64,000 nt of DNA from Sandaracinus amylolyticus (GTDB taxonomy: Bacteria > Myxococcota_A > Polyangia > Polyangiales > Sandaracinaceae). The stretch lies in assembly GCF_021631985.1 (NCBI RefSeq), contig NZ_CP070225.1, positions 5,642,001-5,706,000 on the forward strand. The letters run 5' to 3'. Both the position numbers and the translations under genes were made by a program. Shown one piece after another: positions 1-64,000 of this stretch (position 1 is its first letter; every line of letters starts with the position of its first letter). The notes under the pieces were generated by a model, which did not search any database, was not told where the DNA came from, and saw only the letters and a list, made by a program, of their open reading frames with translations.

Positions 1-1415
1 TGCGCCTCCGCGATCATCGCCTGCGCGGTCTGCTCGCGCGCCGCGGGATCCTCGATCGCCTCGAGCTGCTTGCGCATCCCGATGCGCACCGCGCCCTCGA
101 GGTTCATCCCGCCGAATTCGCCAGTGGGCCACGACACCGTGAAGACCGATGCGTGGAAGTGCCCGCCGGCCATCGCCTGCGCGCCGAGCCCGTAGCCGCG
201 CCGCAGCACGACCGTGAAGTACGGCACCGAGAGGCTCGCTGCCGCGACGAACATGCGCGAGACGTGACGCACCAGCGCGGTCTGCTCGGCCTGGGGGCCG
301 ACCATGAACCCCGGCGTGTCGACGAGCGAGACGATCGGGAGCGAGAACGCGTCGCAGAGCTGGAAGAAGCGCGCGGCCTTGTCCGCCGCGTCGGCATCGA
401 TCGCACCGCCGAGGTGCCCGGTGTCGCTCGCGACGATGCCGAGCGGAATGCCCTCGATGCGCACGAGCGCGGTGACCAGGCTTCGACCGAACTCGCGACG
501 CAGCTCGAGCACCGATCCGGTGTCGGCGATCGTGTCGACGATCGGCCGCACCTTGTAGCCACGACGACGGCTCGCGGGCATCGCGTCGCGCAGCGTCTCC
601 TGCGGCGCGCACGGCCCCGGCGCGATCGGGCCCTGGAAGTACGAGAGGTACTTCTTCGCGATCGCGACCGCCTCGGCCTCGTCGCGCACCCGCACGTCGA
701 TCACGCCGTTCTTGGTCTGCACGTCGGCGGGGCCGATCTCCTCGGGCGCGAACTTCCCGAGGCCTCCCGCCTCGATCATCACCGGGCCGGCCATGCCGAC
801 GTTGCTGTCGTCGGTCGCGACGATCACGTCGCAGCACCCGAGCAGCGCGGCGTTGCCCGCGTAGCAGCGACCCGAGACGATGCCGACGCGCGGCACGAGC
901 CCCGAGAGCGCGGCGAACGCGTGGAAGCTCGTGGTGTCGAGCGCCGCGACGGTGTGCGTGTCGGTGTCGTTGGGGCGCCCGCCGCCGCCCTCGGCGAAGA
1001 GCACGATCGGCACGCGGTGCTGCGCGGCGAGCGCGAGCATGCGATCGAGCTTGCGGTGCGAGGCGAGGCCCTGGGTCCCCGCGAACACCGTGTAGTCGTA
1101 GGCGAGCACCATCGTGCGCGCGCGCTCTTCGCCGACCAGCGCGCGATTGATCGTGCCGATGCCGCAGACGATGCCGTCGGCGGGGCTCGCTCGCACGAGA
1201 TCGTCGACGGTCCGCGTCGATCGCTGCGCGGCGAGCGCGAGCGCCCCGTACTCGACGAAGCTCCCCTCGTCGACGAGGTCCGCGACGTTCTCGCGCGCGG
1301 TGCGCTGCCCGGTCTTGCGCCGCTTCGCGACCGCGTCGGGGCGCGCCTCGTCGGTCGTCGCGTGCAGCCGCGCGCGCAGCTCCGCGAGCTCCGGTCGTTC
1401 GTCGCGCTCGCTCAT
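1..1415 (-). CDS. Acyl-CoA carboxylase carboxyltransferase (beta) subunit, partial
   Basis: Reading the minus strand from ATG at 1415 gives an open frame of about 471 codons with no stop before the window edge, so the C-terminus is missing. It carries the carboxyltransferase (crotonase-like) pattern: an N-terminal RENVADLVDEGSF segment, a LFAEGGGGRPND stretch, GRCYAGNAALLGCCD, and a second-half VDTPGFMVGPQAE motif followed by RRGYGLGAQAMAGG. Propionyl-, methylcrotonyl- and acetyl-CoA carboxylase beta subunits share these motifs. They transfer carboxyl from carboxybiotin to an acyl-CoA in the cytoplasm. The start codon overlaps the stop of the acyl-CoA dehydrogenase in an ATGA (1412-1415), so the two are one transcript and translationally coupled. 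Pairing with a dehydrogenase suggests branched-chain or short-chain acyl-CoA catabolism. The exact substrate cannot be read from sequence, and no biotin-carrying subunit is in view. Confidence 0.9.
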   Translation of the reverse strand, partial: MSERDERPELAELRARLHATTDEARPDAVAKRRKTGQRTARENVADLVDEGSFVEYGALALAAQRSTRTVDDLVRASPADGIVCGIGTINRALVGEERARTMVLAYDYTVFAGTQGLASHRKLDRMLALAAQHRVPIVLFAEGGGGRPNDTDTHTVAALDTTSFHAFAALSGLVPRVGIVSGRCYAGNAALLGCCDVIVATDDSNVGMAGPVMIEAGGLGKFAPEEIGPADVQTKNGVIDVRVRDEAEAVAIAKKYLSYFQGPIAPGPCAPQETLRDAMPASRRRGYKVRPIVDTIADTGSVLELRREFGRSLVTALVRIEGIPLGIVASDTGHLGGAIDADAADKAARFFQLCDAFSLPIVSLVDTPGFMVGPQAEQTALVRHVSRMFVAAASLSVPYFTVVLRRGYGLGAQAMAGGHFHASVFTVSWPTGEFGGMNLEGAVRIGMRKQLEAIEDPAAREQTAQAMIAEA

Positions 1416-2644
1416 CGGGAGACGCCGCGCTTCATGAGCTCGATGCGCGCGATCACGCCCTTGTGCACCTCGTCGGGCCCGTCGGCGAGACGCAGGCTGC
1501 GCGCCTGCGCGAAGAACCCGGTGAGCGGCGTGTCGTCGGACATGCCGGCGCCGCCGTGGATCTGGATCGCGTCGTCGACGACCTTCTGCAGCACGTTGGG
1601 CGCGACCACCTTGATCGCCGAGATCTCGGTCATCGCGCCGAGCGCGCCGACCTGATCGAGCTTCCACGCGGCGTAGAGCGTGAGCAGCCGCGCCTGATCG
1701 ATCGCGACGCGCGCGTCGGCGACGCGCTCGCGGTTGCCGCCCAGGTTGATGAGCGGCTTGCCGAACGCGGTGCGCGACGCGCCGCGCGTGATCATCAGCT
1801 CGAGCGCGCGCTCCGCCGCGCCGATGCAGCGCATGCAGTGGTGGATGCGCCCCGGGCCGAGCCTGCCCTGCGCGATCTCGAAGCCCATGCCGAGCCCCGC
1901 GATCACGTTCGAGCGCGGGACACGCACGTTCGTGAAGTGCACCTCTCCGTGCCCGTGCGGCGCGTCGTACGCGCCGTAGACCGGGAGCATTCGCTTCACC
2001 TCGACGCCGCGCGCGTCGAGCGGGACGAGGACCATCGAGTGCTGGTGATGGCGATCCGCGCCCGCGTCGGGGGTGCGCGCCATGAAGATCGCGATCTTCG
2101 CGCGCGGATCGCCGATGCCGCTCGACCACCACTTCTTTCCGTTCAGCACGACCTCGTCGCCCTCGAGGATCGCGGTCGCCTGCATGTTGGTCGCGTCCGA
2201 CGACGCGACGTCGGGCTCGGTCATGCAGAAGACGGACCGGATCTCTCCGTCGAGCAGCGGGCGCAGCCAGCGCTGCTTCTGCTCGTCGCTGCCGTAGCGC
2301 CAGATCACCTCCATGTTGCCGGTGTCGGGCGCGCCGCAGTTGAAGACCTCGGGCGCGAGGAAGCTCTTGCCCGTCTCCTCGGCAACCGGCGCGTACTCGA
2401 GCGTGCTCAGGCCCGCGCCGAGCTGCGCGTCGGGCAGGAAGAGGTTCCACAGACCTTCCTTGCGCGCCTTCGCCTTCAGCTCCTCGACCAGCGGATGGAT
2501 CGTCCACGCGCGCCAATTCCCGTCGGGGTTCGCGGCGCGCACCTCGCTCCAGTAGCGCGCCTCGACGGGCTGGATGTGCTCGGCGACGAAGCGCCGCACG
2601 CGATCGACGTACTCGACGGAACGAGGGCTCGGCGTGAAGTCCAT
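1412..2644 (-). CDS. Acyl-CoA dehydrogenase family flavoprotein
   Basis: About 410 residues, FAD-dependent, removing two hydrogens from the alpha-beta bond of an acyl-CoA. Visible family signatures are an N-terminal helical domain, FCMTEPDVASSDATN (the FAD/substrate loop of the beta domain), KWWSSGIGDPRAKIAIFMARTP, a C-terminal GPGRIHHCMRCIGAAERALELM stretch and a late IQIHGGAGMSDDTPL motif typical of the family's nucleotide-contacting C-terminal domain. I place the start at ATG 2644, preceded by an AGGA at suitable spacing. The frame continues 22 codons further upstream, but that extension runs into the palindrome at the LysR start and lacks a ribosome site. It is first in the operon with the carboxyltransferase. 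The longer family with this HHCMR pattern includes medium- and branched-chain enzymes, so the substrate is unassigned. Confidence 0.92.
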   Translation of the reverse strand: MDFTPSPRSVEYVDRVRRFVAEHIQPVEARYWSEVRAANPDGNWRAWTIHPLVEELKAKARKEGLWNLFLPDAQLGAGLSTLEYAPVAEETGKSFLAPEVFNCGAPDTGNMEVIWRYGSDEQKQRWLRPLLDGEIRSVFCMTEPDVASSDATNMQATAILEGDEVVLNGKKWWSSGIGDPRAKIAIFMARTPDAGADRHHQHSMVLVPLDARGVEVKRMLPVYGAYDAPHGHGEVHFTNVRVPRSNVIAGLGMGFEIAQGRLGPGRIHHCMRCIGAAERALELMITRGASRTAFGKPLINLGGNRERVADARVAIDQARLLTLYAAWKLDQVGALGAMTEISAIKVVAPNVLQKVVDDAIQIHGGAGMSDDTPLTGFFAQARSLRLADGPDEVHKGVIARIELMKRGVSR

Positions 2645-2694
2645 GCGCCGATCCTGCGCGCGCGCGGTGGATGAAGGAACTGAAACGTGATCAT

Positions 2695-2725
2695 ATCGAA
2701 CCATGAGCACCGCTCATGGTTCGAT
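2695..2725. promoter_or_regulatory. Perfect 14-bp inverted repeat over the LysR start codon
   Basis: Left arm ATCGAACCATGAGC (2695-2708), spacer ACC (2709-2711), right arm GCTCATGGTTCGAT (2712-2725), with no mismatch. The LysR ATG (2703) lies inside the left arm. It sits in the short divergent region between the dehydrogenase start (2644) and the regulator, so an autoregulatory operator is the simplest reading. In RNA it would also form a hairpin sequestering the start codon. The symmetry is seen; the function is inferred. Confidence 0.6.
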
Positions 2726-3632
2726 CCGGCAGCTCGATCTCAATCTCCTGCTCACGTTCGAGGCGACCTACGCCGAGCGGAACCTGACGCGCGCAGCGTC
2801 GCGGCTCTTCGTCAGCCAGTCCGCGGTGAGCCACGCCCTCGCGCGGCTGCGCGCGCAGCTCGGCGATGCGCTCTTCGTGCGTCAGGGGCGCGGCGTCGTG
2901 CCCACCGCGACCGCAGAGCGGCTCGCGCCGGCGGTGCGCGAGGCCCTCGCGATCCTGCGCCGCGCGCTCGAGCCGCACGACTTCGATCCCGCGCGCGACC
3001 TCGCGCACGTCGCGCTCGCCGTGCACGACGAGCTCGAGCCCGCCGTGCTGCCGGCGCTCGCGGCGCGGGTCCGGCCCCATGCGCCGGACGCGACGATCGA
3101 CTGCGTGCGGCTCGACCGCGCGAGCATCGAGCAGGATCTCGGATCGGGCAGGCTCGATCTCGTGGTCGACGTGGCACGCGCCGCGGGGCCCGAGCTGCGT
3201 CACGCGCTGCTCGCGCGCGACAGCTTCTGCGTGGTGAGCCGGCGCCGGCGCGCGCTCGACGCGAAGAAGTACCTCGCGGCGCGGCACGTGACGGTCTCGT
3301 CGCGCCGGACCGGATCGTCGATCGAGGATCTGCTGCTGGATCGGCTCGGGCACGAGCGCGTCGTGGTGGCACGCTGTCAGCGCTACGAGGCGGCGTGTCG
3401 GCTCGTGGCGGGATCGGATCTGCTGCTCACCGCGCCGCGGTTGCACGCGCAGTCGATCGCGAAGCGGCTCGAGCTGGCGCTGCTGCCGGTGCCGCTGCCG
3501 CTCCCGCCGATCGAGCTGCACGTGTACTGGCACCGCCACGCCGACACCGATGCGCGCAGTCGGTGGCTCCGCGCGCGGCTGCTCGAGGGCGTCGAGCCGA
3601 AGCGGCGCGCGCGTCGTCACGCGGCGGAGTGA
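2703..3632 (+). CDS. LysR-type transcriptional regulator
   Basis: 309 residues. The N-terminal winged helix-turn-helix is clear (LDLNLLLTFEATYAERNLTR, then AASRLFVSQSAVSHALARLR with a following LFVRQGRG wing), and a substrate-binding domain follows, of the NodD/NahR-like subgroup judging by the LDLNLL opening. ATG 2703 is the only reasonable start in this frame and puts the HTH at the usual distance. It is divergent from the acyl-CoA dehydrogenase/carboxylase pair and most likely controls it in response to an acyl-CoA or acid intermediate. The ligand is not readable from the sequence. Its last bases overlap the convergent small gene ending at 3617. Confidence 0.92.
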   Translation: MSTAHGSIRQLDLNLLLTFEATYAERNLTRAASRLFVSQSAVSHALARLRAQLGDALFVRQGRGVVPTATAERLAPAVREALAILRRALEPHDFDPARDLAHVALAVHDELEPAVLPALAARVRPHAPDATIDCVRLDRASIEQDLGSGRLDLVVDVARAAGPELRHALLARDSFCVVSRRRRALDAKKYLAARHVTVSSRRTGSSIEDLLLDRLGHERVVVARCQRYEAACRLVAGSDLLLTAPRLHAQSIAKRLELALLPVPLPLPPIELHVYWHRHADTDARSRWLRARLLEGVEPKRRARRHAAE

Positions 3633-3859
3633 AGCTGCGCGAGGCGGATCATCGCCCTGGCGGGAAGCCCGCCCGCGCACCACACGACGGCGTGCGCGCG
3701 CTCGAGCGCGCGGCGATCGCGCTCGTCGAGGTCACCGCCGCGGGTGACCACGGTGCGTCCCGCGAGCAGCTCGGGGTCGTCGCACACCGCGGCGAGCGGG
3801 TGCGTCTTGCCGTGCGCGTCGACGATGACCAGCCCGCGCCCCTTCGCGCCGCGCTTCAT
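3617..3859 (-). CDS. Small hypothetical protein (80 aa)
   Basis: A short frame starting MKRGAKGRGLVIVDAHGK and including a TVVTRGGDLDERDRRALERA segment followed by HAVVWCAGGLPAR. It reads like real protein: balanced composition, alternating beta/alpha pattern and codons ending in G/C. I do not recognise a family. It is convergent with the LysR gene and overlaps its 3' end by 16 bases. The intrinsic evidence is limited to codon character, so a chance open frame remains possible. Confidence 0.45.
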   Translation of the reverse strand: MKRGAKGRGLVIVDAHGKTHPLAAVCDDPELLAGRTVVTRGGDLDERDRRALERAHAVVWCAGGLPARAMIRLAQLHSAA

Positions 3860-3988
3860 CGCGTGGCGGAACGCGTCCGACGGACATCGTCGAGCTGCGG
3901 GCCGCGCGCGGCGCCGTTAGCGCGGGCTTGATGCCCGGTCGCTGGGTCTCAACGCCATGGCGATCGCGGCGCCCCTAGCTTGGAGGGC

Positions 3989-4237
3989 ATGACCCACCAG
4001 ACTCCGCAGACCTCTCGCGAGGGTGCCACTCCCGACGCGATCGATCGCGAGTCGATCGCGCTGCTCTTGGTGACGGCGGCGACGGCGATGATCCCGATCG
4101 TCACCGCGCTGCTCGAGCGCGCCCGCTTCGGGGCCGCCGAATCGCTCGCGTGCATCGTGGTCGGGCTCGCGATCGCGCTCGCGACGAGCGAGCTGCGCAT
4201 CGGCCATGCGCGCTCCGAAGACGCCGCGGACGAGTGA
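3989..4237 (+). CDS. Small predicted membrane protein (82 aa)
   Basis: Begins at ATG 3989 just after a GGAGG (3982-3986), though the spacing is short; a TTG at 3980 is an alternative. Two hydrophobic stretches, about residues 22-42 (LLLVTAATAMIPIVTALLE) and 50-70 (ACIVVGLAIALATSE), with charged ends, suggest a two-helix inner-membrane protein. No family recognised. It stands alone, with a short gap before the minus-strand gene ending at 4312. Confidence 0.55.
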   Translation: MTHQTPQTSREGATPDAIDRESIALLLVTAATAMIPIVTALLERARFGAAESLACIVVGLAIALATSELRIGHARSEDAADE

Positions 4238-4311
4238 GCTCGAGCGCAGGGATCGTTCACGCGCTCCGCGCGTCGCCGAGTCCGAGCCGGCGCACCGGAC
4301 AGCGCGAGCGC

Positions 4312-4698
4312 TCAGGGCTCGTTCGTCGCTCGCGCGCGACCGACCGGAGCTCGCACGAGCGCGAGACGAGGCTCGCGGTGCGTCTCGACCACGCACCGCA
4401 GCGGCCTGACGATCCGCAGCAGCTCCGCTGCGCGACGGTGGACGAGGTGCGCGCGCAACCGGCGCGCTGCGATCGAGAGCGCCCACTGGAAGCACGCCCA
4501 CGCCACCGACGCGAGCGCGACCGCCGGCATCGGGTCGGGCCCTCGCGCGGTCACCGCGCGGATCACGAGCGCATAGAGCGCGAACGCCAGGAGCCCGAGC
4601 CCCGCGTGCGCGAGATCGAGCGCAGAGGAATGCGGCGTCTCGCGGCGAGCGCGTCGCACGGCAGCGCGGACGGGCGGGGCGGGAATTCGATAGACCAC
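4312..4698 (-). CDS. Hypothetical protein with two membrane segments (128 aa)
   Basis: Frame starting MVYRIPAPPVRAAVRRAR. A basic N-terminus is followed by two hydrophobic stretches (GLGLLAFALYALVIRAV and AVALASVAWACFQWALSIAA), then an Arg-rich tail. The hydrophobic pattern and positive-inside ends support an inner-membrane protein, but no motif identifies it and the Arg-rich ends could be an artefact of a GC-rich frame. It reads away from the kdp operon. Confidence 0.4.
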   Translation of the reverse strand: MVYRIPAPPVRAAVRRARRETPHSSALDLAHAGLGLLAFALYALVIRAVTARGPDPMPAVALASVAWACFQWALSIAARRLRAHLVHRRAAELLRIVRPLRCVVETHREPRLALVRAPVGRARATNEP

Positions 4699-4962
4699 GA
4701 CGCACAGCTTCGGGCAGGCCGAGTCAGCACGCCGCCAAAGGGCCGCCCTCGCGCGTCAAAACGGCGTCAAGAACGCCACCGTCGGAGTCGCCGCCGCGGA
4801 GCGACGCGCGTAGGTACCCCCATGGTGCGATCCACCGCGGAGCCCCGTTATTAGCGCGCTCTTATCGCGATCGAGGGGCCTCTTTGCTCCACGTTAGGAA
4901 CGGCACCGCTAGGGTCTCCGTGCTGGCCGGCGTGCTGCTTCTTCGCCGGCGGAGGAAGTGCG
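4699..4962. other. Intergenic region upstream of the kdp operon
   Basis: 264 bases between two divergent genes. It should hold the promoter of the potassium operon. The stretch at about 4846-4880 is relatively AT-containing for this genome (GTTATTAGCGCG then CTTATCGCG), followed by GAGGGGCCTC. No consensus promoter or KdpE site can be called by eye. A ribosome site (GGAGG) precedes the barrel-protein ATG. Confidence 0.35.
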
Positions 4963-6204
4963 ATGACTCGGGATCGGATCGGCGCAGCGCTCCTCGCAGT
5001 GCTGGTGTCGAGCGCCACTGCCGCTGCGGCGCAGGACGACGCGGCCGCAGGACCAACGATGGACACCACGGAGCCGGCGGCCCCCGCCGGTGACGAGACC
5101 GCGTCGTCGAGCGAGGGCGGCCCCGAGCCGTTCACGATCGGCGGCTGGGCCGAGGCGTATTACGCATTCAACTTCAACGAGCCGAGCAACGGAATCACCG
5201 ATCTCCGCGGCTTCGACAATCGACACAACAGCTTCAATCTGTCGAACGTCGTCCTCGATGCGCAGTGGGACTGGGAGGGTGTCAATGGCCGCATCACCCT
5301 TCAGTGGGGCTCCACTCCGGCCACGTATTATCTGGCGGAGACGGCAGCGCCCAGCCTCGGCACGGGAGTCGGCGCCCAGAGCATCGAGCTGTGGCAATTC
5401 GTCCAGCAGGCGTACGTCGGGTATCGCGTCCCGATCGGCACCGGGCTGAACGTCCAAGCGGGCCTGTTCCTCCATCCGATCGGCGTGGAGGGAATGGCGG
5501 TCAAGGACAACTGGCTCTATTCGCGCACGAACCTGTTCTACGGATATCCGTTCTACCACACCGGATTTCGCGTCTCGTACGAGGTGATCCCCGGACTGGC
5601 GCTGAATCTCTGGCTCGTGAACGGGTGGAACACCGTCCTCGACAACAACGACGAGAAGACGGTGATGCTCCACGCGACCTTCGCGCTCGGCGAGCTCTTC
5701 ACCGGGGCGTTCTCGTACACGACGGGCGTCGAGCGCCCGGAGGACGCGCCCGAGGGCCGCGCCTGGCGACACACCTTCGATCTCAACGGCACGCTCACGG
5801 CGACCGAGTGGCTCGCGTTCCAGGGTCAGGTCACCGGCGGATTCGAGCCCAATGCATTCGGGACCAGCGGATATGCCGCGGGCATGCTCGCGGTGCGCGT
5901 GTCGGTGATCGAGTGGCTCTCGTTCGCGGCGCGCGGCGACTTCTTCTGGGAGCGCGTCGCGAGCGACGCGAGCGGGACTGCGTCGCCGATCTTCTGGCCG
6001 GTCGAGTGGGTCTCGTCGGCGACGATCGGCGCGGACGTGCATCCCCACGACCACGTCTCGCTCCGCCTCGAGTACCGGCACGACGAAGCGGCGGGAGACG
6101 CGTACTTCGCGGGCGAGGTGATCGGCGACGGCGCGACCGTGCCGTTCGTCCGGAACGCAGCGTCGCAGAACACGATCACCGTCGGCGCGACTGCGTGGTT
6201 CTGA
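4963..6204 (+). CDS. Outer-membrane beta-barrel (porin-like) protein of the kdp operon
   Basis: 413 residues. A signal peptide (about residues 1-23, ending ATAAAAQ) is followed by a Pro/Ala/Ser linker and then alternating beta strands rich in aromatic residues (GGWAEAYYAFNFNEPSNGIT, GFDNRHNSFNLSNVVLDAQW). The chain ends in ATAWF, the terminal aromatic that marks outer-membrane barrels. The pattern fits the porin-like BBP2 type of outer membrane protein. It is 16 bases upstream of the small kdp peptides and on the same strand, so it is probably the first gene of the operon and may give potassium a route across the outer membrane. The barrel is visible in sequence; the potassium role is inferred only from context. 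Confidence 0.85.
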   Translation: MTRDRIGAALLAVLVSSATAAAAQDDAAAGPTMDTTEPAAPAGDETASSSEGGPEPFTIGGWAEAYYAFNFNEPSNGITDLRGFDNRHNSFNLSNVVLDAQWDWEGVNGRITLQWGSTPATYYLAETAAPSLGTGVGAQSIELWQFVQQAYVGYRVPIGTGLNVQAGLFLHPIGVEGMAVKDNWLYSRTNLFYGYPFYHTGFRVSYEVIPGLALNLWLVNGWNTVLDNNDEKTVMLHATFALGELFTGAFSYTTGVERPEDAPEGRAWRHTFDLNGTLTATEWLAFQGQVTGGFEPNAFGTSGYAAGMLAVRVSVIEWLSFAARGDFFWERVASDASGTASPIFWPVEWVSSATIGADVHPHDHVSLRLEYRHDEAAGDAYFAGEVIGDGATVPFVRNAASQNTITVGATAWF

Positions 6205-6220
6205 CCCCTGGAGACGATCG

Positions 6221-6304
6221 ATGACCGACCTGATCTACGTCGCGCTCACGCTCTTCACGTTCGCCGCGGTGTGGGGCTTCGCGCTCCTGACCGAGCGGCT
6301 CTGA
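6221..6304 (+). CDS. 27-residue membrane peptide in the kdp operon
   Basis: ATG 6221 to TGA 6302-6304, encoding a single hydrophobic helix (TDLIYVALTLFTFAAVWGFA) ending in LLTERL. It lies between the barrel gene and kdpF, with 16 and 19 bases on either side. It resembles KdpF in size but lacks KdpF's Pro-Glu end, so it is a second small membrane subunit or regulator rather than a copy. I have no family name for it. Its position, hydrophobicity and start context make it likely real. Confidence 0.65.
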   Translation: MTDLIYVALTLFTFAAVWGFALLTERL

Positions 6305-6323
6305 TCTCCGCACCGGAGGCTCC

Positions 6324-6416
6324 ATGTCGATTCTCCTCTTCCTCGGCGCCCTGATGGCGACCGGATTGCTCGTCTATCTCTCGTTCGCGCTGCTCGCGCC
6401 GGAGAAGCTGCAGTGA
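6324..6416 (+). CDS. kdpF: KdpF, small subunit of the potassium-transporting ATPase
   Basis: 30 residues: one transmembrane helix (SILLFLGALMATGLLVYLS) followed by [10 protein letters not shown]. The ALL-x-PE ending is the KdpF signature. GGAGG lies 5 bases upstream of ATG 6324. KdpF is a small stabilising subunit of the KdpFABC complex in the inner membrane. Its stop overlaps the GTG of kdpA (GTGA at 6413-6416). Confidence 0.9.
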   Translation: MSILLFLGALMATGLLVYLSFALLAPEKLQ

Positions 6417-8146
6417 CTTCGAATGCGATCGTCCAGATGCTCGTGTACCTCGTCGTGCTCACCGCGATCGCGGTGCCGCTCGGCGAGTACATGGCGCGCG
6501 TCTACGGCGGGACCTCGAAGGTCGCGGATCGGATCCTCGGCCCGATCGAGCGCCTCTTCTATCGCGCAGCGGGCGTCGACCCGACGCGCGAGCAGAGCTG
6601 GAAGGAATACACGCTCTCGGTGCTGCTCTTCAGCGCCGCGGGGATGCTGCTCGTGTATCTCCTCCAGCGCGCACAAGCGTTCTTGCCGCTGAATCCCGAC
6701 GAGCTCGGCGCAGTGGCGCCCGAGGTCTCGTTCAACACCGCGGCGAGCTTCACGAGCAACACGAACTGGCAGGCCTACGGCGGCGAGACGACGATGTCGT
6801 ATCTCAGCCAGATGGCCGCGCTCACGGTGCAGAACTTCGTGAGCGCGGCCACGGGCATGGCGGTGCTCGCCGCGCTGATCCGGGGGATCACGCGTCGCCA
6901 GACCGACGAGATCGGCAACTTCTGGGTCGACATGACGCGGAGCACGCTCCACGTGCTGTTGCCGCTCTCGATCGTCCTCGCGCTCGTCCTCGTCTCCCAA
7001 GGAGTCGTGCAGACGTTCGACGGCGCGGCGACGGCTCGCCTGCTCGACGCCGAGGGCGCGACGGTCATCGATCAGATCCTCGCGCGCGGTCCGGCCGCGT
7101 CGCAGATCGCGATCAAGCAGCTCGGCACGAACGGCGGAGGGTTCTTCAACGTCAACTCCGCCCATCCGTTCGAGAACCCCACCGCGCTCTCCAACTTCTT
7201 CGAGCTGCTCGCGATCCTGCTCATCCCCGCCGCGCTCTGCTTCACGTTCGGCGCGATGGTGCGCGACCGGCGCCAGGGCTGGGCGATCTATGCAGCGATG
7301 ACTGGCATCTTCGTGCTCTGCCTCGTGCCCGAGGTGATGGTCGAGCAAGCGGGCAATCCGATGCTCGCCGACGCGGGCGCGGAGATCGCGGCGACCGATC
7401 TCCAGGCGGGCGGCAACATGGAGGGCAAGGAAGTCCGATACGGCATCACGAATTCGGCGCTCTGGGCGATCGTGACCACGTCGGCGTCCAACGGCTCGGT
7501 GAATTCGATGCACGACTCCTACACTCCGCTCGGCGGCATGCTGCCCATGTGGCTCATGCAGCTCGGAGAGGTGGTGTTCGGCGGCGTCGGATCGGGCCTC
7601 TACGGAATGCTGCTCTTCGTGTTCGTCGCGGTGTTCATCGCAGGACTGATGGTCGGCAGGACACCCGAGTACCTCGGCAAGAAGATCGAGGCGTTCGAGA
7701 TGAAGATGGCGTCGGTCGGGATCCTGATCCCGACCGTGATCATCCTCGCCTCCACCGCGGTCGCGATCACGATCGAGCCGGGACGCGCGACCATCCAGGA
7801 CGCCGGCGCGCACGGCTTCAGCGAGGTGCTCTATTCGATGACGTCGACCGGCGCGAACAACGGCAGTGCGTTCGCCGGACTGACCGTCAACACCCCGTTC
7901 TACGCGACGATCCACGGGCTGAACATGCTCCTGTCGCGATTCCTGATCATCGTCGCGGTGCTCGCGATCGCAGGGTCGCTCGCGAAGAAGAAAGCCGTGC
8001 CGCCGAGCCCCGGCACGATGCCCACCCACACTCCGCTCTTCGTCGGCCTGCTCGTCGGCACCGTGGTGCTCGTCGGCGCGTTGAGCTTCGTCCCCGCGCT
8101 CGCGCTGGGGCCGATCGTCGAGCACCTCCAGATGATCGCTGGCTGA
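6413..8146 (+). CDS. kdpA: KdpA, potassium-binding and translocating subunit
   Basis: 577 residues, close to the usual length, with about ten membrane segments. KdpA belongs to the superfamily of K+ transporters and selects K+ in the KdpFABC pump. Seen here: [20 protein letters not shown] (selectivity-filter region), [15 protein letters not shown] and [14 protein letters not shown], the repeated pore loops. The GTG start is set by overlap with the kdpF stop (GTGA), meaning coupled translation. It is followed after 13 bases by kdpB. Confidence 0.97.
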
Positions 8147-8159
8147 GGAGTCGAATCCG

Positions 8160-10313
8160 ATGACCGACATTTCCCAGAACGGCGGCCGTCCGATCGCCGT
8201 GCCCGCGACCGCCGAGGGAGCGCCTCCCTCGATCGGCTCCCACAAGCACGTGGCGCGTCCGCTCTTCGAGCCGACGATCGTGCGCCGCGCAGTGATCGAC
8301 GCGTTCGTGAAGCTCGATCCGCGCCTGATGATCAAGAACCCGGTGATGTTCGTGGTCGAGGTGGGCAGCGTCTTCACCACGCTGCTCTTCCTCCACTCGC
8401 TCACCGGCGAAGGCGACGCGCCCCCTCTCTTCGCCGGGCTCGTCGCGCTCTGGCTCTGGTTCACCGTGCTCTTCGCGAATTTCGCCGAGGCGATGGCGGA
8501 GGGCCGCGGCAAGGCACAGGCCGACGCGCTGCGCGCGGCGCGCAAGGACGTGCAGGCGAAGAAGCTCCGCGAGGCGCGCCGCGACGCGCCGGTGGAGGCG
8601 ATCCTCGGGTCGAAGCTGCGCGCCGGCGACGTCGTGCTCGTCGAGGCGGGCGAGACGATCCCCGGGGACGGCGAGGTCGTCGAGGGCGTCGCCTCGGTGA
8701 ACGAGAGCGCGATCACGGGCGAGAGCGCGCCGGTGATCCGCGAGAGCGGTGGTGATCGCAGCGCGGTCACCGGCGGGACCCAGGTGCTCAGCGACTGGCT
8801 CGTGATCCGCGTCACGCAGAACCCCGGCGAGACGTTCCTCGACCGCATGATCGCGATGGTCGAGGGCGCGAAGCGCAAGAAGACGCCGAACGAGATCGCG
8901 CTCGACATCCTGCTCGCCGCGCTCTCGATCATCTTCCTCGTCGTCACCGCGACGCTGCTGCCCTACTCGCAGTACGCCGTCGACGTGAGCGCCGATCCGA
9001 ACGACGTGCCGGTGAGCATGACCGTGCTCGTCGCGCTGCTGGTGTGCCTCATCCCGACGACGATCGGCGGGCTGCTCTCGGCGATCGGCATCGCGGGCAT
9101 GGATCGGATGATCCAGGCGAACGTGATCGCGACCTCGGGGCGCGCGGTCGAGGCTGCGGGAGACGTCGATGTCCTCCTGATGGACAAGACCGGCACCATC
9201 ACGCTCGGCAACCGACAGGCGACGCGCTTCGTGCCCGGGAAGGGCGTGAGCGAGCGCGAGCTCGCGGACGCGGCGCAGCTCGCTTCGCTCGCCGACGAGA
9301 CGCCCGAGGGCCGCAGCATCGCGGTGCTCGCGAAGGAGAAGTTCGGCATCCGCGCGCGCGAGGTGCACGAGCTCGAGGCGCACTTCGTCGCGTTCACCGC
9401 GCAGACGCGGATGAGCGGCGTCGACCTGCGCGGTCGCTCGATCCGCAAGGGCGCGGCGGACGCGATCGGACGCTTCGTCGCGGAGCACGGCGGCGCGCTG
9501 CCGAGCGAGGTGAAGGCGGCGGTCGAGGAGATCGCGAAGGGCGGCGGGACTCCGCTCGTCGTCGCGGACCGTGGGCGCGCGCTCGGCGTGGTGCAGCTCA
9601 AGGACATCGTGAAGGGCGGCATCCAGGAGCGCTTCGCCGAGATGCGCCGCATGGGCATCAAGACCGTGATGATCACCGGCGACAATCCGCTCACCGCAGC
9701 GGCGATCGCGGCCGAAGCAGGCGTCGACGACTTCCTCGCGGAGGCGACGCCGGAGGCGAAGCTCGCGATGATCCGCGACTACCAGGGCAAGGGGCACCTC
9801 GTCGCGATGACCGGTGACGGCACCAACGACGCGCCCGCGCTCGCGCAGGCCGACGTCGCGGTCGCGATGAACACCGGGACCCAGGCCGCGAAGGAGGCCG
9901 GCAACATGGTCGACCTCGACTCGAACCCGACGAAGCTCCTGAACATCGTCGAGATCGGCAAGCAGATGCTGATGACGCGCGGCTCGCTCACGACGTTCAG
10001 CATCGCGAACGACGTCTCGAAGTACTTCGCGATCATCCCCGCGGCGTTCCTCACGACGTATCCCGCGCTCGGCGCGCTGAACGTCATGGGGCTCACCTCG
10101 CCGGTGAGCGCGGTGCTCAGCGCCGTGATCTTCAACGCGGTGATCATCGTCGCGCTGATCCCGATCGCGCTGCGCGGCGTGAGGTACCGCGCCGAGCCCG
10201 CGGCCTCGCTGCTGCGCAGGAACCTGCTGATCTACGGGCTCGGTGGGCTCGTGCTCCCGTTCCCGTGCATCAAGGCGATCGACATGGCCCTCACCGCGAT
10301 CGGGCTCGTGTGA
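8160..10313 (+). CDS. kdpB: KdpB, ATP-hydrolysing P-type ATPase subunit
   Basis: 717 residues; the E. coli protein has 682, and the extra length is an N-terminal extension before the first conserved segment. P-type ATPase motifs in order are TGES in the actuator domain (ITGESAPVI), MDKTGTIT with the phosphorylated Asp at residue 342, the nucleotide-binding region, then [17 protein letters not shown]. It energises potassium uptake through KdpA. Expression should be induced by low potassium through KdpDE, encoded downstream. Nothing is missing from the motifs. Confidence 0.97.
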
Positions 10314-10324
10314 AGGAGCGAGCG

Positions 10325-10906
10325 ATGATCAAGGAACCGATTCGTCCTGCGGTCGTGATGGTCGCGCTCTTCACCGTGCTCACCGGGCTCGCCTATCCCG
10401 CGCTGGTCACCGGCGTCGCGCAGGCGCTGATGCCGTACCAGGCGAACGGCTCGCTCATCGAGGGCCACGACGGGCGCGTCGTCGGGTCCGAGCTGATCGC
10501 GCAGCCGTTCGATCAGCCGGGCTACTTCTGGTCGCGCCCTTCGGCGGCGAGCTACGACGGCGCGGCATCGAGCGGCTCCAACCTCGGGCCGACCAGCGAG
10601 GACCTCGAGACCGCGGTGCGTGAGCGCGTCGCGGCGCTGCGTGCCGCCGATCCCGGCAACGACGCGCCGGTGCCGGTCGATCTCGTCACCGCGTCGGGCA
10701 GCGGGCTCGACCCTCACGTCACGCCCGCCGCCGCGCTCTACCAGGTGCATCGCGTCGCGCGGGCGCGCGGCCTCGACGAAGCGCGGGTACGCTCGCTCGT
10801 CGAGGAGCACGTCGAGGGGCGCATGCTCGGCGTGCTCGGTGAGCCCTCGGTGAACGTGCTGCGCCTGAACCTCGCGCTCGATCGCCTCGCGCGCGAGCAC
10901 GGCTGA
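10325..10906 (+). CDS. kdpC: KdpC, chaperone-like subunit of the potassium ATPase
   Basis: 193 residues. One N-terminal membrane helix ([20 protein letters not shown]) is followed by a periplasmic domain containing [20 protein letters not shown] and a C-terminal [12 protein letters not shown], all typical of KdpC. The start at ATG 10325 is set by AAGGAG at 10313-10318; an upstream in-frame extension overlaps kdpB and has no ribosome site. KdpC raises the ATP affinity and assembles the complex. Confidence 0.96.
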
Positions 10907-10915
10907 CGGAGGAGG

Positions 10916-13630
10916 ATGTCCTCGCGCGACGACGAGAAGCGCCCCGATCCCGACGCGCTCCTCGAGCGCGTGCAGGCCGAGGAGCGCGAGGTCACGCGCG
11001 CGAAGCTGCGCGTCTGGCTCGGGGCGTCGCCCGGCGTCGGCAAGACGTTCTCGATGCTCGAGAGCGCGCAGGCGCTGCGGCGCGAGGGTGTCGACGTCGT
11101 GGTCGGCGTCGTCGAGACCCACGGGCGCGCCGAGACCGGCGCGTTGCTCGCGAACCTCGAGCAGCTCCCGCGCAAGCGCGTGCCCTACCGCGGTCGCACC
11201 CTCGAGGAGCTCGATCTCGACGCCGCGCTCGCGCGCAAGCCGCGGATCGTGCTGCTCGACGAGCTCGCGCACACCAACGTGACGGGATCGCGCCACGCGA
11301 AGCGCTGGCAGGACGCGATCGAGCTGCTCGACGCGGGCATCGACGTGCACACCACGGTGAACGTGCAGCACGTCGAGAGCCTCAACGACGTGATCGCGCA
11401 GATCACCCACGTGCGGGTGCGGGAGACCGTGCCCGACGTGGTGATCGAGCGCGCCGACGAGATCGAGCTCGTCGACGTGCCGCCCGAGGTGGTCCTCGCG
11501 CGGCTCGCAGAGGGCAAGGTGTACGTGCCCGAGCAGGCGCAGCGCGCCGCGGCGTCGTTCTTCAAGGAGGGCAACCTGCACGCGCTGCGCGAGCTCGCGC
11601 TGCGCGTCACCGCCGAGCGTGTCGACGCGGACGTGCAGGCGTGGCGCAGGCAGCACGGCATCGAGACCACGTGGCCGACGCGCGAGCGGATCCTCGTGTG
11701 CGTCGGGCCGAGCCCGGCGTCGGCGAAGCTGGTGCGCAGCGCGCGTCGCATGGCGAGCGCGATCCGCGCGCCGTGGCTCGCGGTGTACGTCGAGAAGCCG
11801 AGCGGCACGACGATGCCCGACGACGATCGAGCGCGTCTGCAGTCGCACCTGCGCCTCGCCGAGTCGCTCGGCGGCGAGGTCGTGGTGCTCTCCGCCGAGC
11901 GCCCCGCGCCCGCGATCCTCGAGCTCGCGCGCCGCCGCAACGTGACGCGGATCGTCGCGGGCAAGCCCACGCACCCGCGGTGGCGCGACCTGGTGTACGG
12001 CTCGATGCTCGACGAGATCGTCCGCGGCAGCGGCGACATCGACGTGCACGTGATCACGGGCGATCGACGCCCCACGAGCAGCCCGCCGCCCAAGCACGAT
12101 CGCCCGCGCCCGCCCTCGCCTCTCACGTGGGCGCGAGGCGCGCTCCCGATCCTCGCGGCCGCCGGCATCGCGACGCTGGTGCGCGAGCGGGTCGACCTCG
12201 CCGACGTCGCGATGCTCTTCCTCGTCGCGATCGCGGTCACTGCGGCGTTCCTCGGCCGCGCGGCGTCGCTCGTCGCGTCGATCGTCGCGGTCGCGGTGTT
12301 CGACTTCTTCTTCGTGCCGCCGTTCTTCACGTTCGCGGTGACCGACTTCCGGCACGTGCTGACGTTCGCGGTCATGCTCTGCGCAGGCGTCGTGATCAGC
12401 GGACTGACCGAGCGAATCCGGCAGCAGTCCAGCGCAGCGCGAGAGCGAGAGCGCCGCACCGCCGCGCTCTACGCGCTCACGAAGTCGCTCGCGACCGCGC
12501 GCGACGTGCGCGCCGTCGCCGCCGCCGCGGCCGATCAGATGCGCGAGGTGTTCGAGAGCGAGGCGGCGCTGCTCGTCGCCGAGCCGTCGGGACAGCTGCT
12601 CGCGCCCGCGCCGAGCCCCGTCGATCTCGCGGAGAGCGAGCGCACCGTCGCGCGCTGGGCGCTGGAGCACGGGCGCCCCGCCGGACGCGGCATGGACACG
12701 TTGCCGGGCGCGCGGGTGCTCGCGATGCCGCTGCTCGCCGAAGGACGCGCGGTGGGCGTGCTCGCGATCCGCCCGAGCCCCGAGGACCGCTTCGAGGACT
12801 CGTCGCAGCGTCATCTCCTCCAGGCGTTCGTCTCGCAGATCGCGCTCGCGCTCGAGCGCGCGCAGCTCGAGGACGAAGCGCGTCGCGCGGAGCTCCGCGC
12901 GCAGACGGAGACGATGCGCAGCGCGCTGCTCTCCACCGTCTCGCACGACCTGCGCACGCCGATCGCGGCGATCCTCGGAGGGTCGACCGCGCTGCTCGAC
13001 ACGAGCCTGAAGATCGCGCCCGAGGAACGGACCGCGCTGCTCGCGCAGATCCGCGACGAGGCCGCGCGGCTCGGGCGTCTGGTGTCGAACCTCCTGACGA
13101 TGACGCGCGTCGAGTCGGGCGCCCTCGACCTTCGCAGCGAGTGGGTGCCCCTCGAGGAGATCATCGGCGCCGCGCTCTCGCGCGTGGAGCGGAGGCTCGA
13201 AGGGCGCGAGCTCGCGATCGACGTCGACCCCGAGGCGATGGCGCGCATCGACTCGGTGCTCGTCGAGCAGGTCGTGATCAACCTGCTCGACAACGTCGCG
13301 AACCACACACCGCCGGGCACGCCGGTGTCGATCCGCGTCGCGCGACGGCCGGGCGCGGTGGTGATGGAGATCGCGGATCACGGGCCGGGCCTGCCGCCGG
13401 GGAGCGAGGCGCGGATGTTCGAGATGTTCGTGCGCGGGACGCCGGGACGCGGTGGTGGCGTCGGGCTCGGCCTCGCGATCTGCCGCGGCATCGTGCAGGC
13501 GCACGGGGGCACGATCACCGCGGAGAACCGTCCTGGTGGCGGCGCGCTCTTCCGGGTGACGCTGCCGGTCGAAGGAGAGCCGCCCCGCGTGATCGACGAG
13601 GACGTCGAGCGAGTGGAGAGCGCACCGTGA
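10916..13630 (+). CDS. kdpD: KdpD, potassium-sensing histidine kinase
   Basis: 904 residues. Domains: the cytoplasmic KdpD domain with Walker A (GASPGVGKT, residues 36-44) and the DELAHTN segment; a universal-stress-like domain; a cluster of four membrane helices about residues 400-495, including FDFFFVPPFFTFAV; a GAF-like domain; the H-box STVSHDLRTP with His677; and an ATPase domain (NLLDNVANHTPPG, DHGPGLPPG, GVGLGLAICR). It senses low K+ or ionic stress and phosphorylates KdpE. The stop overlaps the kdpE start as GTGA. Confidence 0.96.
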   Translation: MSSRDDEKRPDPDALLERVQAEEREVTRAKLRVWLGASPGVGKTFSMLESAQALRREGVDVVVGVVETHGRAETGALLANLEQLPRKRVPYRGRTLEELDLDAALARKPRIVLLDELAHTNVTGSRHAKRWQDAIELLDAGIDVHTTVNVQHVESLNDVIAQITHVRVRETVPDVVIERADEIELVDVPPEVVLARLAEGKVYVPEQAQRAAASFFKEGNLHALRELALRVTAERVDADVQAWRRQHGIETTWPTRERILVCVGPSPASAKLVRSARRMASAIRAPWLAVYVEKPSGTTMPDDDRARLQSHLRLAESLGGEVVVLSAERPAPAILELARRRNVTRIVAGKPTHPRWRDLVYGSMLDEIVRGSGDIDVHVITGDRRPTSSPPPKHDRPRPPSPLTWARGALPILAAAGIATLVRERVDLADVAMLFLVAIAVTAAFLGRAASLVASIVAVAVFDFFFVPPFFTFAVTDFRHVLTFAVMLCAGVVISGLTERIRQQSSAARERERRTAALYALTKSLATARDVRAVAAAAADQMREVFESEAALLVAEPSGQLLAPAPSPVDLAESERTVARWALEHGRPAGRGMDTLPGARVLAMPLLAEGRAVGVLAIRPSPEDRFEDSSQRHLLQAFVSQIALALERAQLEDEARRAELRAQTETMRSALLSTVSHDLRTPIAAILGGSTALLDTSLKIAPEERTALLAQIRDEAARLGRLVSNLLTMTRVESGALDLRSEWVPLEEIIGAALSRVERRLEGRELAIDVDPEAMARIDSVLVEQVVINLLDNVANHTPPGTPVSIRVARRPGAVVMEIADHGPGLPPGSEARMFEMFVRGTPGRGGGVGLGLAICRGIVQAHGGTITAENRPGGGALFRVTLPVEGEPPRVIDEDVERVESAP

Positions 13631-14337
13631 GCGAGGCACGCACCCGCGTGTTGGTGGTCGAGGACGAGCCCTCGATGCGGCGCTTCCTGCGCGCGACGCT
13701 GACGAGCCACGGCTACGAGGCGCTCGAGGCGGAGACCGCCGCCGCGGGGATGCGCATGGCCACGCAGCACAACCCGGAGATCATCCTGCTCGATCTCGGG
13801 CTGCCGGATCGCGATGGCCTCGATCTCACGCGCGAGCTGCGCGAGTGGTCGCGCGCGCCGATCATCGTGCTCTCCGCGCGCGGCCGCGAGGACGACAAGG
13901 TCGAGGCGCTCGACGCGGGCGCGGACGACTACCTCACGAAGCCGTTCGGGACCAACGAGCTCCTCGCGCGCCTGCGCGTCGCGGAGCGACATGCGGCACG
14001 GAGCGCGGCCGATCCCTCGGGGACGACGCTGCGCGTGGGCCCGCTGAAGATCGACCTGCCGCGCCACGAGGTGCGGGTGCGCGGCGAGCTCGTGCGGCTC
14101 ACGCCGATCGAGTACCGCCTCCTCGTCGTGCTCGCGAAGAACCCCGGGCGCGTGCTGACGCACCGTCAGATCCTCGTCGAGGTGTGGGGACCGAACGCGG
14201 CGTCGCAGACGAACTATCTGCGCGTGTTCATGAGCCACCTGCGGCGCAAGCTCGAGAACGAGCCCGCGAACCCGAAGCTCCTGCTCAACGAGCCCGGCGT
14301 CGGGTACCGCATGGCGGACCTCGATCCCGAGGAGTGA
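13627..14337 (+). CDS. kdpE: KdpE, OmpR-family response regulator
   Basis: 236 residues. The receiver domain has the acidic pair at residues 12-13, the phosphoacceptor Asp56 (IILLDLGLPD) and Lys105 (YLTKPFG). The DNA-binding winged helix is at the C-terminus (VRLTPIEYRLLVVLAKNPG, LTHRQILVEVWG, NYLRVFMSHLRRKLE). GTG 13627 is the start because it overlaps the kdpD stop. It activates the kdp operon under potassium limitation, so here it should act on the promoter in front of the barrel-protein gene. Confidence 0.96.
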   Translation: MSEARTRVLVVEDEPSMRRFLRATLTSHGYEALEAETAAAGMRMATQHNPEIILLDLGLPDRDGLDLTRELREWSRAPIIVLSARGREDDKVEALDAGADDYLTKPFGTNELLARLRVAERHAARSAADPSGTTLRVGPLKIDLPRHEVRVRGELVRLTPIEYRLLVVLAKNPGRVLTHRQILVEVWGPNAASQTNYLRVFMSHLRRKLENEPANPKLLLNEPGVGYRMADLDPEE

Positions 14338-14351
14338 GTCGTTGCCGGAGT

Positions 14352-14402
14352 GCTCGTCCCGCAGGTCCCGGACGGGAGGGACCCGCGGGCGAGCCGATTT
14401 TT
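14352..14402 (+). terminator. Rho-independent terminator of the kdp operon; copy 1 of a dispersed repeat
   Basis: A long GC-rich stem: GCTCGTCCCGC-AGGTCCC pairs with GGGACC-CGCGGGCGAGC (14352-14394), and five T follow (14398-14402). It lies 14 bases after kdpE and before the convergent response-regulator gene. A closely similar sequence, with a longer loop and on the other strand, occurs at 40936-41011, and a partial relative near 42033. It is therefore also a repeat family. Confidence 0.8.
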
Positions 14403-14416
14403 CGACGGTCGTTGAG

Positions 14417-14806
14417 TCACGACGGGCGGCGCGCGCTGTGGCGCGCCCAGCGCACCAGGTCGCGCAGCTCTTCGGAGAGCATCGGCTTCATCGCGAAGCG
14501 CTCGATCAACGTCGAGTCGGTGTCGTCTGGAGGTCGACCCGAGAAGAGCACACGGAGCGCGCGTGGCGCGCGCTCGCGCGCGAATGCGAGAACGTCACGC
14601 CCGTCGCCGTCGGCGACCAGCGTCGCGTCGCAGACGAGCAGATCGAAGTCGCCCGCCTCGATGAGCGCCTTCGCGACATCGGCGCTCACAGCGGTGGTCA
14701 CCGCACACCCCGTCTCCTCGAGCACGCGACCGAGCAACGATGCCAAGGTCACGTTGTCGTCGACGAGGAGCACGCGGAGCGTCCCGCGATCGTCGGTTGG
14801 GAGCAT
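14417..14806 (-). CDS. Single-domain response regulator (CheY-like)
   Basis: 129 residues, receiver domain only. Acidic pocket Asp16-Asp17 (VLLVDDN), phosphoacceptor Asp60 (FDLLVCDATL), Ser89 (VLFSGRP) and Lys107 (MKPM) are all present, so it should be phosphorylatable. No output domain: it probably works by protein contact or as a phosphotransfer step. ATG 14806 fits the family start; upstream frame is Arg-rich and not coding. It is convergent with kdpE across the terminator, and no partner kinase is adjacent, so it is an orphan. Confidence 0.88.
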   Translation of the reverse strand: MLPTDDRGTLRVLLVDDNVTLASLLGRVLEETGCAVTTAVSADVAKALIEAGDFDLLVCDATLVADGDGRDVLAFARERAPRALRVLFSGRPPDDTDSTLIERFAMKPMLSEELRDLVRWARHSARRPS

Positions 14807-14908
14807 TCGTTCGAGGATAGGCCCGCGCTCCTGGGTCACAACGGTGGGGCGTCGAGTGCGTACGTGCCGTTCCCACACGCTGCGCAGTCGTGGCAGCCTC
14901 GGAACGAC

Positions 14909-15634
14909 ATGGGCGGCGAATCCGCGAGCACCTTCTACGTCGCGACCGAAGACGGCGCCTCGCTCGCAGAGACGCTCTGCGCGCTGCTCGCCGAAGAGCG
15001 CCACGCGAGCCAGGCCGGTCGCGGGCAGATCGGTTGGTGGCGGCGCGGCGCGCCGGGTTGGACCGTGATGGAGACCTTCCCGCCCGAGCTCCTCCTCGAG
15101 CGCGCGATCGGCGCGCGCGAGCCGCGCATCGCATCGCTCGCCCGCCGCCTCGGACACGACGTCGTGTACCTCGCGATCCACGAGGGCGCCGACGTCCTCC
15201 TCGTCGAAGCGCGCGCCGACGGACGCTGGGCCGCGACGGGCGCTGGAGATCTCTCGGAGCGCGATCCTCAGGGCCTCGATCGCGAAGATCCCCGCGCCGG
15301 TCGCGACGGCGCGATCCCGCGCTTCGTGCTGCTCGACGCCGGCGACGACCTGCGCGCCGCGATCGCGAAGGGACGCGGCGCGATCCGCGCGCTCGCGAAG
15401 CTGCTCGGCGGAGCGGGCGCGCCGATGCCCACCGAAGCCGGCCGCAGCGCGAATGGCACCGCGATCACGTTCTCGTCCGCGCGCAACGCGGGCGCGAGGG
15501 TGCGTCACGCGAAGTACGGCGAGGGCACGATCGTCGACGAGATCGGCGGCGACCCGCCCAAGCTCGACGTGCAGTTCGACGACGGGCGTCGCACCGTGCT
15601 CCTCGCGCGCTTCGTCGAGCGGCTCACACCGTGA
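14909..15634 (+). CDS. Hypothetical protein with a UvrD-tail-like C-terminal domain
   Basis: 241 residues from ATG 14909. The first 190 residues are an alpha/beta domain that I do not recognise (IGWWRRGAPGWTVME, then RIASLARRLGHDVVYLAIHE). The last 40 residues (GARVRHAKYGEGTIVDE, then LDVQFDDGRRTVLLARFVERL) match the small Tudor-like fold found at the C-terminus of UvrD/PcrA helicases and in related RNA-polymerase-binding modules. This hints at a protein-interaction role in transcription or repair, but that is inference. It overlaps the convergent oxidoreductase by 11 bases. Confidence 0.7.
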   Translation: MGGESASTFYVATEDGASLAETLCALLAEERHASQAGRGQIGWWRRGAPGWTVMETFPPELLLERAIGAREPRIASLARRLGHDVVYLAIHEGADVLLVEARADGRWAATGAGDLSERDPQGLDREDPRAGRDGAIPRFVLLDAGDDLRAAIAKGRGAIRALAKLLGGAGAPMPTEAGRSANGTAITFSSARNAGARVRHAKYGEGTIVDEIGGDPPKLDVQFDDGRRTVLLARFVERLTP

Positions 15635-16571
15635 TGACCGACTTCCCGCGCGCGTGGCCCTCGCCCTGACGGCGCAGCGCCTCGGCGACGTCGCTCAGCG
15701 GATATCGACGCTCGATCACCGGAGTGACCTCTCCGGCCTCGATCAGCGTCCGCAGATACGCGAGATCCGCGGCGTTCGGACTCGACGCCAGCACGCGCAC
15801 CCGATCGCGCCACACCAGCGACGCGAAGAATGCCTTCAGCGACCATCCGAGTCGCCCGACCGACGAGACGTAGGTGCCAGTCGGGCTCAGCACACGGCGG
15901 CAATCGGACAGCGGTGCACTGCCCACCAGATCGAGGATCGCGTCGTAGCGCACCGACGTCCGCGTGAAGTCGTCGCGCCCGTAGTCGACGACGTGATCGG
16001 CGCCGATCGAGCGCACCATGTCGGCGCTCCCACCGCTGCAGACCGCGGTGATCTCGGCCCCGAGCGACTTCGCGATCTGCACCGCGAACGTGCCCACACC
16101 GCCCGACGCACCGTTGATCAGCACGTGGTGACCGGGACGGATGCGCGCCGCATCACGCAGCCCCTGCAGCGCGGTCATCGCCGCGACCGGGACCGCCGCG
16201 GCCTGCTCGAACGTCAGGTTCGCGGGCTTGATCGCGATGCGATCCTGGTGCGCGCACACCTGCTCGGCGTACGCGCTCGCGATCTCTCCGAACACCTCGT
16301 CGCCGGGGCGGAAACGCGTGACGTTCCTGCCCACCGACTGCACCCGTCCCGCGACGTCCATCCCCAGCACTCGCCCCTTCGGGCGCACGAGCCCCGAGAC
16401 CAGACGCACCGGGTAGGGCCGGCCGGTCAGGAAGATCCAGTCCGCGGGGTTCACCGACGACGCGTGCACGCGGATCGACACCTCGTCGTCGCCCGGCGTC
16501 GGCTCATCGATCTCGCGCAGCGCGATCACGTCGGGCGTTCCGTACTCGTCACGAACGATGGCTCTCATCAT
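15624..16571 (-). CDS. NAD(P)-dependent quinone oxidoreductase-like protein (MDR superfamily, zinc-free)
   Basis: 315 residues. A GroES-like N-terminal domain (VHASSVNPADWIFLTGRPYP) is followed by a Rossmann domain with INGASGGVGTFAVQIAKSLGA as the nucleotide-binding loop. The zinc ligands of true alcohol dehydrogenases are absent, placing it with quinone and enoyl reductases. These enzymes reduce quinones or electrophilic enones with NADPH. Two Met codons at the start (16571 and 16568) are equivalent; the family usually begins MRAIV or MKAIV, favouring 16568. It is divergent from a LysR gene 69 bases away, which probably controls it. Confidence 0.9.
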   Translation of the reverse strand: MMRAIVRDEYGTPDVIALREIDEPTPGDDEVSIRVHASSVNPADWIFLTGRPYPVRLVSGLVRPKGRVLGMDVAGRVQSVGRNVTRFRPGDEVFGEIASAYAEQVCAHQDRIAIKPANLTFEQAAAVPVAAMTALQGLRDAARIRPGHHVLINGASGGVGTFAVQIAKSLGAEITAVCSGGSADMVRSIGADHVVDYGRDDFTRTSVRYDAILDLVGSAPLSDCRRVLSPTGTYVSSVGRLGWSLKAFFASLVWRDRVRVLASSPNAADLAYLRTLIEAGEVTPVIERRYPLSDVAEALRRQGEGHARGKSVITV

Positions 16572-16631
16572 CACGAGGCCCAGCGTGGGAGTCGTGGTCG
16601 AGCCCGACCACTCACGATTTCGTGCGCGCGT

Positions 16632-16647
16632 TGTGCAACGATGCACA
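16632..16647. promoter_or_regulatory. Possible LysR operator, TGTGC-N6-GCACA
   Basis: The inverted repeat TGTGC AACGAT GCACA spans the start codon of the LysR gene (16641). It is short but perfect, and sits in the divergent region shared with the oxidoreductase, where LysR proteins normally bind. Its position over the start codon would favour autorepression. Confidence 0.35.
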
Positions 16648-17513
16648 GCGTGGAGTGGGACGACCTCCGATACGTGCTCGCCATCGCGCGCGACGGAACG
16701 TTGAGCCGCGCCGCAGCGCGCCTCGGTGTGAGCCACACGACGGTCGCCCGCCGCGTGCGCGCGATCGAGCAGACGCTCGGAGTCCGGCTCTTCGATCAGA
16801 CGCCCGACGGATTCGTGGCCACCGCCGCGGGGCGCGACGTCGCGTCGGTCGCGGAGCGCATGGAGAGCGACGTGCTCTCGCTCGAAGGTCGAGTCCTCGG
16901 CCGCGACGAGCGCCTCCAGGGCACGCTGCGCCTCGCGACGATGGACATCCTGTTCCGTCGCTACCAAGGCGCGCTCTCGTCGTTCATGACGCGTTATCCG
17001 AGCGTCGAGCTGACGGTCGTGGTGAGCGACCGCGAGGTCTCGCTCGCGCGACGCGAAGCGGACGTCGCGATCCGCATGACGAGCGCGCCGCCCGAGCACC
17101 TCGTCGGCCGTCGCATCGGGCGCGTCGAGTTCGCGGTCTACGGCAGCAAGGCGCTCGTCGAGCACATGGGGCCCGACGCGACCTACGCCGAGTATCCGTG
17201 GATCCACTGGGACGAGCGCCTCGACATGCGCTGGCTCGACGGGTGGCTCGCGGCGCACGCGCCCGGCGCGCGCATCGCGATGCGCGTCGACGCGAGCTCG
17301 ATGGTGATGCGCCAGGCGATCGCCGCGGGGATCGGCGTGCACTTCCTCGCCACGTTCGACGGCGACTCCGATCCCGCGCTGCGCCGCATCGGTCCGGTCG
17401 CGCCCGGCTTCGAGCGCGACGTGTGGCTGCTGACGCTCCCCGATCTACGCAGCACGAGCCGCGTGCGCGCGTTCATGGATCACGTCGCGCGCGATCAGCC
17501 CGAGAGCACGTAG
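16641..17513 (+). CDS. LysR-type transcriptional regulator
   Basis: 290 residues. The HTH is at the N-terminus (LSRAAARLGVSHTTVARRVR, residues about 20-40), and the effector domain follows (LQGTLRLATMDI, then FMTRYPSVELTVVVSDREVS, LARREADVAIRMT). The VARRVRAIEQTLG pattern places it with the group that regulates quinone and aldehyde-reducing enzymes. It is divergently transcribed from such an oxidoreductase, so local regulation of that gene is likely. Its 3' end overlaps the convergent aminopeptidase by 19 bases. Confidence 0.92.
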   Translation: MHSVEWDDLRYVLAIARDGTLSRAAARLGVSHTTVARRVRAIEQTLGVRLFDQTPDGFVATAAGRDVASVAERMESDVLSLEGRVLGRDERLQGTLRLATMDILFRRYQGALSSFMTRYPSVELTVVVSDREVSLARREADVAIRMTSAPPEHLVGRRIGRVEFAVYGSKALVEHMGPDATYAEYPWIHWDERLDMRWLDGWLAAHAPGARIAMRVDASSMVMRQAIAAGIGVHFLATFDGDSDPALRRIGPVAPGFERDVWLLTLPDLRSTSRVRAFMDHVARDQPEST

Positions 17514-18493
17514 CGCCCGTTCGCGAGCACCTGGACGTCGTCGATCCACACGCTCGCGCGCCGCTGCAGCAGCTGCACGACGCGCGTGCCGTTCCACTTC
17601 GCGCCGGTCAGCTCGGGCGCGCTGTAGCCGAGGATCATGTGGAAGCCGCGCAGCTTCACGTCCTGGCAGGACACGCCGATCGGCGCGACGACACCGGTGT
17701 TGATGCCGAACGTCACCTGTCCGACGCGACGGCCTTCCTGACCCGAGTCGAGGTGCTCGAGCAGCACGCGCGCCGCGTCGTCCGCGCCCTCCGCGCCGAC
17801 GAGGCGACCCTTCGCGAAGCGCAGCTGCAGGCGCTGCGTGGCCACGCGACCGAGATCCGATCCATCGGTGAGCCACACGCCGCCGTCGGGCACGAACACG
17901 CCCTCGACGCTCGCGGGCGACGTGATCACCTCGCCCGCCGGGAGGTTCGTCCAGCCCGGCCCCTCGAGGATCCCGTGCTCGCAGTGCCAGCGATTGCCGG
18001 GATCGGTCTCGACGACGAGCGAGGTGCCCGAGGGGCTGGTCACGCGGATCGTGCTCGACGGACGCACGCGCTCGATCAGCTGCCGGCCGAGCCCCGACAT
18101 CTCGCGCGGATCGGTGGTGAGCGACTGGCGGATGACCGCGTCGGTGAGCCCGATCATGTGCGCGTGGCGGCGCTTGCCCTTCATCGTGACCATCGCGCGC
18201 CGCACGCCGATGTCGGCGCCGTACGACGCGAGGAACGCCGACGCGTCGCAGCGCGCGAGCACGGGCACGATGCGCGCCTCGTCGCTCGACTGCCCCGTCA
18301 GCTCGAACGTCTCGACGTTCGCGCCGATCGCGCGGGCCGCCGCTGCCACCGCGCTCGCGAGCTCGGCGAGCTCGCGTCCGAACACCACCAGGAACCTCTC
18401 GCCGACGGCGATGCGCAGGCACTCGTTGACGGTGAGCTGCGCCGCGACGCCCATGTCGGACGGCGAGCTCTCACCCTCGTTCTCACGGCTCAC
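17495..18493 (-). CDS. M29-like aminopeptidase family protein
   Basis: 332 residues. The opening (CLRIAVGERFLVVFGRE, LAELASAVAAAARAIGANVE) and the later segments (TIRVTSPSGTSLVVETDPG, PAGEVITSPASVEGVFVPDG) resemble thermophilic metallo-aminopeptidases of the AmpS/PepT family (M29), which release N-terminal residues with divalent metals. I choose GTG 18493 because GGAGGT lies 9 bases upstream; ATG 18454 is the alternative. The Glu/His metal ligands cannot be verified fully by eye, so it could be a non-peptidase relative. It stands alone and overlaps the convergent LysR gene. Confidence 0.75.
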   Translation of the reverse strand: MSRENEGESSPSDMGVAAQLTVNECLRIAVGERFLVVFGRELAELASAVAAAARAIGANVETFELTGQSSDEARIVPVLARCDASAFLASYGADIGVRRAMVTMKGKRRHAHMIGLTDAVIRQSLTTDPREMSGLGRQLIERVRPSSTIRVTSPSGTSLVVETDPGNRWHCEHGILEGPGWTNLPAGEVITSPASVEGVFVPDGGVWLTDGSDLGRVATQRLQLRFAKGRLVGAEGADDAARVLLEHLDSGQEGRRVGQVTFGINTGVVAPIGVSCQDVKLRGFHMILGYSAPELTGAKWNGTRVVQLLQRRASVWIDDVQVLANGRYVLSG

Positions 18494-18736
18494 GTGGGAT
18501 CGACCTCCGCGCGCACGACGGCATCGCTCGTCCGTGCGCAGCCCGCAGGGTAACGGTCCCCGGCGGCGCGTCCAAGCAGTTGGAAACGCCACGACGGGCC
18601 GACGCGCGCCTCGTCGGCCGCTCGGCACGAAGGCGGGATCTGCGATTTCGCGAGGCCTGCCACGGACGATGAAACGATCCGTCGCGCTGCGGGCACGCAG
18701 CCTCGCGAGCCCCGTCGAGGGCTCGGGAGGAGCCTC
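18494..18736. other. Intergenic region, divergent promoters
   Basis: 243 bases between the aminopeptidase and the Cys-rich lipoprotein. Contains the aminopeptidase ribosome site (GGAGGT on the minus strand) and a ribosome site for the lipoprotein (GGGAGGAG just upstream of 18737). No palindrome or terminator seen. Confidence 0.4.
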
Positions 18737-19639
18737 ATGCCCACATCTCGCTCTGCGTGCGCCGTCGCCCTGCTGATCCTCGCGACGACGGGCTGCCACA
18801 CCTACTACGGCTGCGAAGAGGACGACGACGAACACGAGCGCCCGCCGGTCACGCGTCGCGACGGGGGGCCGCCCGACGCGCACGTGGACGAGAGCGACGC
18901 CGGCACGACCACGTGCATCGTCGACGGAGACTGCGCGCCCGGCCGCGCCTGCAGCGGCGGAGTCTGTGTGCCCGGCGATCGCTGCGAGTCGGACGCCGAC
19001 TGCGATGCCGGGCTCGTCTGCGATCACCGTGGGACCTGCGCGCCCCCGAGCGGATGCCGCGCCGACACCGATTGCACGAGCGGCGAAGTCTGCGTGGAGG
19101 GTGCCTGTCGTCCGATCGACGACACCTGCGCGAACGATCTCGAGTGCGGCCCCGATCACGGCTGCATCGACAACGCTTGTCGACCGCGATGCACCGACGA
19201 CTCCGAGTGCGACGCGGGATTCGCGTGCACGAATCAGCTGTGCCTGCCGGTCGACGAGTGCGAGACCAGCGCGAGCTGTCCCGACGGTGAGCACTGCATC
19301 GACGCGCGCTGCGTGCCGCCGTGCGCCGACGACAGCGCGTGCCCCGAAGGACAGCTGTGCACCGCGGGGTGGTGCCGCCCCGACGTCTCGCCCCGTCCGT
19401 TCTGCACCAGCGACGCCGATTGCGCGCCCGGTCATCCCTGCGTCGACGGCCTCTGCCGCACCACGTGCGAGTCGGGCACCGACGAGGAGTGCCAGCGCGC
19501 CGACGTGCACCTCGTGCAGTGCGCGACGACGCGCACCGGTCTCCACCTCTGCCTGACGCACCGCGAGGCGAGCCCGGAGTGCGTCACGCGCTCCGACTGT
19601 GATCCCGGCGAGGCCTGCGTCGACGCGACCTGTCGCTGA
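18737..19639 (+). CDS. Cys-rich repeat lipoprotein
   Basis: 300 residues. Signal peptide with lipobox (LILATTGC, Cys20), then an acidic, low-complexity stretch, then about eight tandem modules of the form C-x4-DC-x-x-G-x-x-C-x5-C (for example DADCDAGLVCDHRGTC and DTDCTSGEVCVEGAC). Spacing of six cysteines per module implies disulfide-linked mini-domains outside the cytoplasm. Such repeats are common on the surface of myxobacteria and other Polyangia; the function is unknown. It is 87 bases upstream of the RCC1 lipoprotein on the same strand and may be co-transcribed with it. Confidence 0.85.
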   Translation: MPTSRSACAVALLILATTGCHTYYGCEEDDDEHERPPVTRRDGGPPDAHVDESDAGTTTCIVDGDCAPGRACSGGVCVPGDRCESDADCDAGLVCDHRGTCAPPSGCRADTDCTSGEVCVEGACRPIDDTCANDLECGPDHGCIDNACRPRCTDDSECDAGFACTNQLCLPVDECETSASCPDGEHCIDARCVPPCADDSACPEGQLCTAGWCRPDVSPRPFCTSDADCAPGHPCVDGLCRTTCESGTDEECQRADVHLVQCATTRTGLHLCLTHREASPECVTRSDCDPGEACVDATCR

Positions 19640-19726
19640 CGACGTCCGCAGCTCGCGAGCCCTTCGCGGAGTCCTCTCTCCGGGCGACCACTGCCTCGTG
19701 GCATTGGGCCGTAGATACCAGCGCTC

Positions 19727-21826
19727 ATGTTGGGCGCGGTGCGGGGGAGCATTTGCCTTGGACTCTGGTCGGTCGTGCTCGCGAGCTGCGTGCTACCGCC
19801 GATCGACCTCACGGACCGCTCGTGTCCGTGCATCGATGGATGGATCTGCGACACGGCGCGCAATCGATGCGTGCCGCTCGACGCGTTCGGCGACGCCGGC
19901 GTGACGAGCCCGGATCCCTGCAACGGGCGCGACGACGACGAAGACGGGCGCACGGACGAAGGACCCGACGCGTGTGGCACACCACCCGGCGCGATCGTGT
20001 CGTGCGTCGGCGCGACGTGCGTCCTCTCGTGCGCCGTGGGCTTCGCCGACTGCAACGGGATCGTCGCGGACGGATGCGAGGCGTCGCTGATCGCCGCGAC
20101 GAGCTGCGGCGCGTGCGCGGTGCGCTGCGAGGACCCACTGCCGTTCTGCGTCGAGGACGACGCCGGACGCTTCCACTGCAGCGATCAGTGCGCGTCCGAT
20201 CGCACGCTCTGCGGATCGAGCTGCGTCGATCTCGCCACCAGCGCGTCGCACTGCGGAGGATGTGATCAGGCCTGCGAGCTGCGTCCCGGCGTCGCGAGCT
20301 CGTGCGTCGACGGAGCGTGCACCTACGCGTGCCAGCCCGACCGCGCCGACTGCGACTCCGACGCTTCGACCTGCGAGACCGAGATCGACACCGTCGATGC
20401 CTGCGGGGCCTGCGACACGCCGTGCGCGACCGAGCACAACGCCGCGACCTGCGTCGATGGCGCCTGCACGATCGGCCCGTGTGAGAGCGGCTGGGGTCAC
20501 TGCGGCCCCGATTCGCACACCGGATGCGAGACGAGCCTGCACACGACGACGGACTGCGGTGCGTGCGGCGTGGAGTGCGACCTCCAGCACGCGACGGAGT
20601 CGTGCGAGACCGGCATCTGCACGATGGGCGTGTGCGATCCCGGCTGGGCCGATTGCAGCGACGAGCCCGGATGCGAGACGGATCTCTCGAGCACCTCGAG
20701 CTGCGGCGGGTGCGGCGTGACGTGCGACGTGAGCGAGAGCTGCGCGAGCGTGGGCTGCGCTGCGCCCGAGGACGTGATCGAGCTCGTCGCAGGCGACGAC
20801 TTCGCGTGCGCGCGGCTCACCGACGGCCGCGTGTCGTGCTGGGGCGCCGACGACTGCGGCCAGCTCGGCAACGGCAGCGCGGGCCCGAGCAACATGGCCG
20901 TGCTCGTCGCGGGCGTCACCGATGCGATCGACCTCGCGGCGGGCGCACACCACGCGTGCGCGGTGCGCCGCGGCGGACAGGTGGTGTGCTGGGGCGAGAA
21001 CGCATACCGCCAGCTCGGCAACGCCGGACCGGGCAGTGATCAGCCGGCGCCCGTCACCGTGCGCAACCTCGGCGACGCGGTGCAGGTCGCAGCGGGCGAC
21101 GATCACACGTGCGCGCGTCGCGCCGGCGGTCGCATCGCGTGCTGGGGGCGCAACGACGACGGTCAGCTCGGCAACGGCTCGATCGGCGGCGATCGCTCGT
21201 CCCCCGGTGACGTGGAGGGCGTCACCGATGCGCGCGAGCTCGCCGCGGGCGGCGCGCACACCTGTGCGGTCCTGCAGAGCGGGAGCATCACGTGCTGGGG
21301 CGAGAACGCGCGCGGTCAGCTCGGCGACGGAACGACGATGCGGCGTCCCTCCGCGAGCGCCGTCGCGGGCATCACCGACGCACGGATGATCGCGCTCGGC
21401 GCAGAGAGCTCGTGCGCGCTGCGCGCCGACGCGACCGTGTGGTGCTGGGGCGCGAACTCGAGCCAACAGCTCGGCGACGGGACCACCACCGATCGCACCG
21501 CGCCGACGCTCGTGAGGGACGTGCCGAGCGCGCGCGCGATCGCGTGCGGCGACCAGCACGCCTGTCTGGTCACGACGGGCTCGACCGTGACGTGCTGGGG
21601 CGCCAACGCGAGCGGGCAGCTCGGCGATGGAACCATCTCCGGCGGCGCGCCGCGCGCGACCGGAACGCTCCTCGACGCAGTCGCGATCGCGGCCGGGCGA
21701 TCCCACACCTGCGCGGTGCGCGACGAGGGCTCGGCGAAGTGCTGGGGCAGCGGCGCGGACGGTCGGCTCGGCGATGGAAGCGGGGCCGATCAGGTCCTGC
21801 CGGTCGCGGTGCTCGGGCTGCCGTGA
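19727..21826 (+). CDS. Lipoprotein with Cys-rich modules and seven RCC1 repeats
   Basis: 699 residues. A short signal with lipobox (SVVLASC) leads into Cys-rich modules (GCETSL-type repeats: SCGACAVRC, HCGGCDQACEL, ACGACDTPC, DCGACGVEC) over residues 60-345. Then come seven RCC1-type blades with the repeated CAVRxxGxVxCWGxNxxGQLGDG pattern from about residue 350 to the end. Seven blades close a beta-propeller. In this lineage such exported proteins are numerous and of unknown role, probably protein or polysaccharide binding at the cell surface. The RCC1 blades each carry two Cys, suggesting cross-linking. Confidence 0.88.
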   Translation: MLGAVRGSICLGLWSVVLASCVLPPIDLTDRSCPCIDGWICDTARNRCVPLDAFGDAGVTSPDPCNGRDDDEDGRTDEGPDACGTPPGAIVSCVGATCVLSCAVGFADCNGIVADGCEASLIAATSCGACAVRCEDPLPFCVEDDAGRFHCSDQCASDRTLCGSSCVDLATSASHCGGCDQACELRPGVASSCVDGACTYACQPDRADCDSDASTCETEIDTVDACGACDTPCATEHNAATCVDGACTIGPCESGWGHCGPDSHTGCETSLHTTTDCGACGVECDLQHATESCETGICTMGVCDPGWADCSDEPGCETDLSSTSSCGGCGVTCDVSESCASVGCAAPEDVIELVAGDDFACARLTDGRVSCWGADDCGQLGNGSAGPSNMAVLVAGVTDAIDLAAGAHHACAVRRGGQVVCWGENAYRQLGNAGPGSDQPAPVTVRNLGDAVQVAAGDDHTCARRAGGRIACWGRNDDGQLGNGSIGGDRSSPGDVEGVTDARELAAGGAHTCAVLQSGSITCWGENARGQLGDGTTMRRPSASAVAGITDARMIALGAESSCALRADATVWCWGANSSQQLGDGTTTDRTAPTLVRDVPSARAIACGDQHACLVTTGSTVTCWGANASGQLGDGTISGGAPRATGTLLDAVAIAAGRSHTCAVRDEGSAKCWGSGADGRLGDGSGADQVLPVAVLGLP

Positions 21827-21845
21827 CCGACGCGACGCGACGAGC

Positions 21846-23408
21846 TCACTCCGGCGTCGTCGGCGCGACGACGCGCCGGGGGCGCGGCGCGAGCTGCAGC
21901 AGCAGGCGCTGGCTCTCGTCGGGCACCAGCGTCTGTCGCACCGGCGTGTGGCCGCGGAGCTCGAGGGAGAGATCGATCGGCGTCGTGCCTCGAGGGACCT
22001 CGAGGGCGAGCGGCGTCTCGCCGCGCGCCTCGCCCGCGAGCCGCACGGTCGCGCCCGCGGGCATCGACTCGATGCGCACGCGGACGGTCACCGGCGCGGG
22101 CGGAGGCTCGACGATCGGAGCCGGTGTCGGCTCGGGCGCAGGAGCACGCGCCGCGAGCGGTGGGGCCGCGATCTCGGCATCCGGCGGCGTCGACCGGGCC
22201 GCGCGCCACGCGGACATCGAGAGCGCTCCGAGCGTGATCGCTGCCAGCCCCGCGACGACGACGAGCTGACGAGGTCGTGAGGGGCCGCGGATCGCCTCGG
22301 CGATCGGCTCGACCGCCACGTCGATCTCGATCGGCATCGTCGGTGCCTCGGAGCGCGATCGGCGCTCCTCCCGATCGCCGCGATCGACGCGCCCGTTCGT
22401 CCGGCGCGCGCGGCGGAGCAAGGCATCGACCTCGGCGAGGCGCGGCGCGAGCACGCGCTTCGTCAGCCGCGAGAGCGTCTCGCGCGGATCGAGGCGCGGA
22501 TCGAGCGCGGGCATCTGCTCTCGCAGCGCGCTGCGCATCTCCCCCGCGGTCGCGAGACGCTCGCTCCGATCGCGCGCGAGCGCGCGCATGCAGATCTCGT
22601 CGAGCGCGGCTGGGATCCCGCGCGTGGGCGCCAGCGCGGAAGGGCGCGGCACCGGGTCCGACAGGATCGCCATCAACATGTCGCGGTCGCTGGTGCGCGC
22701 GAAGAGGCGCCGCCCGGTGAGGAGCTCGTGCAGCACCACGCCGGCGGCGAACACGTCGGTGCGCCGGTCGAGCGGCTCTCCGCTGAACTGCTCGGGGGCC
22801 ATGTACGCGAACTTGCCCTTCACCACGCCGCTCTTCGTGCGCGCGATGCGATCGGCGAAGCGCGCGATCCCGAAGTCGATCAGCTTCACCTCGCCCTCGA
22901 ACGTGACGAACACGTTCTGCGGCGAGACGTCGCGATGGATCACGTGCAGCGGCTTGCCGTCGTCGTCGGCGAGCTCGTGCGCGGCGTGCAGCCCGGCGCA
23001 GATCTCCGCCGCGACGTGCACGGCGAGCGCGAGATCGATCTCGACCTTGTGCGCGCGCACCGCGCGCATCAGCGCGAGCAGGTTGTCGCCGCGCAGGTAC
23101 TCCATGACGAGATAGAGCTCGTCGCCTTCGGACGCGAGCTCCTGCACCGCCACGACGTTGGGGTGACGCAGCCCGAGCATGATGCGCGCCTCGTCGAGCA
23201 GCGCGCCGCGGAGCTCGGGCTCCGCGACCAGCTCGGGCAGCATGCGCTTGAGCACCACGAGGCGCTCCAGCCCCGCGAGCCCCGCGCGGCGCGCGAGGAG
23301 GATCTCCGACATGCCCCCCGCGGCGAGCCGCGCGAGCACACGATAGGGACCGACTTCGTCCAGGAGACCCGTCGTCGGAAGCGCGAGGCTCGCCACGGGC
23401 GGGGACAT
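21846..23408 (-). CDS. Membrane-bound Ser/Thr protein kinase with C-terminal PEGA domain
   Basis: 520 residues. The kinase domain is at the N-terminus: Gly loop LARLAAGGMSEILLA, Lys54, HRDVSPQN with Asp160, DFG with Asp178, and APEQ. A charged linker follows, then one transmembrane helix (about residues 400-420, QLVVVAGLAAITLGALSMSA), an Ala/Pro-rich stalk and a PEGA domain (IESMPAGATVRLAGEARGE) that would face the periplasm. It fits the Pkn family of myxobacteria. It lies 56 bases after the antiporter gene and may be co-transcribed. The external part is a candidate sensor, so kinase input could come from the cell wall or envelope. Confidence 0.92.
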   Translation of the reverse strand: MSPPVASLALPTTGLLDEVGPYRVLARLAAGGMSEILLARRAGLAGLERLVVLKRMLPELVAEPELRGALLDEARIMLGLRHPNVVAVQELASEGDELYLVMEYLRGDNLLALMRAVRAHKVEIDLALAVHVAAEICAGLHAAHELADDDGKPLHVIHRDVSPQNVFVTFEGEVKLIDFGIARFADRIARTKSGVVKGKFAYMAPEQFSGEPLDRRTDVFAAGVVLHELLTGRRLFARTSDRDMLMAILSDPVPRPSALAPTRGIPAALDEICMRALARDRSERLATAGEMRSALREQMPALDPRLDPRETLSRLTKRVLAPRLAEVDALLRRARRTNGRVDRGDREERRSRSEAPTMPIEIDVAVEPIAEAIRGPSRPRQLVVVAGLAAITLGALSMSAWRAARSTPPDAEIAAPPLAARAPAPEPTPAPIVEPPPAPVTVRVRIESMPAGATVRLAGEARGETPLALEVPRGTTPIDLSLELRGHTPVRQTLVPDESQRLLLQLAPRPRRVVAPTTPE

Positions 23409-23464
23409 AGACGGTCGGCGCGGCGCACCAAGCTCCCCGATCGGGTTCGCCCGCGAGGCACCGC

Positions 23465-25069
23465 TCACCGAGCAGCGGTCGCCGACTCGACCCCGGGGGC
23501 GAGCTGCTGGAGATCGAGCTCCTCCATGTCGAGCTCCTGCTCGATGCGCTGGAACGCGGCGTCGCCGATCGTGCCGTCGGCGCGCAGCTCGATCAGTCGG
23601 TGACGCTCGGCGGTGATCGCCGAGCGCACGATCGCCATGTCGCAGTCGAGCCGGCGATCCCCCCTGGTGATGGCACCGCTCTCTTCGTGCACACCCGCGA
23701 GCTCCACCTCGGCGCGTCGCAGCAGCACTTCGTAGCGGCGTCGCAACAGCGCCGCCATCTCGTCGTCGGCGTGCTCGGCCGTCGCCGCCATCGCGGCGCG
23801 CAGCGTCTCGACCCGCGCGAGCCGCACCTCTCGATCGACGGAACCGTCGTCCCGAAGCCGCAGCGCGCTCATCAGCGGCCGCAGCGTCAGCCCCTGCACC
23901 ACGAGGGTCGTGAGCACGACCGCGAACGCGCTGAAGAGGACCAGATCGCGAAACGGGAACGCGGGCCCTCCGGTCTCGCCGGTCGGGAGCGCGAGCGCCG
24001 CTGCGAGCGTCACGACCCCTCGCATGCCGCACCACCCGATCACCGCCGCCGCGCCCTTCGAGAGCGCGACGGTGTCGCGATGTCGCCATCGACTCCAGGC
24101 CGCCGCGCCCGTCACCCACCCGATGCGCGCGAGGATCGTCGCGACGCACACCGCGGTCGCGATGCCTCCGTACTCGACGAGCGTGCGCGCATCGAGACGC
24201 TCGACGAGCCCCTTGAGCTGGAACCCGACGAGCGTGAACGCGAGCACGTTCAGCACGAACACCGCGAGATCCCACACCGCATACGAGGGGACGCGGATGC
24301 GCGCCGGCGTCACGTCCGCGGCGTGTCGCGCGGCCGTCATCGCGAACGCGACGACGGTGAGGATGCCGGAGAGATGGAGTCGCTCCGCCAGGATCCACAC
24401 CGCGAACGTCGCGCAGAACTGGAAGACGACCACGATCGCGACGTCGTGGATCCGCGGTAAGAACGCGATGACGGCGCGCGCGAGGACGAAGCCGAGCACG
24501 ACGCTGCCCACCGTCGCCGCGAGGAGCAGCGGAACCGTGCCCTCCGGCGAGAACGTCCCCGCGAGGGTCACGCCCACCGCGAGCCGATAGATCAGCAGCG
24601 CGCTCACGTCGTTGAACAGACTCTCGCCCTCGAGGATCACGAGGAGTCGATACGGCGGATTCAGCTGCTTCAGCACTGCAGTCGCCGCTGCGGCGTCGGG
24701 CGGCGCGACGATCGCGCCGAGCGCGATCGCGACCGGCCACGGCATCTCGGGCACGAGCCAGCGCACGACGCACGCGACGACGACGATCGTCAGCACGACC
24801 GCGCCCACCGCGAGACCGGACACCGCGCGCCAGTTCGCGCGGAGATCGCGCGGCGAGGCGTCGAACGCCGCATCGAGCAGCACCGGCGCGACGAAGAGCG
24901 CGAGCGTGAGCTCGGGATCGAGCACGAGCGTCGGTGTTCCGGGGACGAGCGCCACACCCGCACCGGCGAGCGCGACCATGGCGGGGTACGGCGCCCCGAT
25001 GCGTCTCGACACGGCGGTGAGCGCGGCGCCTGCGAGCAGGAACGCGATGATGAACTCGAAGACTTCCAT
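23465..25069 (-). CDS. Na+/H+ antiporter, CPA1 family
   Basis: 534 residues with about twelve membrane helices and a hydrophilic C-terminal region from about residue 415. The conserved ALGAIVAPPDAAAATAVLK (with the transport Asp), EGESLFNDVSALLIYR and the later GWCGMRGVVTLAAALALP identify the CPA1/NhaP family, which exchanges Na+ or K+ for protons. I start at ATG 25069 (MEVFEFIIAFLLAG); the frame extends 12 codons upstream without a ribosome site. The C-terminal tail is helical and acidic, probably regulatory. It is followed by the Ser/Thr kinase on the same strand. Confidence 0.92.
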   Translation of the reverse strand: MEVFEFIIAFLLAGAALTAVSRRIGAPYPAMVALAGAGVALVPGTPTLVLDPELTLALFVAPVLLDAAFDASPRDLRANWRAVSGLAVGAVVLTIVVVACVVRWLVPEMPWPVAIALGAIVAPPDAAAATAVLKQLNPPYRLLVILEGESLFNDVSALLIYRLAVGVTLAGTFSPEGTVPLLLAATVGSVVLGFVLARAVIAFLPRIHDVAIVVVFQFCATFAVWILAERLHLSGILTVVAFAMTAARHAADVTPARIRVPSYAVWDLAVFVLNVLAFTLVGFQLKGLVERLDARTLVEYGGIATAVCVATILARIGWVTGAAAWSRWRHRDTVALSKGAAAVIGWCGMRGVVTLAAALALPTGETGGPAFPFRDLVLFSAFAVVLTTLVVQGLTLRPLMSALRLRDDGSVDREVRLARVETLRAAMAATAEHADDEMAALLRRRYEVLLRRAEVELAGVHEESGAITRGDRRLDCDMAIVRSAITAERHRLIELRADGTIGDAAFQRIEQELDMEELDLQQLAPGVESATAAR

Positions 25070-25225
25070 GCTCGTCGAGCCCGCGACTCCGTCCGTCGGC
25101 CACATGCGTCCGACGTGAGCGCGTATTGCGTGCGGCGACGCGCCTCACTGCTGGTCACGGTCGTCGCTCGGTGTCGAGCGCCTATGTCCGCGAAGGGAGC
25201 AAACCCTGACGGAAAGGAGCGAACG

Positions 25226-25747
25226 ATGGCGCGACCGACCGAGATCGCCGGGCAGGTGATCGGCAAGCTCAAGGGCGCGAAGCAGGCGTTGACCGGCGGA
25301 GCGGGGATCTTCGAGCGCCTCTCGACCGAGCACGGCGAGATCTCGACGCTGATCCGGCGTGTGGCCGCCAGCACGGACGACTCGAACGTACGCAAGGAGC
25401 TCTACGGCCGCATCCGGACCGAGCTCGCCGCGCACGCGCGGGCGGAGGAGAAGGAGGTCTATTCGACGTTCCGCGGAATTCCCGACATCGCCGGCAAGAT
25501 GGACGACTCCGCCGACGAGCATCATCGGATCGAGCGGTATCTCGATCAGCTGGACGTGCTGCCGATCGACGGCGATCGGTGGAGCGACGTCTTCCGCGAG
25601 ATGATGATGCTCGTGCAGCACCACGTCATCGAGGAGGAGCAGCAGATCTTCCCGGCTGCGAAGAAGGCGCTCTCGAAGGAGCAGTCCTTCGCGCTCGAGC
25701 AGCGTTATCTGGAGTCGAAGGCGAAGGAGCTCGACTCGTTCACCTGA
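25226..25747 (+). CDS. Hemerythrin/HHE cation-binding domain protein
   Basis: 173 residues. The four-helix pattern carries the iron ligands: LSTEHGEI, AHARAEEKEVY, DEHHRIERYL and VQHHVIEEEQQIFP, in the order expected for HHE domains. Such proteins bind a diiron centre and sense or store O2, NO or iron. The start is ATG 25226 behind AAAGGAG; upstream frame is non-coding. It is a single-gene unit, divergent from the antiporter, closed by a strong terminator at 25765. Confidence 0.92.
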   Translation: MARPTEIAGQVIGKLKGAKQALTGGAGIFERLSTEHGEISTLIRRVAASTDDSNVRKELYGRIRTELAAHARAEEKEVYSTFRGIPDIAGKMDDSADEHHRIERYLDQLDVLPIDGDRWSDVFREMMMLVQHHVIEEEQQIFPAAKKALSKEQSFALEQRYLESKAKELDSFT

Positions 25748-25764
25748 TGGTCGCCAGTCGAGCG

Positions 25765-25806
25765 CGACCGCCGAGCGGGCCCGTGCTCGCTCGGCGGTCG
25801 TTTCGT
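25765..25806 (+). terminator. Terminator after the hemerythrin gene
   Basis: Perfect 13-bp stem: CGACCGCCGAGCG (25765-25777) and CGCTCGGCGGTCG (25788-25800), 10-base loop, then TTTCGTTCG. It lies between convergent genes and may also stop transcription from the flavoprotein side. Confidence 0.8.
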
Positions 25807-25815
25807 TCGTGGGAC

Positions 25816-27234
25816 TCACTGGAGCTCGGGCAGTCGCCACGCGAAGTCGCGGCGCAGCGTTCGTGCTGCGGTCAGCGCGGCGCGACCCAGGATGCCGGCA
25901 TAGGTCGGGAACGAGAACGGCAGTCGCGCGAGATCGTCCACCGTCATCCCCGCGCTGATCGCGATCGCCGCGAGCTGCACGATGTCGACGGCGCGATCTC
26001 CGACGACGTGACAGCCGACGATGCGCGAGGTCGTGCGGTCGACGATCAGCTTGCAGAAGCCCGACGCACGACCGTCGATGATGGCGCGCGTGCCGCAGTC
26101 CAGTCGGATCACGGTGACGAGCGCGTCGAGCTCGGCGCGCGCGCGTGCTTCGCCGAGGCCGACCTGCGCGTACTCGGGATCGGTGAAGCTGCCGATCGGG
26201 CTCACGTGCTTCGTCAGCGGCAGCACCGCGCCGCGGACCGCGTTCGTGCCGGCGACGTAGCCCTCTTCCAGCGCCTGCGGGACCACCATGAGATGACCGG
26301 TGACGTCGCCCGCCGCGAGCACGTGCGGCGCGGTGGTCCGGAGATGCTCGTCGACCCGCACGTGGCCGCGCTCGTCGGTCGCGACGCCGGCGACGGCGAG
26401 ATCGAGCTCGGCGGTGTTCGCCACCCACCCTACTGCGACCACCGCGAGCGCTGCCTCGGCGGTGGCTCGATCTCCGTCCTTCGACACGATCATTCGCACG
26501 CCGTGCGCCGTCTTCTCGAACGCTTCGATCGCTCCGAAGTCGGTTCGCACGATCATCCCCGCGTCGCGGAACGCCGTCGTCACTTCTGCCGAGACGTCTT
26601 CGTCCTCCGTCGGCAAGATGCGCGGGCCGGCCTGGAACAGCTGCACGCGCGTGCCGAACGCGTGGAAGATCGACGCGACCTGCACGCCCGTCGCGCCCGC
26701 GCCGATCACCAGCATCGAAGGCGGCACCGACGTCAGCGCCCACGCGTCGCTGTGCGTCGCCGTCAGCTCGGCGCCGGGCACCGAGAGCCGCCGGCTCGCG
26801 CCGCCGGTGCAGAGGACGATCGACTCGCCGTCGAGGCGCAGCCCGCTCGCGGTCTCGATCGTGTGCGGTGCGACGAAGCGCGCGGCCCCGGTGTTCTCGA
26901 GGATCGAGACGCCCGCGGACTCGCACTGTCCGCGCAGCGCGGATTGCCGGCCCACGTGATCGACGACCTCGCGGACCCGCTCGAGCAAGCGCGGATAGTC
27001 GACCACGGGCTCACCGGCGGAGATGCCATATCGCGAGAGCTGTCGCGCCTCGCGCACGAGGCGCGCCGCGTGGGCCAGCGTCCGCACCGGCACCGGACCG
27101 TCGTTGGCGGCCATCCCGCCGAAGCGCTCGCGCGCGACGAGCGCAGTGCGCGCTCCGAGATCCGCGGCCCGCAGCGCGGCGACCACGCCCGCAGGCCCCG
27201 CTCCGATCACGACGACGTCGAATTCACTCTGCAT
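25816..27234 (-). CDS. Pyridine-nucleotide-disulfide-oxidoreductase-fold flavoprotein lacking the redox cysteines
   Basis: 472 residues. FAD site GAGPAG (11-16), NAD(P) site VIGAGATGVQVAS (about 178-190), the LAAGDVTG flavin motif and the C-terminal dimer domain are intact. The segment that normally reads GGTCxNxGCxPSK is GGMAANDGPVPVRTLAHAAR (39-58), with neither cysteine. The C-terminal catalytic HPT motif is SFPTYAG (His replaced by Phe). So it cannot perform classical dithiol chemistry, and a simple NAD(P)H:acceptor or quinone reductase role is more likely. It ends a likely operon with a DyP peroxidase gene 13 bases upstream. Confidence 0.88.
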   Translation of the reverse strand: MQSEFDVVVIGAGPAGVVAALRAADLGARTALVARERFGGMAANDGPVPVRTLAHAARLVREARQLSRYGISAGEPVVDYPRLLERVREVVDHVGRQSALRGQCESAGVSILENTGAARFVAPHTIETASGLRLDGESIVLCTGGASRRLSVPGAELTATHSDAWALTSVPPSMLVIGAGATGVQVASIFHAFGTRVQLFQAGPRILPTEDEDVSAEVTTAFRDAGMIVRTDFGAIEAFEKTAHGVRMIVSKDGDRATAEAALAVVAVGWVANTAELDLAVAGVATDERGHVRVDEHLRTTAPHVLAAGDVTGHLMVVPQALEEGYVAGTNAVRGAVLPLTKHVSPIGSFTDPEYAQVGLGEARARAELDALVTVIRLDCGTRAIIDGRASGFCKLIVDRTTSRIVGCHVVGDRAVDIVQLAAIAISAGMTVDDLARLPFSFPTYAGILGRAALTAARTLRRDFAWRLPELQ

Positions 27235-27247
27235 CTCTCCCTCACGA

Positions 27248-28582
27248 TCACGGGAGCTCGGACAACCAGCGCAATGCGCTCAGGCTCGGCAGGAAGCAGT
27301 ACTCCCCGCCTCTCGTGACGACGAAGCGCGGCAATCCGTCGAGCCGTCGCGGGATGGGCTTTCGGGGAATCGAGAATCGACCCTCTCCGTCCGCCGATCC
27401 CGTCACCGGGTCTCTCGCGTCGCCGAGCCCGATGAACTCGCCGCCGTTGATCCACTCGGATTGCACGAACTCGAATTGCCGCCCCAGGTGCGCGCCGACG
27501 AACGCGAAGATGAGACCGCGATCCGCGCCGTCGTCCTCCATCACACCCTCGGGGAGCATCGGCCCGTACGCCGTTCCGCGGCGGATCATGCGATGAAGCC
27601 GGGCCACCCCCGCGACCTGCGCGTCGCGCGGGTTGCAGCGCCGGATGTGAGAGCCGATCGGCGTGCGATATCCGGTGGGATCGTCGGCGCGATAGAGGAA
27701 CGCATTGTTGCGACCACGGTCCGCGCCGAGCGCGGGATCGTCGTGGAACGGACAGAGCGCGAGCGGCGCGCCGCTGCGCCAACGACCCATCATCTTCGCG
27801 GCGAGGAGCTCTTCGTCCTCGGGGCTCGTCGCGCGCGATCGCAGGTACTGGCGGAACGCGGCGACCCGCTGGTGCAGCTTGCGGAAGACGACGTACGTGC
27901 CGTTGCGACCGAGCACGTCGGGCGAAGGCATCGGCGGGAACCCGCCGAGCTCGTCGCGATATCCCAGCACGAGCTCTCCTGCCTTCAGCGGGATCTCCTC
28001 GGGATTGCTCCCCGGGACGCCACTGCCCTCGATCGCCGGGTGACTGATGCCGTCGCGGAATCCGAACGGCTCTCTCTCGGTCGGCAGTGCGTGGCAGTCC
28101 TGGCGCCAGATCGATTCGACTCCGGGGAGCGCCCGGAGCGCGTCTCTCGCCCGCGCGATCGAGGGCTCGAGCAGCGCGCGATCGGGCGCGAGCGCGACCA
28201 GCACGACGTGCACGTCGGACGTCCCGAGCGGCTTCTCCCAGTGCGCCGGTGCGCTCTCTCCGGTGTCGCCCAGCGCTGCGGCGCGGCTCGCCATTCCCTG
28301 CTTGAGCTCCCACGCGAAGCTCTCGAGCGATGCGGGCGGCACGCCGAGCGCGCTCAGCCCGTGGAACGTGAGCGCCGCGTTCAGCCAGGTGTCCCCGAGC
28401 GCGCTCGTCGTGTGCGCGGCCGACGCGACTCGCTCGCTGAGGCGGCGCATCAATTCCCTGCCAGCACTGCGATCGATGATCTTCAGGAGGATGTACGTCG
28501 CAGCGTAGGGCGTGGGCCGAGGCCGCAGCGCACCACTCTGGATGTCGTCGAGCTCCAGCGACACGTCCGCGTCCACTCCCAT
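27248..28582 (-). CDS. Dye-decolourising (DyP-type) heme peroxidase
   Basis: 444 residues. The DyP signature GxxDG is FGFRDGIS (Gly174, Asp177, Gly178), and the proximal heme ligand His312 sits in GSHIRRCNPRDA with the distal Arg. The ferredoxin-like double fold is apparent. DyP enzymes oxidise aromatic dyes and lignin-like compounds with H2O2. No Tat or other signal is visible, so this copy is probably cytoplasmic or encapsulated. It lies third in a four-gene run; the next gene encodes the Cys-less flavoprotein. Confidence 0.93.
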   Translation of the reverse strand: MGVDADVSLELDDIQSGALRPRPTPYAATYILLKIIDRSAGRELMRRLSERVASAAHTTSALGDTWLNAALTFHGLSALGVPPASLESFAWELKQGMASRAAALGDTGESAPAHWEKPLGTSDVHVVLVALAPDRALLEPSIARARDALRALPGVESIWRQDCHALPTEREPFGFRDGISHPAIEGSGVPGSNPEEIPLKAGELVLGYRDELGGFPPMPSPDVLGRNGTYVVFRKLHQRVAAFRQYLRSRATSPEDEELLAAKMMGRWRSGAPLALCPFHDDPALGADRGRNNAFLYRADDPTGYRTPIGSHIRRCNPRDAQVAGVARLHRMIRRGTAYGPMLPEGVMEDDGADRGLIFAFVGAHLGRQFEFVQSEWINGGEFIGLGDARDPVTGSADGEGRFSIPRKPIPRRLDGLPRFVVTRGGEYCFLPSLSALRWLSELP

Positions 28583-28639
28583 GCTCCACTGATGCTTCTG
28601 TCCGGAACCGATCCTGGAACGAACATCCGGGCAGCAGCA

Positions 28640-29656
28640 CTAGCTCATCGACGCCGTGGCGAGGTTCCTCCAGAAGCGCTCCAAGCTCTCGTCGCCTCCG
28701 AACAACGTGCTGAAGATCGTCGAGTCCGCGACGAGCACGTCCCCGGCGCGCCCGCCGCCCGGAGGCAGCCACACGAGCGCGTTGAACGCAGTGTTCCCCG
28801 CCGCGGTGAACGGGTGCGGCTTGGACGTGTCGATCGGCTGTCGTGCGAGCACCCGCGCCGAGCTCGACGGATCGGTGACGGCGTAGTGCGGAAGGTGCAT
28901 GTGGAAGTTGAAATTCGTGACTCCCTCGAGCCAATGACGGGAGTCGAGATCGCGCGCGATCTCGAGCGGCGCGATCCGCGTCGTCCCCCGCTGCACTGCA
29001 GGCCGCAGCCCGTGCCGGTTCTCGACCGGAATCCCCAGGCCCTGCATCAGTGATCGCGTGTAGCGCCCGAAGCGCTGCTGTCGCGGCACCAGCGCATCAC
29101 CGTGGTGCGCGTACTCCATCGCGCGCTCCTCCAGGTCGGGCGACGCGCCGACGTCGTGGTGGGGCCCGATCAGGAGGCACGTGCCCTCGCGCGCGAGGAA
29201 CGATCGAGCGGCCTCGATCTCCTCGGACGACGCTTCCTGTCCGGTCACCATGTGGTCGAGCCCGAACACCAGCAGCGTGTCGACGTCGGAGAGCACGCGC
29301 TCGTCGAGCGGAAGACGGAAGCCCGCCTGATCGACGCGCTGGAACACCGGCACTCGGTGCCCGGTCGCCTCCTCGATCACGTTCTGGAATCGCACCCACG
29401 CCCAGAAGAAGAGCTCGAGCGATCCCGCGATGCCCTGCTGGAACATGCCGGGATCGGCGAAGCGCGGATCCTCGTACTGAGGCCAGAGCACGCGACGGAC
29501 CTCGGTCATCGTGGAGAACCGATTGTCCATCTGCGTGACGTCGCGATTGGCCTCGCCCGGATAGCTCCACGCGATGTAGACGCTGACGCGCCGCCGGCCC
29601 GCGACGTACTTCCGCGGCGAGTGGCTCTGGTTGTACGTGCGCGCGGGCTCCCTCAT
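28640..29656 (-). CDS. Unrecognised protein of a DyP-linked operon (338 aa)
   Basis: No family recognised. The N-terminus is YNQSHSPRKYVAGRRRVSVY, and a central piece (VDTLLVFGLDHMVTGQEASS, EEIEAARSFLAREGTCLLIG, PHHDVGA) has the alternating strand-helix pattern of class I glutamine-amidotransferase-like folds (as in ThuA-type proteins). The catalytic Cys-His pair is not apparent. It lies between the 175-residue protein (stop 7 bases upstream of this start) and the DyP gene (57 bases), so it is probably co-transcribed. No signal peptide. Confidence 0.7.
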   Translation of the reverse strand: MREPARTYNQSHSPRKYVAGRRRVSVYIAWSYPGEANRDVTQMDNRFSTMTEVRRVLWPQYEDPRFADPGMFQQGIAGSLELFFWAWVRFQNVIEEATGHRVPVFQRVDQAGFRLPLDERVLSDVDTLLVFGLDHMVTGQEASSEEIEAARSFLAREGTCLLIGPHHDVGASPDLEERAMEYAHHGDALVPRQQRFGRYTRSLMQGLGIPVENRHGLRPAVQRGTTRIAPLEIARDLDSRHWLEGVTNFNFHMHLPHYAVTDPSSSARVLARQPIDTSKPHPFTAAGNTAFNALVWLPPGGGRAGDVLVADSTIFSTLFGGDESLERFWRNLATASMS

Positions 29657-29663
29657 GAGTCCC

Positions 29664-30191
29664 TCACTGCATCTGCTCGAGCATCCGCGAGAACGCGCTC
29701 TTCAGCTCCAGCGCCTTCTTGATCTCGTCGGTGCTGACGTACGGATATTCGCCGTACTCGAGGAAGCTCGGACACTGGTGCGCACGGACGAACTTCACGA
29801 ACGCGTCGGGGTTCGTCTTCCAGTCGGAGGGGAAGCCCTCGAGGTTCTCGAACACCGTGTCGACGCCGGCCTTCTTGAAGAGCGCGACTGCGTCTTCGGT
29901 GTATTTGTCGAAGTCGGTGTCGAAGATGCCCTGGTACATGAACCGAGTGTCGTCGTCGAAGAGCACCCAGCGCAGGTAGTGCAGCTTGAGCGGCGCGAGC
30001 AGGCTCGGATCGCTCTCCAGCGCCTTCGCGAGCTTCGCTCCGTAGCCCCGGATCGCGTCCGCGCGTCCCGGCTTCACGTTCGCGATGATCGTGAATCCGT
30101 AGCAGGCCGGCGTCTTCGGCCAGATCGGGCCGTACTTGCCCTTCTCCCAGGACTCGTCGCTCTTCGGGATCGCCATCGCTGCCGGCTGCAT
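29664..30191 (-). CDS. Conserved-looking 175-aa protein, possible alpha/beta-barrel (Dabb-like)
   Basis: First gene of the DyP-linked run. ATG 30191 is preceded by AAGGA; a second Met at 30176 is possible. The sequence is well mixed (YGFTIIANVKPGRADAIRGY, LHYLRWVLFDDDTRFMYQGI) and has the GR-adjacent strand-helix-strand rhythm of dimeric alpha+beta barrels, the fold shared by DyP and chlorite-dismutase families. I cannot name a family. Its position suggests it partners the peroxidase or binds its substrate. Confidence 0.7.
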   Translation of the reverse strand: MQPAAMAIPKSDESWEKGKYGPIWPKTPACYGFTIIANVKPGRADAIRGYGAKLAKALESDPSLLAPLKLHYLRWVLFDDDTRFMYQGIFDTDFDKYTEDAVALFKKAGVDTVFENLEGFPSDWKTNPDAFVKFVRAHQCPSFLEYGEYPYVSTDEIKKALELKSAFSRMLEQMQ

Positions 30192-30542
30192 CGGAGTCGT
30201 CCTTGCTGGTCCCGCGGACCGGTTGGGTGACTCCGACGGCAGCTGTGCCCGGTCCGAGATGGCGCAAGTTGCTGGGCGCGGGAACGAGGCTCGCACGCCA
30301 GAAATGGCCGGTGCGTCCGATGCGACATGCCACTTCGTCCGGCCTCGTCGTGGTGCTCGGCGCCGCGTCGTGCGCGCGTGCACGGGAGCTGCACCCCGCG
30401 GAGGCGAGCGCCGGCGCTCACTCGCAGCACCTCGCGAATCCGGTCCCGCGTGCCGCTCGGCCTGGGCGCGCAGGCGAAGTGGCACCCTCGCCGCACGTTC
30501 TCTGGTGCGGATGTCGCATCGCCCGCCGCCCGGGAGAGAGCG
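30192..30542. other. Intergenic region between divergent DyP operon and sulfatase operon
   Basis: 351 bases. Several frames stay open because of the GC content, but none has coding character with a ribosome site. It should hold two divergent promoters. A GGGAGAGAG lies just upstream of the sulfatase ATG (30543). No clear palindrome or terminator. Confidence 0.4.
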
Positions 30543-32876
30543 ATGAAGGACGATTTCCGAGGCAAGATCGACATCGACATCCGCCGTTCCGAGCCCGACT
30601 GGCGCCCGTATCTGCCGCCCTCGGCGAAGCCCGGCGCACCCAACGTCCTCTACGTGGTGTGGGACGACACCGGCATCGGCGCGTGGGACATCTATGGCGG
30701 TCTCATCCGCATGCCGAACCTGCAGCGGATCGCGAAGTCCGGAATCCGATTCACCAACTGGCACACGACCGCGCTCTGCTCGCCGACGCGCTCCTGCCTG
30801 CTCACGGGGCGCAACGCGACGCGCAACAACATGGCCTGCATCACCGAAGGCGCGCAGGGATTTCCGGGCCTGAGCGGGGTAATTCCCCCGGAGAACGGGT
30901 TCCTCTCCGAGATCCTCGTCGAGCACGGATATTCGACGTTCTGTATCGGAAAGTGGCACCTGACTCCGTCGACCGAGGAGATGCTCGCCGCGAGCCGGCG
31001 CACGTGGCCGATCGGTCGCGGATTCGAGCGCTTCTACGGCTTCCTCGGCGGCGAGACGAATCAGTACTATCCCGATCTCGTGCTCGATCAGGGCCCGATC
31101 GATCCCCCGGCGACGCCCGAGGAGGGCTATCACCTCTCGTCGGATCTCTGCGATCGGGCGATCCAGCTCATCGCCGACACGAGCACCATCGCGCGCGACA
31201 AGCCGTGGCTCTGTTATCTGTCGTTCGGCGCGAACCATGCCCCGCACCAGGTGCCGAAGGAGTGGGTCGATCGGTACGCCGGCGTGTTCGACATGGGGTA
31301 CGAGAAGTATCGCGAGCTCGTCCTCGCCAACATGAAGAAGCTCGGGATCGTCCCCCAGAATACCGAGCTCTCTCCGATCAACCCGTGGGCGGCGCCCGAC
31401 GTCATCGCCGAGAACGATCTCGTGCGGCCCTGGGAGTCGCTGACCGAAGGCGAGAAGAAGCTGTTCTCCCGCATGGCCGAGACGTACGCCGCGTTCTCGA
31501 CGTACACCGATCACCAGCTCGGCCGCGTCCTCGATTTCCTCGAATCGACGGGACAGCTCGAGAACACGATCGTCGTCGTGGTCTCCGACAACGGCGCCAG
31601 CGGCGAGGGCAGCCCCAACGGGTCGGTCAACGAGAACCGCTTCTTCAACGGATGGCCGGACTCGCTCGACGACAACCTGAAGGCGCTGGACCAGCTCGGC
31701 AGTCCTTCGACCTACAACCACTATCCGACGGGCTGGGCCTGGGCGTTCAACACGCCCTACAAGATGTTCAAGCGCTACTCGTTCGAGGGCGGCACCGCAG
31801 ATCCGTTCGTGATCTCGTGGGCGAAGGGCATCGACCCGAAGAAGTACGGCGGCCAGCTGCGCGATCAGTACTGCCACGCAGTCGACGTGGTGCCGACGAT
31901 CCTCGATCTCGTGGGCATCGAGCCGCCTCGCGCCATCAAGGGTGCGACCCAGAGCCGCATCGACGGCCTCAGCCTCGTCCCCGCGATCCGCGACGCGAAA
32001 TCGGCCTCGCCGCGCACCACGCAGATGTACTCGATGCTCGGCACGCGCGCGCTCTATCACGACGGATGGAAGGTCGTCGCGAAGCACGGCGCGATCTCGG
32101 GGAAGGGCAAGTTCCTCGACGATGCGTGGGAGCTCTATCACGTCGCGTCGGATCGCTCGGAGCGCATCGACGTCGCGGAGAAGCACCCCGAGATGCTCCG
32201 GGCGCTGGTCGCGCTGTGGTACGCCGAGGCCGGGCTCAACCACGCGCTGCCGCTCGACGATCGCACGGCCGCCGAGATCCTCGGTATCGAGCGCCCCTCG
32301 ATCGCGAAGGTCTCGAACCGCGCCGTCTACTACCCGGGCATGAGCGAAGTGCCCGAGGAGGTCGCGATCCGACTGCGCAATCGCTCGTTCGTGATCGGCG
32401 CGTCGCTCCGCGACGTCACGAAGGGCTGCGAAGGCGTGATCGTCTCGCAGGGATCGCGCTTCGGCGGACACACGCTCTTCGTGCAGAACGGGAAGCTCGT
32501 CTATCTCTACAACTTCCTCGGCATCGAGCAGTTCCGGTTCGAGTCGAGCGATCCGTTCCCGACCGGGCGCGTGACCATCGGAGTGAAGTTCGACAAGACC
32601 GGCGAGAATCCGAAGTACGTCGCGAACGGGAACCTGGAGCTCCGGATCAACAAGAAGGTCGTCGCCAAGGGCACGATGCGCACCCAGCCGGGCGCGTTCT
32701 CGCTCACCGGTGAGGGCCTCAACGTGGGCAAGGATCGCGGCGACCCCGTGAGCTCGTCGTACCGCTCGCCGTTCACGTTCCGCAACGGGATCATCGAATT
32801 CGTCGCGTTCGACACCTCGGGAGAGCCCGAGCGTGATCTCGAGCGCGACTTCGCCGCGATGCTCTCGCGCGACTGA
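30543..32876 (+). CDS. Arylsulfatase (type I formylglycine sulfatase)
   Basis: 777 residues. The metal-binding Asp pair is VVWDDTG (41-42). The sulfatase signature CSPTRS has Cys79, which is converted to formylglycine for catalysis. Further conserved segments are ALCSPTRSCLLTGRN, the FCIGKWHL loop (Lys and His) and TIVVVVSDNGASGEG (Asp-Asn metal site). Length and C-terminal extension fit large arylsulfatases of soil bacteria. No signal peptide is visible at ATG 30543; a longer upstream frame is Arg-rich and unlikely coding. The Cys-type motif is matched by the maturase gene 8 bases downstream, forming a self-contained sulfatase operon. Confidence 0.93.
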   Translation: MKDDFRGKIDIDIRRSEPDWRPYLPPSAKPGAPNVLYVVWDDTGIGAWDIYGGLIRMPNLQRIAKSGIRFTNWHTTALCSPTRSCLLTGRNATRNNMACITEGAQGFPGLSGVIPPENGFLSEILVEHGYSTFCIGKWHLTPSTEEMLAASRRTWPIGRGFERFYGFLGGETNQYYPDLVLDQGPIDPPATPEEGYHLSSDLCDRAIQLIADTSTIARDKPWLCYLSFGANHAPHQVPKEWVDRYAGVFDMGYEKYRELVLANMKKLGIVPQNTELSPINPWAAPDVIAENDLVRPWESLTEGEKKLFSRMAETYAAFSTYTDHQLGRVLDFLESTGQLENTIVVVVSDNGASGEGSPNGSVNENRFFNGWPDSLDDNLKALDQLGSPSTYNHYPTGWAWAFNTPYKMFKRYSFEGGTADPFVISWAKGIDPKKYGGQLRDQYCHAVDVVPTILDLVGIEPPRAIKGATQSRIDGLSLVPAIRDAKSASPRTTQMYSMLGTRALYHDGWKVVAKHGAISGKGKFLDDAWELYHVASDRSERIDVAEKHPEMLRALVALWYAEAGLNHALPLDDRTAAEILGIERPSIAKVSNRAVYYPGMSEVPEEVAIRLRNRSFVIGASLRDVTKGCEGVIVSQGSRFGGHTLFVQNGKLVYLYNFLGIEQFRFESSDPFPTGRVTIGVKFDKTGENPKYVANGNLELRINKKVVAKGTMRTQPGAFSLTGEGLNVGKDRGDPVSSSYRSPFTFRNGIIEFVAFDTSGEPERDLERDFAAMLSRD

Positions 32877-32884
32877 GGCTCGGC

Positions 32885-34171
32885 ATGTCCGCGGCGACCA
32901 TCCCTGCCAGCGATCTCGTGAGGCGTCGGAGCGAGGTGCCGCGCACGGCGTTCCATCTCCTCGCGAAGCCCACCGGCGCCATCTGCAACCTCGACTGCTC
33001 GTATTGTTTCTTCCTCTCGAAGGAGCGGCTCTATCCGGAGAGCTCGTTCCGGATGAGCGACGAGCTGCTCGACGCATATCTCACGCAGTATCTCGAGTCG
33101 CAGTGGGGCCCCGAGATCACGGTCGCGTGGCAGGGCGGCGAGCCGACGATCATGGGGCTCGACTTCTTCCGGCGCGCGGTCGCGATGGCGGAGGCGAAGA
33201 AGCGCCCGGGGACGCGCCTCGCACATACCCTCCAGACCAACGGCACGCTGCTCGACGAGGCGTGGTGCGATTTCCTGCGCGAGCATCGCTTCCTCGTCGG
33301 GCTCTCGCTCGATGGGCCGCGCGCGCTGCACGATGCCTGTCGCGTCGACAAGGGCGGTCACCCGACGTTCGACAAGGTCATGCGCGCGCTGCGGCTCCTC
33401 CAAGCTCACGAGGTGGAGATCAACGTGCTCACGACGGTGCACGCCGCGAACGCCGATCATCCGCTCGAGGTCTATCGGTTCCTCCGGGACGACGCACGGG
33501 CGCGCTACATGCAGCTGATCCCGATCGTCGAGCGCGACAACGACACCGGCTTCCAGGAGGGCACCGAGCTGACGTCGCGCTCGGTCGGCGCCGACCAGTA
33601 CGGACGCTTCCTCACCGCGATCTTCGACGAGTGGGTGCGGCGCGACGTCGGCACGGTCTTCGTCCAGCAATTCGACGTCGCGCTCGCGTCGTGGGCCGGA
33701 GAGCCGCACGGGCTCTGCGTGCACTCGGAGACGTGCGGGGCCGCGCTCGCGCTCGAGCACAACGGCGATCTCTATTCGTGTGATCACTTCGTCGAGCCGG
33801 CGCACCGACTCGGGAACATCCGCGACCGCCACATGAGCGTGCTCGCGAGCTCCGAGCGACAGCGCGACTTCGGGCGTGCGAAGCGAGACTCCCTCCCTCG
33901 CGCCTGCCGCGAGTGCGAATATCGATTCGCGTGCCACGGCGGCTGTCCGAAGGATCGCGTCGCGCGCGCGTCCGACGGAGAGCCCGGCCTCAATCACCTC
34001 TGCGCCGGATATCTGCGCTTCTTCCGGCACATCGATCCCACGATGCGCCGCATGGTCCAGCTGCTGCGGAGCGGGGACGCGCCCGCACGCGTCATGTTCG
34101 AGCGCGCGGGCCGCAACGACCCGTGCCCCTGCCGCAGCGGCAAGAAGCACAAGCACTGTCACGGTCGCTGA
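32885..34171 (+). CDS. Anaerobic-type sulfatase-maturating radical SAM enzyme with C-terminal SEC-C motif
   Basis: 428 residues. The radical SAM cluster CNLDCSYC (Cys34, 38, 41) binds 4Fe-4S and SAM. SPASM-type auxiliary cysteines follow: GLCVHSETCGAALAL, YSCDHF, CRECEYRFACHGGCPKDR and CAGYL. The enzyme oxidises the sulfatase Cys (or Ser) to formylglycine. The last residues (GRNDPCPCRSGKKHKHCHGR) are a SEC-C zinc motif, usually seen in SecA. It presumably modifies the sulfatase encoded 8 bases upstream. The SEC-C tail on a maturase is notable and could help it engage nascent or unfolded substrate, but that is inference. Confidence 0.93.
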   Translation: MSAATIPASDLVRRRSEVPRTAFHLLAKPTGAICNLDCSYCFFLSKERLYPESSFRMSDELLDAYLTQYLESQWGPEITVAWQGGEPTIMGLDFFRRAVAMAEAKKRPGTRLAHTLQTNGTLLDEAWCDFLREHRFLVGLSLDGPRALHDACRVDKGGHPTFDKVMRALRLLQAHEVEINVLTTVHAANADHPLEVYRFLRDDARARYMQLIPIVERDNDTGFQEGTELTSRSVGADQYGRFLTAIFDEWVRRDVGTVFVQQFDVALASWAGEPHGLCVHSETCGAALALEHNGDLYSCDHFVEPAHRLGNIRDRHMSVLASSERQRDFGRAKRDSLPRACRECEYRFACHGGCPKDRVARASDGEPGLNHLCAGYLRFFRHIDPTMRRMVQLLRSGDAPARVMFERAGRNDPCPCRSGKKHKHCHGR

Positions 34172-34175
34172 GCGT

Positions 34176-38932
<4,757 letters not shown>

Positions 38933-38952
38933 ACGAGAGGAGCTCCATCAGG

Positions 38953-39969
38953 ATGCGAGGAACCATCATCCACGCGCCCGGCGACGTGCGTCTCGAGACG
39001 CGCCCCGAGCCGAAGATCGTCGAATCCACCGACGCGATCGTCCGGATCTCCGCCACGTGCGTGTGCGGATCCGATCTCTGGACCTATCGCGGGATCAATC
39101 CCGTCTCGAAGCCCACGCCGATGGGCCACGAGTACTGCGGCATCGTCGAAGAGGTCGGTCGCGACGTCACGACGGTGCGTCGCGGAGACTTCGTGATCGG
39201 ATCGTTCTTCGCGTCCGACAACACGTGTCCGCACTGCCGCGCTGGATACCAGACCTCGTGTCGGCACCGCGTCGTGATGAGCGAGTGTCAGGCCGAGATG
39301 ATCCGAGTCCCGCTCGCCGACGGAACGCTCGTGGCCACGCCCGAGCGCCCGCCGGAGGACATGGTGCCGAGCCTCCTCACGCTCTCCGACGTGATGGGCA
39401 CCGGATGGTTCGCGGCGGTCGCTGCGAACGTCCGACCCGGGATGACCGTCGCGGTCGTCGGTGACGGCGCGGTCGGTCTCCTCGGTGTGCTCTCGGCGAA
39501 GCAGATGGGCGCGGAGCGGATCATCGCGATGAGCCGCCACGAGGCGCGTCAGAAGCTCGCGCGCGAGTACGGCGCGACCGACATCGTGACGGAGCGCGGC
39601 GACGAAGGCGTGGAGCGCATCGAGGAGCTCACCCGCGGGATCGGCGCGGACGCGCTGCTCGAGTGCGTCGGTACCGCGGAGTCGATGAAGCAGGCGATCC
39701 GCGCGACCCGTCCGGGCGGGCACGTCGGCTTCGTCGGCGTCCCGCACGGCGTGGAGATCTCGGGCACGGAGCTCTTCTTCTCGCACGTCGCGCTGCACGG
39801 AGGCCCGGCGCCGGTGCGGCGGTTCCTGCCCGAGCTGATCGACCTCGTGTGGACCGGGACGATCGATCCCGGAAAGGTCTTCGACCTCACGCTGCCGCTC
39901 GATCAGGTCGCGGAGGGATACCGCGCGATGCACGAGCGGCGCGCGATCAAGACGCTGCTGCGTCCGTGA
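38953..39969 (+). CDS. Zinc-dependent alcohol dehydrogenase family protein
   Basis: 338 residues. Catalytic zinc site: Cys-containing TCVCGSDLW and MGHEYCG. The Rossmann motif is VAVVGDGAVGLLGVLSAKQMG. The structural zinc loop reads SDNTCPHCRAGYQTSC; only three of the usual four Cys are present, and the first is an Asp, which can still coordinate. Oxidises alcohols or reduces aldehydes with NAD(P). ATG 38953 follows an AGGAG 12 bases upstream. Coupled in an operon with the aldo/keto reductase. Confidence 0.93.
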   Translation: MRGTIIHAPGDVRLETRPEPKIVESTDAIVRISATCVCGSDLWTYRGINPVSKPTPMGHEYCGIVEEVGRDVTTVRRGDFVIGSFFASDNTCPHCRAGYQTSCRHRVVMSECQAEMIRVPLADGTLVATPERPPEDMVPSLLTLSDVMGTGWFAAVAANVRPGMTVAVVGDGAVGLLGVLSAKQMGAERIIAMSRHEARQKLAREYGATDIVTERGDEGVERIEELTRGIGADALLECVGTAESMKQAIRATRPGGHVGFVGVPHGVEISGTELFFSHVALHGGPAPVRRFLPELIDLVWTGTIDPGKVFDLTLPLDQVAEGYRAMHERRAIKTLLRP

Positions 39970-39988
39970 GCTCGCCCGACCTCCTGCC

Positions 39989-40888
39989 TCACTTCGCCGT
40001 CTTCCGAGCGACCTCGACGAATGCGCGGAGCGCGGGCGAGCTCTGCGCGCGGCTCGGGTAGTAGAGGAAGAACCCGGGCACCGCCGGCGAGTAGGCCTCG
40101 AGCACGCACTGCAGTCGTCCGGCGCGCAGCGACTCCGCGACCATCGGCTCGGCGACGTACGCGAGACCGAGGCCCTGCTCGGCGAGCGACGCAGTCAGGG
40201 CGGAGTCGTTGCTCACGACGACGCCGCCGCGCACTGCGACGCGCCAGTGTTTCTTCCCGCGCTCGAGCTCCCACGCATAGAGCGCCCCGGTCGTGACGGA
40301 TCGGAACGTGATGCACTCGTGGCGCAGCAGGTCCTCGGGGCGCTGCGGCGTCCCGTGCTCCGCGAGGTACCCGGGAGAGCCCACGATCACGAAGCGGAAC
40401 GGATCGGTGAGCCGCACCTGCACCATGTCGCGCTCGATCGCCTCGCTGAGACGCACGCCCGCGTCGTACCCGTCGGCGACGATGTCGACGAAGCGATCCT
40501 CGACGGTGATCTCGACCTCGATGTGCGGATGACGAGCCCGGAACGCCGGCAGCACGGGCGTGACGACGAGCGGCACGGCCGAGCGCGGCACCGTCAGCCG
40601 GACGCGCCCGGTGGTCTCGCCCGGCTGCGTGGAGAGATCGGCGAGCGCCGCGACCGCTTGTGTGAGCGCGGGCTCGGCGGTCTCCATCAAGCGCCGTCCC
40701 GCGTCGGTCAGCGACACACTGCGCGTCGTCCGATTCAGCAGGACGACGCGCAGCTCGTCCTCGAGCTGCCGCACTGCCTGGCTCACCGCCGACCGCGAGA
40801 CACCGAGCTCACGCGCCGCATCGGCGAAGCTGCGCTTGCGCGCGACGACCAGGAACACGTGCAGCTGCGGGAGGACGCTCGCCTTCAT
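39989..40888 (-). CDS. LysR-type transcriptional regulator
   Basis: 299 residues. HTH AARELGVSRSAVSQAVRQLE (residues 22-42) and a substrate-binding domain with RVRLTVPRSAVPLVVTPVLP. The motif SLTDAGRRLMETAEPAL marks the group of LysR proteins that control dehydrogenases and redox genes. It lies convergent to the aldo/keto reductase-alcohol dehydrogenase pair and probably regulates it, although it does not share a promoter region with it. Confidence 0.92.
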   Translation of the reverse strand: MKASVLPQLHVFLVVARKRSFADAARELGVSRSAVSQAVRQLEDELRVVLLNRTTRSVSLTDAGRRLMETAEPALTQAVAALADLSTQPGETTGRVRLTVPRSAVPLVVTPVLPAFRARHPHIEVEITVEDRFVDIVADGYDAGVRLSEAIERDMVQVRLTDPFRFVIVGSPGYLAEHGTPQRPEDLLRHECITFRSVTTGALYAWELERGKKHWRVAVRGGVVVSNDSALTASLAEQGLGLAYVAEPMVAESLRAGRLQCVLEAYSPAVPGFFLYYPSRAQSSPALRAFVEVARKTAK

Positions 40889-40935
40889 GCGACCCCGCGA
40901 GCGTAGGCGAGGCGCGCGGCGGAAACACCTCGAAG

Positions 40936-41011
40936 AAAAAATCGGCTCGCCCGCAGGTCCCTACCGACCGCGCGCTTTCGCGCGCTCCCGTCCGGGGCCC
41001 GCGGGACGAGC
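40936..41011 (-). terminator. Long-stem terminator after the protease; copy 2 of a dispersed repeat
   Basis: Read on the minus strand from 41011: GCTCGTCCCGC then GGGCC, a variable loop including GCGCGCGAAAGCGCGC, then GGGACCTGCGGGCGAGCC and six T (40936-40941). It lies 14 bases after the protease stop. The outer arms match the terminator behind kdpE (14352-14402) nearly base for base, with a longer inserted loop. The same core, TCGGCTCGCCCGC, reappears at 42031. Confidence 0.75.
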
Positions 41012-41025
41012 ACTTTTGCAAGGAC

Positions 41026-41886
<861 letters not shown>

Positions 41887-41979
41887 GGGAACGCTCCTGT
41901 CGTGGTCGCGGCCACGCAGAGCAGCCCTCGTGCCGAGCTCCGGCGCCCGAGATCACGCGGATCGGCACCCGACGCACAT

Positions 41980-42041
41980 GGGCGAGCCCCACTGGGCGTG
42001 TGCCCGGCCCATGCGCGGCCCGGCGAAGACTCGGCTCGCCC
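41980..42041. repeat. Hairpin related to the dispersed terminator repeat (partial copy)
   Basis: GGGCGAGCC (41980-41988) pairs with GGCTCGCCC (42033-42041) around a GC-rich loop. The right arm lies within TCGGCTCGCCCGC, identical to the core of the copy at 40942. It lacks the T run and the second arm, so it is a decayed or different member. Located 94 bases upstream of the protease start. Confidence 0.4.
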
Positions 42042-42054
42042 GCCGGTAGGGCTC

Positions 42055-42209
42055 AAGGTCTGTCCCAAAATCTCCCGTCGCCCCGCGGCCGAGTCGGGCC
42101 CGTCCACGGCGTTGCCGCTCGTCGCCGTGCTTTCGCACGACTTCTCGCGTCGCCTTGCGGCCGAACCCGCCTCGATTGCGGGGCTCGGTCCGATTTCGGG
42201 ACAGACCTT
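42055..42209. mobile_element. 155-bp palindromic element with 18-bp terminal inverted repeats
   Basis: The ends AAGGTCTGTCCCAAAATC (left) and, inverted, AAGGTCTGTCCCGAAATC (right) match at 17 of 18 bases. The interior is itself partly self-complementary: GCCCCGC near the left matches inversely GCGGGGC near the right, and a GTGC-TTTC-GCAC hairpin lies at the centre. It has no gene and its right end touches the stop codon of the copper monooxygenase. This is the shape of a miniature inverted-repeat transposable element or a large bidirectional terminator. No target duplication is visible. Confidence 0.55.
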
Positions 42210-43498
42210 CACTCCTCGATCGTGTAGAAGGTCGCGAGGCACATCTCGTCGAGCGTGCCCTCGCCCCACGTCGTCGCCTCGTCGCGCTCCATCGTCGAGT
42301 AGGTGCAGGTGACGTGCAGCTCGTCCTCGGGCGAGAGCGTCACCGGCGTCTCGAGGAAATAGCTGCGCTGCCAGCCGAAGCGATAGTTCGAGATGTCGAC
42401 GAGGCACGCAGTCCCCGCGCTCCCCGATCGCTCGATGTGCATGCGGCGCCCGAGCCCGTGCATGTGCGCGCGGACACCCATGATCCGCAGCGGACGGCCG
42501 CTCTCGAAGATCGGTCGCGTGCCCGCGAGGCTCGAGAAGATCGTCGAGTACGTGCTCGCGCGCATGCGCACCGACTTCTCGATCTCCTGTTGTCGCGGCG
42601 GGAGGTTCAGCTGCCCGTCGGTGAAGAACCACGGGCGCATCGGGTGCTCGACCTCGGTCGCGGTGCGCATGCGGATCGCCGTGCGATCGGGGAGCGCACC
42701 GTTCGCGTAGTGATAGTGGATCTGCACGAGGAGCGGCCGCGCGGGATCGACCGCGACGCCGGTGCCCTCGGGGTGGTGCACCGGCCCGGTGCCGGGCGCC
42801 CAGTTCATCAGCATGCTCGCGCGCACGCCCTCGCCCGGCCCACCGAGGCACGGATAACCGAGCCCCTCCGCGGCGTCGTCGAGCGCGCGCGCCGCGGTGA
42901 CCGCCTCTTCGTTCTGCGGCTGGAAGACGACGACGTGGTGCACCACGCGCGGCTCTCCCGGCACGACCTCGTAGTCGGTCACGTAGCGCGGCGCGTCGCC
43001 CTCGACGTCGTCGTCGAAGAGGACGCATCGATAGTCGTCGAGGAGCTCCGACGCCGGCGCGTACGCCTCGGGCATGCGCGCCTCGTGCGTCACGCCTTCG
43101 AGCGCGGGCGGAGGTGCGATCTCGGGCAGCCCGCGCGACGCGTCGCCCATCGGATGTCCCGCGTCGACCCAGCGCTGGAAGAGCTCGATCTCGGCGTCCT
43201 CGAGCCACATCGCGTCGTGGTACGTCGCGCAGTCGCCGCTGTTGTCGGGCAGGAAGGGCGGCATCGATCGGCTCGCGACCGACGCCGCGATCAGCGGCCC
43301 TCGCGCGCTCACCTCTTCGTAGGTGATCAGCGGAAAGGGCCCGATCCCGCCGGGCTGGTGACAGGTCTGGCAGTGCTCCGCGAGCAGCGGCGCGATCTCG
43401 CCGTAGAACGTCGGCTCGACGCGGTCCGACTCCGTCGCTCCATCACACGCGCCCAAGACGACGAACGTGCCCACCGCGACGCGCGTCACTCGTCCCAT
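42209..43498 (-). CDS. Copper monooxygenase-like lipoprotein with a cytochrome-c-type heme motif
   Basis: 429 residues. Signal with lipobox (VVLGACD, Cys18), a heme-binding CQTCH (43-47) with surrounding segment GEIAPLLAEHCQTCHQPGGI, then a larger domain with His pairs and His-x-His motifs (VVHHVVVFQP, QIHYHYANG, VRAHMHGLG) resembling the copper-binding His/Met sites of the ascorbate-dependent (PHM-like) monooxygenase fold. Start at ATG 43498 because GGAGG sits 6 bases upstream. Proteins of this layout are common in Myxococcota and lie outside the cytoplasm. Substrate unknown; a fused electron donor is implied. Confidence 0.85.
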   Translation of the reverse strand: MGRVTRVAVGTFVVLGACDGATESDRVEPTFYGEIAPLLAEHCQTCHQPGGIGPFPLITYEEVSARGPLIAASVASRSMPPFLPDNSGDCATYHDAMWLEDAEIELFQRWVDAGHPMGDASRGLPEIAPPPALEGVTHEARMPEAYAPASELLDDYRCVLFDDDVEGDAPRYVTDYEVVPGEPRVVHHVVVFQPQNEEAVTAARALDDAAEGLGYPCLGGPGEGVRASMLMNWAPGTGPVHHPEGTGVAVDPARPLLVQIHYHYANGALPDRTAIRMRTATEVEHPMRPWFFTDGQLNLPPRQQEIEKSVRMRASTYSTIFSSLAGTRPIFESGRPLRIMGVRAHMHGLGRRMHIERSGSAGTACLVDISNYRFGWQRSYFLETPVTLSPEDELHVTCTYSTMERDEATTWGEGTLDEMCLATFYTIEE

Positions 43499-43808
43499 GG
43501 TCCACCTCCAAGCGATCACGACGCGGTCCCCTCCGCGTCGAGCGGAGCGGACGCTACGTGAGCCGACGCACGCCCCGACAGCCGCCGTGGGTGGTGACGG
43601 CCACGCTTTCCCGCGCGCGCCCGTTCGCCGCGGAACGTCCGGAAATCACGGATCGATCGGCGCGGGCTCGGGCTCGATCGCATGTGCGCAGGTGAGCGCG
43701 GGCGCCCCTCAGCGGTCTCGTGTCGTCGTCCGGATTGGCGCCGCGTCCGCCGAGGGCGCGACGCGCGTCGTCAGCGTGCCGCCATGGTCTTAGAATCCCG
43801 CCCCCCAC
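43499..43808. other. Divergent intergenic region upstream of glnS
   Basis: 310 bases. It contains the monooxygenase ribosome site (minus strand) and the upstream region of the tRNA synthetase, whose start lacks a recognisable Shine-Dalgarno (C-rich run just before ATG 43809). I see no structured leader and no small gene. Confidence 0.35.
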
Positions 43809-46136
43809 ATGTCTTCCGAGCACACCTCCACCGCGCGGCGCGCGCACGACTTCATCCGCGACATCATCGACGAGGATCTGCGCGCGGGGCGCCACGCCCG
43901 CATCGCGACGCGTTTCCCGCCCGAGCCGAACGGCTACCTGCACATCGGACATGCGAAGTCGATCTGCCTGAACTTCGGGGTCGCGCGCGAGTACGGCGGC
44001 ACCTGCAACCTGCGCTACGACGACACGAACCCCGAGAAGGAAGACATCGAGTACGTGCGCTCGATCGAGGCGGACGTGCGGTGGCTGGGGTTCGAGCCGA
44101 CGGGCGTCTACTTCTCGGCCGACTACTTCCCGAAGATGTACGAGCTCGCCGAGCGGCTCGTGCGCGAGGGCCATGCGTACGTCTGCGATCTCGACGAGGA
44201 GCAGATCCGCGTCTACCGCGGCACGCTCAGCGAGCCCGGCAAGCCGAGCCCGTACCGCGATCGTTCGGTCGAGGAGAGCCTCGATCTGCTGCGTCGCATG
44301 AAGGCGGGCGAGTTCCCCGACGGCGCGCGCACGCTGCGCGCGAAGATCGACATGGCGTCGCCCAACATGAAGCTGCGCGATCCGCTGCTCTATCGGATCC
44401 GCCACGCCGAGCACCACCGCACCGGCGACGCGTGGTGCATCTATCCGATGTACGACTACGCGCATCCGCTCGAGGACGCGATCGAGGGGATCACGCACTC
44501 GATCTGCACGCTCGAGTTCGAGAACAACCGCGCGGTCTACGACTGGGTGCTCGACCACACCGGACCGTGGGATCCGCGGCCGCACCAGTACGAGTTCGCG
44601 CGCCTCGCGCTCGACTACACGGTGATGAGCAAGCGCAAGCTCCTCACGCTGGTCGAGGGCGGGCACGTGAGCGGATGGGACGATCCGCGCATGCCGACGA
44701 TCGCCGGGATGCGTCGCCGCGGGTTCAGCCCCGAGGCGCTGCGCGCGTTCGCCGAGATGATCGGGGTCGCGAAGGCGAACTCGACGGTCGACATCGGCAA
44801 GCTCGAGTACTGCGTGCGCCAGGACCTGAACCAGAACGCGCCGCGTGTGCTCGGCGTGCTGCACCCGGTCGAGGTCGAGCTCGTCGGCGCGCCGTCGACG
44901 ACCACCGACGCGCCCTACTTCCCGCCCGACGTGGGCAAGCCCGGCTCGCGCCCGCTCGCGCTCGGCGCGCGCATCTACATCGATCGCGACGACTGGCGCG
45001 ACGAGCCGCCGGCCGACTACCAGCGTCTCGCGCCGGGACGCACGGTGCGGCTGCGCTACGGCCTGTGCATCACCGCGGACGCGGTGCTCGAGCGCGACGC
45101 GCAGGGACAGGTCACGAAGCTGCGCGCGATCGCGCATCCCGAGACCGTCGGTGGCGGCAATCCGGCCGATGGCCGCAAGGTCTCGGGCGTCGTGCACTGG
45201 GTCGACGCGGCGACGAGCGTGCCCGCGGAGGTGCGCCTCTACGATCGCCTGTTCAAGAGCGCGAAGCCCGAGGAGGGCGGCGCCGACTTCCTCGAGCAGC
45301 TCGATCCCGGGTCGCTCGTGGTGGTGCGCGAGGCACGCGTCGAGAAGAGCCTCGCGACGGCCGAGGTCGGCTCGCGATGGCAGCTCGAGCGCGTCGGCTA
45401 CTTCGTGGTCGATCCCGACTCGAAGCCGGGCGCGCTGGTGCTGAGCCGCATCGTCACGCTGCGCGACTCGTACGCCGAGAAGGCGAAGACGCCCGAGCGC
45501 GCGGAGAAGAAGGACGTCGAGCCGAAGGAGAACGCGAAGGCGAAGACGCGCCCGAAGACGCGCTCGCCCAAGGAGTACCGAGCCGAAGCGCGCGCGCGCG
45601 ATCCGGAGCTCCAGATCGCGCACGACACGATGGTCGCGATGGGGCTCGGCGCGGACGCGGCGGACCTGCTGAGCGGTGATCGGGCGAGCGCCGATCTCTT
45701 CCTCGCGACCGCGGAGCGCGGCGCGGTGCCCGACGTGACCGCGAAGTGGATGATCAACGAGCTGCCGAGAGCGCTCGCTGGCAAGGAGCTCGGAGACGCG
45801 GCGCTCGATGGGCCGCGCTTCGCGGCGTTCCTCGCGAAGGTCACGAGCCAGCAGCTCACGGGCGCCGCTGCGAAGCAGGCCCTCGCCGACATGATCACGA
45901 GCGGGAAGAGCGTCGACGACGTCGTGCGCGAGAGCGCCGCGCCGGCGTGGAGCGCGGAGCAGATCACGGCCGAGGCCGATCGCCTGATCGCGGCGAACGC
46001 CGACAAGGCGGCGCAGGTGAAGGCCGGCAAGGTGGGCCTGCTCGGCTTCTTCGTCGGCCAGATGGTGAAGGCCGCCCCGGGCGCCGATCCCAAGGAAGTG
46101 AATCGCGTCCTGCGCGAGCGTCTCGGCATCGCGTGA
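43809..46136 (+). CDS. glnS: Glutaminyl-tRNA synthetase with C-terminal YqeY/GatB-type extension
   Basis: 775 residues; the core enzyme is about 560. Class I motifs are present: LHIGH (HIGH at 45-48) and VMSKRKL (273-277). It charges tRNA-Gln with Gln and ATP in the cytoplasm. After a Lys/Glu-rich linker (about 556-600), a further 170 residues (AKWMINELPRALAGKELGDA, KQALADMITSGKSVDDVV and a final LLGFFVGQMVKAAPGADPKE) match the YqeY/GatB tail family, which binds tRNA. Such GlnRS fusions are known from Deinococcus. Functional and probably ancestral in this group. Confidence 0.95.
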   Translation: MSSEHTSTARRAHDFIRDIIDEDLRAGRHARIATRFPPEPNGYLHIGHAKSICLNFGVAREYGGTCNLRYDDTNPEKEDIEYVRSIEADVRWLGFEPTGVYFSADYFPKMYELAERLVREGHAYVCDLDEEQIRVYRGTLSEPGKPSPYRDRSVEESLDLLRRMKAGEFPDGARTLRAKIDMASPNMKLRDPLLYRIRHAEHHRTGDAWCIYPMYDYAHPLEDAIEGITHSICTLEFENNRAVYDWVLDHTGPWDPRPHQYEFARLALDYTVMSKRKLLTLVEGGHVSGWDDPRMPTIAGMRRRGFSPEALRAFAEMIGVAKANSTVDIGKLEYCVRQDLNQNAPRVLGVLHPVEVELVGAPSTTTDAPYFPPDVGKPGSRPLALGARIYIDRDDWRDEPPADYQRLAPGRTVRLRYGLCITADAVLERDAQGQVTKLRAIAHPETVGGGNPADGRKVSGVVHWVDAATSVPAEVRLYDRLFKSAKPEEGGADFLEQLDPGSLVVVREARVEKSLATAEVGSRWQLERVGYFVVDPDSKPGALVLSRIVTLRDSYAEKAKTPERAEKKDVEPKENAKAKTRPKTRSPKEYRAEARARDPELQIAHDTMVAMGLGADAADLLSGDRASADLFLATAERGAVPDVTAKWMINELPRALAGKELGDAALDGPRFAAFLAKVTSQQLTGAAAKQALADMITSGKSVDDVVRESAAPAWSAEQITAEADRLIAANADKAAQVKAGKVGLLGFFVGQMVKAAPGADPKEVNRVLRERLGIA

Positions 46137-46146
46137 GCACGTCGCG

Positions 46147-46178
46147 AGCGCTCGTCGGCGCGAGAGCCGACGAGCGCT
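46147..46178. terminator. Bidirectional hairpin between glnS and the methyltransferase gene
   Basis: Perfect 13-bp stem AGCGCTCGTCGGC (46147-46159) and GCCGACGAGCGCT (46166-46178), 6-base loop. It follows the glnS stop by 10 bases and overlaps the stop codon of the convergent gene. There is no T run, so termination by it is inferred. Confidence 0.55.
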
Positions 46179-47205
46179 AGACGCGCCGCGCGAGCACGAC
46201 CTGGTACGGGTCGCGCCGTGTGACGAGATCGTCGTACAGGCGAGTGCCCGGCGCGCGACAGAGATTGCGCATCGCGAGCTCCGCTTCGACGCGCCGCCGC
46301 GCGCCGTAGACCGGAACGCGGAACGCCGGGAAGCGCGAGATCGCTTCGTCGATGTAGGCCTGGATGCGGGGGTCGTCGAGATCGCGCGCGCGCACCGCCT
46401 CGTCCGTCACGTCGTCGGTCTCGACGATCTCGAGGCCGATCGACTCCATGAACTCGAACGACGAGCGCCACGCCTCCTCGGGGATCGAGTTGCCCCACAC
46501 GAAGAGCCCACCGGGCTTCAGGATGCGACGCGCCGAGCGGAAGAACTTGCGATCCTCCTCGGTCATCACGTCGCCCTGATCGGTCACGTGCGTCTCGCAG
46601 ACCGCGACGATGTCGGCGACCTCGTCGTCGATCGGAGCGCGGGTCGCGTCCGCGTGCGTCGCGACGAGCCTCCCGCGGTGGTGCGGCGCGAACTTCTTGC
46701 GGCACGTGGTGACGCCCCCGAGCTGCATGTCGATCGCTTCGTACGTGCACTTCGGGAGCACGCTCGTGCACACGTGATCGGCGCCCGCACCGGTCCCGCA
46801 CCCGAGCTCGACGACGTGCACGCGTCCCGCGCGCTCTCGCGCGCGTCGCTGCACCGCATCGAAGTGGAAGAGCCCGGAGTAGGCATTGCGCCCGTAGCGC
46901 TGCGGGTCGCGCTCGCTCGTCGGCGCCGGGCCCCACGCCTCGGGCCAGACGTAACCCCACGTGTTGAACGTGAACTCGTACGGCTCGCCGTGCTCGCTGC
47001 GGACCGTGCCCATGCTCCGGTAGAGCGAGTACAGGAGCGAGTACACGGACTGCTTCGTGTACTCGCCTTCCTCGACGTGACCGTCCGCGCGCGCGACCTT
47101 CTGCGCGCGCTCGAGCGGCGTGCTCATCACCCACGCCGTGATGATCGCCTGCAGCCGAGGCATCGAGTACTCGGCTGCCTCGCTCAGGTTCGTGAGGACG
47201 TCCAT
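46177..47205 (-). CDS. SAM-dependent class I methyltransferase
   Basis: 342 residues. The SAM motif is VHVVELGCGTGAGADHVC, then YEAIDMQLGG (acidic residue of motif II), THADATRAP, IVAVCETHVTD and LKPGGLFVWGNSI (motif for C-terminal strand). The N-terminal 140 residues are a separate helical domain (YSLLYSLYRSMGTVRSEHGE). The substrate is unknown. I start at ATG 47205 (MDVLTNLSEAAEYSMPRL); the 53-residue upstream extension is Arg-rich and overlaps the next gene's promoter. It is divergent from the histidine kinase, 68 bases away. Confidence 0.85.
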   Translation of the reverse strand: MDVLTNLSEAAEYSMPRLQAIITAWVMSTPLERAQKVARADGHVEEGEYTKQSVYSLLYSLYRSMGTVRSEHGEPYEFTFNTWGYVWPEAWGPAPTSERDPQRYGRNAYSGLFHFDAVQRRARERAGRVHVVELGCGTGAGADHVCTSVLPKCTYEAIDMQLGGVTTCRKKFAPHHRGRLVATHADATRAPIDDEVADIVAVCETHVTDQGDVMTEEDRKFFRSARRILKPGGLFVWGNSIPEEAWRSSFEFMESIGLEIVETDDVTDEAVRARDLDDPRIQAYIDEAISRFPAFRVPVYGARRRVEAELAMRNLCRAPGTRLYDDLVTRRDPYQVVLARRV

Positions 47206-47273
47206 GCGCGCCGTCAGGTCGCAACCTCGGTGCCACCCGCACGGGAACGGACGCTGCAGCGAGACGCGGCGCG

Positions 47274-48881
47274 ATGGAGCCGACCGAAGCGGCGGTGCGC
47301 GGTGACCGCGCCGAGCCGGACGTAGGGAAGTGGCTCGAGCGCGCGCGCGAGCTGGCGGCCGCACGCGCGCTCGGCTCGTCCGAGACGCGCGACGTCGTGC
47401 CCGCGCTGCTCGATGCGCTGCTCGCCCCCGCGGGAGCCCATCCCGACGCGCGCGTCGTCGCGCTGCTCGGCGAACACCTCGGGAGCCGCGTCCGCCGAGG
47501 CCTCGTGCTCGGCGAGATCGTCGAGGAGCTCGCCGCGCTCACCCGCGCCGTCGCGGAGTCGTGGGCCGAGCTCGACCCCCCGCAGCGCCCCTCGATCGCA
47601 CAGCTCGATCGCGTGCTCGCCGGACTGCAGCGAAGCGTCGCGTGGGTCATCGACACGTTCGAAGCGCACATGCGAGACGACGAGCAGCGTGACAAGCGTG
47701 CAGCTCGCCGGCTCGAGGCCGAGGCGCGCGCCGGGATCACGCGCGGTGAGCCGCTCGGAGCGGTCGCCGAGCGCCTGCTCGCGGTGGTGATCGACGAGAT
47801 GGGCTGCGACGTCGGCGCGGTCTCGCTCCACGACGCCGCGAGCACACGGCTGGTCGCGCTGGCCGCGTCCGGGCGCTCGCGCGAGGCACTCGCGCGCGAG
47901 TTGGCGGGGGCCGCGTCGAAGACCTTCGCGGCGGAGGTCGCGCTCGCCGACGCGCCGGTCACCGGAGTCGAGGACATCGCGACCAGCGCCCTCGACGTGA
48001 GCCCGTCGCTGCGTGCGAGCGGGATCCACGCGATGCTCGGCGTGCGCGTGCCCGCGCGATGGAAGCTCTCCGGCGTGCTCTACGTCGGCATGACGCGACC
48101 GCACGTGTTCGGCGGTCGCGAGATGTGGCGGATCGAGATGCTCGGGGAGCGACTGCTCGTGCACCTCGAGACCACGCACCTCCACGAGGAGCTCCGGGCG
48201 TCCGTGGACGCGCTCCGCGCCGAGCGCTCGACGCGCGAGAAGTTCGTGTCCTTGCTGGTGCACGACCTGCGCACGCCGCTCTCGAACGCGAAGGTGAGCG
48301 CGCAGCTCCTCGCGAGGCTCCCCGACGGTCACGACAAGCGGATCGACCTCACGCAGCGCATCGTGCGCAACGTCGATCGCGCCGATCAGATGCTCCGCGA
48401 CCTCCTCGACGTCAGCCGCATGCAGGCCGGCGGCACGCTCCCGGTGCAGCCCACACCGGCGGACCTGCTCGACGTGGTGCGCGCGGTCGTCACCGAGCTG
48501 CCCGCGACCGACGCGGCGAGGGTCGGGCTCGCGGCCGATCACGTGCACGGGACGTGGGATCGGCGCGAGCTCGAGCGAGCGCTGGGCAACCTCGTCGCGA
48601 ACGCGCTCAAGTACGGCGACCCCCGAACGCCGGTCACGATCCGCACGAGCGTCGACGGCGGGATCGCGCGGCTCGCGGTCCACAACTCCGGCGCTCCGCT
48701 CGCTCCTGCGCAGCGCGCGCAGATCTTCGAGCCCTTCGTGCAGAAGAGCGAAGGGCACGGCTGGGGGCTCGGGCTCGCGCTGGTGAAGGCGTGCGCGCAG
48801 GCGCACGGAGGGCGCGCCCTCGTCGAGAGCGACGCCGAGCGCGGGACCACGTTCACCATCGAGCTCCCGCTCGCGCCCTGA
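47274..48881 (+). CDS. Cytoplasmic hybrid-free histidine kinase with GAF domain
   Basis: 535 residues. No membrane helix. Residues 1-140 form a helical sensor region (RsbR-like or unknown), followed by a GAF-type domain (LLAVVIDEMGCDVGAVSLHD, SGVLYVGMTRPHVFGG), an H-box with His330 (LLVHDLRTPLSNAK) and an ATPase domain (NLVANALKYGDPR, HGWGLGLALVKACAQAHGGR). The cognate regulator is not obvious; the next two genes encode receiver-like proteins with altered phosphoacceptors. ATG 47274 has only a weak upstream site. Confidence 0.9.
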   Translation: MEPTEAAVRGDRAEPDVGKWLERARELAAARALGSSETRDVVPALLDALLAPAGAHPDARVVALLGEHLGSRVRRGLVLGEIVEELAALTRAVAESWAELDPPQRPSIAQLDRVLAGLQRSVAWVIDTFEAHMRDDEQRDKRAARRLEAEARAGITRGEPLGAVAERLLAVVIDEMGCDVGAVSLHDAASTRLVALAASGRSREALARELAGAASKTFAAEVALADAPVTGVEDIATSALDVSPSLRASGIHAMLGVRVPARWKLSGVLYVGMTRPHVFGGREMWRIEMLGERLLVHLETTHLHEELRASVDALRAERSTREKFVSLLVHDLRTPLSNAKVSAQLLARLPDGHDKRIDLTQRIVRNVDRADQMLRDLLDVSRMQAGGTLPVQPTPADLLDVVRAVVTELPATDAARVGLAADHVHGTWDRRELERALGNLVANALKYGDPRTPVTIRTSVDGGIARLAVHNSGAPLAPAQRAQIFEPFVQKSEGHGWGLGLALVKACAQAHGGRALVESDAERGTTFTIELPLAP

Positions 48882-48930
48882 CGACGCGGACACGTTCCGA
48901 CGCGGGCGTGTCGATTCTGCACCTCTACGC

Positions 48931-49899
48931 ATGGCATCCGCACACCGCGGGGACGAAGTGAGACGTGTGACTCCTCCGTCGTCCTCCAGCTTCGTCGTGG
49001 TCGTGGACGACGACGTGACGCGCCTGCGGGCGGTGTCCGACGCGCTTCGCGCACGCGGGCACGACGTGCTCGCGTTCCCCGGCGTGGCGGAGGCTCGCGC
49101 CGGCCTGCGCGACGTGATGATCGACGTGGTCGTCGCGACCGCGGCGATCGCGAGCACGCTCGACGAGACGCGGCACGAGCGCACGCGCAACGCGTCGTGG
49201 GTCCTCCGCGGCAAGGCCGAGCCGCGCCTCGGCCCGAAGTTCATCGCGAGCGTCGCGATCGACGCGTCGCCGCACGCCGTGGCGGAGACGGTCGCGGCGG
49301 CCCTGATGATGCGGCGCCCCAAGCTACCTCGCCCGCCGAGCGCGATCGTCGCAGCGCCGCCGCCGCGGATCGTGCCGGTGCGTCTGCCCGAGCCGGCGCT
49401 CGCCGTCGCGGCGCCTCTCCCGTCCGCGACCGACGCGCCGGCGCTGCCCACCGCGCCCTCGGACGAGCATGCGCGGACCGCAGCGCTCGACGCGCCCGAG
49501 CCCGCGGCGACGCCGCCGGTCTCGGCACCGCGGCGCGTCGGCGTCGTCGCGCGCGACGCCAAGATGGTGCGCCGACTCTGCGAGACGCTGGATGCCGCGG
49601 GCATGAGCACACGGGGATTCACCGCCGCACGGACTGCGCGCGAGGTCGCGATGGCGGTCGGCTTCGACGCGCTGGTGCTCGAGGAGCAGCTCGACGGGCT
49701 GGACGCAGTGACGGTCGCGGCCCGTCTCGCGCTCGATCTCGGCGCGCGCGCACCGCGCATCGTCGTCCTCGCGCGGCCGGAGAGCGTCCTCACCGAGGGC
49801 GCGGTGCACACGATCGTCCGCTCGCCGACGACGCCCGAGGCGATCCTGCGCGCGGTGGTCGGCACGATGGACGCGCGCGAGCTACCCGCGCCCACGTGA
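48931..49899 (+). CDS. Tandem degenerate receiver-domain protein
   Basis: 322 residues. Two receiver-like domains are separated by a Pro/Ala-rich linker (about residues 128-200). Domain 1 keeps the acidic loop (VVVVDDD) but has Thr at the phosphoacceptor position (IDVVVATAA). Domain 2 (VGVVARDAKMVRRLCETLDA) has Glu in place of Asp (FDALVLEEQLDG), mimicking a permanently charged state. So it is unlikely to accept phosphate. It follows the histidine kinase by 49 bases and probably forms a regulatory set with it. GTG 48958 is an alternative start, next to a GGGGAC. Confidence 0.75.
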   Translation: MASAHRGDEVRRVTPPSSSSFVVVVDDDVTRLRAVSDALRARGHDVLAFPGVAEARAGLRDVMIDVVVATAAIASTLDETRHERTRNASWVLRGKAEPRLGPKFIASVAIDASPHAVAETVAAALMMRRPKLPRPPSAIVAAPPPRIVPVRLPEPALAVAAPLPSATDAPALPTAPSDEHARTAALDAPEPAATPPVSAPRRVGVVARDAKMVRRLCETLDAAGMSTRGFTAARTAREVAMAVGFDALVLEEQLDGLDAVTVAARLALDLGARAPRIVVLARPESVLTEGAVHTIVRSPTTPEAILRAVVGTMDARELPAPT

Positions 49900-49911
49900 C
49901 GATCGCGACGC

Positions 49912-50340
49912 TCACGCCGATTCGACGGCGGCGCGTCGCGCGCGGACCACGCTCTCGAGCGTCGCGAGCAGCGCGTCGTCGACCAGCGGCTCGATCAGCG
50001 TCTCGTCGAACACCGGCCCGCTCGCGTCTCCACCGCGCTCGCCGCGGAGCCGCACGAAGAACGGGCGATCCGCGCCGAGCTTCTCGCGCAGCGCGTCGCA
50101 GAGTTCGGAGCCGGTCGGACGCTCGAGCCCATCGGCGACCACGACGACGTCGCAGCGCGCTCCGGGCAGGAGCTGCATCGCGTTGCCCGACGAGCCGAGC
50201 AGCAGGACGCGAGCGCCGCACTCCTGCAGCAGCTCGCTCAGGCGGCGGACCCGCCACACGTCGGTGTCGACGATCGCGATGATCGCCGCCGGCTTCAGCT
50301 CGAGCGAGCGCTCGCGAGGCGGAGTCTTGGGCTTGCTCAT
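49912..50340 (-). CDS. Divergent receiver-like protein (142 aa)
   Basis: A receiver-like fold: IIAIVDTDVWRVRRLSELLQ at the N-terminal strand and CGARVLLLGSSGNAMQLL, then RCDVVVVADGLERPTG where the phosphoacceptor should stand. Alignment places Ala at the Asp position with Asp one residue later, so activity is uncertain. The end lacks the conserved Lys of KP. ATG 50340 is preceded by AAGGGA; GTG 50346 is an alternative. Convergent with the tandem receiver protein, so both face the same 12-base gap. Together with the histidine kinase it suggests a local signalling cluster. Confidence 0.65.
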   Translation of the reverse strand: MSKPKTPPRERSLELKPAAIIAIVDTDVWRVRRLSELLQECGARVLLLGSSGNAMQLLPGARCDVVVVADGLERPTGSELCDALREKLGADRPFFVRLRGERGGDASGPVFDETLIEPLVDDALLATLESVVRARRAAVESA

Positions 50341-50471
50341 CGGCACCGATCCCTTCTCGTCGAACGGCCGCGCAGCGCGGCGATCACGGCGTCCCGCGAG
50401 GCGGCGCGCAGCCGCGTCGCAGGAACGCCGGTCGATGCGTGCTCACCGCAGCGCGGCGAGCGCGGGCACGA

Positions 50472-50750
50472 TCACCAGCCGCCGTTGCGGCGCGCCGGAC
50501 GCTCCTGCGCGACGTTCACGCGGAGATCGCGCCCGTCGAGCGAGGTGCCGTCGAGCTTCGAGATCGCGCGGGCCGCGTCCTCGGCGCTCGCCATCGTGAC
50601 GAACGCGAAGCCGCGCATGCGCCCGGTCTCGCGATCGGTGGGGAGGTCGACCCGATCGACCTCGCCGATCGCGCGGAAGGTCGCGCGCAGCGTGTCCTCG
50701 GTGGTGTGGAACGCGAGATTTCCTACGTACAGACGGTTGCTCAAAATCAC
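50472..50750 (-). CDS. RRM RNA-binding protein
   Basis: About 92 residues, a single RNA-recognition motif. RNP2 is LYVGNLAF and RNP1 is RGFAFVTM; ends with [17 protein letters not shown]. Binds single-stranded RNA; bacterial RRM proteins of this size often respond to cold or act in RNA stability. No ATG fits: the start is GTG 50750 or TTG 50744, just before SNRLYVG, so the N-terminus is uncertain. It is followed on its 3' side by the receiver-like gene on the same strand, 131 bases away. Confidence 0.85.
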
Positions 50751-51259
50751 TCGGAATCCGGCTCTCGGTGTCAGAACGATGCGCGACCGCCGAGAGAGCC
50801 TCGAGCCCGGGGAAACGCTGCGACATGCCCGCATCGGCGGTGTCGTCGCAGCACGTGAATCCGTCCGGGCGAAGCGGGGACCGAAGAACGTGCCCGGCCA
50901 CAGTGGACCGGTCACGAGTGCAACGCAAGCGTGCATTTCGCGATCACGGGCGACCGCAGCCGAGCTCGCCGACGTATGATCCACGTCACTCGTGCGGCTC
51001 GGCTGCCCGCGAGCACGATTCGCACATCGGCGATGTCAAATCGTCTCCGTGCGGCGCTATCGCGAGGCGCCGGATCTGCCGTACATCGAGCATGCGGCGA
51101 CTCAGGGGGCTTGTTGGGGGCCCGAGTCGTGGGCGGCGGCGCGTGCGGAGCTCGGGGCGGGGGCTCGCGCGGTCTGCACGCGCCGCCGCGTCGCACCATC
51201 GCGATGACTTCGACGTTCGAGCGTCGAGCAGTGATGGAGCGCGGCGCTCGCGGACATCG
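50751..51259. other. Intergenic region of 509 bases
   Basis: No gene with convincing coding character on either strand; open frames here are Arg/Ala/Thr-rich shadows. It includes the RRM promoter side and a weak inverted repeat CGACTC (51096-51101) and GAGTCG (51122-51127) with a G-rich loop. Nothing further is identifiable. Confidence 0.35.
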
Positions 51260-51523
51260 ATGCATGCGATGCGAGACGCCTGGGCCGCGTCATACCGGTA
51301 CTTGCGGTCGTTCCTCGAGGACGACGCCGGACCACCCGAAGCACCACCGTCGTGGCGCGAGCGCGTCGAAGCGATGCAATCGCTCGCCGGTGCGCTCGCC
51401 GATGCGGTCGAGCGCGAGAACGGTCAGCGACGACGCGCGCTGCAGGTCGCGCTCGCGCGGTGCATCACGCTGAGCGTCGAAGCACGCGAGAACGCCGCGA
51501 CGGACGGCGGCGGAGAGCGCTGA
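51260..51523 (+). CDS. Small helical hypothetical protein (87 aa)
   Basis: MHAMRDAWAASYRYLRSFLE with a helical continuation containing WRERVEAMQSLAGALADAVE and LARCITLSVEARENAATDG. No membrane segment and no known family. It contains one Cys and no metal motif. ATG at 51260 is one of two close Met codons. Uncertain because the region is Arg-rich. Confidence 0.4.
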   Translation: MHAMRDAWAASYRYLRSFLEDDAGPPEAPPSWRERVEAMQSLAGALADAVERENGQRRRALQVALARCITLSVEARENAATDGGGER

Positions 51524-51693
51524 CGCGCATCGACCGAGGTGGTGCGCGCCACTCGCCGGGCGAGGCGTGGTGAAGCGCATCGCGAACGCCGGCGCATCGA
51601 CGGCGTCGCTCGGCCACGCGTCGCGAGGACCGGTTCTTGCGCCCTTCCGCTCGCGCAGCGGCTCGTCGGAGTCGCACGCCGAAGGAGGCGGAG

Positions 51694-52344
51694 ATGGCCA
51701 GCGTCCAGACGAGCACCGAAAAGAAGATCACGAAGCCGGGCACGGCGACGATCGAGATGAAGCTCGAGGTCGTCGTGGTTCCGGTGAGCGACGTCGATCG
51801 TGCGAAGGCGTTCTACACCGGCCTCGGTTGGCGGCTCGATGCGGAGATCGGTGACGGCAAGACCTTCCGAGGAGTGCAGATGACGCCTCCCGGCTCGCAG
51901 TGCTCGATCCACTTCGGCACGGGGATCCCCTCGGCAGCACCGGGCTCGGCGCAGGGGCTCTACCTCGTCGTCTCCGACATCCAGGCGGCGCGCGCCCAGC
52001 TCATCGCGTGTGGGGTCGCGGTGAGTGAGCTGTTCCACATCGACTACAGCACTGGCGCTCGCACCCCTGGTGCCGATCCCCAGCACCGCAGCTACACGAC
52101 CGAGGCGACGTTCAACGACCCCGACGGCAACCTCTGGATCCTGCAGGAGGTCGGCAAGCGTCTTCCCGGGCGCGTCGACGCACCCTCGTTCGTCTCGGCG
52201 AAGGACCTCGCGAGCGCGCTCCGGCGGGCCGAGACCGCGCACGGCAAGCACGAGGCGCGGCTCGGGAAGCGCGACGAGGAGTGGCCGGACTGGTACGCGG
52301 AGTACCTGTTGCGCGAGCAGGCGGGCGAGGAGCCGCCCTCGTGA
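51694..52344 (+). CDS. Glyoxalase/VOC-fold protein
   Basis: 216 residues. The VOC fold is apparent from LEVVVVPVSDVDRAKAFYTG, then LGWRLDAEIG, and the repeat ending FNDPDGNLWILQEV. The final 55 residues (SFVSAKDLASALRRAETAHG, WPDWYAEYLLREQAGEE) are an unusual charged helical tail. Metal ligands could be His and Glu in the two halves. The start is set by GGAGGCGGAG before ATG 51694. Its stop overlaps the GTG of the oxidoreductase (GTGA), so the two are translationally coupled. Confidence 0.85.
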   Translation: MASVQTSTEKKITKPGTATIEMKLEVVVVPVSDVDRAKAFYTGLGWRLDAEIGDGKTFRGVQMTPPGSQCSIHFGTGIPSAAPGSAQGLYLVVSDIQAARAQLIACGVAVSELFHIDYSTGARTPGADPQHRSYTTEATFNDPDGNLWILQEVGKRLPGRVDAPSFVSAKDLASALRRAETAHGKHEARLGKRDEEWPDWYAEYLLREQAGEEPPS

Positions 52345-53735
52345 GCCACTACGACGTGATCGTGATCGGCGGAGGCTCGCCCGGTGAGCACTGCGTCGGT
52401 GCGCTCGCCGAGGGCGGCCTTCGCGTGGCGCTCGTCGAGCGCGAGCTCGTCGGCGGCGAGTGCTCGTACTGGGCGTGCGTTCCTTCCAAGACGCTGCTGC
52501 GGCCCGGCGAGGCGACCCACGCCGCGAACGAAGCCGCAGCGCACGCGCAGCTCGACGTCGAGGCCGCGCTCGCGTGGCGCGACTTCATGGTCTCGAACTA
52601 CTCCGACGCGGGCCAGGAGCGCTGGCTCGCGCAGCACGGCATCGATCTGCTCCGTGGTCGCGGCCGGCTCGCGGGCGTCGGCGTCGTGGAGGTCGACGGC
52701 GTGCGGCACACCGCCGAGCACGTCGTCGTCGCGACCGGCTCCGATCCGATCGTGCCGCCGGTGCCGGGGCTGCGCGAGCTCGAGGGCCTCTGGACCAGCC
52801 GCGACGCGACCGCGATGAAGCAAGTCCCGCGGCGGCTGCTCGTGCTCGGCGGCGGACCGGTCGGCGTGGAGATGGCGCAAGCCGTTCGCCGGTTCGGCGG
52901 CGAGGTCGTCCTCGTCGAGGGCGCGAAGCACGTGCTCCCGCGCGAGCCGGCGCCGCTCGGCGAGAAGCTCGGCGAGGTGCTGCGTCGCGACGGGATCGAG
53001 CTCGCGTGCGGCGTGCGCGCGACCGCGGCGCGGCGCGAGGGCGACGACTACGTCGTGGTGCTCGACGACGGACGCGAGCTGCGCGGCGATCGTCTGCTCG
53101 TCGCGACCGGCCGGCGCGCGCGCGTCGATGGGCTCGGCCTGGACACGGTCGGCGTCACCGCGAACGCTCGCGGCATCCCGGTCGACGCGCGCCTGCGCGC
53201 GGGCGAACGCCTGTGGGCGATCGGCGACGTCAACGGCATCTGGCAGCTCACGCACGTCGGCAAGTACCAGGCGGAAGTCGTCGCCGCGAACATCCTCGGC
53301 GAGCCGCGCGATGCGAGCTACGAGGCGGTGCCGCGCGTCACGTACACCTATCCTCAGGCCGCGGCGGTCGGCGCGACCGAAGCGCGCTTCACCGCGACCG
53401 TCCCGCTCGCCGAGGTCGCGAAGACCGCGACCTATACGCGTGCGTATGCCGAGAGCAACGGCTTCTTGACGCTGCTGAGCGACGACGGCCGCCGGCTCAC
53501 GGGCGCCTACGCGCTGGGCCCGGACGCGGGAGAGTGGCTCCAGCAGGCGACGCTGGCGATCCGCGCGCGCGTCCCGCTCGAGGTGCTCCGCGACACGATC
53601 CAGCCCTTCCCCACGTTCTCCGAGATCTACGTCGCCGCGCTCCACGCGCTGCACGGCGAGATCGCGGCGGGGCGCCGATCGACGAGCGGCGCGGCGCGAC
53701 AGGCCGAGAGCCTCGCAGGCAGACCCTCGTCGTGA
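52341..53735 (+). CDS. Pyridine-nucleotide-disulfide oxidoreductase (mercuric/dihydrolipoyl reductase-like)
   Basis: 464 residues. FAD site VIGGGSPGE, redox pair CSYWAC (Cys41, Cys46) in GGECSYWACVPSK, NAD(P) site LVLGGGPVGVEMAQAV, AIGDVNG and a C-terminal dimer domain in which the catalytic His-Pro is FPTFSE (Phe in the His position). So it retains the dithiol but lacks the base. Start GTG 52341 is fixed by overlap with the VOC protein stop. The pairing with a VOC protein suggests a thiol- or electrophile-related pathway. Compare the Cys-less paralogue at 25816-27234. Confidence 0.9.
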   Translation: MSHYDVIVIGGGSPGEHCVGALAEGGLRVALVERELVGGECSYWACVPSKTLLRPGEATHAANEAAAHAQLDVEAALAWRDFMVSNYSDAGQERWLAQHGIDLLRGRGRLAGVGVVEVDGVRHTAEHVVVATGSDPIVPPVPGLRELEGLWTSRDATAMKQVPRRLLVLGGGPVGVEMAQAVRRFGGEVVLVEGAKHVLPREPAPLGEKLGEVLRRDGIELACGVRATAARREGDDYVVVLDDGRELRGDRLLVATGRRARVDGLGLDTVGVTANARGIPVDARLRAGERLWAIGDVNGIWQLTHVGKYQAEVVAANILGEPRDASYEAVPRVTYTYPQAAAVGATEARFTATVPLAEVAKTATYTRAYAESNGFLTLLSDDGRRLTGAYALGPDAGEWLQQATLAIRARVPLEVLRDTIQPFPTFSEIYVAALHALHGEIAAGRRSTSGAARQAESLAGRPSS

Positions 53736-53739
53736 TCCC

Positions 53740-54427
53740 TCAGCGCCTTCGCCGGTAGCGCAGCCACACGAGATCGCCCGCGAGCCGCTCCACCGCGATC
53801 AACGCGAGCCGGCGCGCGGGCCCGCGCTGCGCTCGTGCATCGAACGAGGTCGGCGTCCCCGTGCTGCCGTCGACGAGCGGCACGACGAGCATGCTGATCT
53901 CGTCGACGAGATCGGCCTCGAGGAACGTGCCGTTGATCGTGCCGCCGCCCTCGAGGAGCAGTCGCTCGATGCCGAGCTTCGTGCGCAGCTTCGCGCCGCA
54001 GATCGATCGTGTCCTTGCCGCCGAACACGTAGGAGACGCCCTTCGATCGCAAGAACGCGAGGTAGTCGTCGCCGACCTGCTCGGTGAGGACCGCGACCAC
54101 GTGGTCGTCGCCGATCGTGCTCGTCGTCCAGCGCAGCTTGCCGCTCGGATCGAGCGTGATCGCGTAGGAGCGCGCGTCGGTGCTCGCGAGGAAGTCGGTG
54201 CGCGGGATGGGCTCGCGGGATCGACGCGCCGGGATGCGCGCTCGGCCGGCGTAGGGCTCCATCGAGATCCGACCGATCATCCACGCGTCGGCATCGAAGG
54301 TCTCCGCCGTGCGCTCGTACTCCGCGATGACACGAGACGGCAGCTTCCAGTGCGTCGTCACGATCCGCGCGTCGAGCGACGGGACCATGTGACAGATGAC
54401 GTACGGTCGGCGCGACGCGGTCTTCAC
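53740..54427 (-). pseudogene. RibD-C/dihydrofolate-reductase-family protein, frameshifted
   Basis: From GTG 54427 the frame encodes a DHFR-type start (SRRPYVICHMVPSLDARI, HWKLPSRVIAEYERTAETFD, SYVFGGKDTID), then at about 53999-54005 it loses the frame. The continuation in the next frame (GIERLLLEGGGTINGTFLEA, LVDEISMLVVPLVDGSTG, LALIAVERLAGDLVWLRY) resumes the family and ends at TGA 53740. One base too many (or two too few) near GATCTGC is enough. Either a real mutation or a sequencing error. Its start overlaps the stop of the upstream hydrolase gene (GTGA), so it is coupled to it. Confidence 0.85.
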
Positions 54428-55152
54428 GGCCGGGGCGAGCTCGGTTGTTCGCGCGTGGCGCGGACGGCAGCTCCCGCTCTCATGATCAAGCTGGCGACGA
54501 CGTCCGGCCGCGAGACGTAGATCGCGTGACTGCCGTCCGACTCGACGACGCTCGAGCCCGCTCGCTTCGCCATCCAGCGCTGTCCGTCGGGCGGGATCAT
54601 CCGATCGTTCGCCGAGACGAGATACCAGCTCGGCTTGGTCCTCCACGCCGGGCTCGTGACCTTCGCCTGGTACGCCGCGACGCCCCACGGCGGCTGCGAG
54701 TCCGCGAGGAACGCCGCCTTCGCGGCGTCGACGTCGGCCGCGAAGGACTCGTGGAACCTCGCGCGATCGAGCCAGAGGAAGCCGCCTCGCGGAGGAAGGA
54801 TCGGCGGCTGCGACGCAGGCACGGACGGATTCGCGAGGAGCATCTCGACGGACTCACCCGAGTCCGGAACCCACCCGGCGACGTAGACCAGCGCAGCGAC
54901 CTTCGGGTCGCGGCCTGCCTCGGTGATCACCGCGCCGCCAGACGAATGCCCCACGAGCACGACCGGCCCGTCCTGCTCGTCGAGCACGAGCTTCGTCATC
55001 GCGACGTCGTCGGCGAGCGATGCGGTCGCGTGCTGCACGATGCTCACGCGGTGCCCTGCGCGCGTCAGCATCGCGTGCACGCCTTCCCAGCCCGACCCGT
55101 CCGCCCAAGCGCCGTGCACCAGAACGATCCTCGCGAGATCCTGCTTGTTCAT
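54424..55152 (-). CDS. Alpha/beta-hydrolase fold protein
   Basis: 242 residues. HGAWADGSGW at the oxyanion loop, the nucleophile in VVLVGHSSGG (Ser70) and a terminal SDGSHAIYVSRPDVVASLI with the catalytic His. It resembles the salicylate-esterase-like group (MES-type esterases). The start at ATG 55152 has GGAGG 7 bases upstream. Its stop TGA overlaps the GTG of the dihydrofolate-reductase-like gene, so both would be made together, but the second is broken. Confidence 0.9.
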   Translation of the reverse strand: MNKQDLARIVLVHGAWADGSGWEGVHAMLTRAGHRVSIVQHATASLADDVAMTKLVLDEQDGPVVLVGHSSGGAVITEAGRDPKVAALVYVAGWVPDSGESVEMLLANPSVPASQPPILPPRGGFLWLDRARFHESFAADVDAAKAAFLADSQPPWGVAAYQAKVTSPAWRTKPSWYLVSANDRMIPPDGQRWMAKRAGSSVVESDGSHAIYVSRPDVVASLIMRAGAAVRATREQPSSPRP

Positions 55153-55495
55153 CGCGCGACCTCCGCCGCGACGCGCTGCACGACACGTGCCCCCATGGTC
55201 ACGAGTCGGTCGCGCAGCGTCACCTGGGCGCGGCAGCGGAGAGGTCGATTGCCGCACGCTCGGATCCGCCGTCAGCGTGTCGCCTTGATGCGCCGAGCGA
55301 GCGCGTCGGAGAGCGGATGGCCACGCTCCTCGGGCAGCTTGCGTCGTGCGCGCTCGACGTCGCCGGCACGTACGAGGTCGCTTCTGCGCGCGTCGAGCCT
55401 CGTAGGAGCTCGCGCATGCGCGGGCGGGACGCAACGGTCCGTTGCAGCACGGCGCGCTGTGAGCGAATCGCCGCGCGCTCCATGGTGCGCTCACG
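55153..55495. other. Intergenic region with a possible degraded coding remnant
   Basis: 343 bases. On the minus strand one frame reads DLVRAGDVERARRKLPEERG and continues HPLSDALARRIKATR to a stop at 55272. That looks like a protein C-terminus, but no start is found: the upstream part is Arg/Ala-rich and has a stop at about 55490. I treat it as a possible remnant, not a gene. Confidence 0.3.
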
Positions 55496-56416
55496 ATGAC
55501 CGACACCCATCCGACCCGACGTGAAGTGCTCAGGGGGATCGCCGCCGCGAGCGCGATCGCCGCGACGGGGTGCGCGCCCGACGACGTCAGCGCGAATGCG
55601 CCGCGTCCCATCGTGCACCGCACGCGCGGCCACGGCCGCGGGCCCATCGTGCGTCTGATGAGCCCGTCGGATCGAGGCCAGCTCGTGAAGCCGTTCGTCT
55701 TCCTCGACCTCGCCGAGTTCGCGCCGGGCGGGCATCGCGCGCCCATCGAGCAGGTCTGGCATCCGCACTCCGGCATCGCGACCGTGACGGTGATGCTCGA
55801 CGGCGCGGTGCGCTTCCTCGAGACGACGGGTCGCAACGGCGTGTTGCCCGCGGGTGGCGTCGAGTGGATGCGCGCCGGCAACGGCGTGTGGCACACCGGC
55901 GCCGCCGAGCCCGGCCACGTGAAGGCCTTCCAGCTGTGGGTGGCGCTGCCGCCCGAGCTCGAGAACGCGCCGAGCGCGAGCCAGTACCTCTTGCCCGACG
56001 CGGTGCCGGTCGTCGGTCCGGCGCGCGTGATCCTCGGCACGTACGGCGACGCGACGAGCCCCATCGACGCGCCGCCGATGACGTGCCTGCAGGTCGCCCT
56101 GCGCGACGGCGAGCGGTGGAGCTACCAACCGCCGCGCGGTCACGAGGTCGCGTGGCTCGCGGTCGCCGACGGGGCGCTGCGCGCGTCCTCGCCCATCGGC
56201 GCCGGCGAGATGGTCGTGTTCGCGCCGTCGGAGGAGCCGATCGATCTCGTCGCCGAGGGCGACACGCGATTCGTGCTGGGCTCGGCGGCCGAGCACGCGC
56301 ACGACCTCTACCTCGGCGACTACTCGGTGCACACCAGCGCCGACGCGCTGCGCCGGGGCGAAGCGGAGATCCGCCGCATCGGCCGCGTGCTCCGCGAGAA
56401 CGGCACGTTGGGCTGA
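55496..56416 (+). CDS. Exported pirin-family protein (Tat lipoprotein)
   Basis: 306 residues. The N-terminus has twin arginines (TRREVLRGIAAAS) and a lipobox-like AATGC. The pirin cupins follow: HPHSGIATVTVMLDG and WMRAGNGVWHTG (usual metal ligands His and Glu/His), with a second cupin in the C-terminal half. Pirins are usually cytoplasmic; an exported lipidated one is unusual. Possible quercetinase-like activity. Single gene, ahead of unknown minus-strand genes. Confidence 0.88.
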   Translation: MTDTHPTRREVLRGIAAASAIAATGCAPDDVSANAPRPIVHRTRGHGRGPIVRLMSPSDRGQLVKPFVFLDLAEFAPGGHRAPIEQVWHPHSGIATVTVMLDGAVRFLETTGRNGVLPAGGVEWMRAGNGVWHTGAAEPGHVKAFQLWVALPPELENAPSASQYLLPDAVPVVGPARVILGTYGDATSPIDAPPMTCLQVALRDGERWSYQPPRGHEVAWLAVADGALRASSPIGAGEMVVFAPSEEPIDLVAEGDTRFVLGSAAEHAHDLYLGDYSVHTSADALRRGEAEIRRIGRVLRENGTLG

Positions 56417-56449
56417 TTCTCGCACACGCTCCGGATCGCTCTGCAGCGC

Positions 56450-56788
56450 TCACGAATAGCGAGCCGACACCTGGGGATCGAAACACACCAGCCCATGTTC
56501 GGCCGCCAATCGGACGACGACGGGCCCGACTTCTTCCAGGTGCGACCCGACGATACAGAGATACAAAAACGGTCCTTTGGCGCCGGCCCTGAGAGGCTCG
56601 GACGCCCACACGCCCTCTTCGAGAGCGCCCTCGGGGAACACGGCTGTGAGGCTCGAGAGGAATGCCTCGATTCGCGCAGTCGGCTCCTCGTCCGAAGCGC
56701 CCTCCATGTATCGCTCGACGAGAGCTCGGAACGTCTCCGCAGCGTCGGTGCTCTCGGCGGGTTCCCAGATCGCGAGATCGTATTTCAT
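56450..56788 (-). CDS. Conserved-type small hypothetical protein (112 aa)
   Basis: Starts MKYDLAIWEPAESTDAAETF, contains a SSLTAVFPEGALEEGVWASE segment, and ends VRLAAEHGLVCFDPQVSARYS. This pattern (M-YDLAVWE at the start, AAEHGLVCYDPQ at the end) occurs in many actinobacterial and other proteins of unknown role, which I recall without being able to name a family. Start ATG 56788; GTG 56797 is possible. It lies on the same strand as, and 33 bases after, the gene at 56822-57538. Confidence 0.65.
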   Translation of the reverse strand: MKYDLAIWEPAESTDAAETFRALVERYMEGASDEEPTARIEAFLSSLTAVFPEGALEEGVWASEPLRAGAKGPFLYLCIVGSHLEEVGPVVVRLAAEHGLVCFDPQVSARYS

Positions 56789-56821
56789 GTCCTCCACGCT
56801 CCTGCTCTGAACGCGAACCGT

Positions 56822-57538
56822 TCATCCGCGGCGGAGATCGGCCAACCGCCTCGCCACCGACGCGATCAGCTTCCGCGCGCGTCGCTCCACCTCTTCCGGC
56901 GGCGTACGCGTCGCGACGAAGTCCTGGATTCGGCGAAGCGCAGGCTGCTGCCCACCCCACCGCTCTCCGAACCAACGCTCCGCCGGGCCCGCATCCTCCA
57001 GCTGTCTCTCGAGAGCCGCGAGCTGCGCGTGGGCAAGCTCCCACTCGCCGCGGATCCCGTAGAGGATCACGAGCTCCACGGAGCGGCGAACGTCGCCGTG
57101 CGATCCGTCGCAGCCCTCGCGCACGCCACGCGTGAGGCCGTCATACGAGGCGAGGTCGTCCATCCACGGGATCGCGGCCGTCTCGAGGCGTGCGGTCACG
57201 CGCGCGAGTGTCCGGTCGAGCTCTGCAGCGTCGACGAATCGATAGATCGGGATTCGCTCCGACTCGAACGTCACGAGCGGCAAATAGACCACGGGCGCTC
57301 CACCGGACCAGTCACCCCCGCCCGCGAAATACTCCGCGAGGCACGACACACGAGGCGCGGCGACCCCGACGTTTAGCAGGAGCTCGAAGGAGCCATGACA
57401 CTTGAGGACGCGGCGCACTGCGTACCCGAACACTTCGCTGGATGCGCGGCGATGGAACGCCAACCCGCCGCCGTGCGCGAATCCCTGAGCTCCCAGGCAC
57501 GAGTCGACACGTTCCGTTGCAGTCGCGACTTGGAGCAT
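56822..57538 (-). CDS. DUF4304-like hypothetical protein (238 aa)
   Basis: From ATG 57538 (MLQVATATERVDSCLGAQGF): a GFxxxGxxFxRR-type opening, then FGYAVRRVLKCHGSFELLLN and later SVELVILYGIRGEWELAHAQ. This order resembles DUF4304 proteins, small cytoplasmic proteins found near toxin-immunity loci. I am not sure of the family. Followed on the same strand by another small unknown protein. The role is undefined. Confidence 0.55.
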   Translation of the reverse strand: MLQVATATERVDSCLGAQGFAHGGGLAFHRRASSEVFGYAVRRVLKCHGSFELLLNVGVAAPRVSCLAEYFAGGGDWSGGAPVVYLPLVTFESERIPIYRFVDAAELDRTLARVTARLETAAIPWMDDLASYDGLTRGVREGCDGSHGDVRRSVELVILYGIRGEWELAHAQLAALERQLEDAGPAERWFGERWGGQQPALRRIQDFVATRTPPEEVERRARKLIASVARRLADLRRG

Positions 57539-57852
57539 CTCGTTCCAGTGTCGCTCGTGTCCGCGGCTCGTGCGACACACGCGCGCGTCCGACGAGCGCT
57601 ACGTGCTGATCCAAGGCGCGCGTCACTTCACGTAGGAAGTGCAGGTGCCGACGCGGACGTCGCGACCGCCGCGTCCTGGGGCCGCTTCGTCGGGCGCGCC
57701 CGCGATGGTCGCGCGCCGCGGGCGCTTTGCAGACACCTACGTGATCCCAGCGCGACGCATCGTGCAGCGCCGCACCTTCTCCCATCGCGCCGCGCTCTGA
57801 GCGACGCTGTCGCGTGGTACCGTGCTCGCGCCATCCACGGGAGAGGGGCGCG
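57539..57852. other. Intergenic region before the LPMO-like gene
   Basis: 314 bases. No coding frame with a credible start. Probably holds the promoters of the divergent genes. Nothing else identifiable. Confidence 0.35.
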
Positions 57853-58638
57853 ATGAGCCAGAACAGAGTCGGGCGGGGCGTGCGTGTCGGCGTGGTGCTC
57901 CTCGCGTGCATCGGGCTCGTCGCGCTCGCGCCGCGAGAAGTGGGCGCGCACTTCTTCCTCGAAGAGCCCAGCTCGTGGCGCGATCAGAACGCGCTCGGCG
58001 ATCCGCAGAAGACGGGCCCGTGTGGCAACGAGGGCTCCGCGGCGGAGACGGGCGCGGTGACCGCGTACCGCACCGGCGAGACGATCACGATCACGCTCCG
58101 CGAGACGATCTTCCATCCCGGTCACTTCCGCGTCGCGCTCGCGGTCGACGATCGCAGCGAGCTGCCCGCGCCTCCGCCCGTCACGCCGGGATCGACCGAC
58201 TGCGGCACCGTGCCGATCATGGATCCGCCGGTGTTCCCGGTGCTCGCCGATGGCGTGCTGCCCCACACGTCGGCGCTCTCGGGCGAGCAGACGATCGAAG
58301 TGACGCTTCCCGCCGGCGTCACCTGCGATCACTGCACGCTGCAGATCATGCAGTGGATGTCGAACCACGGCGCGCCGTGCTTCTACTACCACTGCGCCGA
58401 CATCTCGATCACCGACGTCGTCGTCGATGCGGGGCCCGAGGCGGACGCGTCCGTTCCGCGCATCGACGCGTCGACGCCGATGGACGCCGGGAACGTCGAT
58501 CGAACGGACGCCGGCGGCTCGCCCGCAGCGACCTCGTCGTCGTGCGGCTGCGCGACGCCGGGGCGCGGGGCAGGAGCGCGAGGGCTCTTCGCGATCGCGC
58601 TCGTCGGTCTCGTGATCGTGCTCCGGCGATGTGCCTGA
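57853..58638 (+). CDS. LPMO-like exported protein with MYXO-CTERM-like tail
   Basis: 261 residues. The signal peptide ends VGA just before His33, so the mature chain would start HFFLEEPSSWRDQNALGD; a free N-terminal His is the hallmark of the copper histidine brace of lytic polysaccharide monooxygenases. The later CTLQIMQWMSNHGAPC then FYYHCADISITD offers a second His. The linker is Asp/Ala/Thr-rich, and the C-terminus is SSCGCATPGRGAGARGLFAI, a hydrophobic helix and RRC, the MYXO-CTERM surface-anchoring type. It fits the SCE4755-like group. Function on polysaccharide is inferred. Confidence 0.85.
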   Translation: MSQNRVGRGVRVGVVLLACIGLVALAPREVGAHFFLEEPSSWRDQNALGDPQKTGPCGNEGSAAETGAVTAYRTGETITITLRETIFHPGHFRVALAVDDRSELPAPPPVTPGSTDCGTVPIMDPPVFPVLADGVLPHTSALSGEQTIEVTLPAGVTCDHCTLQIMQWMSNHGAPCFYYHCADISITDVVVDAGPEADASVPRIDASTPMDAGNVDRTDAGGSPAATSSSCGCATPGRGAGARGLFAIALVGLVIVLRRCA

Positions 58639-58694
58639 CCACACGCGAACCCAAAGCGCGGCTCCGCGACTCCAACGGGGCGAAGGAGGCCTCG

Positions 58695-59069
58695 ATGAAG
58701 GTCGCACCACACGAAGCGCTCGTGTTCGTCTACGACGGTCGGTCCGGCATCGCCGCGATCGCGCTCGACGTCGTGAAGAAGCTCGCAGGTCGCGAGGACT
58801 GCGCGCTCTGCGAGATCACCTACGGTCCGACCGGGAAGCGGGGAGCATGGCGGGAGTGCGAGCGCCGGCTCGAGCTCCCGATCGAAGAGCGGCATCGCGA
58901 CGACCTCCCGCCCGCGTGGGCAGCGAGGGTCGACACGCTGCCGTGCGTGCTGCTGCGGCGCGGCGACTCGGTGCGCGTGCTGCTCGATCGCGATCGGATC
59001 GAAGCCTGCGGCCGACGCCCCGAGGCGCTCGAGCTCGCGATCCGCGATGCGCTCCGCGCCTCCGCCTAG
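58695..59069 (+). CDS. Hypothetical protein (124 aa) with a CxxC motif
   Basis: ALVFVYDGRSGIAAIALDVV, then KKLAGREDCALCEITYGPTG with a CALC pair, and LPPAWAARVDTLPCVLLRRG. The strand-helix pattern and CxxC suggest a thioredoxin-like fold or metal-binding role, but I recognise no name. Start ATG 58695 follows GGAGG at 7 bases. It overlaps the stop of the convergent sigma factor by 4 bases (CTAG, both stops TAG). Confidence 0.7.
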   Translation: MKVAPHEALVFVYDGRSGIAAIALDVVKKLAGREDCALCEITYGPTGKRGAWRECERRLELPIEERHRDDLPPAWAARVDTLPCVLLRRGDSVRVLLDRDRIEACGRRPEALELAIRDALRASA

Positions 59070-59617
59070 CAGCGGGTGAGGTCGCGCGTCGCGATCTCGC
59101 CGCGCAGCGCTTCACGCGCGCGATGCAGGCGGCTCTTCACGGCGTCGATCGTGATCGAGAGGCGCTCCGCCGCCTCCGGCGCGGTGAGCCCTTCGACGTC
59201 ACGCAGCAGGAGGATCTCGCGATGCGCAGGCTCGAGCCTGGCCAGCGCGCGCGCGAGGATCCGTCGCACTTCGGCGCTCGTGACCTCGTCCTCCGCCGTG
59301 CGCTCGGTCCATTGCGGGAAGGCATCCGCGAGGTCCGTCTCCTCGTGACGGTGTTTCCACCAGAGCCGATGGCAGTTGTTCCGGACGATCGTGAAGAGCC
59401 ACGTCGTGATCGCCGCGCCTCGGCGGAACGTGGAGAGCGATCGGGACGCCGCCCAGAGCGTCTCCTGGACCGCGTCCTCCGCGTCCTCGGTGCTGCGACA
59501 GAAGCGCAGGCCATAGCGGAACACCGTCTCGCGGTGCGTCGCGAGCAGCTGTTCCAGGGCGCGCGCGTCACCGTCCTGCGCAGCGCTCACCAGGCGGTCG
59601 GAGTCGTCGTCGAACAT
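59066..59617 (-). CDS. ECF-type RNA polymerase sigma factor
   Basis: 183 residues. Region 2: YGLRFCRSTEDAEDAVQETL, WAASRSLSTFRRGAAITTWL, FTIVRNNCHRLWWK. Region 4: LARLEPAHREILLLRDVEGL, TAPEAAERLSITIDAVKSRL, HRAREALRGE. It directs RNA polymerase to stress-type promoters. No anti-sigma gene is adjacent. Start at ATG 59617; a longer frame is not conserved. It is divergent from the ArsR gene. Confidence 0.9.
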   Translation of the reverse strand: MFDDDSDRLVSAAQDGDARALEQLLATHRETVFRYGLRFCRSTEDAEDAVQETLWAASRSLSTFRRGAAITTWLFTIVRNNCHRLWWKHRHEETDLADAFPQWTERTAEDEVTSAEVRRILARALARLEPAHREILLLRDVEGLTAPEAAERLSITIDAVKSRLHRAREALRGEIATRDLTRC

Positions 59618-59710
59618 CGCTGAGTGCTTGGAGTCGCGCACACCGCAGAAGGGTTCGCGGTCCGTCCGCGGCAGACAAGCACGTCGCTTGCGCGAGCCTC
59701 GCGGCGTAGT

Positions 59711-59730
59711 ATTCAATACATCAATTGAAT
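59711..59730. promoter_or_regulatory. ArsR-type operator ATTCAAT-N6-ATTGAAT
   Basis: A perfect 7-bp inverted repeat ATTCAAT (59711-59717), ACATCA, ATTGAAT (59724-59730), overlapping the ArsR ATG (59729). An AT-rich island in very GC-rich DNA, and the classical shape of ArsR/SmtB sites. Strong candidate for autoregulation of the operon. Confidence 0.75.
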
Positions 59731-60400
59731 GACTGATCGCTCACACAAGGATGCGTTCTTCGGGGCTTTCGCCCGCGTCGGGAAGGCCGTGGCACACCCG
59801 GTACGGCTCGAGCTCCTCGACCTGCTCGCGCAGACGCCGCGCACCGTCGAAGAGCTCGCGCACCTGAGCGCGCAGAGCGTCGCGAACACGTCGCAGCACC
59901 TGCAGGTGCTCTTCCGCTCTGGCCTCGTCGCGCGCGACAAGCGCGGCCAGTTCGTGACCTACGCGCTCGCATCGGACGACGTCGCGATGCTCTTCGCCGC
60001 CCTCCGCGACGTCGCGCGCGCCCACGTCGCGGAGGTCGAGACCGCCGCACGGCGCTTCCTGCGCGACGACGTCGACGAGCCGATCGCCGCCGACGAGCTC
60101 GCGCAGCGGATGCGCGCTGGTGACGTGCTGGTCGTCGACGTCCGACCGAGCGAGGAGTACGCGGCCGGGCACCTGCCGGGCGCGATCTCGATCCCGCTCG
60201 CGGATCTCGAGCAACGCCTCGCGTCGCTGCCGAAGCGGAAGGAGATCGTCGCGTACTGCCGCGGCCCCTACTGCGTGCTCGCGGTGGACGCGGTGCGCGC
60301 GCTCCGCGCGACCGGGCGACGCGCACGACGGCTCGAGGACGGAGTGCGCGACTGGGCTGCGCGTGGCCTGCCGGTCTCGCGAGAGGAGTGTGCTTCGTGA
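59729..60400 (+). CDS. ArsR-family regulator fused to a rhodanese domain
   Basis: 223 residues. Winged helix (VGKAVAHPVRLELLDLLAQT, VEELAHLSAQSVANTSQHLQ, VLFRSGLVARDKRGQFVTYA), then a rhodanese domain from about residue 125 with the active loop YCRGPYC (Cys177, Cys182). Rhodaneses move sulfane sulfur, so this should be a persulfide/sulfide sensor rather than a metal sensor. It leads an operon with a metallo-beta-lactamase and an MFS exporter. The stop overlaps the next start (GTGA). Start ATG lies inside its own operator. Confidence 0.93.
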   Translation: MTDRSHKDAFFGAFARVGKAVAHPVRLELLDLLAQTPRTVEELAHLSAQSVANTSQHLQVLFRSGLVARDKRGQFVTYALASDDVAMLFAALRDVARAHVAEVETAARRFLRDDVDEPIAADELAQRMRAGDVLVVDVRPSEEYAAGHLPGAISIPLADLEQRLASLPKRKEIVAYCRGPYCVLAVDAVRALRATGRRARRLEDGVRDWAARGLPVSREECAS

Positions 60401-61122
60401 TCTTCCGCCCGTTCCTCCGGTTCGACACCGGATGTGCCTCGTACGTGCTCGGCTGCGGTGGGCTCGGCCGCTGCGCCGTCGTCGATCCCCGTGCCGACGA
60501 CCTCGACGAATACGTCGCATTCGCCGAGAGCAAAGGGATGCGCATCACGCACGTGATCGACACGCACGTGCACGCCGATCACGCCTCGGGAGGCCCGGAG
60601 CTCGCGCGCCGCACCGGCGCGCACTACTGCCTGCACGAGCGCGCCGACGTCGCGCACACGTTCGAGCCACTGCGCGACGGCGACGAGATCGAGCTCGGCA
60701 ACACGCGCATCCGCGTGATGCACACGCCGGGGCACACACCCGAGAGCATCTCGCTGCTCGTCATCGATCTGCGGCGCGGGCCCGAGCCGTGGTTCGTGCT
60801 GACCGGTGACACGCTCTTCTCGGGCGCGGTCGGGCGCCCCGACCTGCCCGGCGACGCGCACCAGAGCGCGCGCGATCTCCATGCGAGCGTGGCGAAACTG
60901 CTGGCGCTGCCCGACGATCTCGAAGTCTGGCCGGCGCATTTCGCAGGCTCGGCGTGCGGCGCGGGGCTCAGTGGCAAGCCGTGCTCGACGATCGGCTTCG
61001 AGAAGCGATGGAGCCCGCTGCTCGCGCTCGATCGCGACGCATTCGTCGCAGCCGTCGCGGCCGTTCCCGCCAACCCCGCGGACATGGCGGCGCACCTGCG
61101 CGCGAACCGGGGCGGCGAGTGA
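60397..61122 (+). CDS. Metallo-beta-lactamase-fold protein, persulfide dioxygenase/glyoxalase II-like
   Basis: 241 residues. Metal ligands THVHADH (His57, His59, Asp61, His62), then GHTPESIS and GDTLFSGAVGRPDLPG, which is a typical persulfide-dioxygenase/hydroxyacylglutathione-hydrolase sequence. The Cys content and the neighbouring rhodanese regulator favour the persulfide dioxygenase role (oxidising glutathione persulfide). GTG 60397 overlaps the upstream stop, and the downstream MFS start overlaps its stop: three coupled genes. Confidence 0.9.
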   Translation: MIFRPFLRFDTGCASYVLGCGGLGRCAVVDPRADDLDEYVAFAESKGMRITHVIDTHVHADHASGGPELARRTGAHYCLHERADVAHTFEPLRDGDEIELGNTRIRVMHTPGHTPESISLLVIDLRRGPEPWFVLTGDTLFSGAVGRPDLPGDAHQSARDLHASVAKLLALPDDLEVWPAHFAGSACGAGLSGKPCSTIGFEKRWSPLLALDRDAFVAAVAAVPANPADMAAHLRANRGGE

Positions 61123-62372
61123 GCGCCTCGCCGGGGCTGCGGCTCGGGCTGCGCGAGAACGCGGCGCAGTTCGCCCTGCTCGTCGTCGTGAACGCGTTCG
61201 TCGGCGCGATGGTCGGGCTCGAGCGCACGATCCTTCCGCCCATCGCCGAGCAGGACTTCCAGCTCGCGGCGCGCACGGCGGTGCTCTCGTTCATCGTCGT
61301 GTTCGGCATCACCAAGGCGCTCACGAACTACGTCGCAGGTCGGCTCTCCGATCACTACGGGCGCAAGCACGTGCTGGTCGTCGGTTGGCTCGTCGCCGCG
61401 CCGGTGCCGTTCGTCCTGATGTGGGCGCCGAGCTGGGACTGGGTGCTCGTCGCGAACGCGCTGCTCGGCGTGAGCCAGGGCCTCACGTGGTCGACGACGG
61501 TCATCATGAAGATCGATCTCGCGGGCGCGAAGAACCGCGGCCTCGCGATGGGGCTCAACGAGTTCGCGGGATACGTCGCCGTCGCCGCGAGCGCGCTCGC
61601 GACCGGATGGATTGCGGCGCGCTACGGCCTCCGTCCCGAGCCCTTCTACCTGGGCGTCGGCTTCGTCGTGATCGGCCTTGCGCTCTCCCTTCTCGCGGTG
61701 CGCGAGACGAAGCACCACGTCGGGCTCGAGTCGCGCCTCGCAGGCGACCTGCCGCGCGACGGGATCCCGTCGCCGCGCGAGGTCTTCTGGCGGACCACGC
61801 TCGTCGATCGCGAGCTCTCGAGCGTCACGCAGGCCGGACTCGTGAACAACCTGAACGACGGGATGGCGTGGGGCCTCTTCCCGATCTTCTTCGCCGCGGC
61901 GCACATGACGCTCGAGGAGATCGGCGTCCTCGCGGCGATCTATCCGGCGACGCAGGGCTTCGGGCAGCTCTTCACGGGCGCGTGGTCCGATCGCGTCGGA
62001 AGGAAGCGCCTGATCGCGTCGGGCATGTGGGTCCAAGCGATCGGGATCGCGGTGGTGATCGTGTCGTCGCGCTTCGTGTGGTTCGCGCTCGGCGCGACGC
62101 TGCTCGGAGCCGGCACCGCGATGGTGTATCCGACGCTGCTCGCGGCGATCGGCGACGTCGCGCATCCGACGTGGCGCGCATCGTCGGTCGGCGTCTATCG
62201 CCTGTGGCGCGACCTCGGCTATGCGATCGGCGCGCTCGTCGCCGGCGTCGCCGCCGATGCGCTCGGCCTCTCCGCGTCGATGTGGATCGTCGCCGCGCTG
62301 ACCTTCGGCTCCGGCGTCGTGGTCGCGGTCCGCATGCGCGAGACCCTCGATCGTCAACCCGCGTCGGCGTGA
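61119..62372 (+). CDS. MFS transporter
   Basis: 417 residues, about twelve membrane helices. GRLSDHYGRKHVLVVGWLVA is the conserved loop 2-3 motif; a second copy is TGAWSDRVGRKRLIASGMWV. LSFIVVFGITKALTNYVAGR is near the N-terminus. Likely exporter of a sulfur compound or drug in the sulfide-responsive operon, though the substrate is unproven. Start GTG 61119 by overlap with the upstream stop. Its 3' end overlaps the convergent RND gene by 19 bases. Confidence 0.9.
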   Translation: MSASPGLRLGLRENAAQFALLVVVNAFVGAMVGLERTILPPIAEQDFQLAARTAVLSFIVVFGITKALTNYVAGRLSDHYGRKHVLVVGWLVAAPVPFVLMWAPSWDWVLVANALLGVSQGLTWSTTVIMKIDLAGAKNRGLAMGLNEFAGYVAVAASALATGWIAARYGLRPEPFYLGVGFVVIGLALSLLAVRETKHHVGLESRLAGDLPRDGIPSPREVFWRTTLVDRELSSVTQAGLVNNLNDGMAWGLFPIFFAAAHMTLEEIGVLAAIYPATQGFGQLFTGAWSDRVGRKRLIASGMWVQAIGIAVVIVSSRFVWFALGATLLGAGTAMVYPTLLAAIGDVAHPTWRASSVGVYRLWRDLGYAIGALVAGVAADALGLSASMWIVAALTFGSGVVVAVRMRETLDRQPASA

Positions 62373-64000
62373 GCACGCCGGTGCCGCAGCCGCTCGACCA
62401 GCGCGTAGAACGTCGGCAGCGCCAGCAGCGTGAACACCGTCGACGTGGTGAGCCCGCCGATCATCACGATCGCGAGCGGTCGCTCGATCTCGGTGCCGCG
62501 CAGCGGGAGCACGAGGATCGGGAGGAGCCCGAGCATCGCGGTCGCCGCCGTCATCACCTTCGGTCGCAGTCGGCCGAGGCTCGCGCGCTCGAGCGCGGTC
62601 TCGAAGGGCAGGCCCTCCGCGACGAGCCCGCGCGTCTGCGTCACGAGCACGAGGCCGTTCTGCACGGCGATGCCGAAGAGGCCGATCAGCCCGACGAGCG
62701 ACGACACGTTCCACGTCTCGCCGGAGATCCAGAGCGCGAGGATCCCGCCCACGAACGCATCGGGCAGCGTCGCGAGGATGACGAGCGTCTCCTCGAGCGA
62801 GCCGAGCGCGATGTAGAGCAGCACGAGCACCGCGCAGATCGCGATCGCGATGGCGAGCGCGAGCGAGCGCGTCGCGCGCGCCTGGGTCTCGACGCGTCCC
62901 CCGACGTCGAAGAAGTACCCGGTGGGGAGATCGAGCTGATCGAAGAGCGCGGCGCGCACCTCCGCCGCGGTGCTCGCGAGATCGCGCCCCGACACGCTCG
63001 CCTCGACGGCGACTCGCCGACTCCCCGCCTCACGACGGATCGCAGCAGGGCCGAGCGTCTGCTCGATGCGCGCCACCTGCCCGAGCGGGACGCGCGTCCC
63101 GTCGTGCCCATCGAGCAGCAGCCCGCGGATCGCCGCGAGATCGCCGCGATGCGCGTCCTGCAGGCGCAGCAGCACGTCGACGCGCCGCGGGCCACGCCAC
63201 AGCTCGCCGGCGGTGTCGCCCACCATCCCCACGCGCACCGCCTCGACGACGTCGCCCGGCGTGAGCCCCACCCGCGCCGCGGCCGCGCGATCGACCTCGA
63301 TGCGGATCTGCGGCAGCGAGCTCGCGCGCTCGGCGCGGACATCGGCCGTCCCCGACACGCGCTCGACGATCTCCTTCGCTTGCTCGGCGTACGTCGCGAG
63401 CCGCGAAGGATCGGGACCGAAGATGCGCACCGCGATGTCGGCGGGCGTGCCGCCGAGGCCTTCGTCGATGCGCATCCCGAGCGGCGTCGTGAACAGCGCG
63501 GACACACCGGGAACGCGCTCGAGCCGCTCGCGCATCGCATCCGCGAGCACCTGGCCGCTGCGCTCGCGATCGCGTCGCAGCACGACGAGGATGTCGCTGA
63601 TCGTGTGCGGCATCGGATCCTCGGTGCGCTCCGATCGCCCGGTGCGGCGCACGACGTCGTCGACCTCGGGGAACTCTCGCAGCGCGTCCTCGACGCGGTG
63701 GTTGAGGAGATCGACCTCCTCGAGCGACGCCTCGGTCGGCAGCACCGTCTGGATGAGCAACGCGCCCTCGTCGAGACGCGGCATGAAGTCGCCGCCGATG
63801 CGCATCGCGACGATCACGGCGGGCACCGTCACGAGAAGCGCGGAGATGCGCACGATCCACGCGTGCCGCATCGCCCACCCGAGGAGCGGCTCGTAGGCAC
63901 GGCGGAGCAGACGCACCACGCCGACCTCGGCGCCCGCCTGCTCGCTCGGGCGCAGCACGACGCTCGCGAGCACCGGCGTGAACGTCAGCGCGAGCACCAG
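62354..64000 (-). CDS. Heavy-metal efflux RND transporter (CzcA/CusA-like), C-terminal half
   Basis: At least 548 residues, cut by the right edge; a full member has about 1030. GGDFMPRLDEGALLIQTVLP is the HME-RND marker near the start of the second large periplasmic loop. Further segments: MLALTFTPVLASVVL (helix 6 region), GQVARIEQTLGPAAIRREAG, VSSLVGLIGLFGIAVQNGLV and TIKMTA-like LRPKVMTAATAMLGLLPILV. It pumps metal cations (Ag, Cu, Zn, Co or Cd) out through a tripartite complex. Adaptor and outer-membrane partners would lie to the right of the window. Confidence 0.92.
   Translation of the reverse strand: MVLALTFTPVLASVVLRPSEQAGAEVGVVRLLRRAYEPLLGWAMRHAWIVRISALLVTVPAVIVAMRIGGDFMPRLDEGALLIQTVLPTEASLEEVDLLNHRVEDALREFPEVDDVVRRTGRSERTEDPMPHTISDILVVLRRDRERSGQVLADAMRERLERVPGVSALFTTPLGMRIDEGLGGTPADIAVRIFGPDPSRLATYAEQAKEIVERVSGTADVRAERASSLPQIRIEVDRAAAARVGLTPGDVVEAVRVGMVGDTAGELWRGPRRVDVLLRLQDAHRGDLAAIRGLLLDGHDGTRVPLGQVARIEQTLGPAAIRREAGSRRVAVEASVSGRDLASTAAEVRAALFDQLDLPTGYFFDVGGRVETQARATRSLALAIAIAICAVLVLLYIALGSLEETLVILATLPDAFVGGILALWISGETWNVSSLVGLIGLFGIAVQNGLVLVTQTRGLVAEGLPFETALERASLGRLRPKVMTAATAMLGLLPILVLPLRGTEIERPLAIVMIGGLTTSTVFTLLALPTFYALVERLRHRRAHADAG

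Follow-up and report, generated by a model that had tools for sequence, protein, structure and literature searches.

Operons dedicated to DyP-type peroxidases are already known, namely efeUOB and those of encapsulin cargo (reviewed in PMC8197335), and the cassette described here resembles both systems in that a DyP is part of a dedicated operon. Unlike in those systems, however, neither FTR1/EfeO nor encapsulin was found, whether in the tested window genes or in the recurrent neighbors of the cassette. SaDyP1 and SaDyP2 of Streptomyces avermitilis, which like the window DyP are bacterial class V enzymes, have an unknown physiological role, and the word "operon" is absent from the paper describing them (PMC8395514). 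SaDyP1 oxidizes dyes as a single protein (PMC8395514), so activity may not depend on a partner. The DyP of Deinococcus radiodurans (DR_A0145, PDB 8re2/8re3), another class V enzyme, is reported to be low-spin, with six-coordinate heme, and to lack activity at pH 7.5 when purified alone; above pH 4 it shows hardly any peroxidase activity, and what triggers it is left open (PMC10820274). UVC/vacuum stress raises the levels of the DR_A0145 and DR_A0146 proteins in D. radiodurans (PMC5731708).

The locus reported here combines a class V DyP with two proteins, termed P1 and P2, and an accessory flavoprotein (Table 1). The window, meaning the whole 64-kb stretch of DNA that was analyzed, sits within a 10.96-Mb genome. 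The first-pass annotation had described four minus-strand genes separated by 7, 57, and 13 bp, and the ORFs of P1, P2, DyP, and the flavoprotein were found at exactly its coordinates, with Shine-Dalgarno-like purine-rich stretches 5' of P1, P2, and the flavoprotein. The cassette promoter is expected in the divergent region between P1 and the sulfatase. That annotation also did not know the set as a described system, and none was described in the open-access literature to which our searches were limited, where papers on operons, fusions, lipids, or stress gave no account of the cassette or of a P1 partner.

Table 1. Features of the cassette locus, in window coordinates
Feature	Position	Strand	Remark
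P1 (175 aa), core cassette gene; predicted Dabb/ABM-like ferredoxin fold and N-terminal arm	29664..30191	-	
P2 (338 aa), core cassette gene; predicted ThuA/IFT52/class-I-amidotransferase-like fold	28640..29656	-	
DyP-type peroxidase (444 aa), class V (former C) branch	27248..28582	-	
Flavoprotein, FAD/NAD(P)-binding, disulfide-reductase superfamily; accessory fourth gene	25816..27234	-	
Intergenic region, divergent, P1 versus sulfatase; putative promoter site	30192..30542	.	sulfatase start set at 30543 from homologue

Divergent from P1, an arylsulfatase gene is followed by one for an anaerobic-type sulfatase maturase (window 30327-34171, plus strand), the latter matching TIGR03942 with SPASM and SEC-C. 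The pair was rejected as part of the cassette because it is missing from the 80 loci fetched below and from the corresponding site in the sister genome; there, P1 has the gene of window 34176-36002 as its immediate upstream neighbor, with no sulfatase pair between. On a Rhodococcus koreensis plasmid (L122:1840-4194, minus strand), a sulfatase 54% identical to that of the window is divergent from a P1-like/DyP/catalase cluster, so that the window pairing recurs at a distant locus, perhaps by coincidence. At the other end, a hemerythrin-domain gene (window 25115-25747, plus strand) is convergent with the flavoprotein gene and 81% conserved in the sister genome; its score does not reach the cut-off for the PA2171 persister family. 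PADLOC gave no defense-system match.

The window DyP passes the TIGR01413 cut-off (112.2 versus 100.5 bits) and is complete, as first annotated, with the distal Asp in GFRDG, the distal Arg in NGTYVVFR, and the proximal His in HIRRCNPR, all conserved in relatives. It has no match to PF04261 and falls below the cut-off of PF21105; a PF04261 search of its own genome was empty because the Pfam model misses this DyP branch. No Tat signal was seen by eye. Assignment as EfeB was rejected (TIGR01412, 22.8 bits where the cut-off demands 428, with no efeUO neighbors among the genes tested), as was assignment as encapsulin cargo, there being no encapsulin among eight window genes or the listed flanking-gene families. 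The D. radiodurans DyP is ~47% identical to the window DyP over the whole protein and shares its distal Asp and Arg and proximal His, although it has GYKDM where the window DyP has GFRDG. Directly upstream of it is a P1-like gene, M7777_RS14260 (protein WP_051618841.1), with 1 bp between its end and the DyP gene; the DyP encoded there matches PDB 8re3 at 101 of the 101 residues compared. The other neighbor in that locus is a catalase-family gene, and P2 is missing. The available part of PMC10820274 does not mention the upstream P1-like gene, and we hypothesize that its product is the activity trigger of this DyP.

It is clear from comparison across genomes that P1, P2, and DyP are a conserved gene unit. 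A four-sequence P1 alignment scanned against one genome per species (84,980 species) yielded 355 relatives, and P1, P2, and DyP occur together in all of the best 80, which were fetched, in the order P1-P2-DyP on one strand in 78, where the matched segments are a median of ~48 and ~38 bp apart. The first-pass annotation had proposed a search for the same four-gene order in other genomes; the order does recur and the neighbors are conserved for P1-P2-DyP, but not for the flavoprotein, which adjoins the core in just 14 of the 80. A P1-DyP-P2 order is found in Caulobacter and Pollutibacter and on Nostoc plasmids. The cassette occurs in five phyla (Myxococcota, Actinomycetota, Pseudomonadota, Bacteroidota, and Cyanobacteriota) and also on Streptomyces and Nostoc plasmids. 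As the genes flanking it are mostly unrelated between these independently fetched loci, the association is more than a chance neighborhood. Across the five phyla, P1 is 74-85% and DyP 44-78% identical, so that P1 is conserved at least as well as DyP. A second DyP lineage is made up of the Nostoc and Pollutibacter sequences, 62% identical to each other and ~44% to the others, with GYRDR in three sequences, while P1 (~68-76%) and P2 (~62-70%) are still close there, indicating that the partners are retained while DyP diverges. Close matches (>60%) to the core P1 and to full-length P2 fall in the identical 8 of 72,556 plasmid records and the identical 3 of 379 Myxococcota genomes. A fourth Myxococcota genome holds only a 36-residue P2-like stretch (L102:6916-7017, 67-71% identity), apparently left over from a cassette that was lost.

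The association of P1 with DyP extends well beyond the core cassette. When a profile was run blind against 379 Myxococcota genomes, complemented by a search of 97 relatives, every distant Myxococcota P1-like domain examined directly adjoins a DyP or is fused to one, and often two such domains lie in tandem within one ORF. One Myxococcota ORF of 1216 aa fuses a P1-like domain and a DyP; by its heme-Cys motif, and without Pfam confirmation, its C-terminal part looks like a P450. All 27 P1 or P1-like matches in the 72,556 plasmids likewise adjoin or are fused to a DyP, the fusion being a Sulfitobacter protein annotated as cytochrome P450. The converse also holds: among the best 42 plasmid DyPs, at least 36% identical to the window DyP, 36 were checked, and each has a P1-like neighbor or fusion. 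Of three more distant DyPs, those at 34.6% and 29.5% have neither, and the one at 33.5% has a P1-like domain fused to it. Profile comparison of P1 with DyP gave no sequence homology (probability 0.5%), leaving the idea of P1 as a split-off half of DyP unsupported.

Several unusual architectures were seen among these loci. Giant fusions of P1-like domains and DyP are encoded at L112:6312-9959, L120:3490-8418, and L140:908-5296 (all plus strand), two of which resemble P450s in features or annotation, and a single ORF at L113:5008-7293 (plus strand), directly upstream of a DyP, joins a catalase-like domain to two tandem P1-like domains.

P1 belongs to no Pfam, NCBIfam, PADLOC, or PDB sequence family, its one weak match being far below the cut-off. 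Its AlphaFold model (mean pLDDT 77) is ferredoxin-like, with a beta-alpha-beta-beta-alpha order, and the best structural neighbors are ABM/Dabb proteins (Z 5-7.2, rmsd ~3-4 Å over 84-109 residues). The model thus lends moderate support to a Dabb/ABM-like fold and agrees, at moderate scores and with no curated sequence family, with the possible Dabb fold suggested at first for the 175-residue protein. Tetracenomycin F2 cyclase, rhamnose mutarotase, and MhuD share the predicted ferredoxin fold, whereas P1 differs from these ABM/Dabb proteins in having no sequence-family match, in its N-terminal arm, and in always occurring with a DyP. The first-pass annotation had suggested P1 as a possible substrate or scaffold and the flavoprotein as a possible source of reducing equivalents; the comparative evidence favors P1 as a DyP partner, and we propose that it is dedicated to this DyP branch, as an activator or a substrate presenter.

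P2 also lacks any match to a Pfam, NCBIfam, PADLOC, or PDB sequence family; its match in genome G258 is a Mur ligase and was discarded as a false positive. The AlphaFold model (mean pLDDT 78, pTM 0.83) resembles the IFT52 N-terminal domain (5fms, Z 15.1), a ThuA-like protein (1t0b, 12.8), and many class-I amidotransferases (10-11), and P2 is accordingly predicted to have a ThuA/class-I amidotransferase-like fold. The amidotransferase fold of the earlier annotation is therefore borne out by the model but not the nucleophilic Cys that such an enzyme carries: two family alignments contain no invariant or nearly invariant Cys, making P2 an amidotransferase in fold only. The invariant residues instead include H166 and H167, H184 and H185 followed by G and D187, H252xH254LP, and H281 (the last only nearly so in the second alignment), and this His-rich set, with the missing Cys nucleophile and Pfam match, distinguishes P2 from the ThuA-like, IFT52 N-terminal, and class-I amidotransferase-like domains with which it shares the predicted fold. 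In Rhizobium, a 42% identical P2 homologue lies in a DUF2282-DUF692-[P2]-DUF2063-like-DoxX operon without P1 or DyP (L018:6658-10332, plus strand), which we take to be bufferin-like.

The flavoprotein is an optional member of the cassette. It carries both Pyr_redox domains (PF07992, 170.6 bits; PF02852, 82.7 bits) of the dihydrolipoyl dehydrogenase/mercuric reductase family, and its best profile scores are to Lpd and MerA, both below their cut-offs. Unlike that family, it has neither the redox cysteines nor the C-terminal His-Glu pair: alignment with 4jdr sets GGMAANDGPVPVR against GGVCLNVGCIPSK of Lpd and FSFPTYAG against HAHPTLHE, and a 13-sequence alignment finds the CxxxxC pair and His-Glu missing from its relatives as well. 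With these residues lost, it cannot be a disulfide reductase, and its first description as a Cys-less flavoprotein of disulfide-reductase fold was correct. Where it adjoins the core, it lies downstream of DyP in several Myxococcota and Caulobacter and upstream of P1 in Nonomuraea/Thermoactinospora (one copy fragmentary), and the 14 loci include two from Catellatospora with divergent homologues (40-43%) on the opposite strand. The usual fourth gene in actinomycetes encodes a symporter of the SBF (bile-acid:sodium symporter; Na+/organic-acid) family, found after DyP in ~37 of the 80 loci by clustering and by Pfam match in 22 of the 51 downstream genes scanned; upstream of the cassette, no family recurs comparably.

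A small gene of the catalase family commonly accompanies P1-like/DyP pairs outside the core cassette. In Deinococcus, Acinetobacter, and several alphaproteobacteria, such pairs also lie near fatty-acid genes, encoding 3-hydroxyacyl-CoA dehydrogenase, acyl-CoA thioesterase, oleate hydratase, or a patatin, which suggests an organic-acid or lipid substrate. For the window cassette this suggestion is indirect, as no lipid gene is directly beside it. At L118 and L124, a nearly identical block of oleate hydratase, 3-hydroxyacyl-CoA dehydrogenase, thioesterase, catalase, P1-like, and DyP genes stands beside a heavy-metal P-type ATPase, and its presence on plasmids of different alphaproteobacterial genera points to recent mobility.

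Our tentative preference, which we would place somewhat short of an even chance, is that P1 is a dedicated DyP partner and that the cassette is an oxidative module for a small organic acid or lipid, served by P2 and the accessory proteins. The cassette would then encode a cytoplasmic module in which ferredoxin-fold P1 docks on DyP and either brings its heme site into a competent state at neutral pH or presents a substrate to it, DyP oxidizes a small organic acid or lipid-like compound with H2O2, and P2 processes the product or substrate, its conserved His/Asp-rich set possibly forming a metal site. Transport or redox steps, where needed, may be provided by the SBF symporter in actinomycetes or by the Cys-less NAD(P)H flavoprotein in myxobacteria and some actinomycetes.

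Other readings have to be set against this one. The cassette might be an oxidative-stress unit in which DyP removes peroxides or oxidized lipids, P1 and P2 serve as heme or metal chaperones, and the partners define no pathway, as could be argued from the catalase-family protein usual in the wider P1-DyP loci, the response of DR_A0145 and DR_A0146 to UVC/vacuum, and the presence of heme-degrading MhuD among the fold matches of P1. However, the core cassette has no stress gene among its recurrent neighbors, where the SBF transporter is found instead, and a peroxidase with as little activity above pH 4 as PMC10820274 reports for DrDyP fits this role poorly; we regard it as rather unlikely. Nor do we consider it likely, and the chance seems slimmer here, that P1 is itself the enzyme, an ABM-type cofactor-free monooxygenase or cyclase in a small biosynthetic or catabolic cluster to which DyP and P2 contribute further steps, with no activation of DyP by P1. 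Polyketide decarboxylase/cyclase/ABM proteins do rank among the top structural neighbors of P1, and the linked transporters (SBF, MFS, and SLC13-type) would suit such a cluster, but the Z-scores are in a range where a shared fold tells little about function, and P1-like domains stay with DyP when all other neighbors change, are tandemly duplicated, and become fused to DyP, behavior that fits a partner better than one pathway enzyme.

It would be highly improbable, in our judgment, for the gene order to reflect only selfish or hitch-hiking synteny, that is, recent horizontal transfer without functional coupling. The patchy distribution, the occurrence on plasmids, and the nearly identical wider-type copies carried by plasmids of alphaproteobacteria are what such transfer would leave. 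Against it, P1 and P2 have diverged by as much as 34% and 41% between loci, and the pairwise distance matrices of P1, P2, and DyP agree (r 0.79-0.85, reached in 0 of 999 permutations). The association also persists in the permuted order P1-DyP-P2 and as fusions, and natural loss of single cassette genes, which if frequent would favor hitch-hiking, was not seen in the 80 loci, fetched via P1 relatives.

The partner reading can be carried further, to the doubtful proposal that DrDyP-like class V DyPs are half-enzymes needing a cognate P1-type subunit for activity and specificity at physiological pH, and that the P1-P2-DyP cassette is a new, widespread peroxidase/peroxygenase system of two to four proteins. 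No physiological substrate is known for bacterial class V DyPs. As a near-constant companion, P1 is a candidate for the trigger of DrDyP activity left open in PMC10820274, and it may be the missing partner of DyPs that have so far been studied alone. The cassette also defines two protein families, so far unannotated, in hundreds of soil bacteria.
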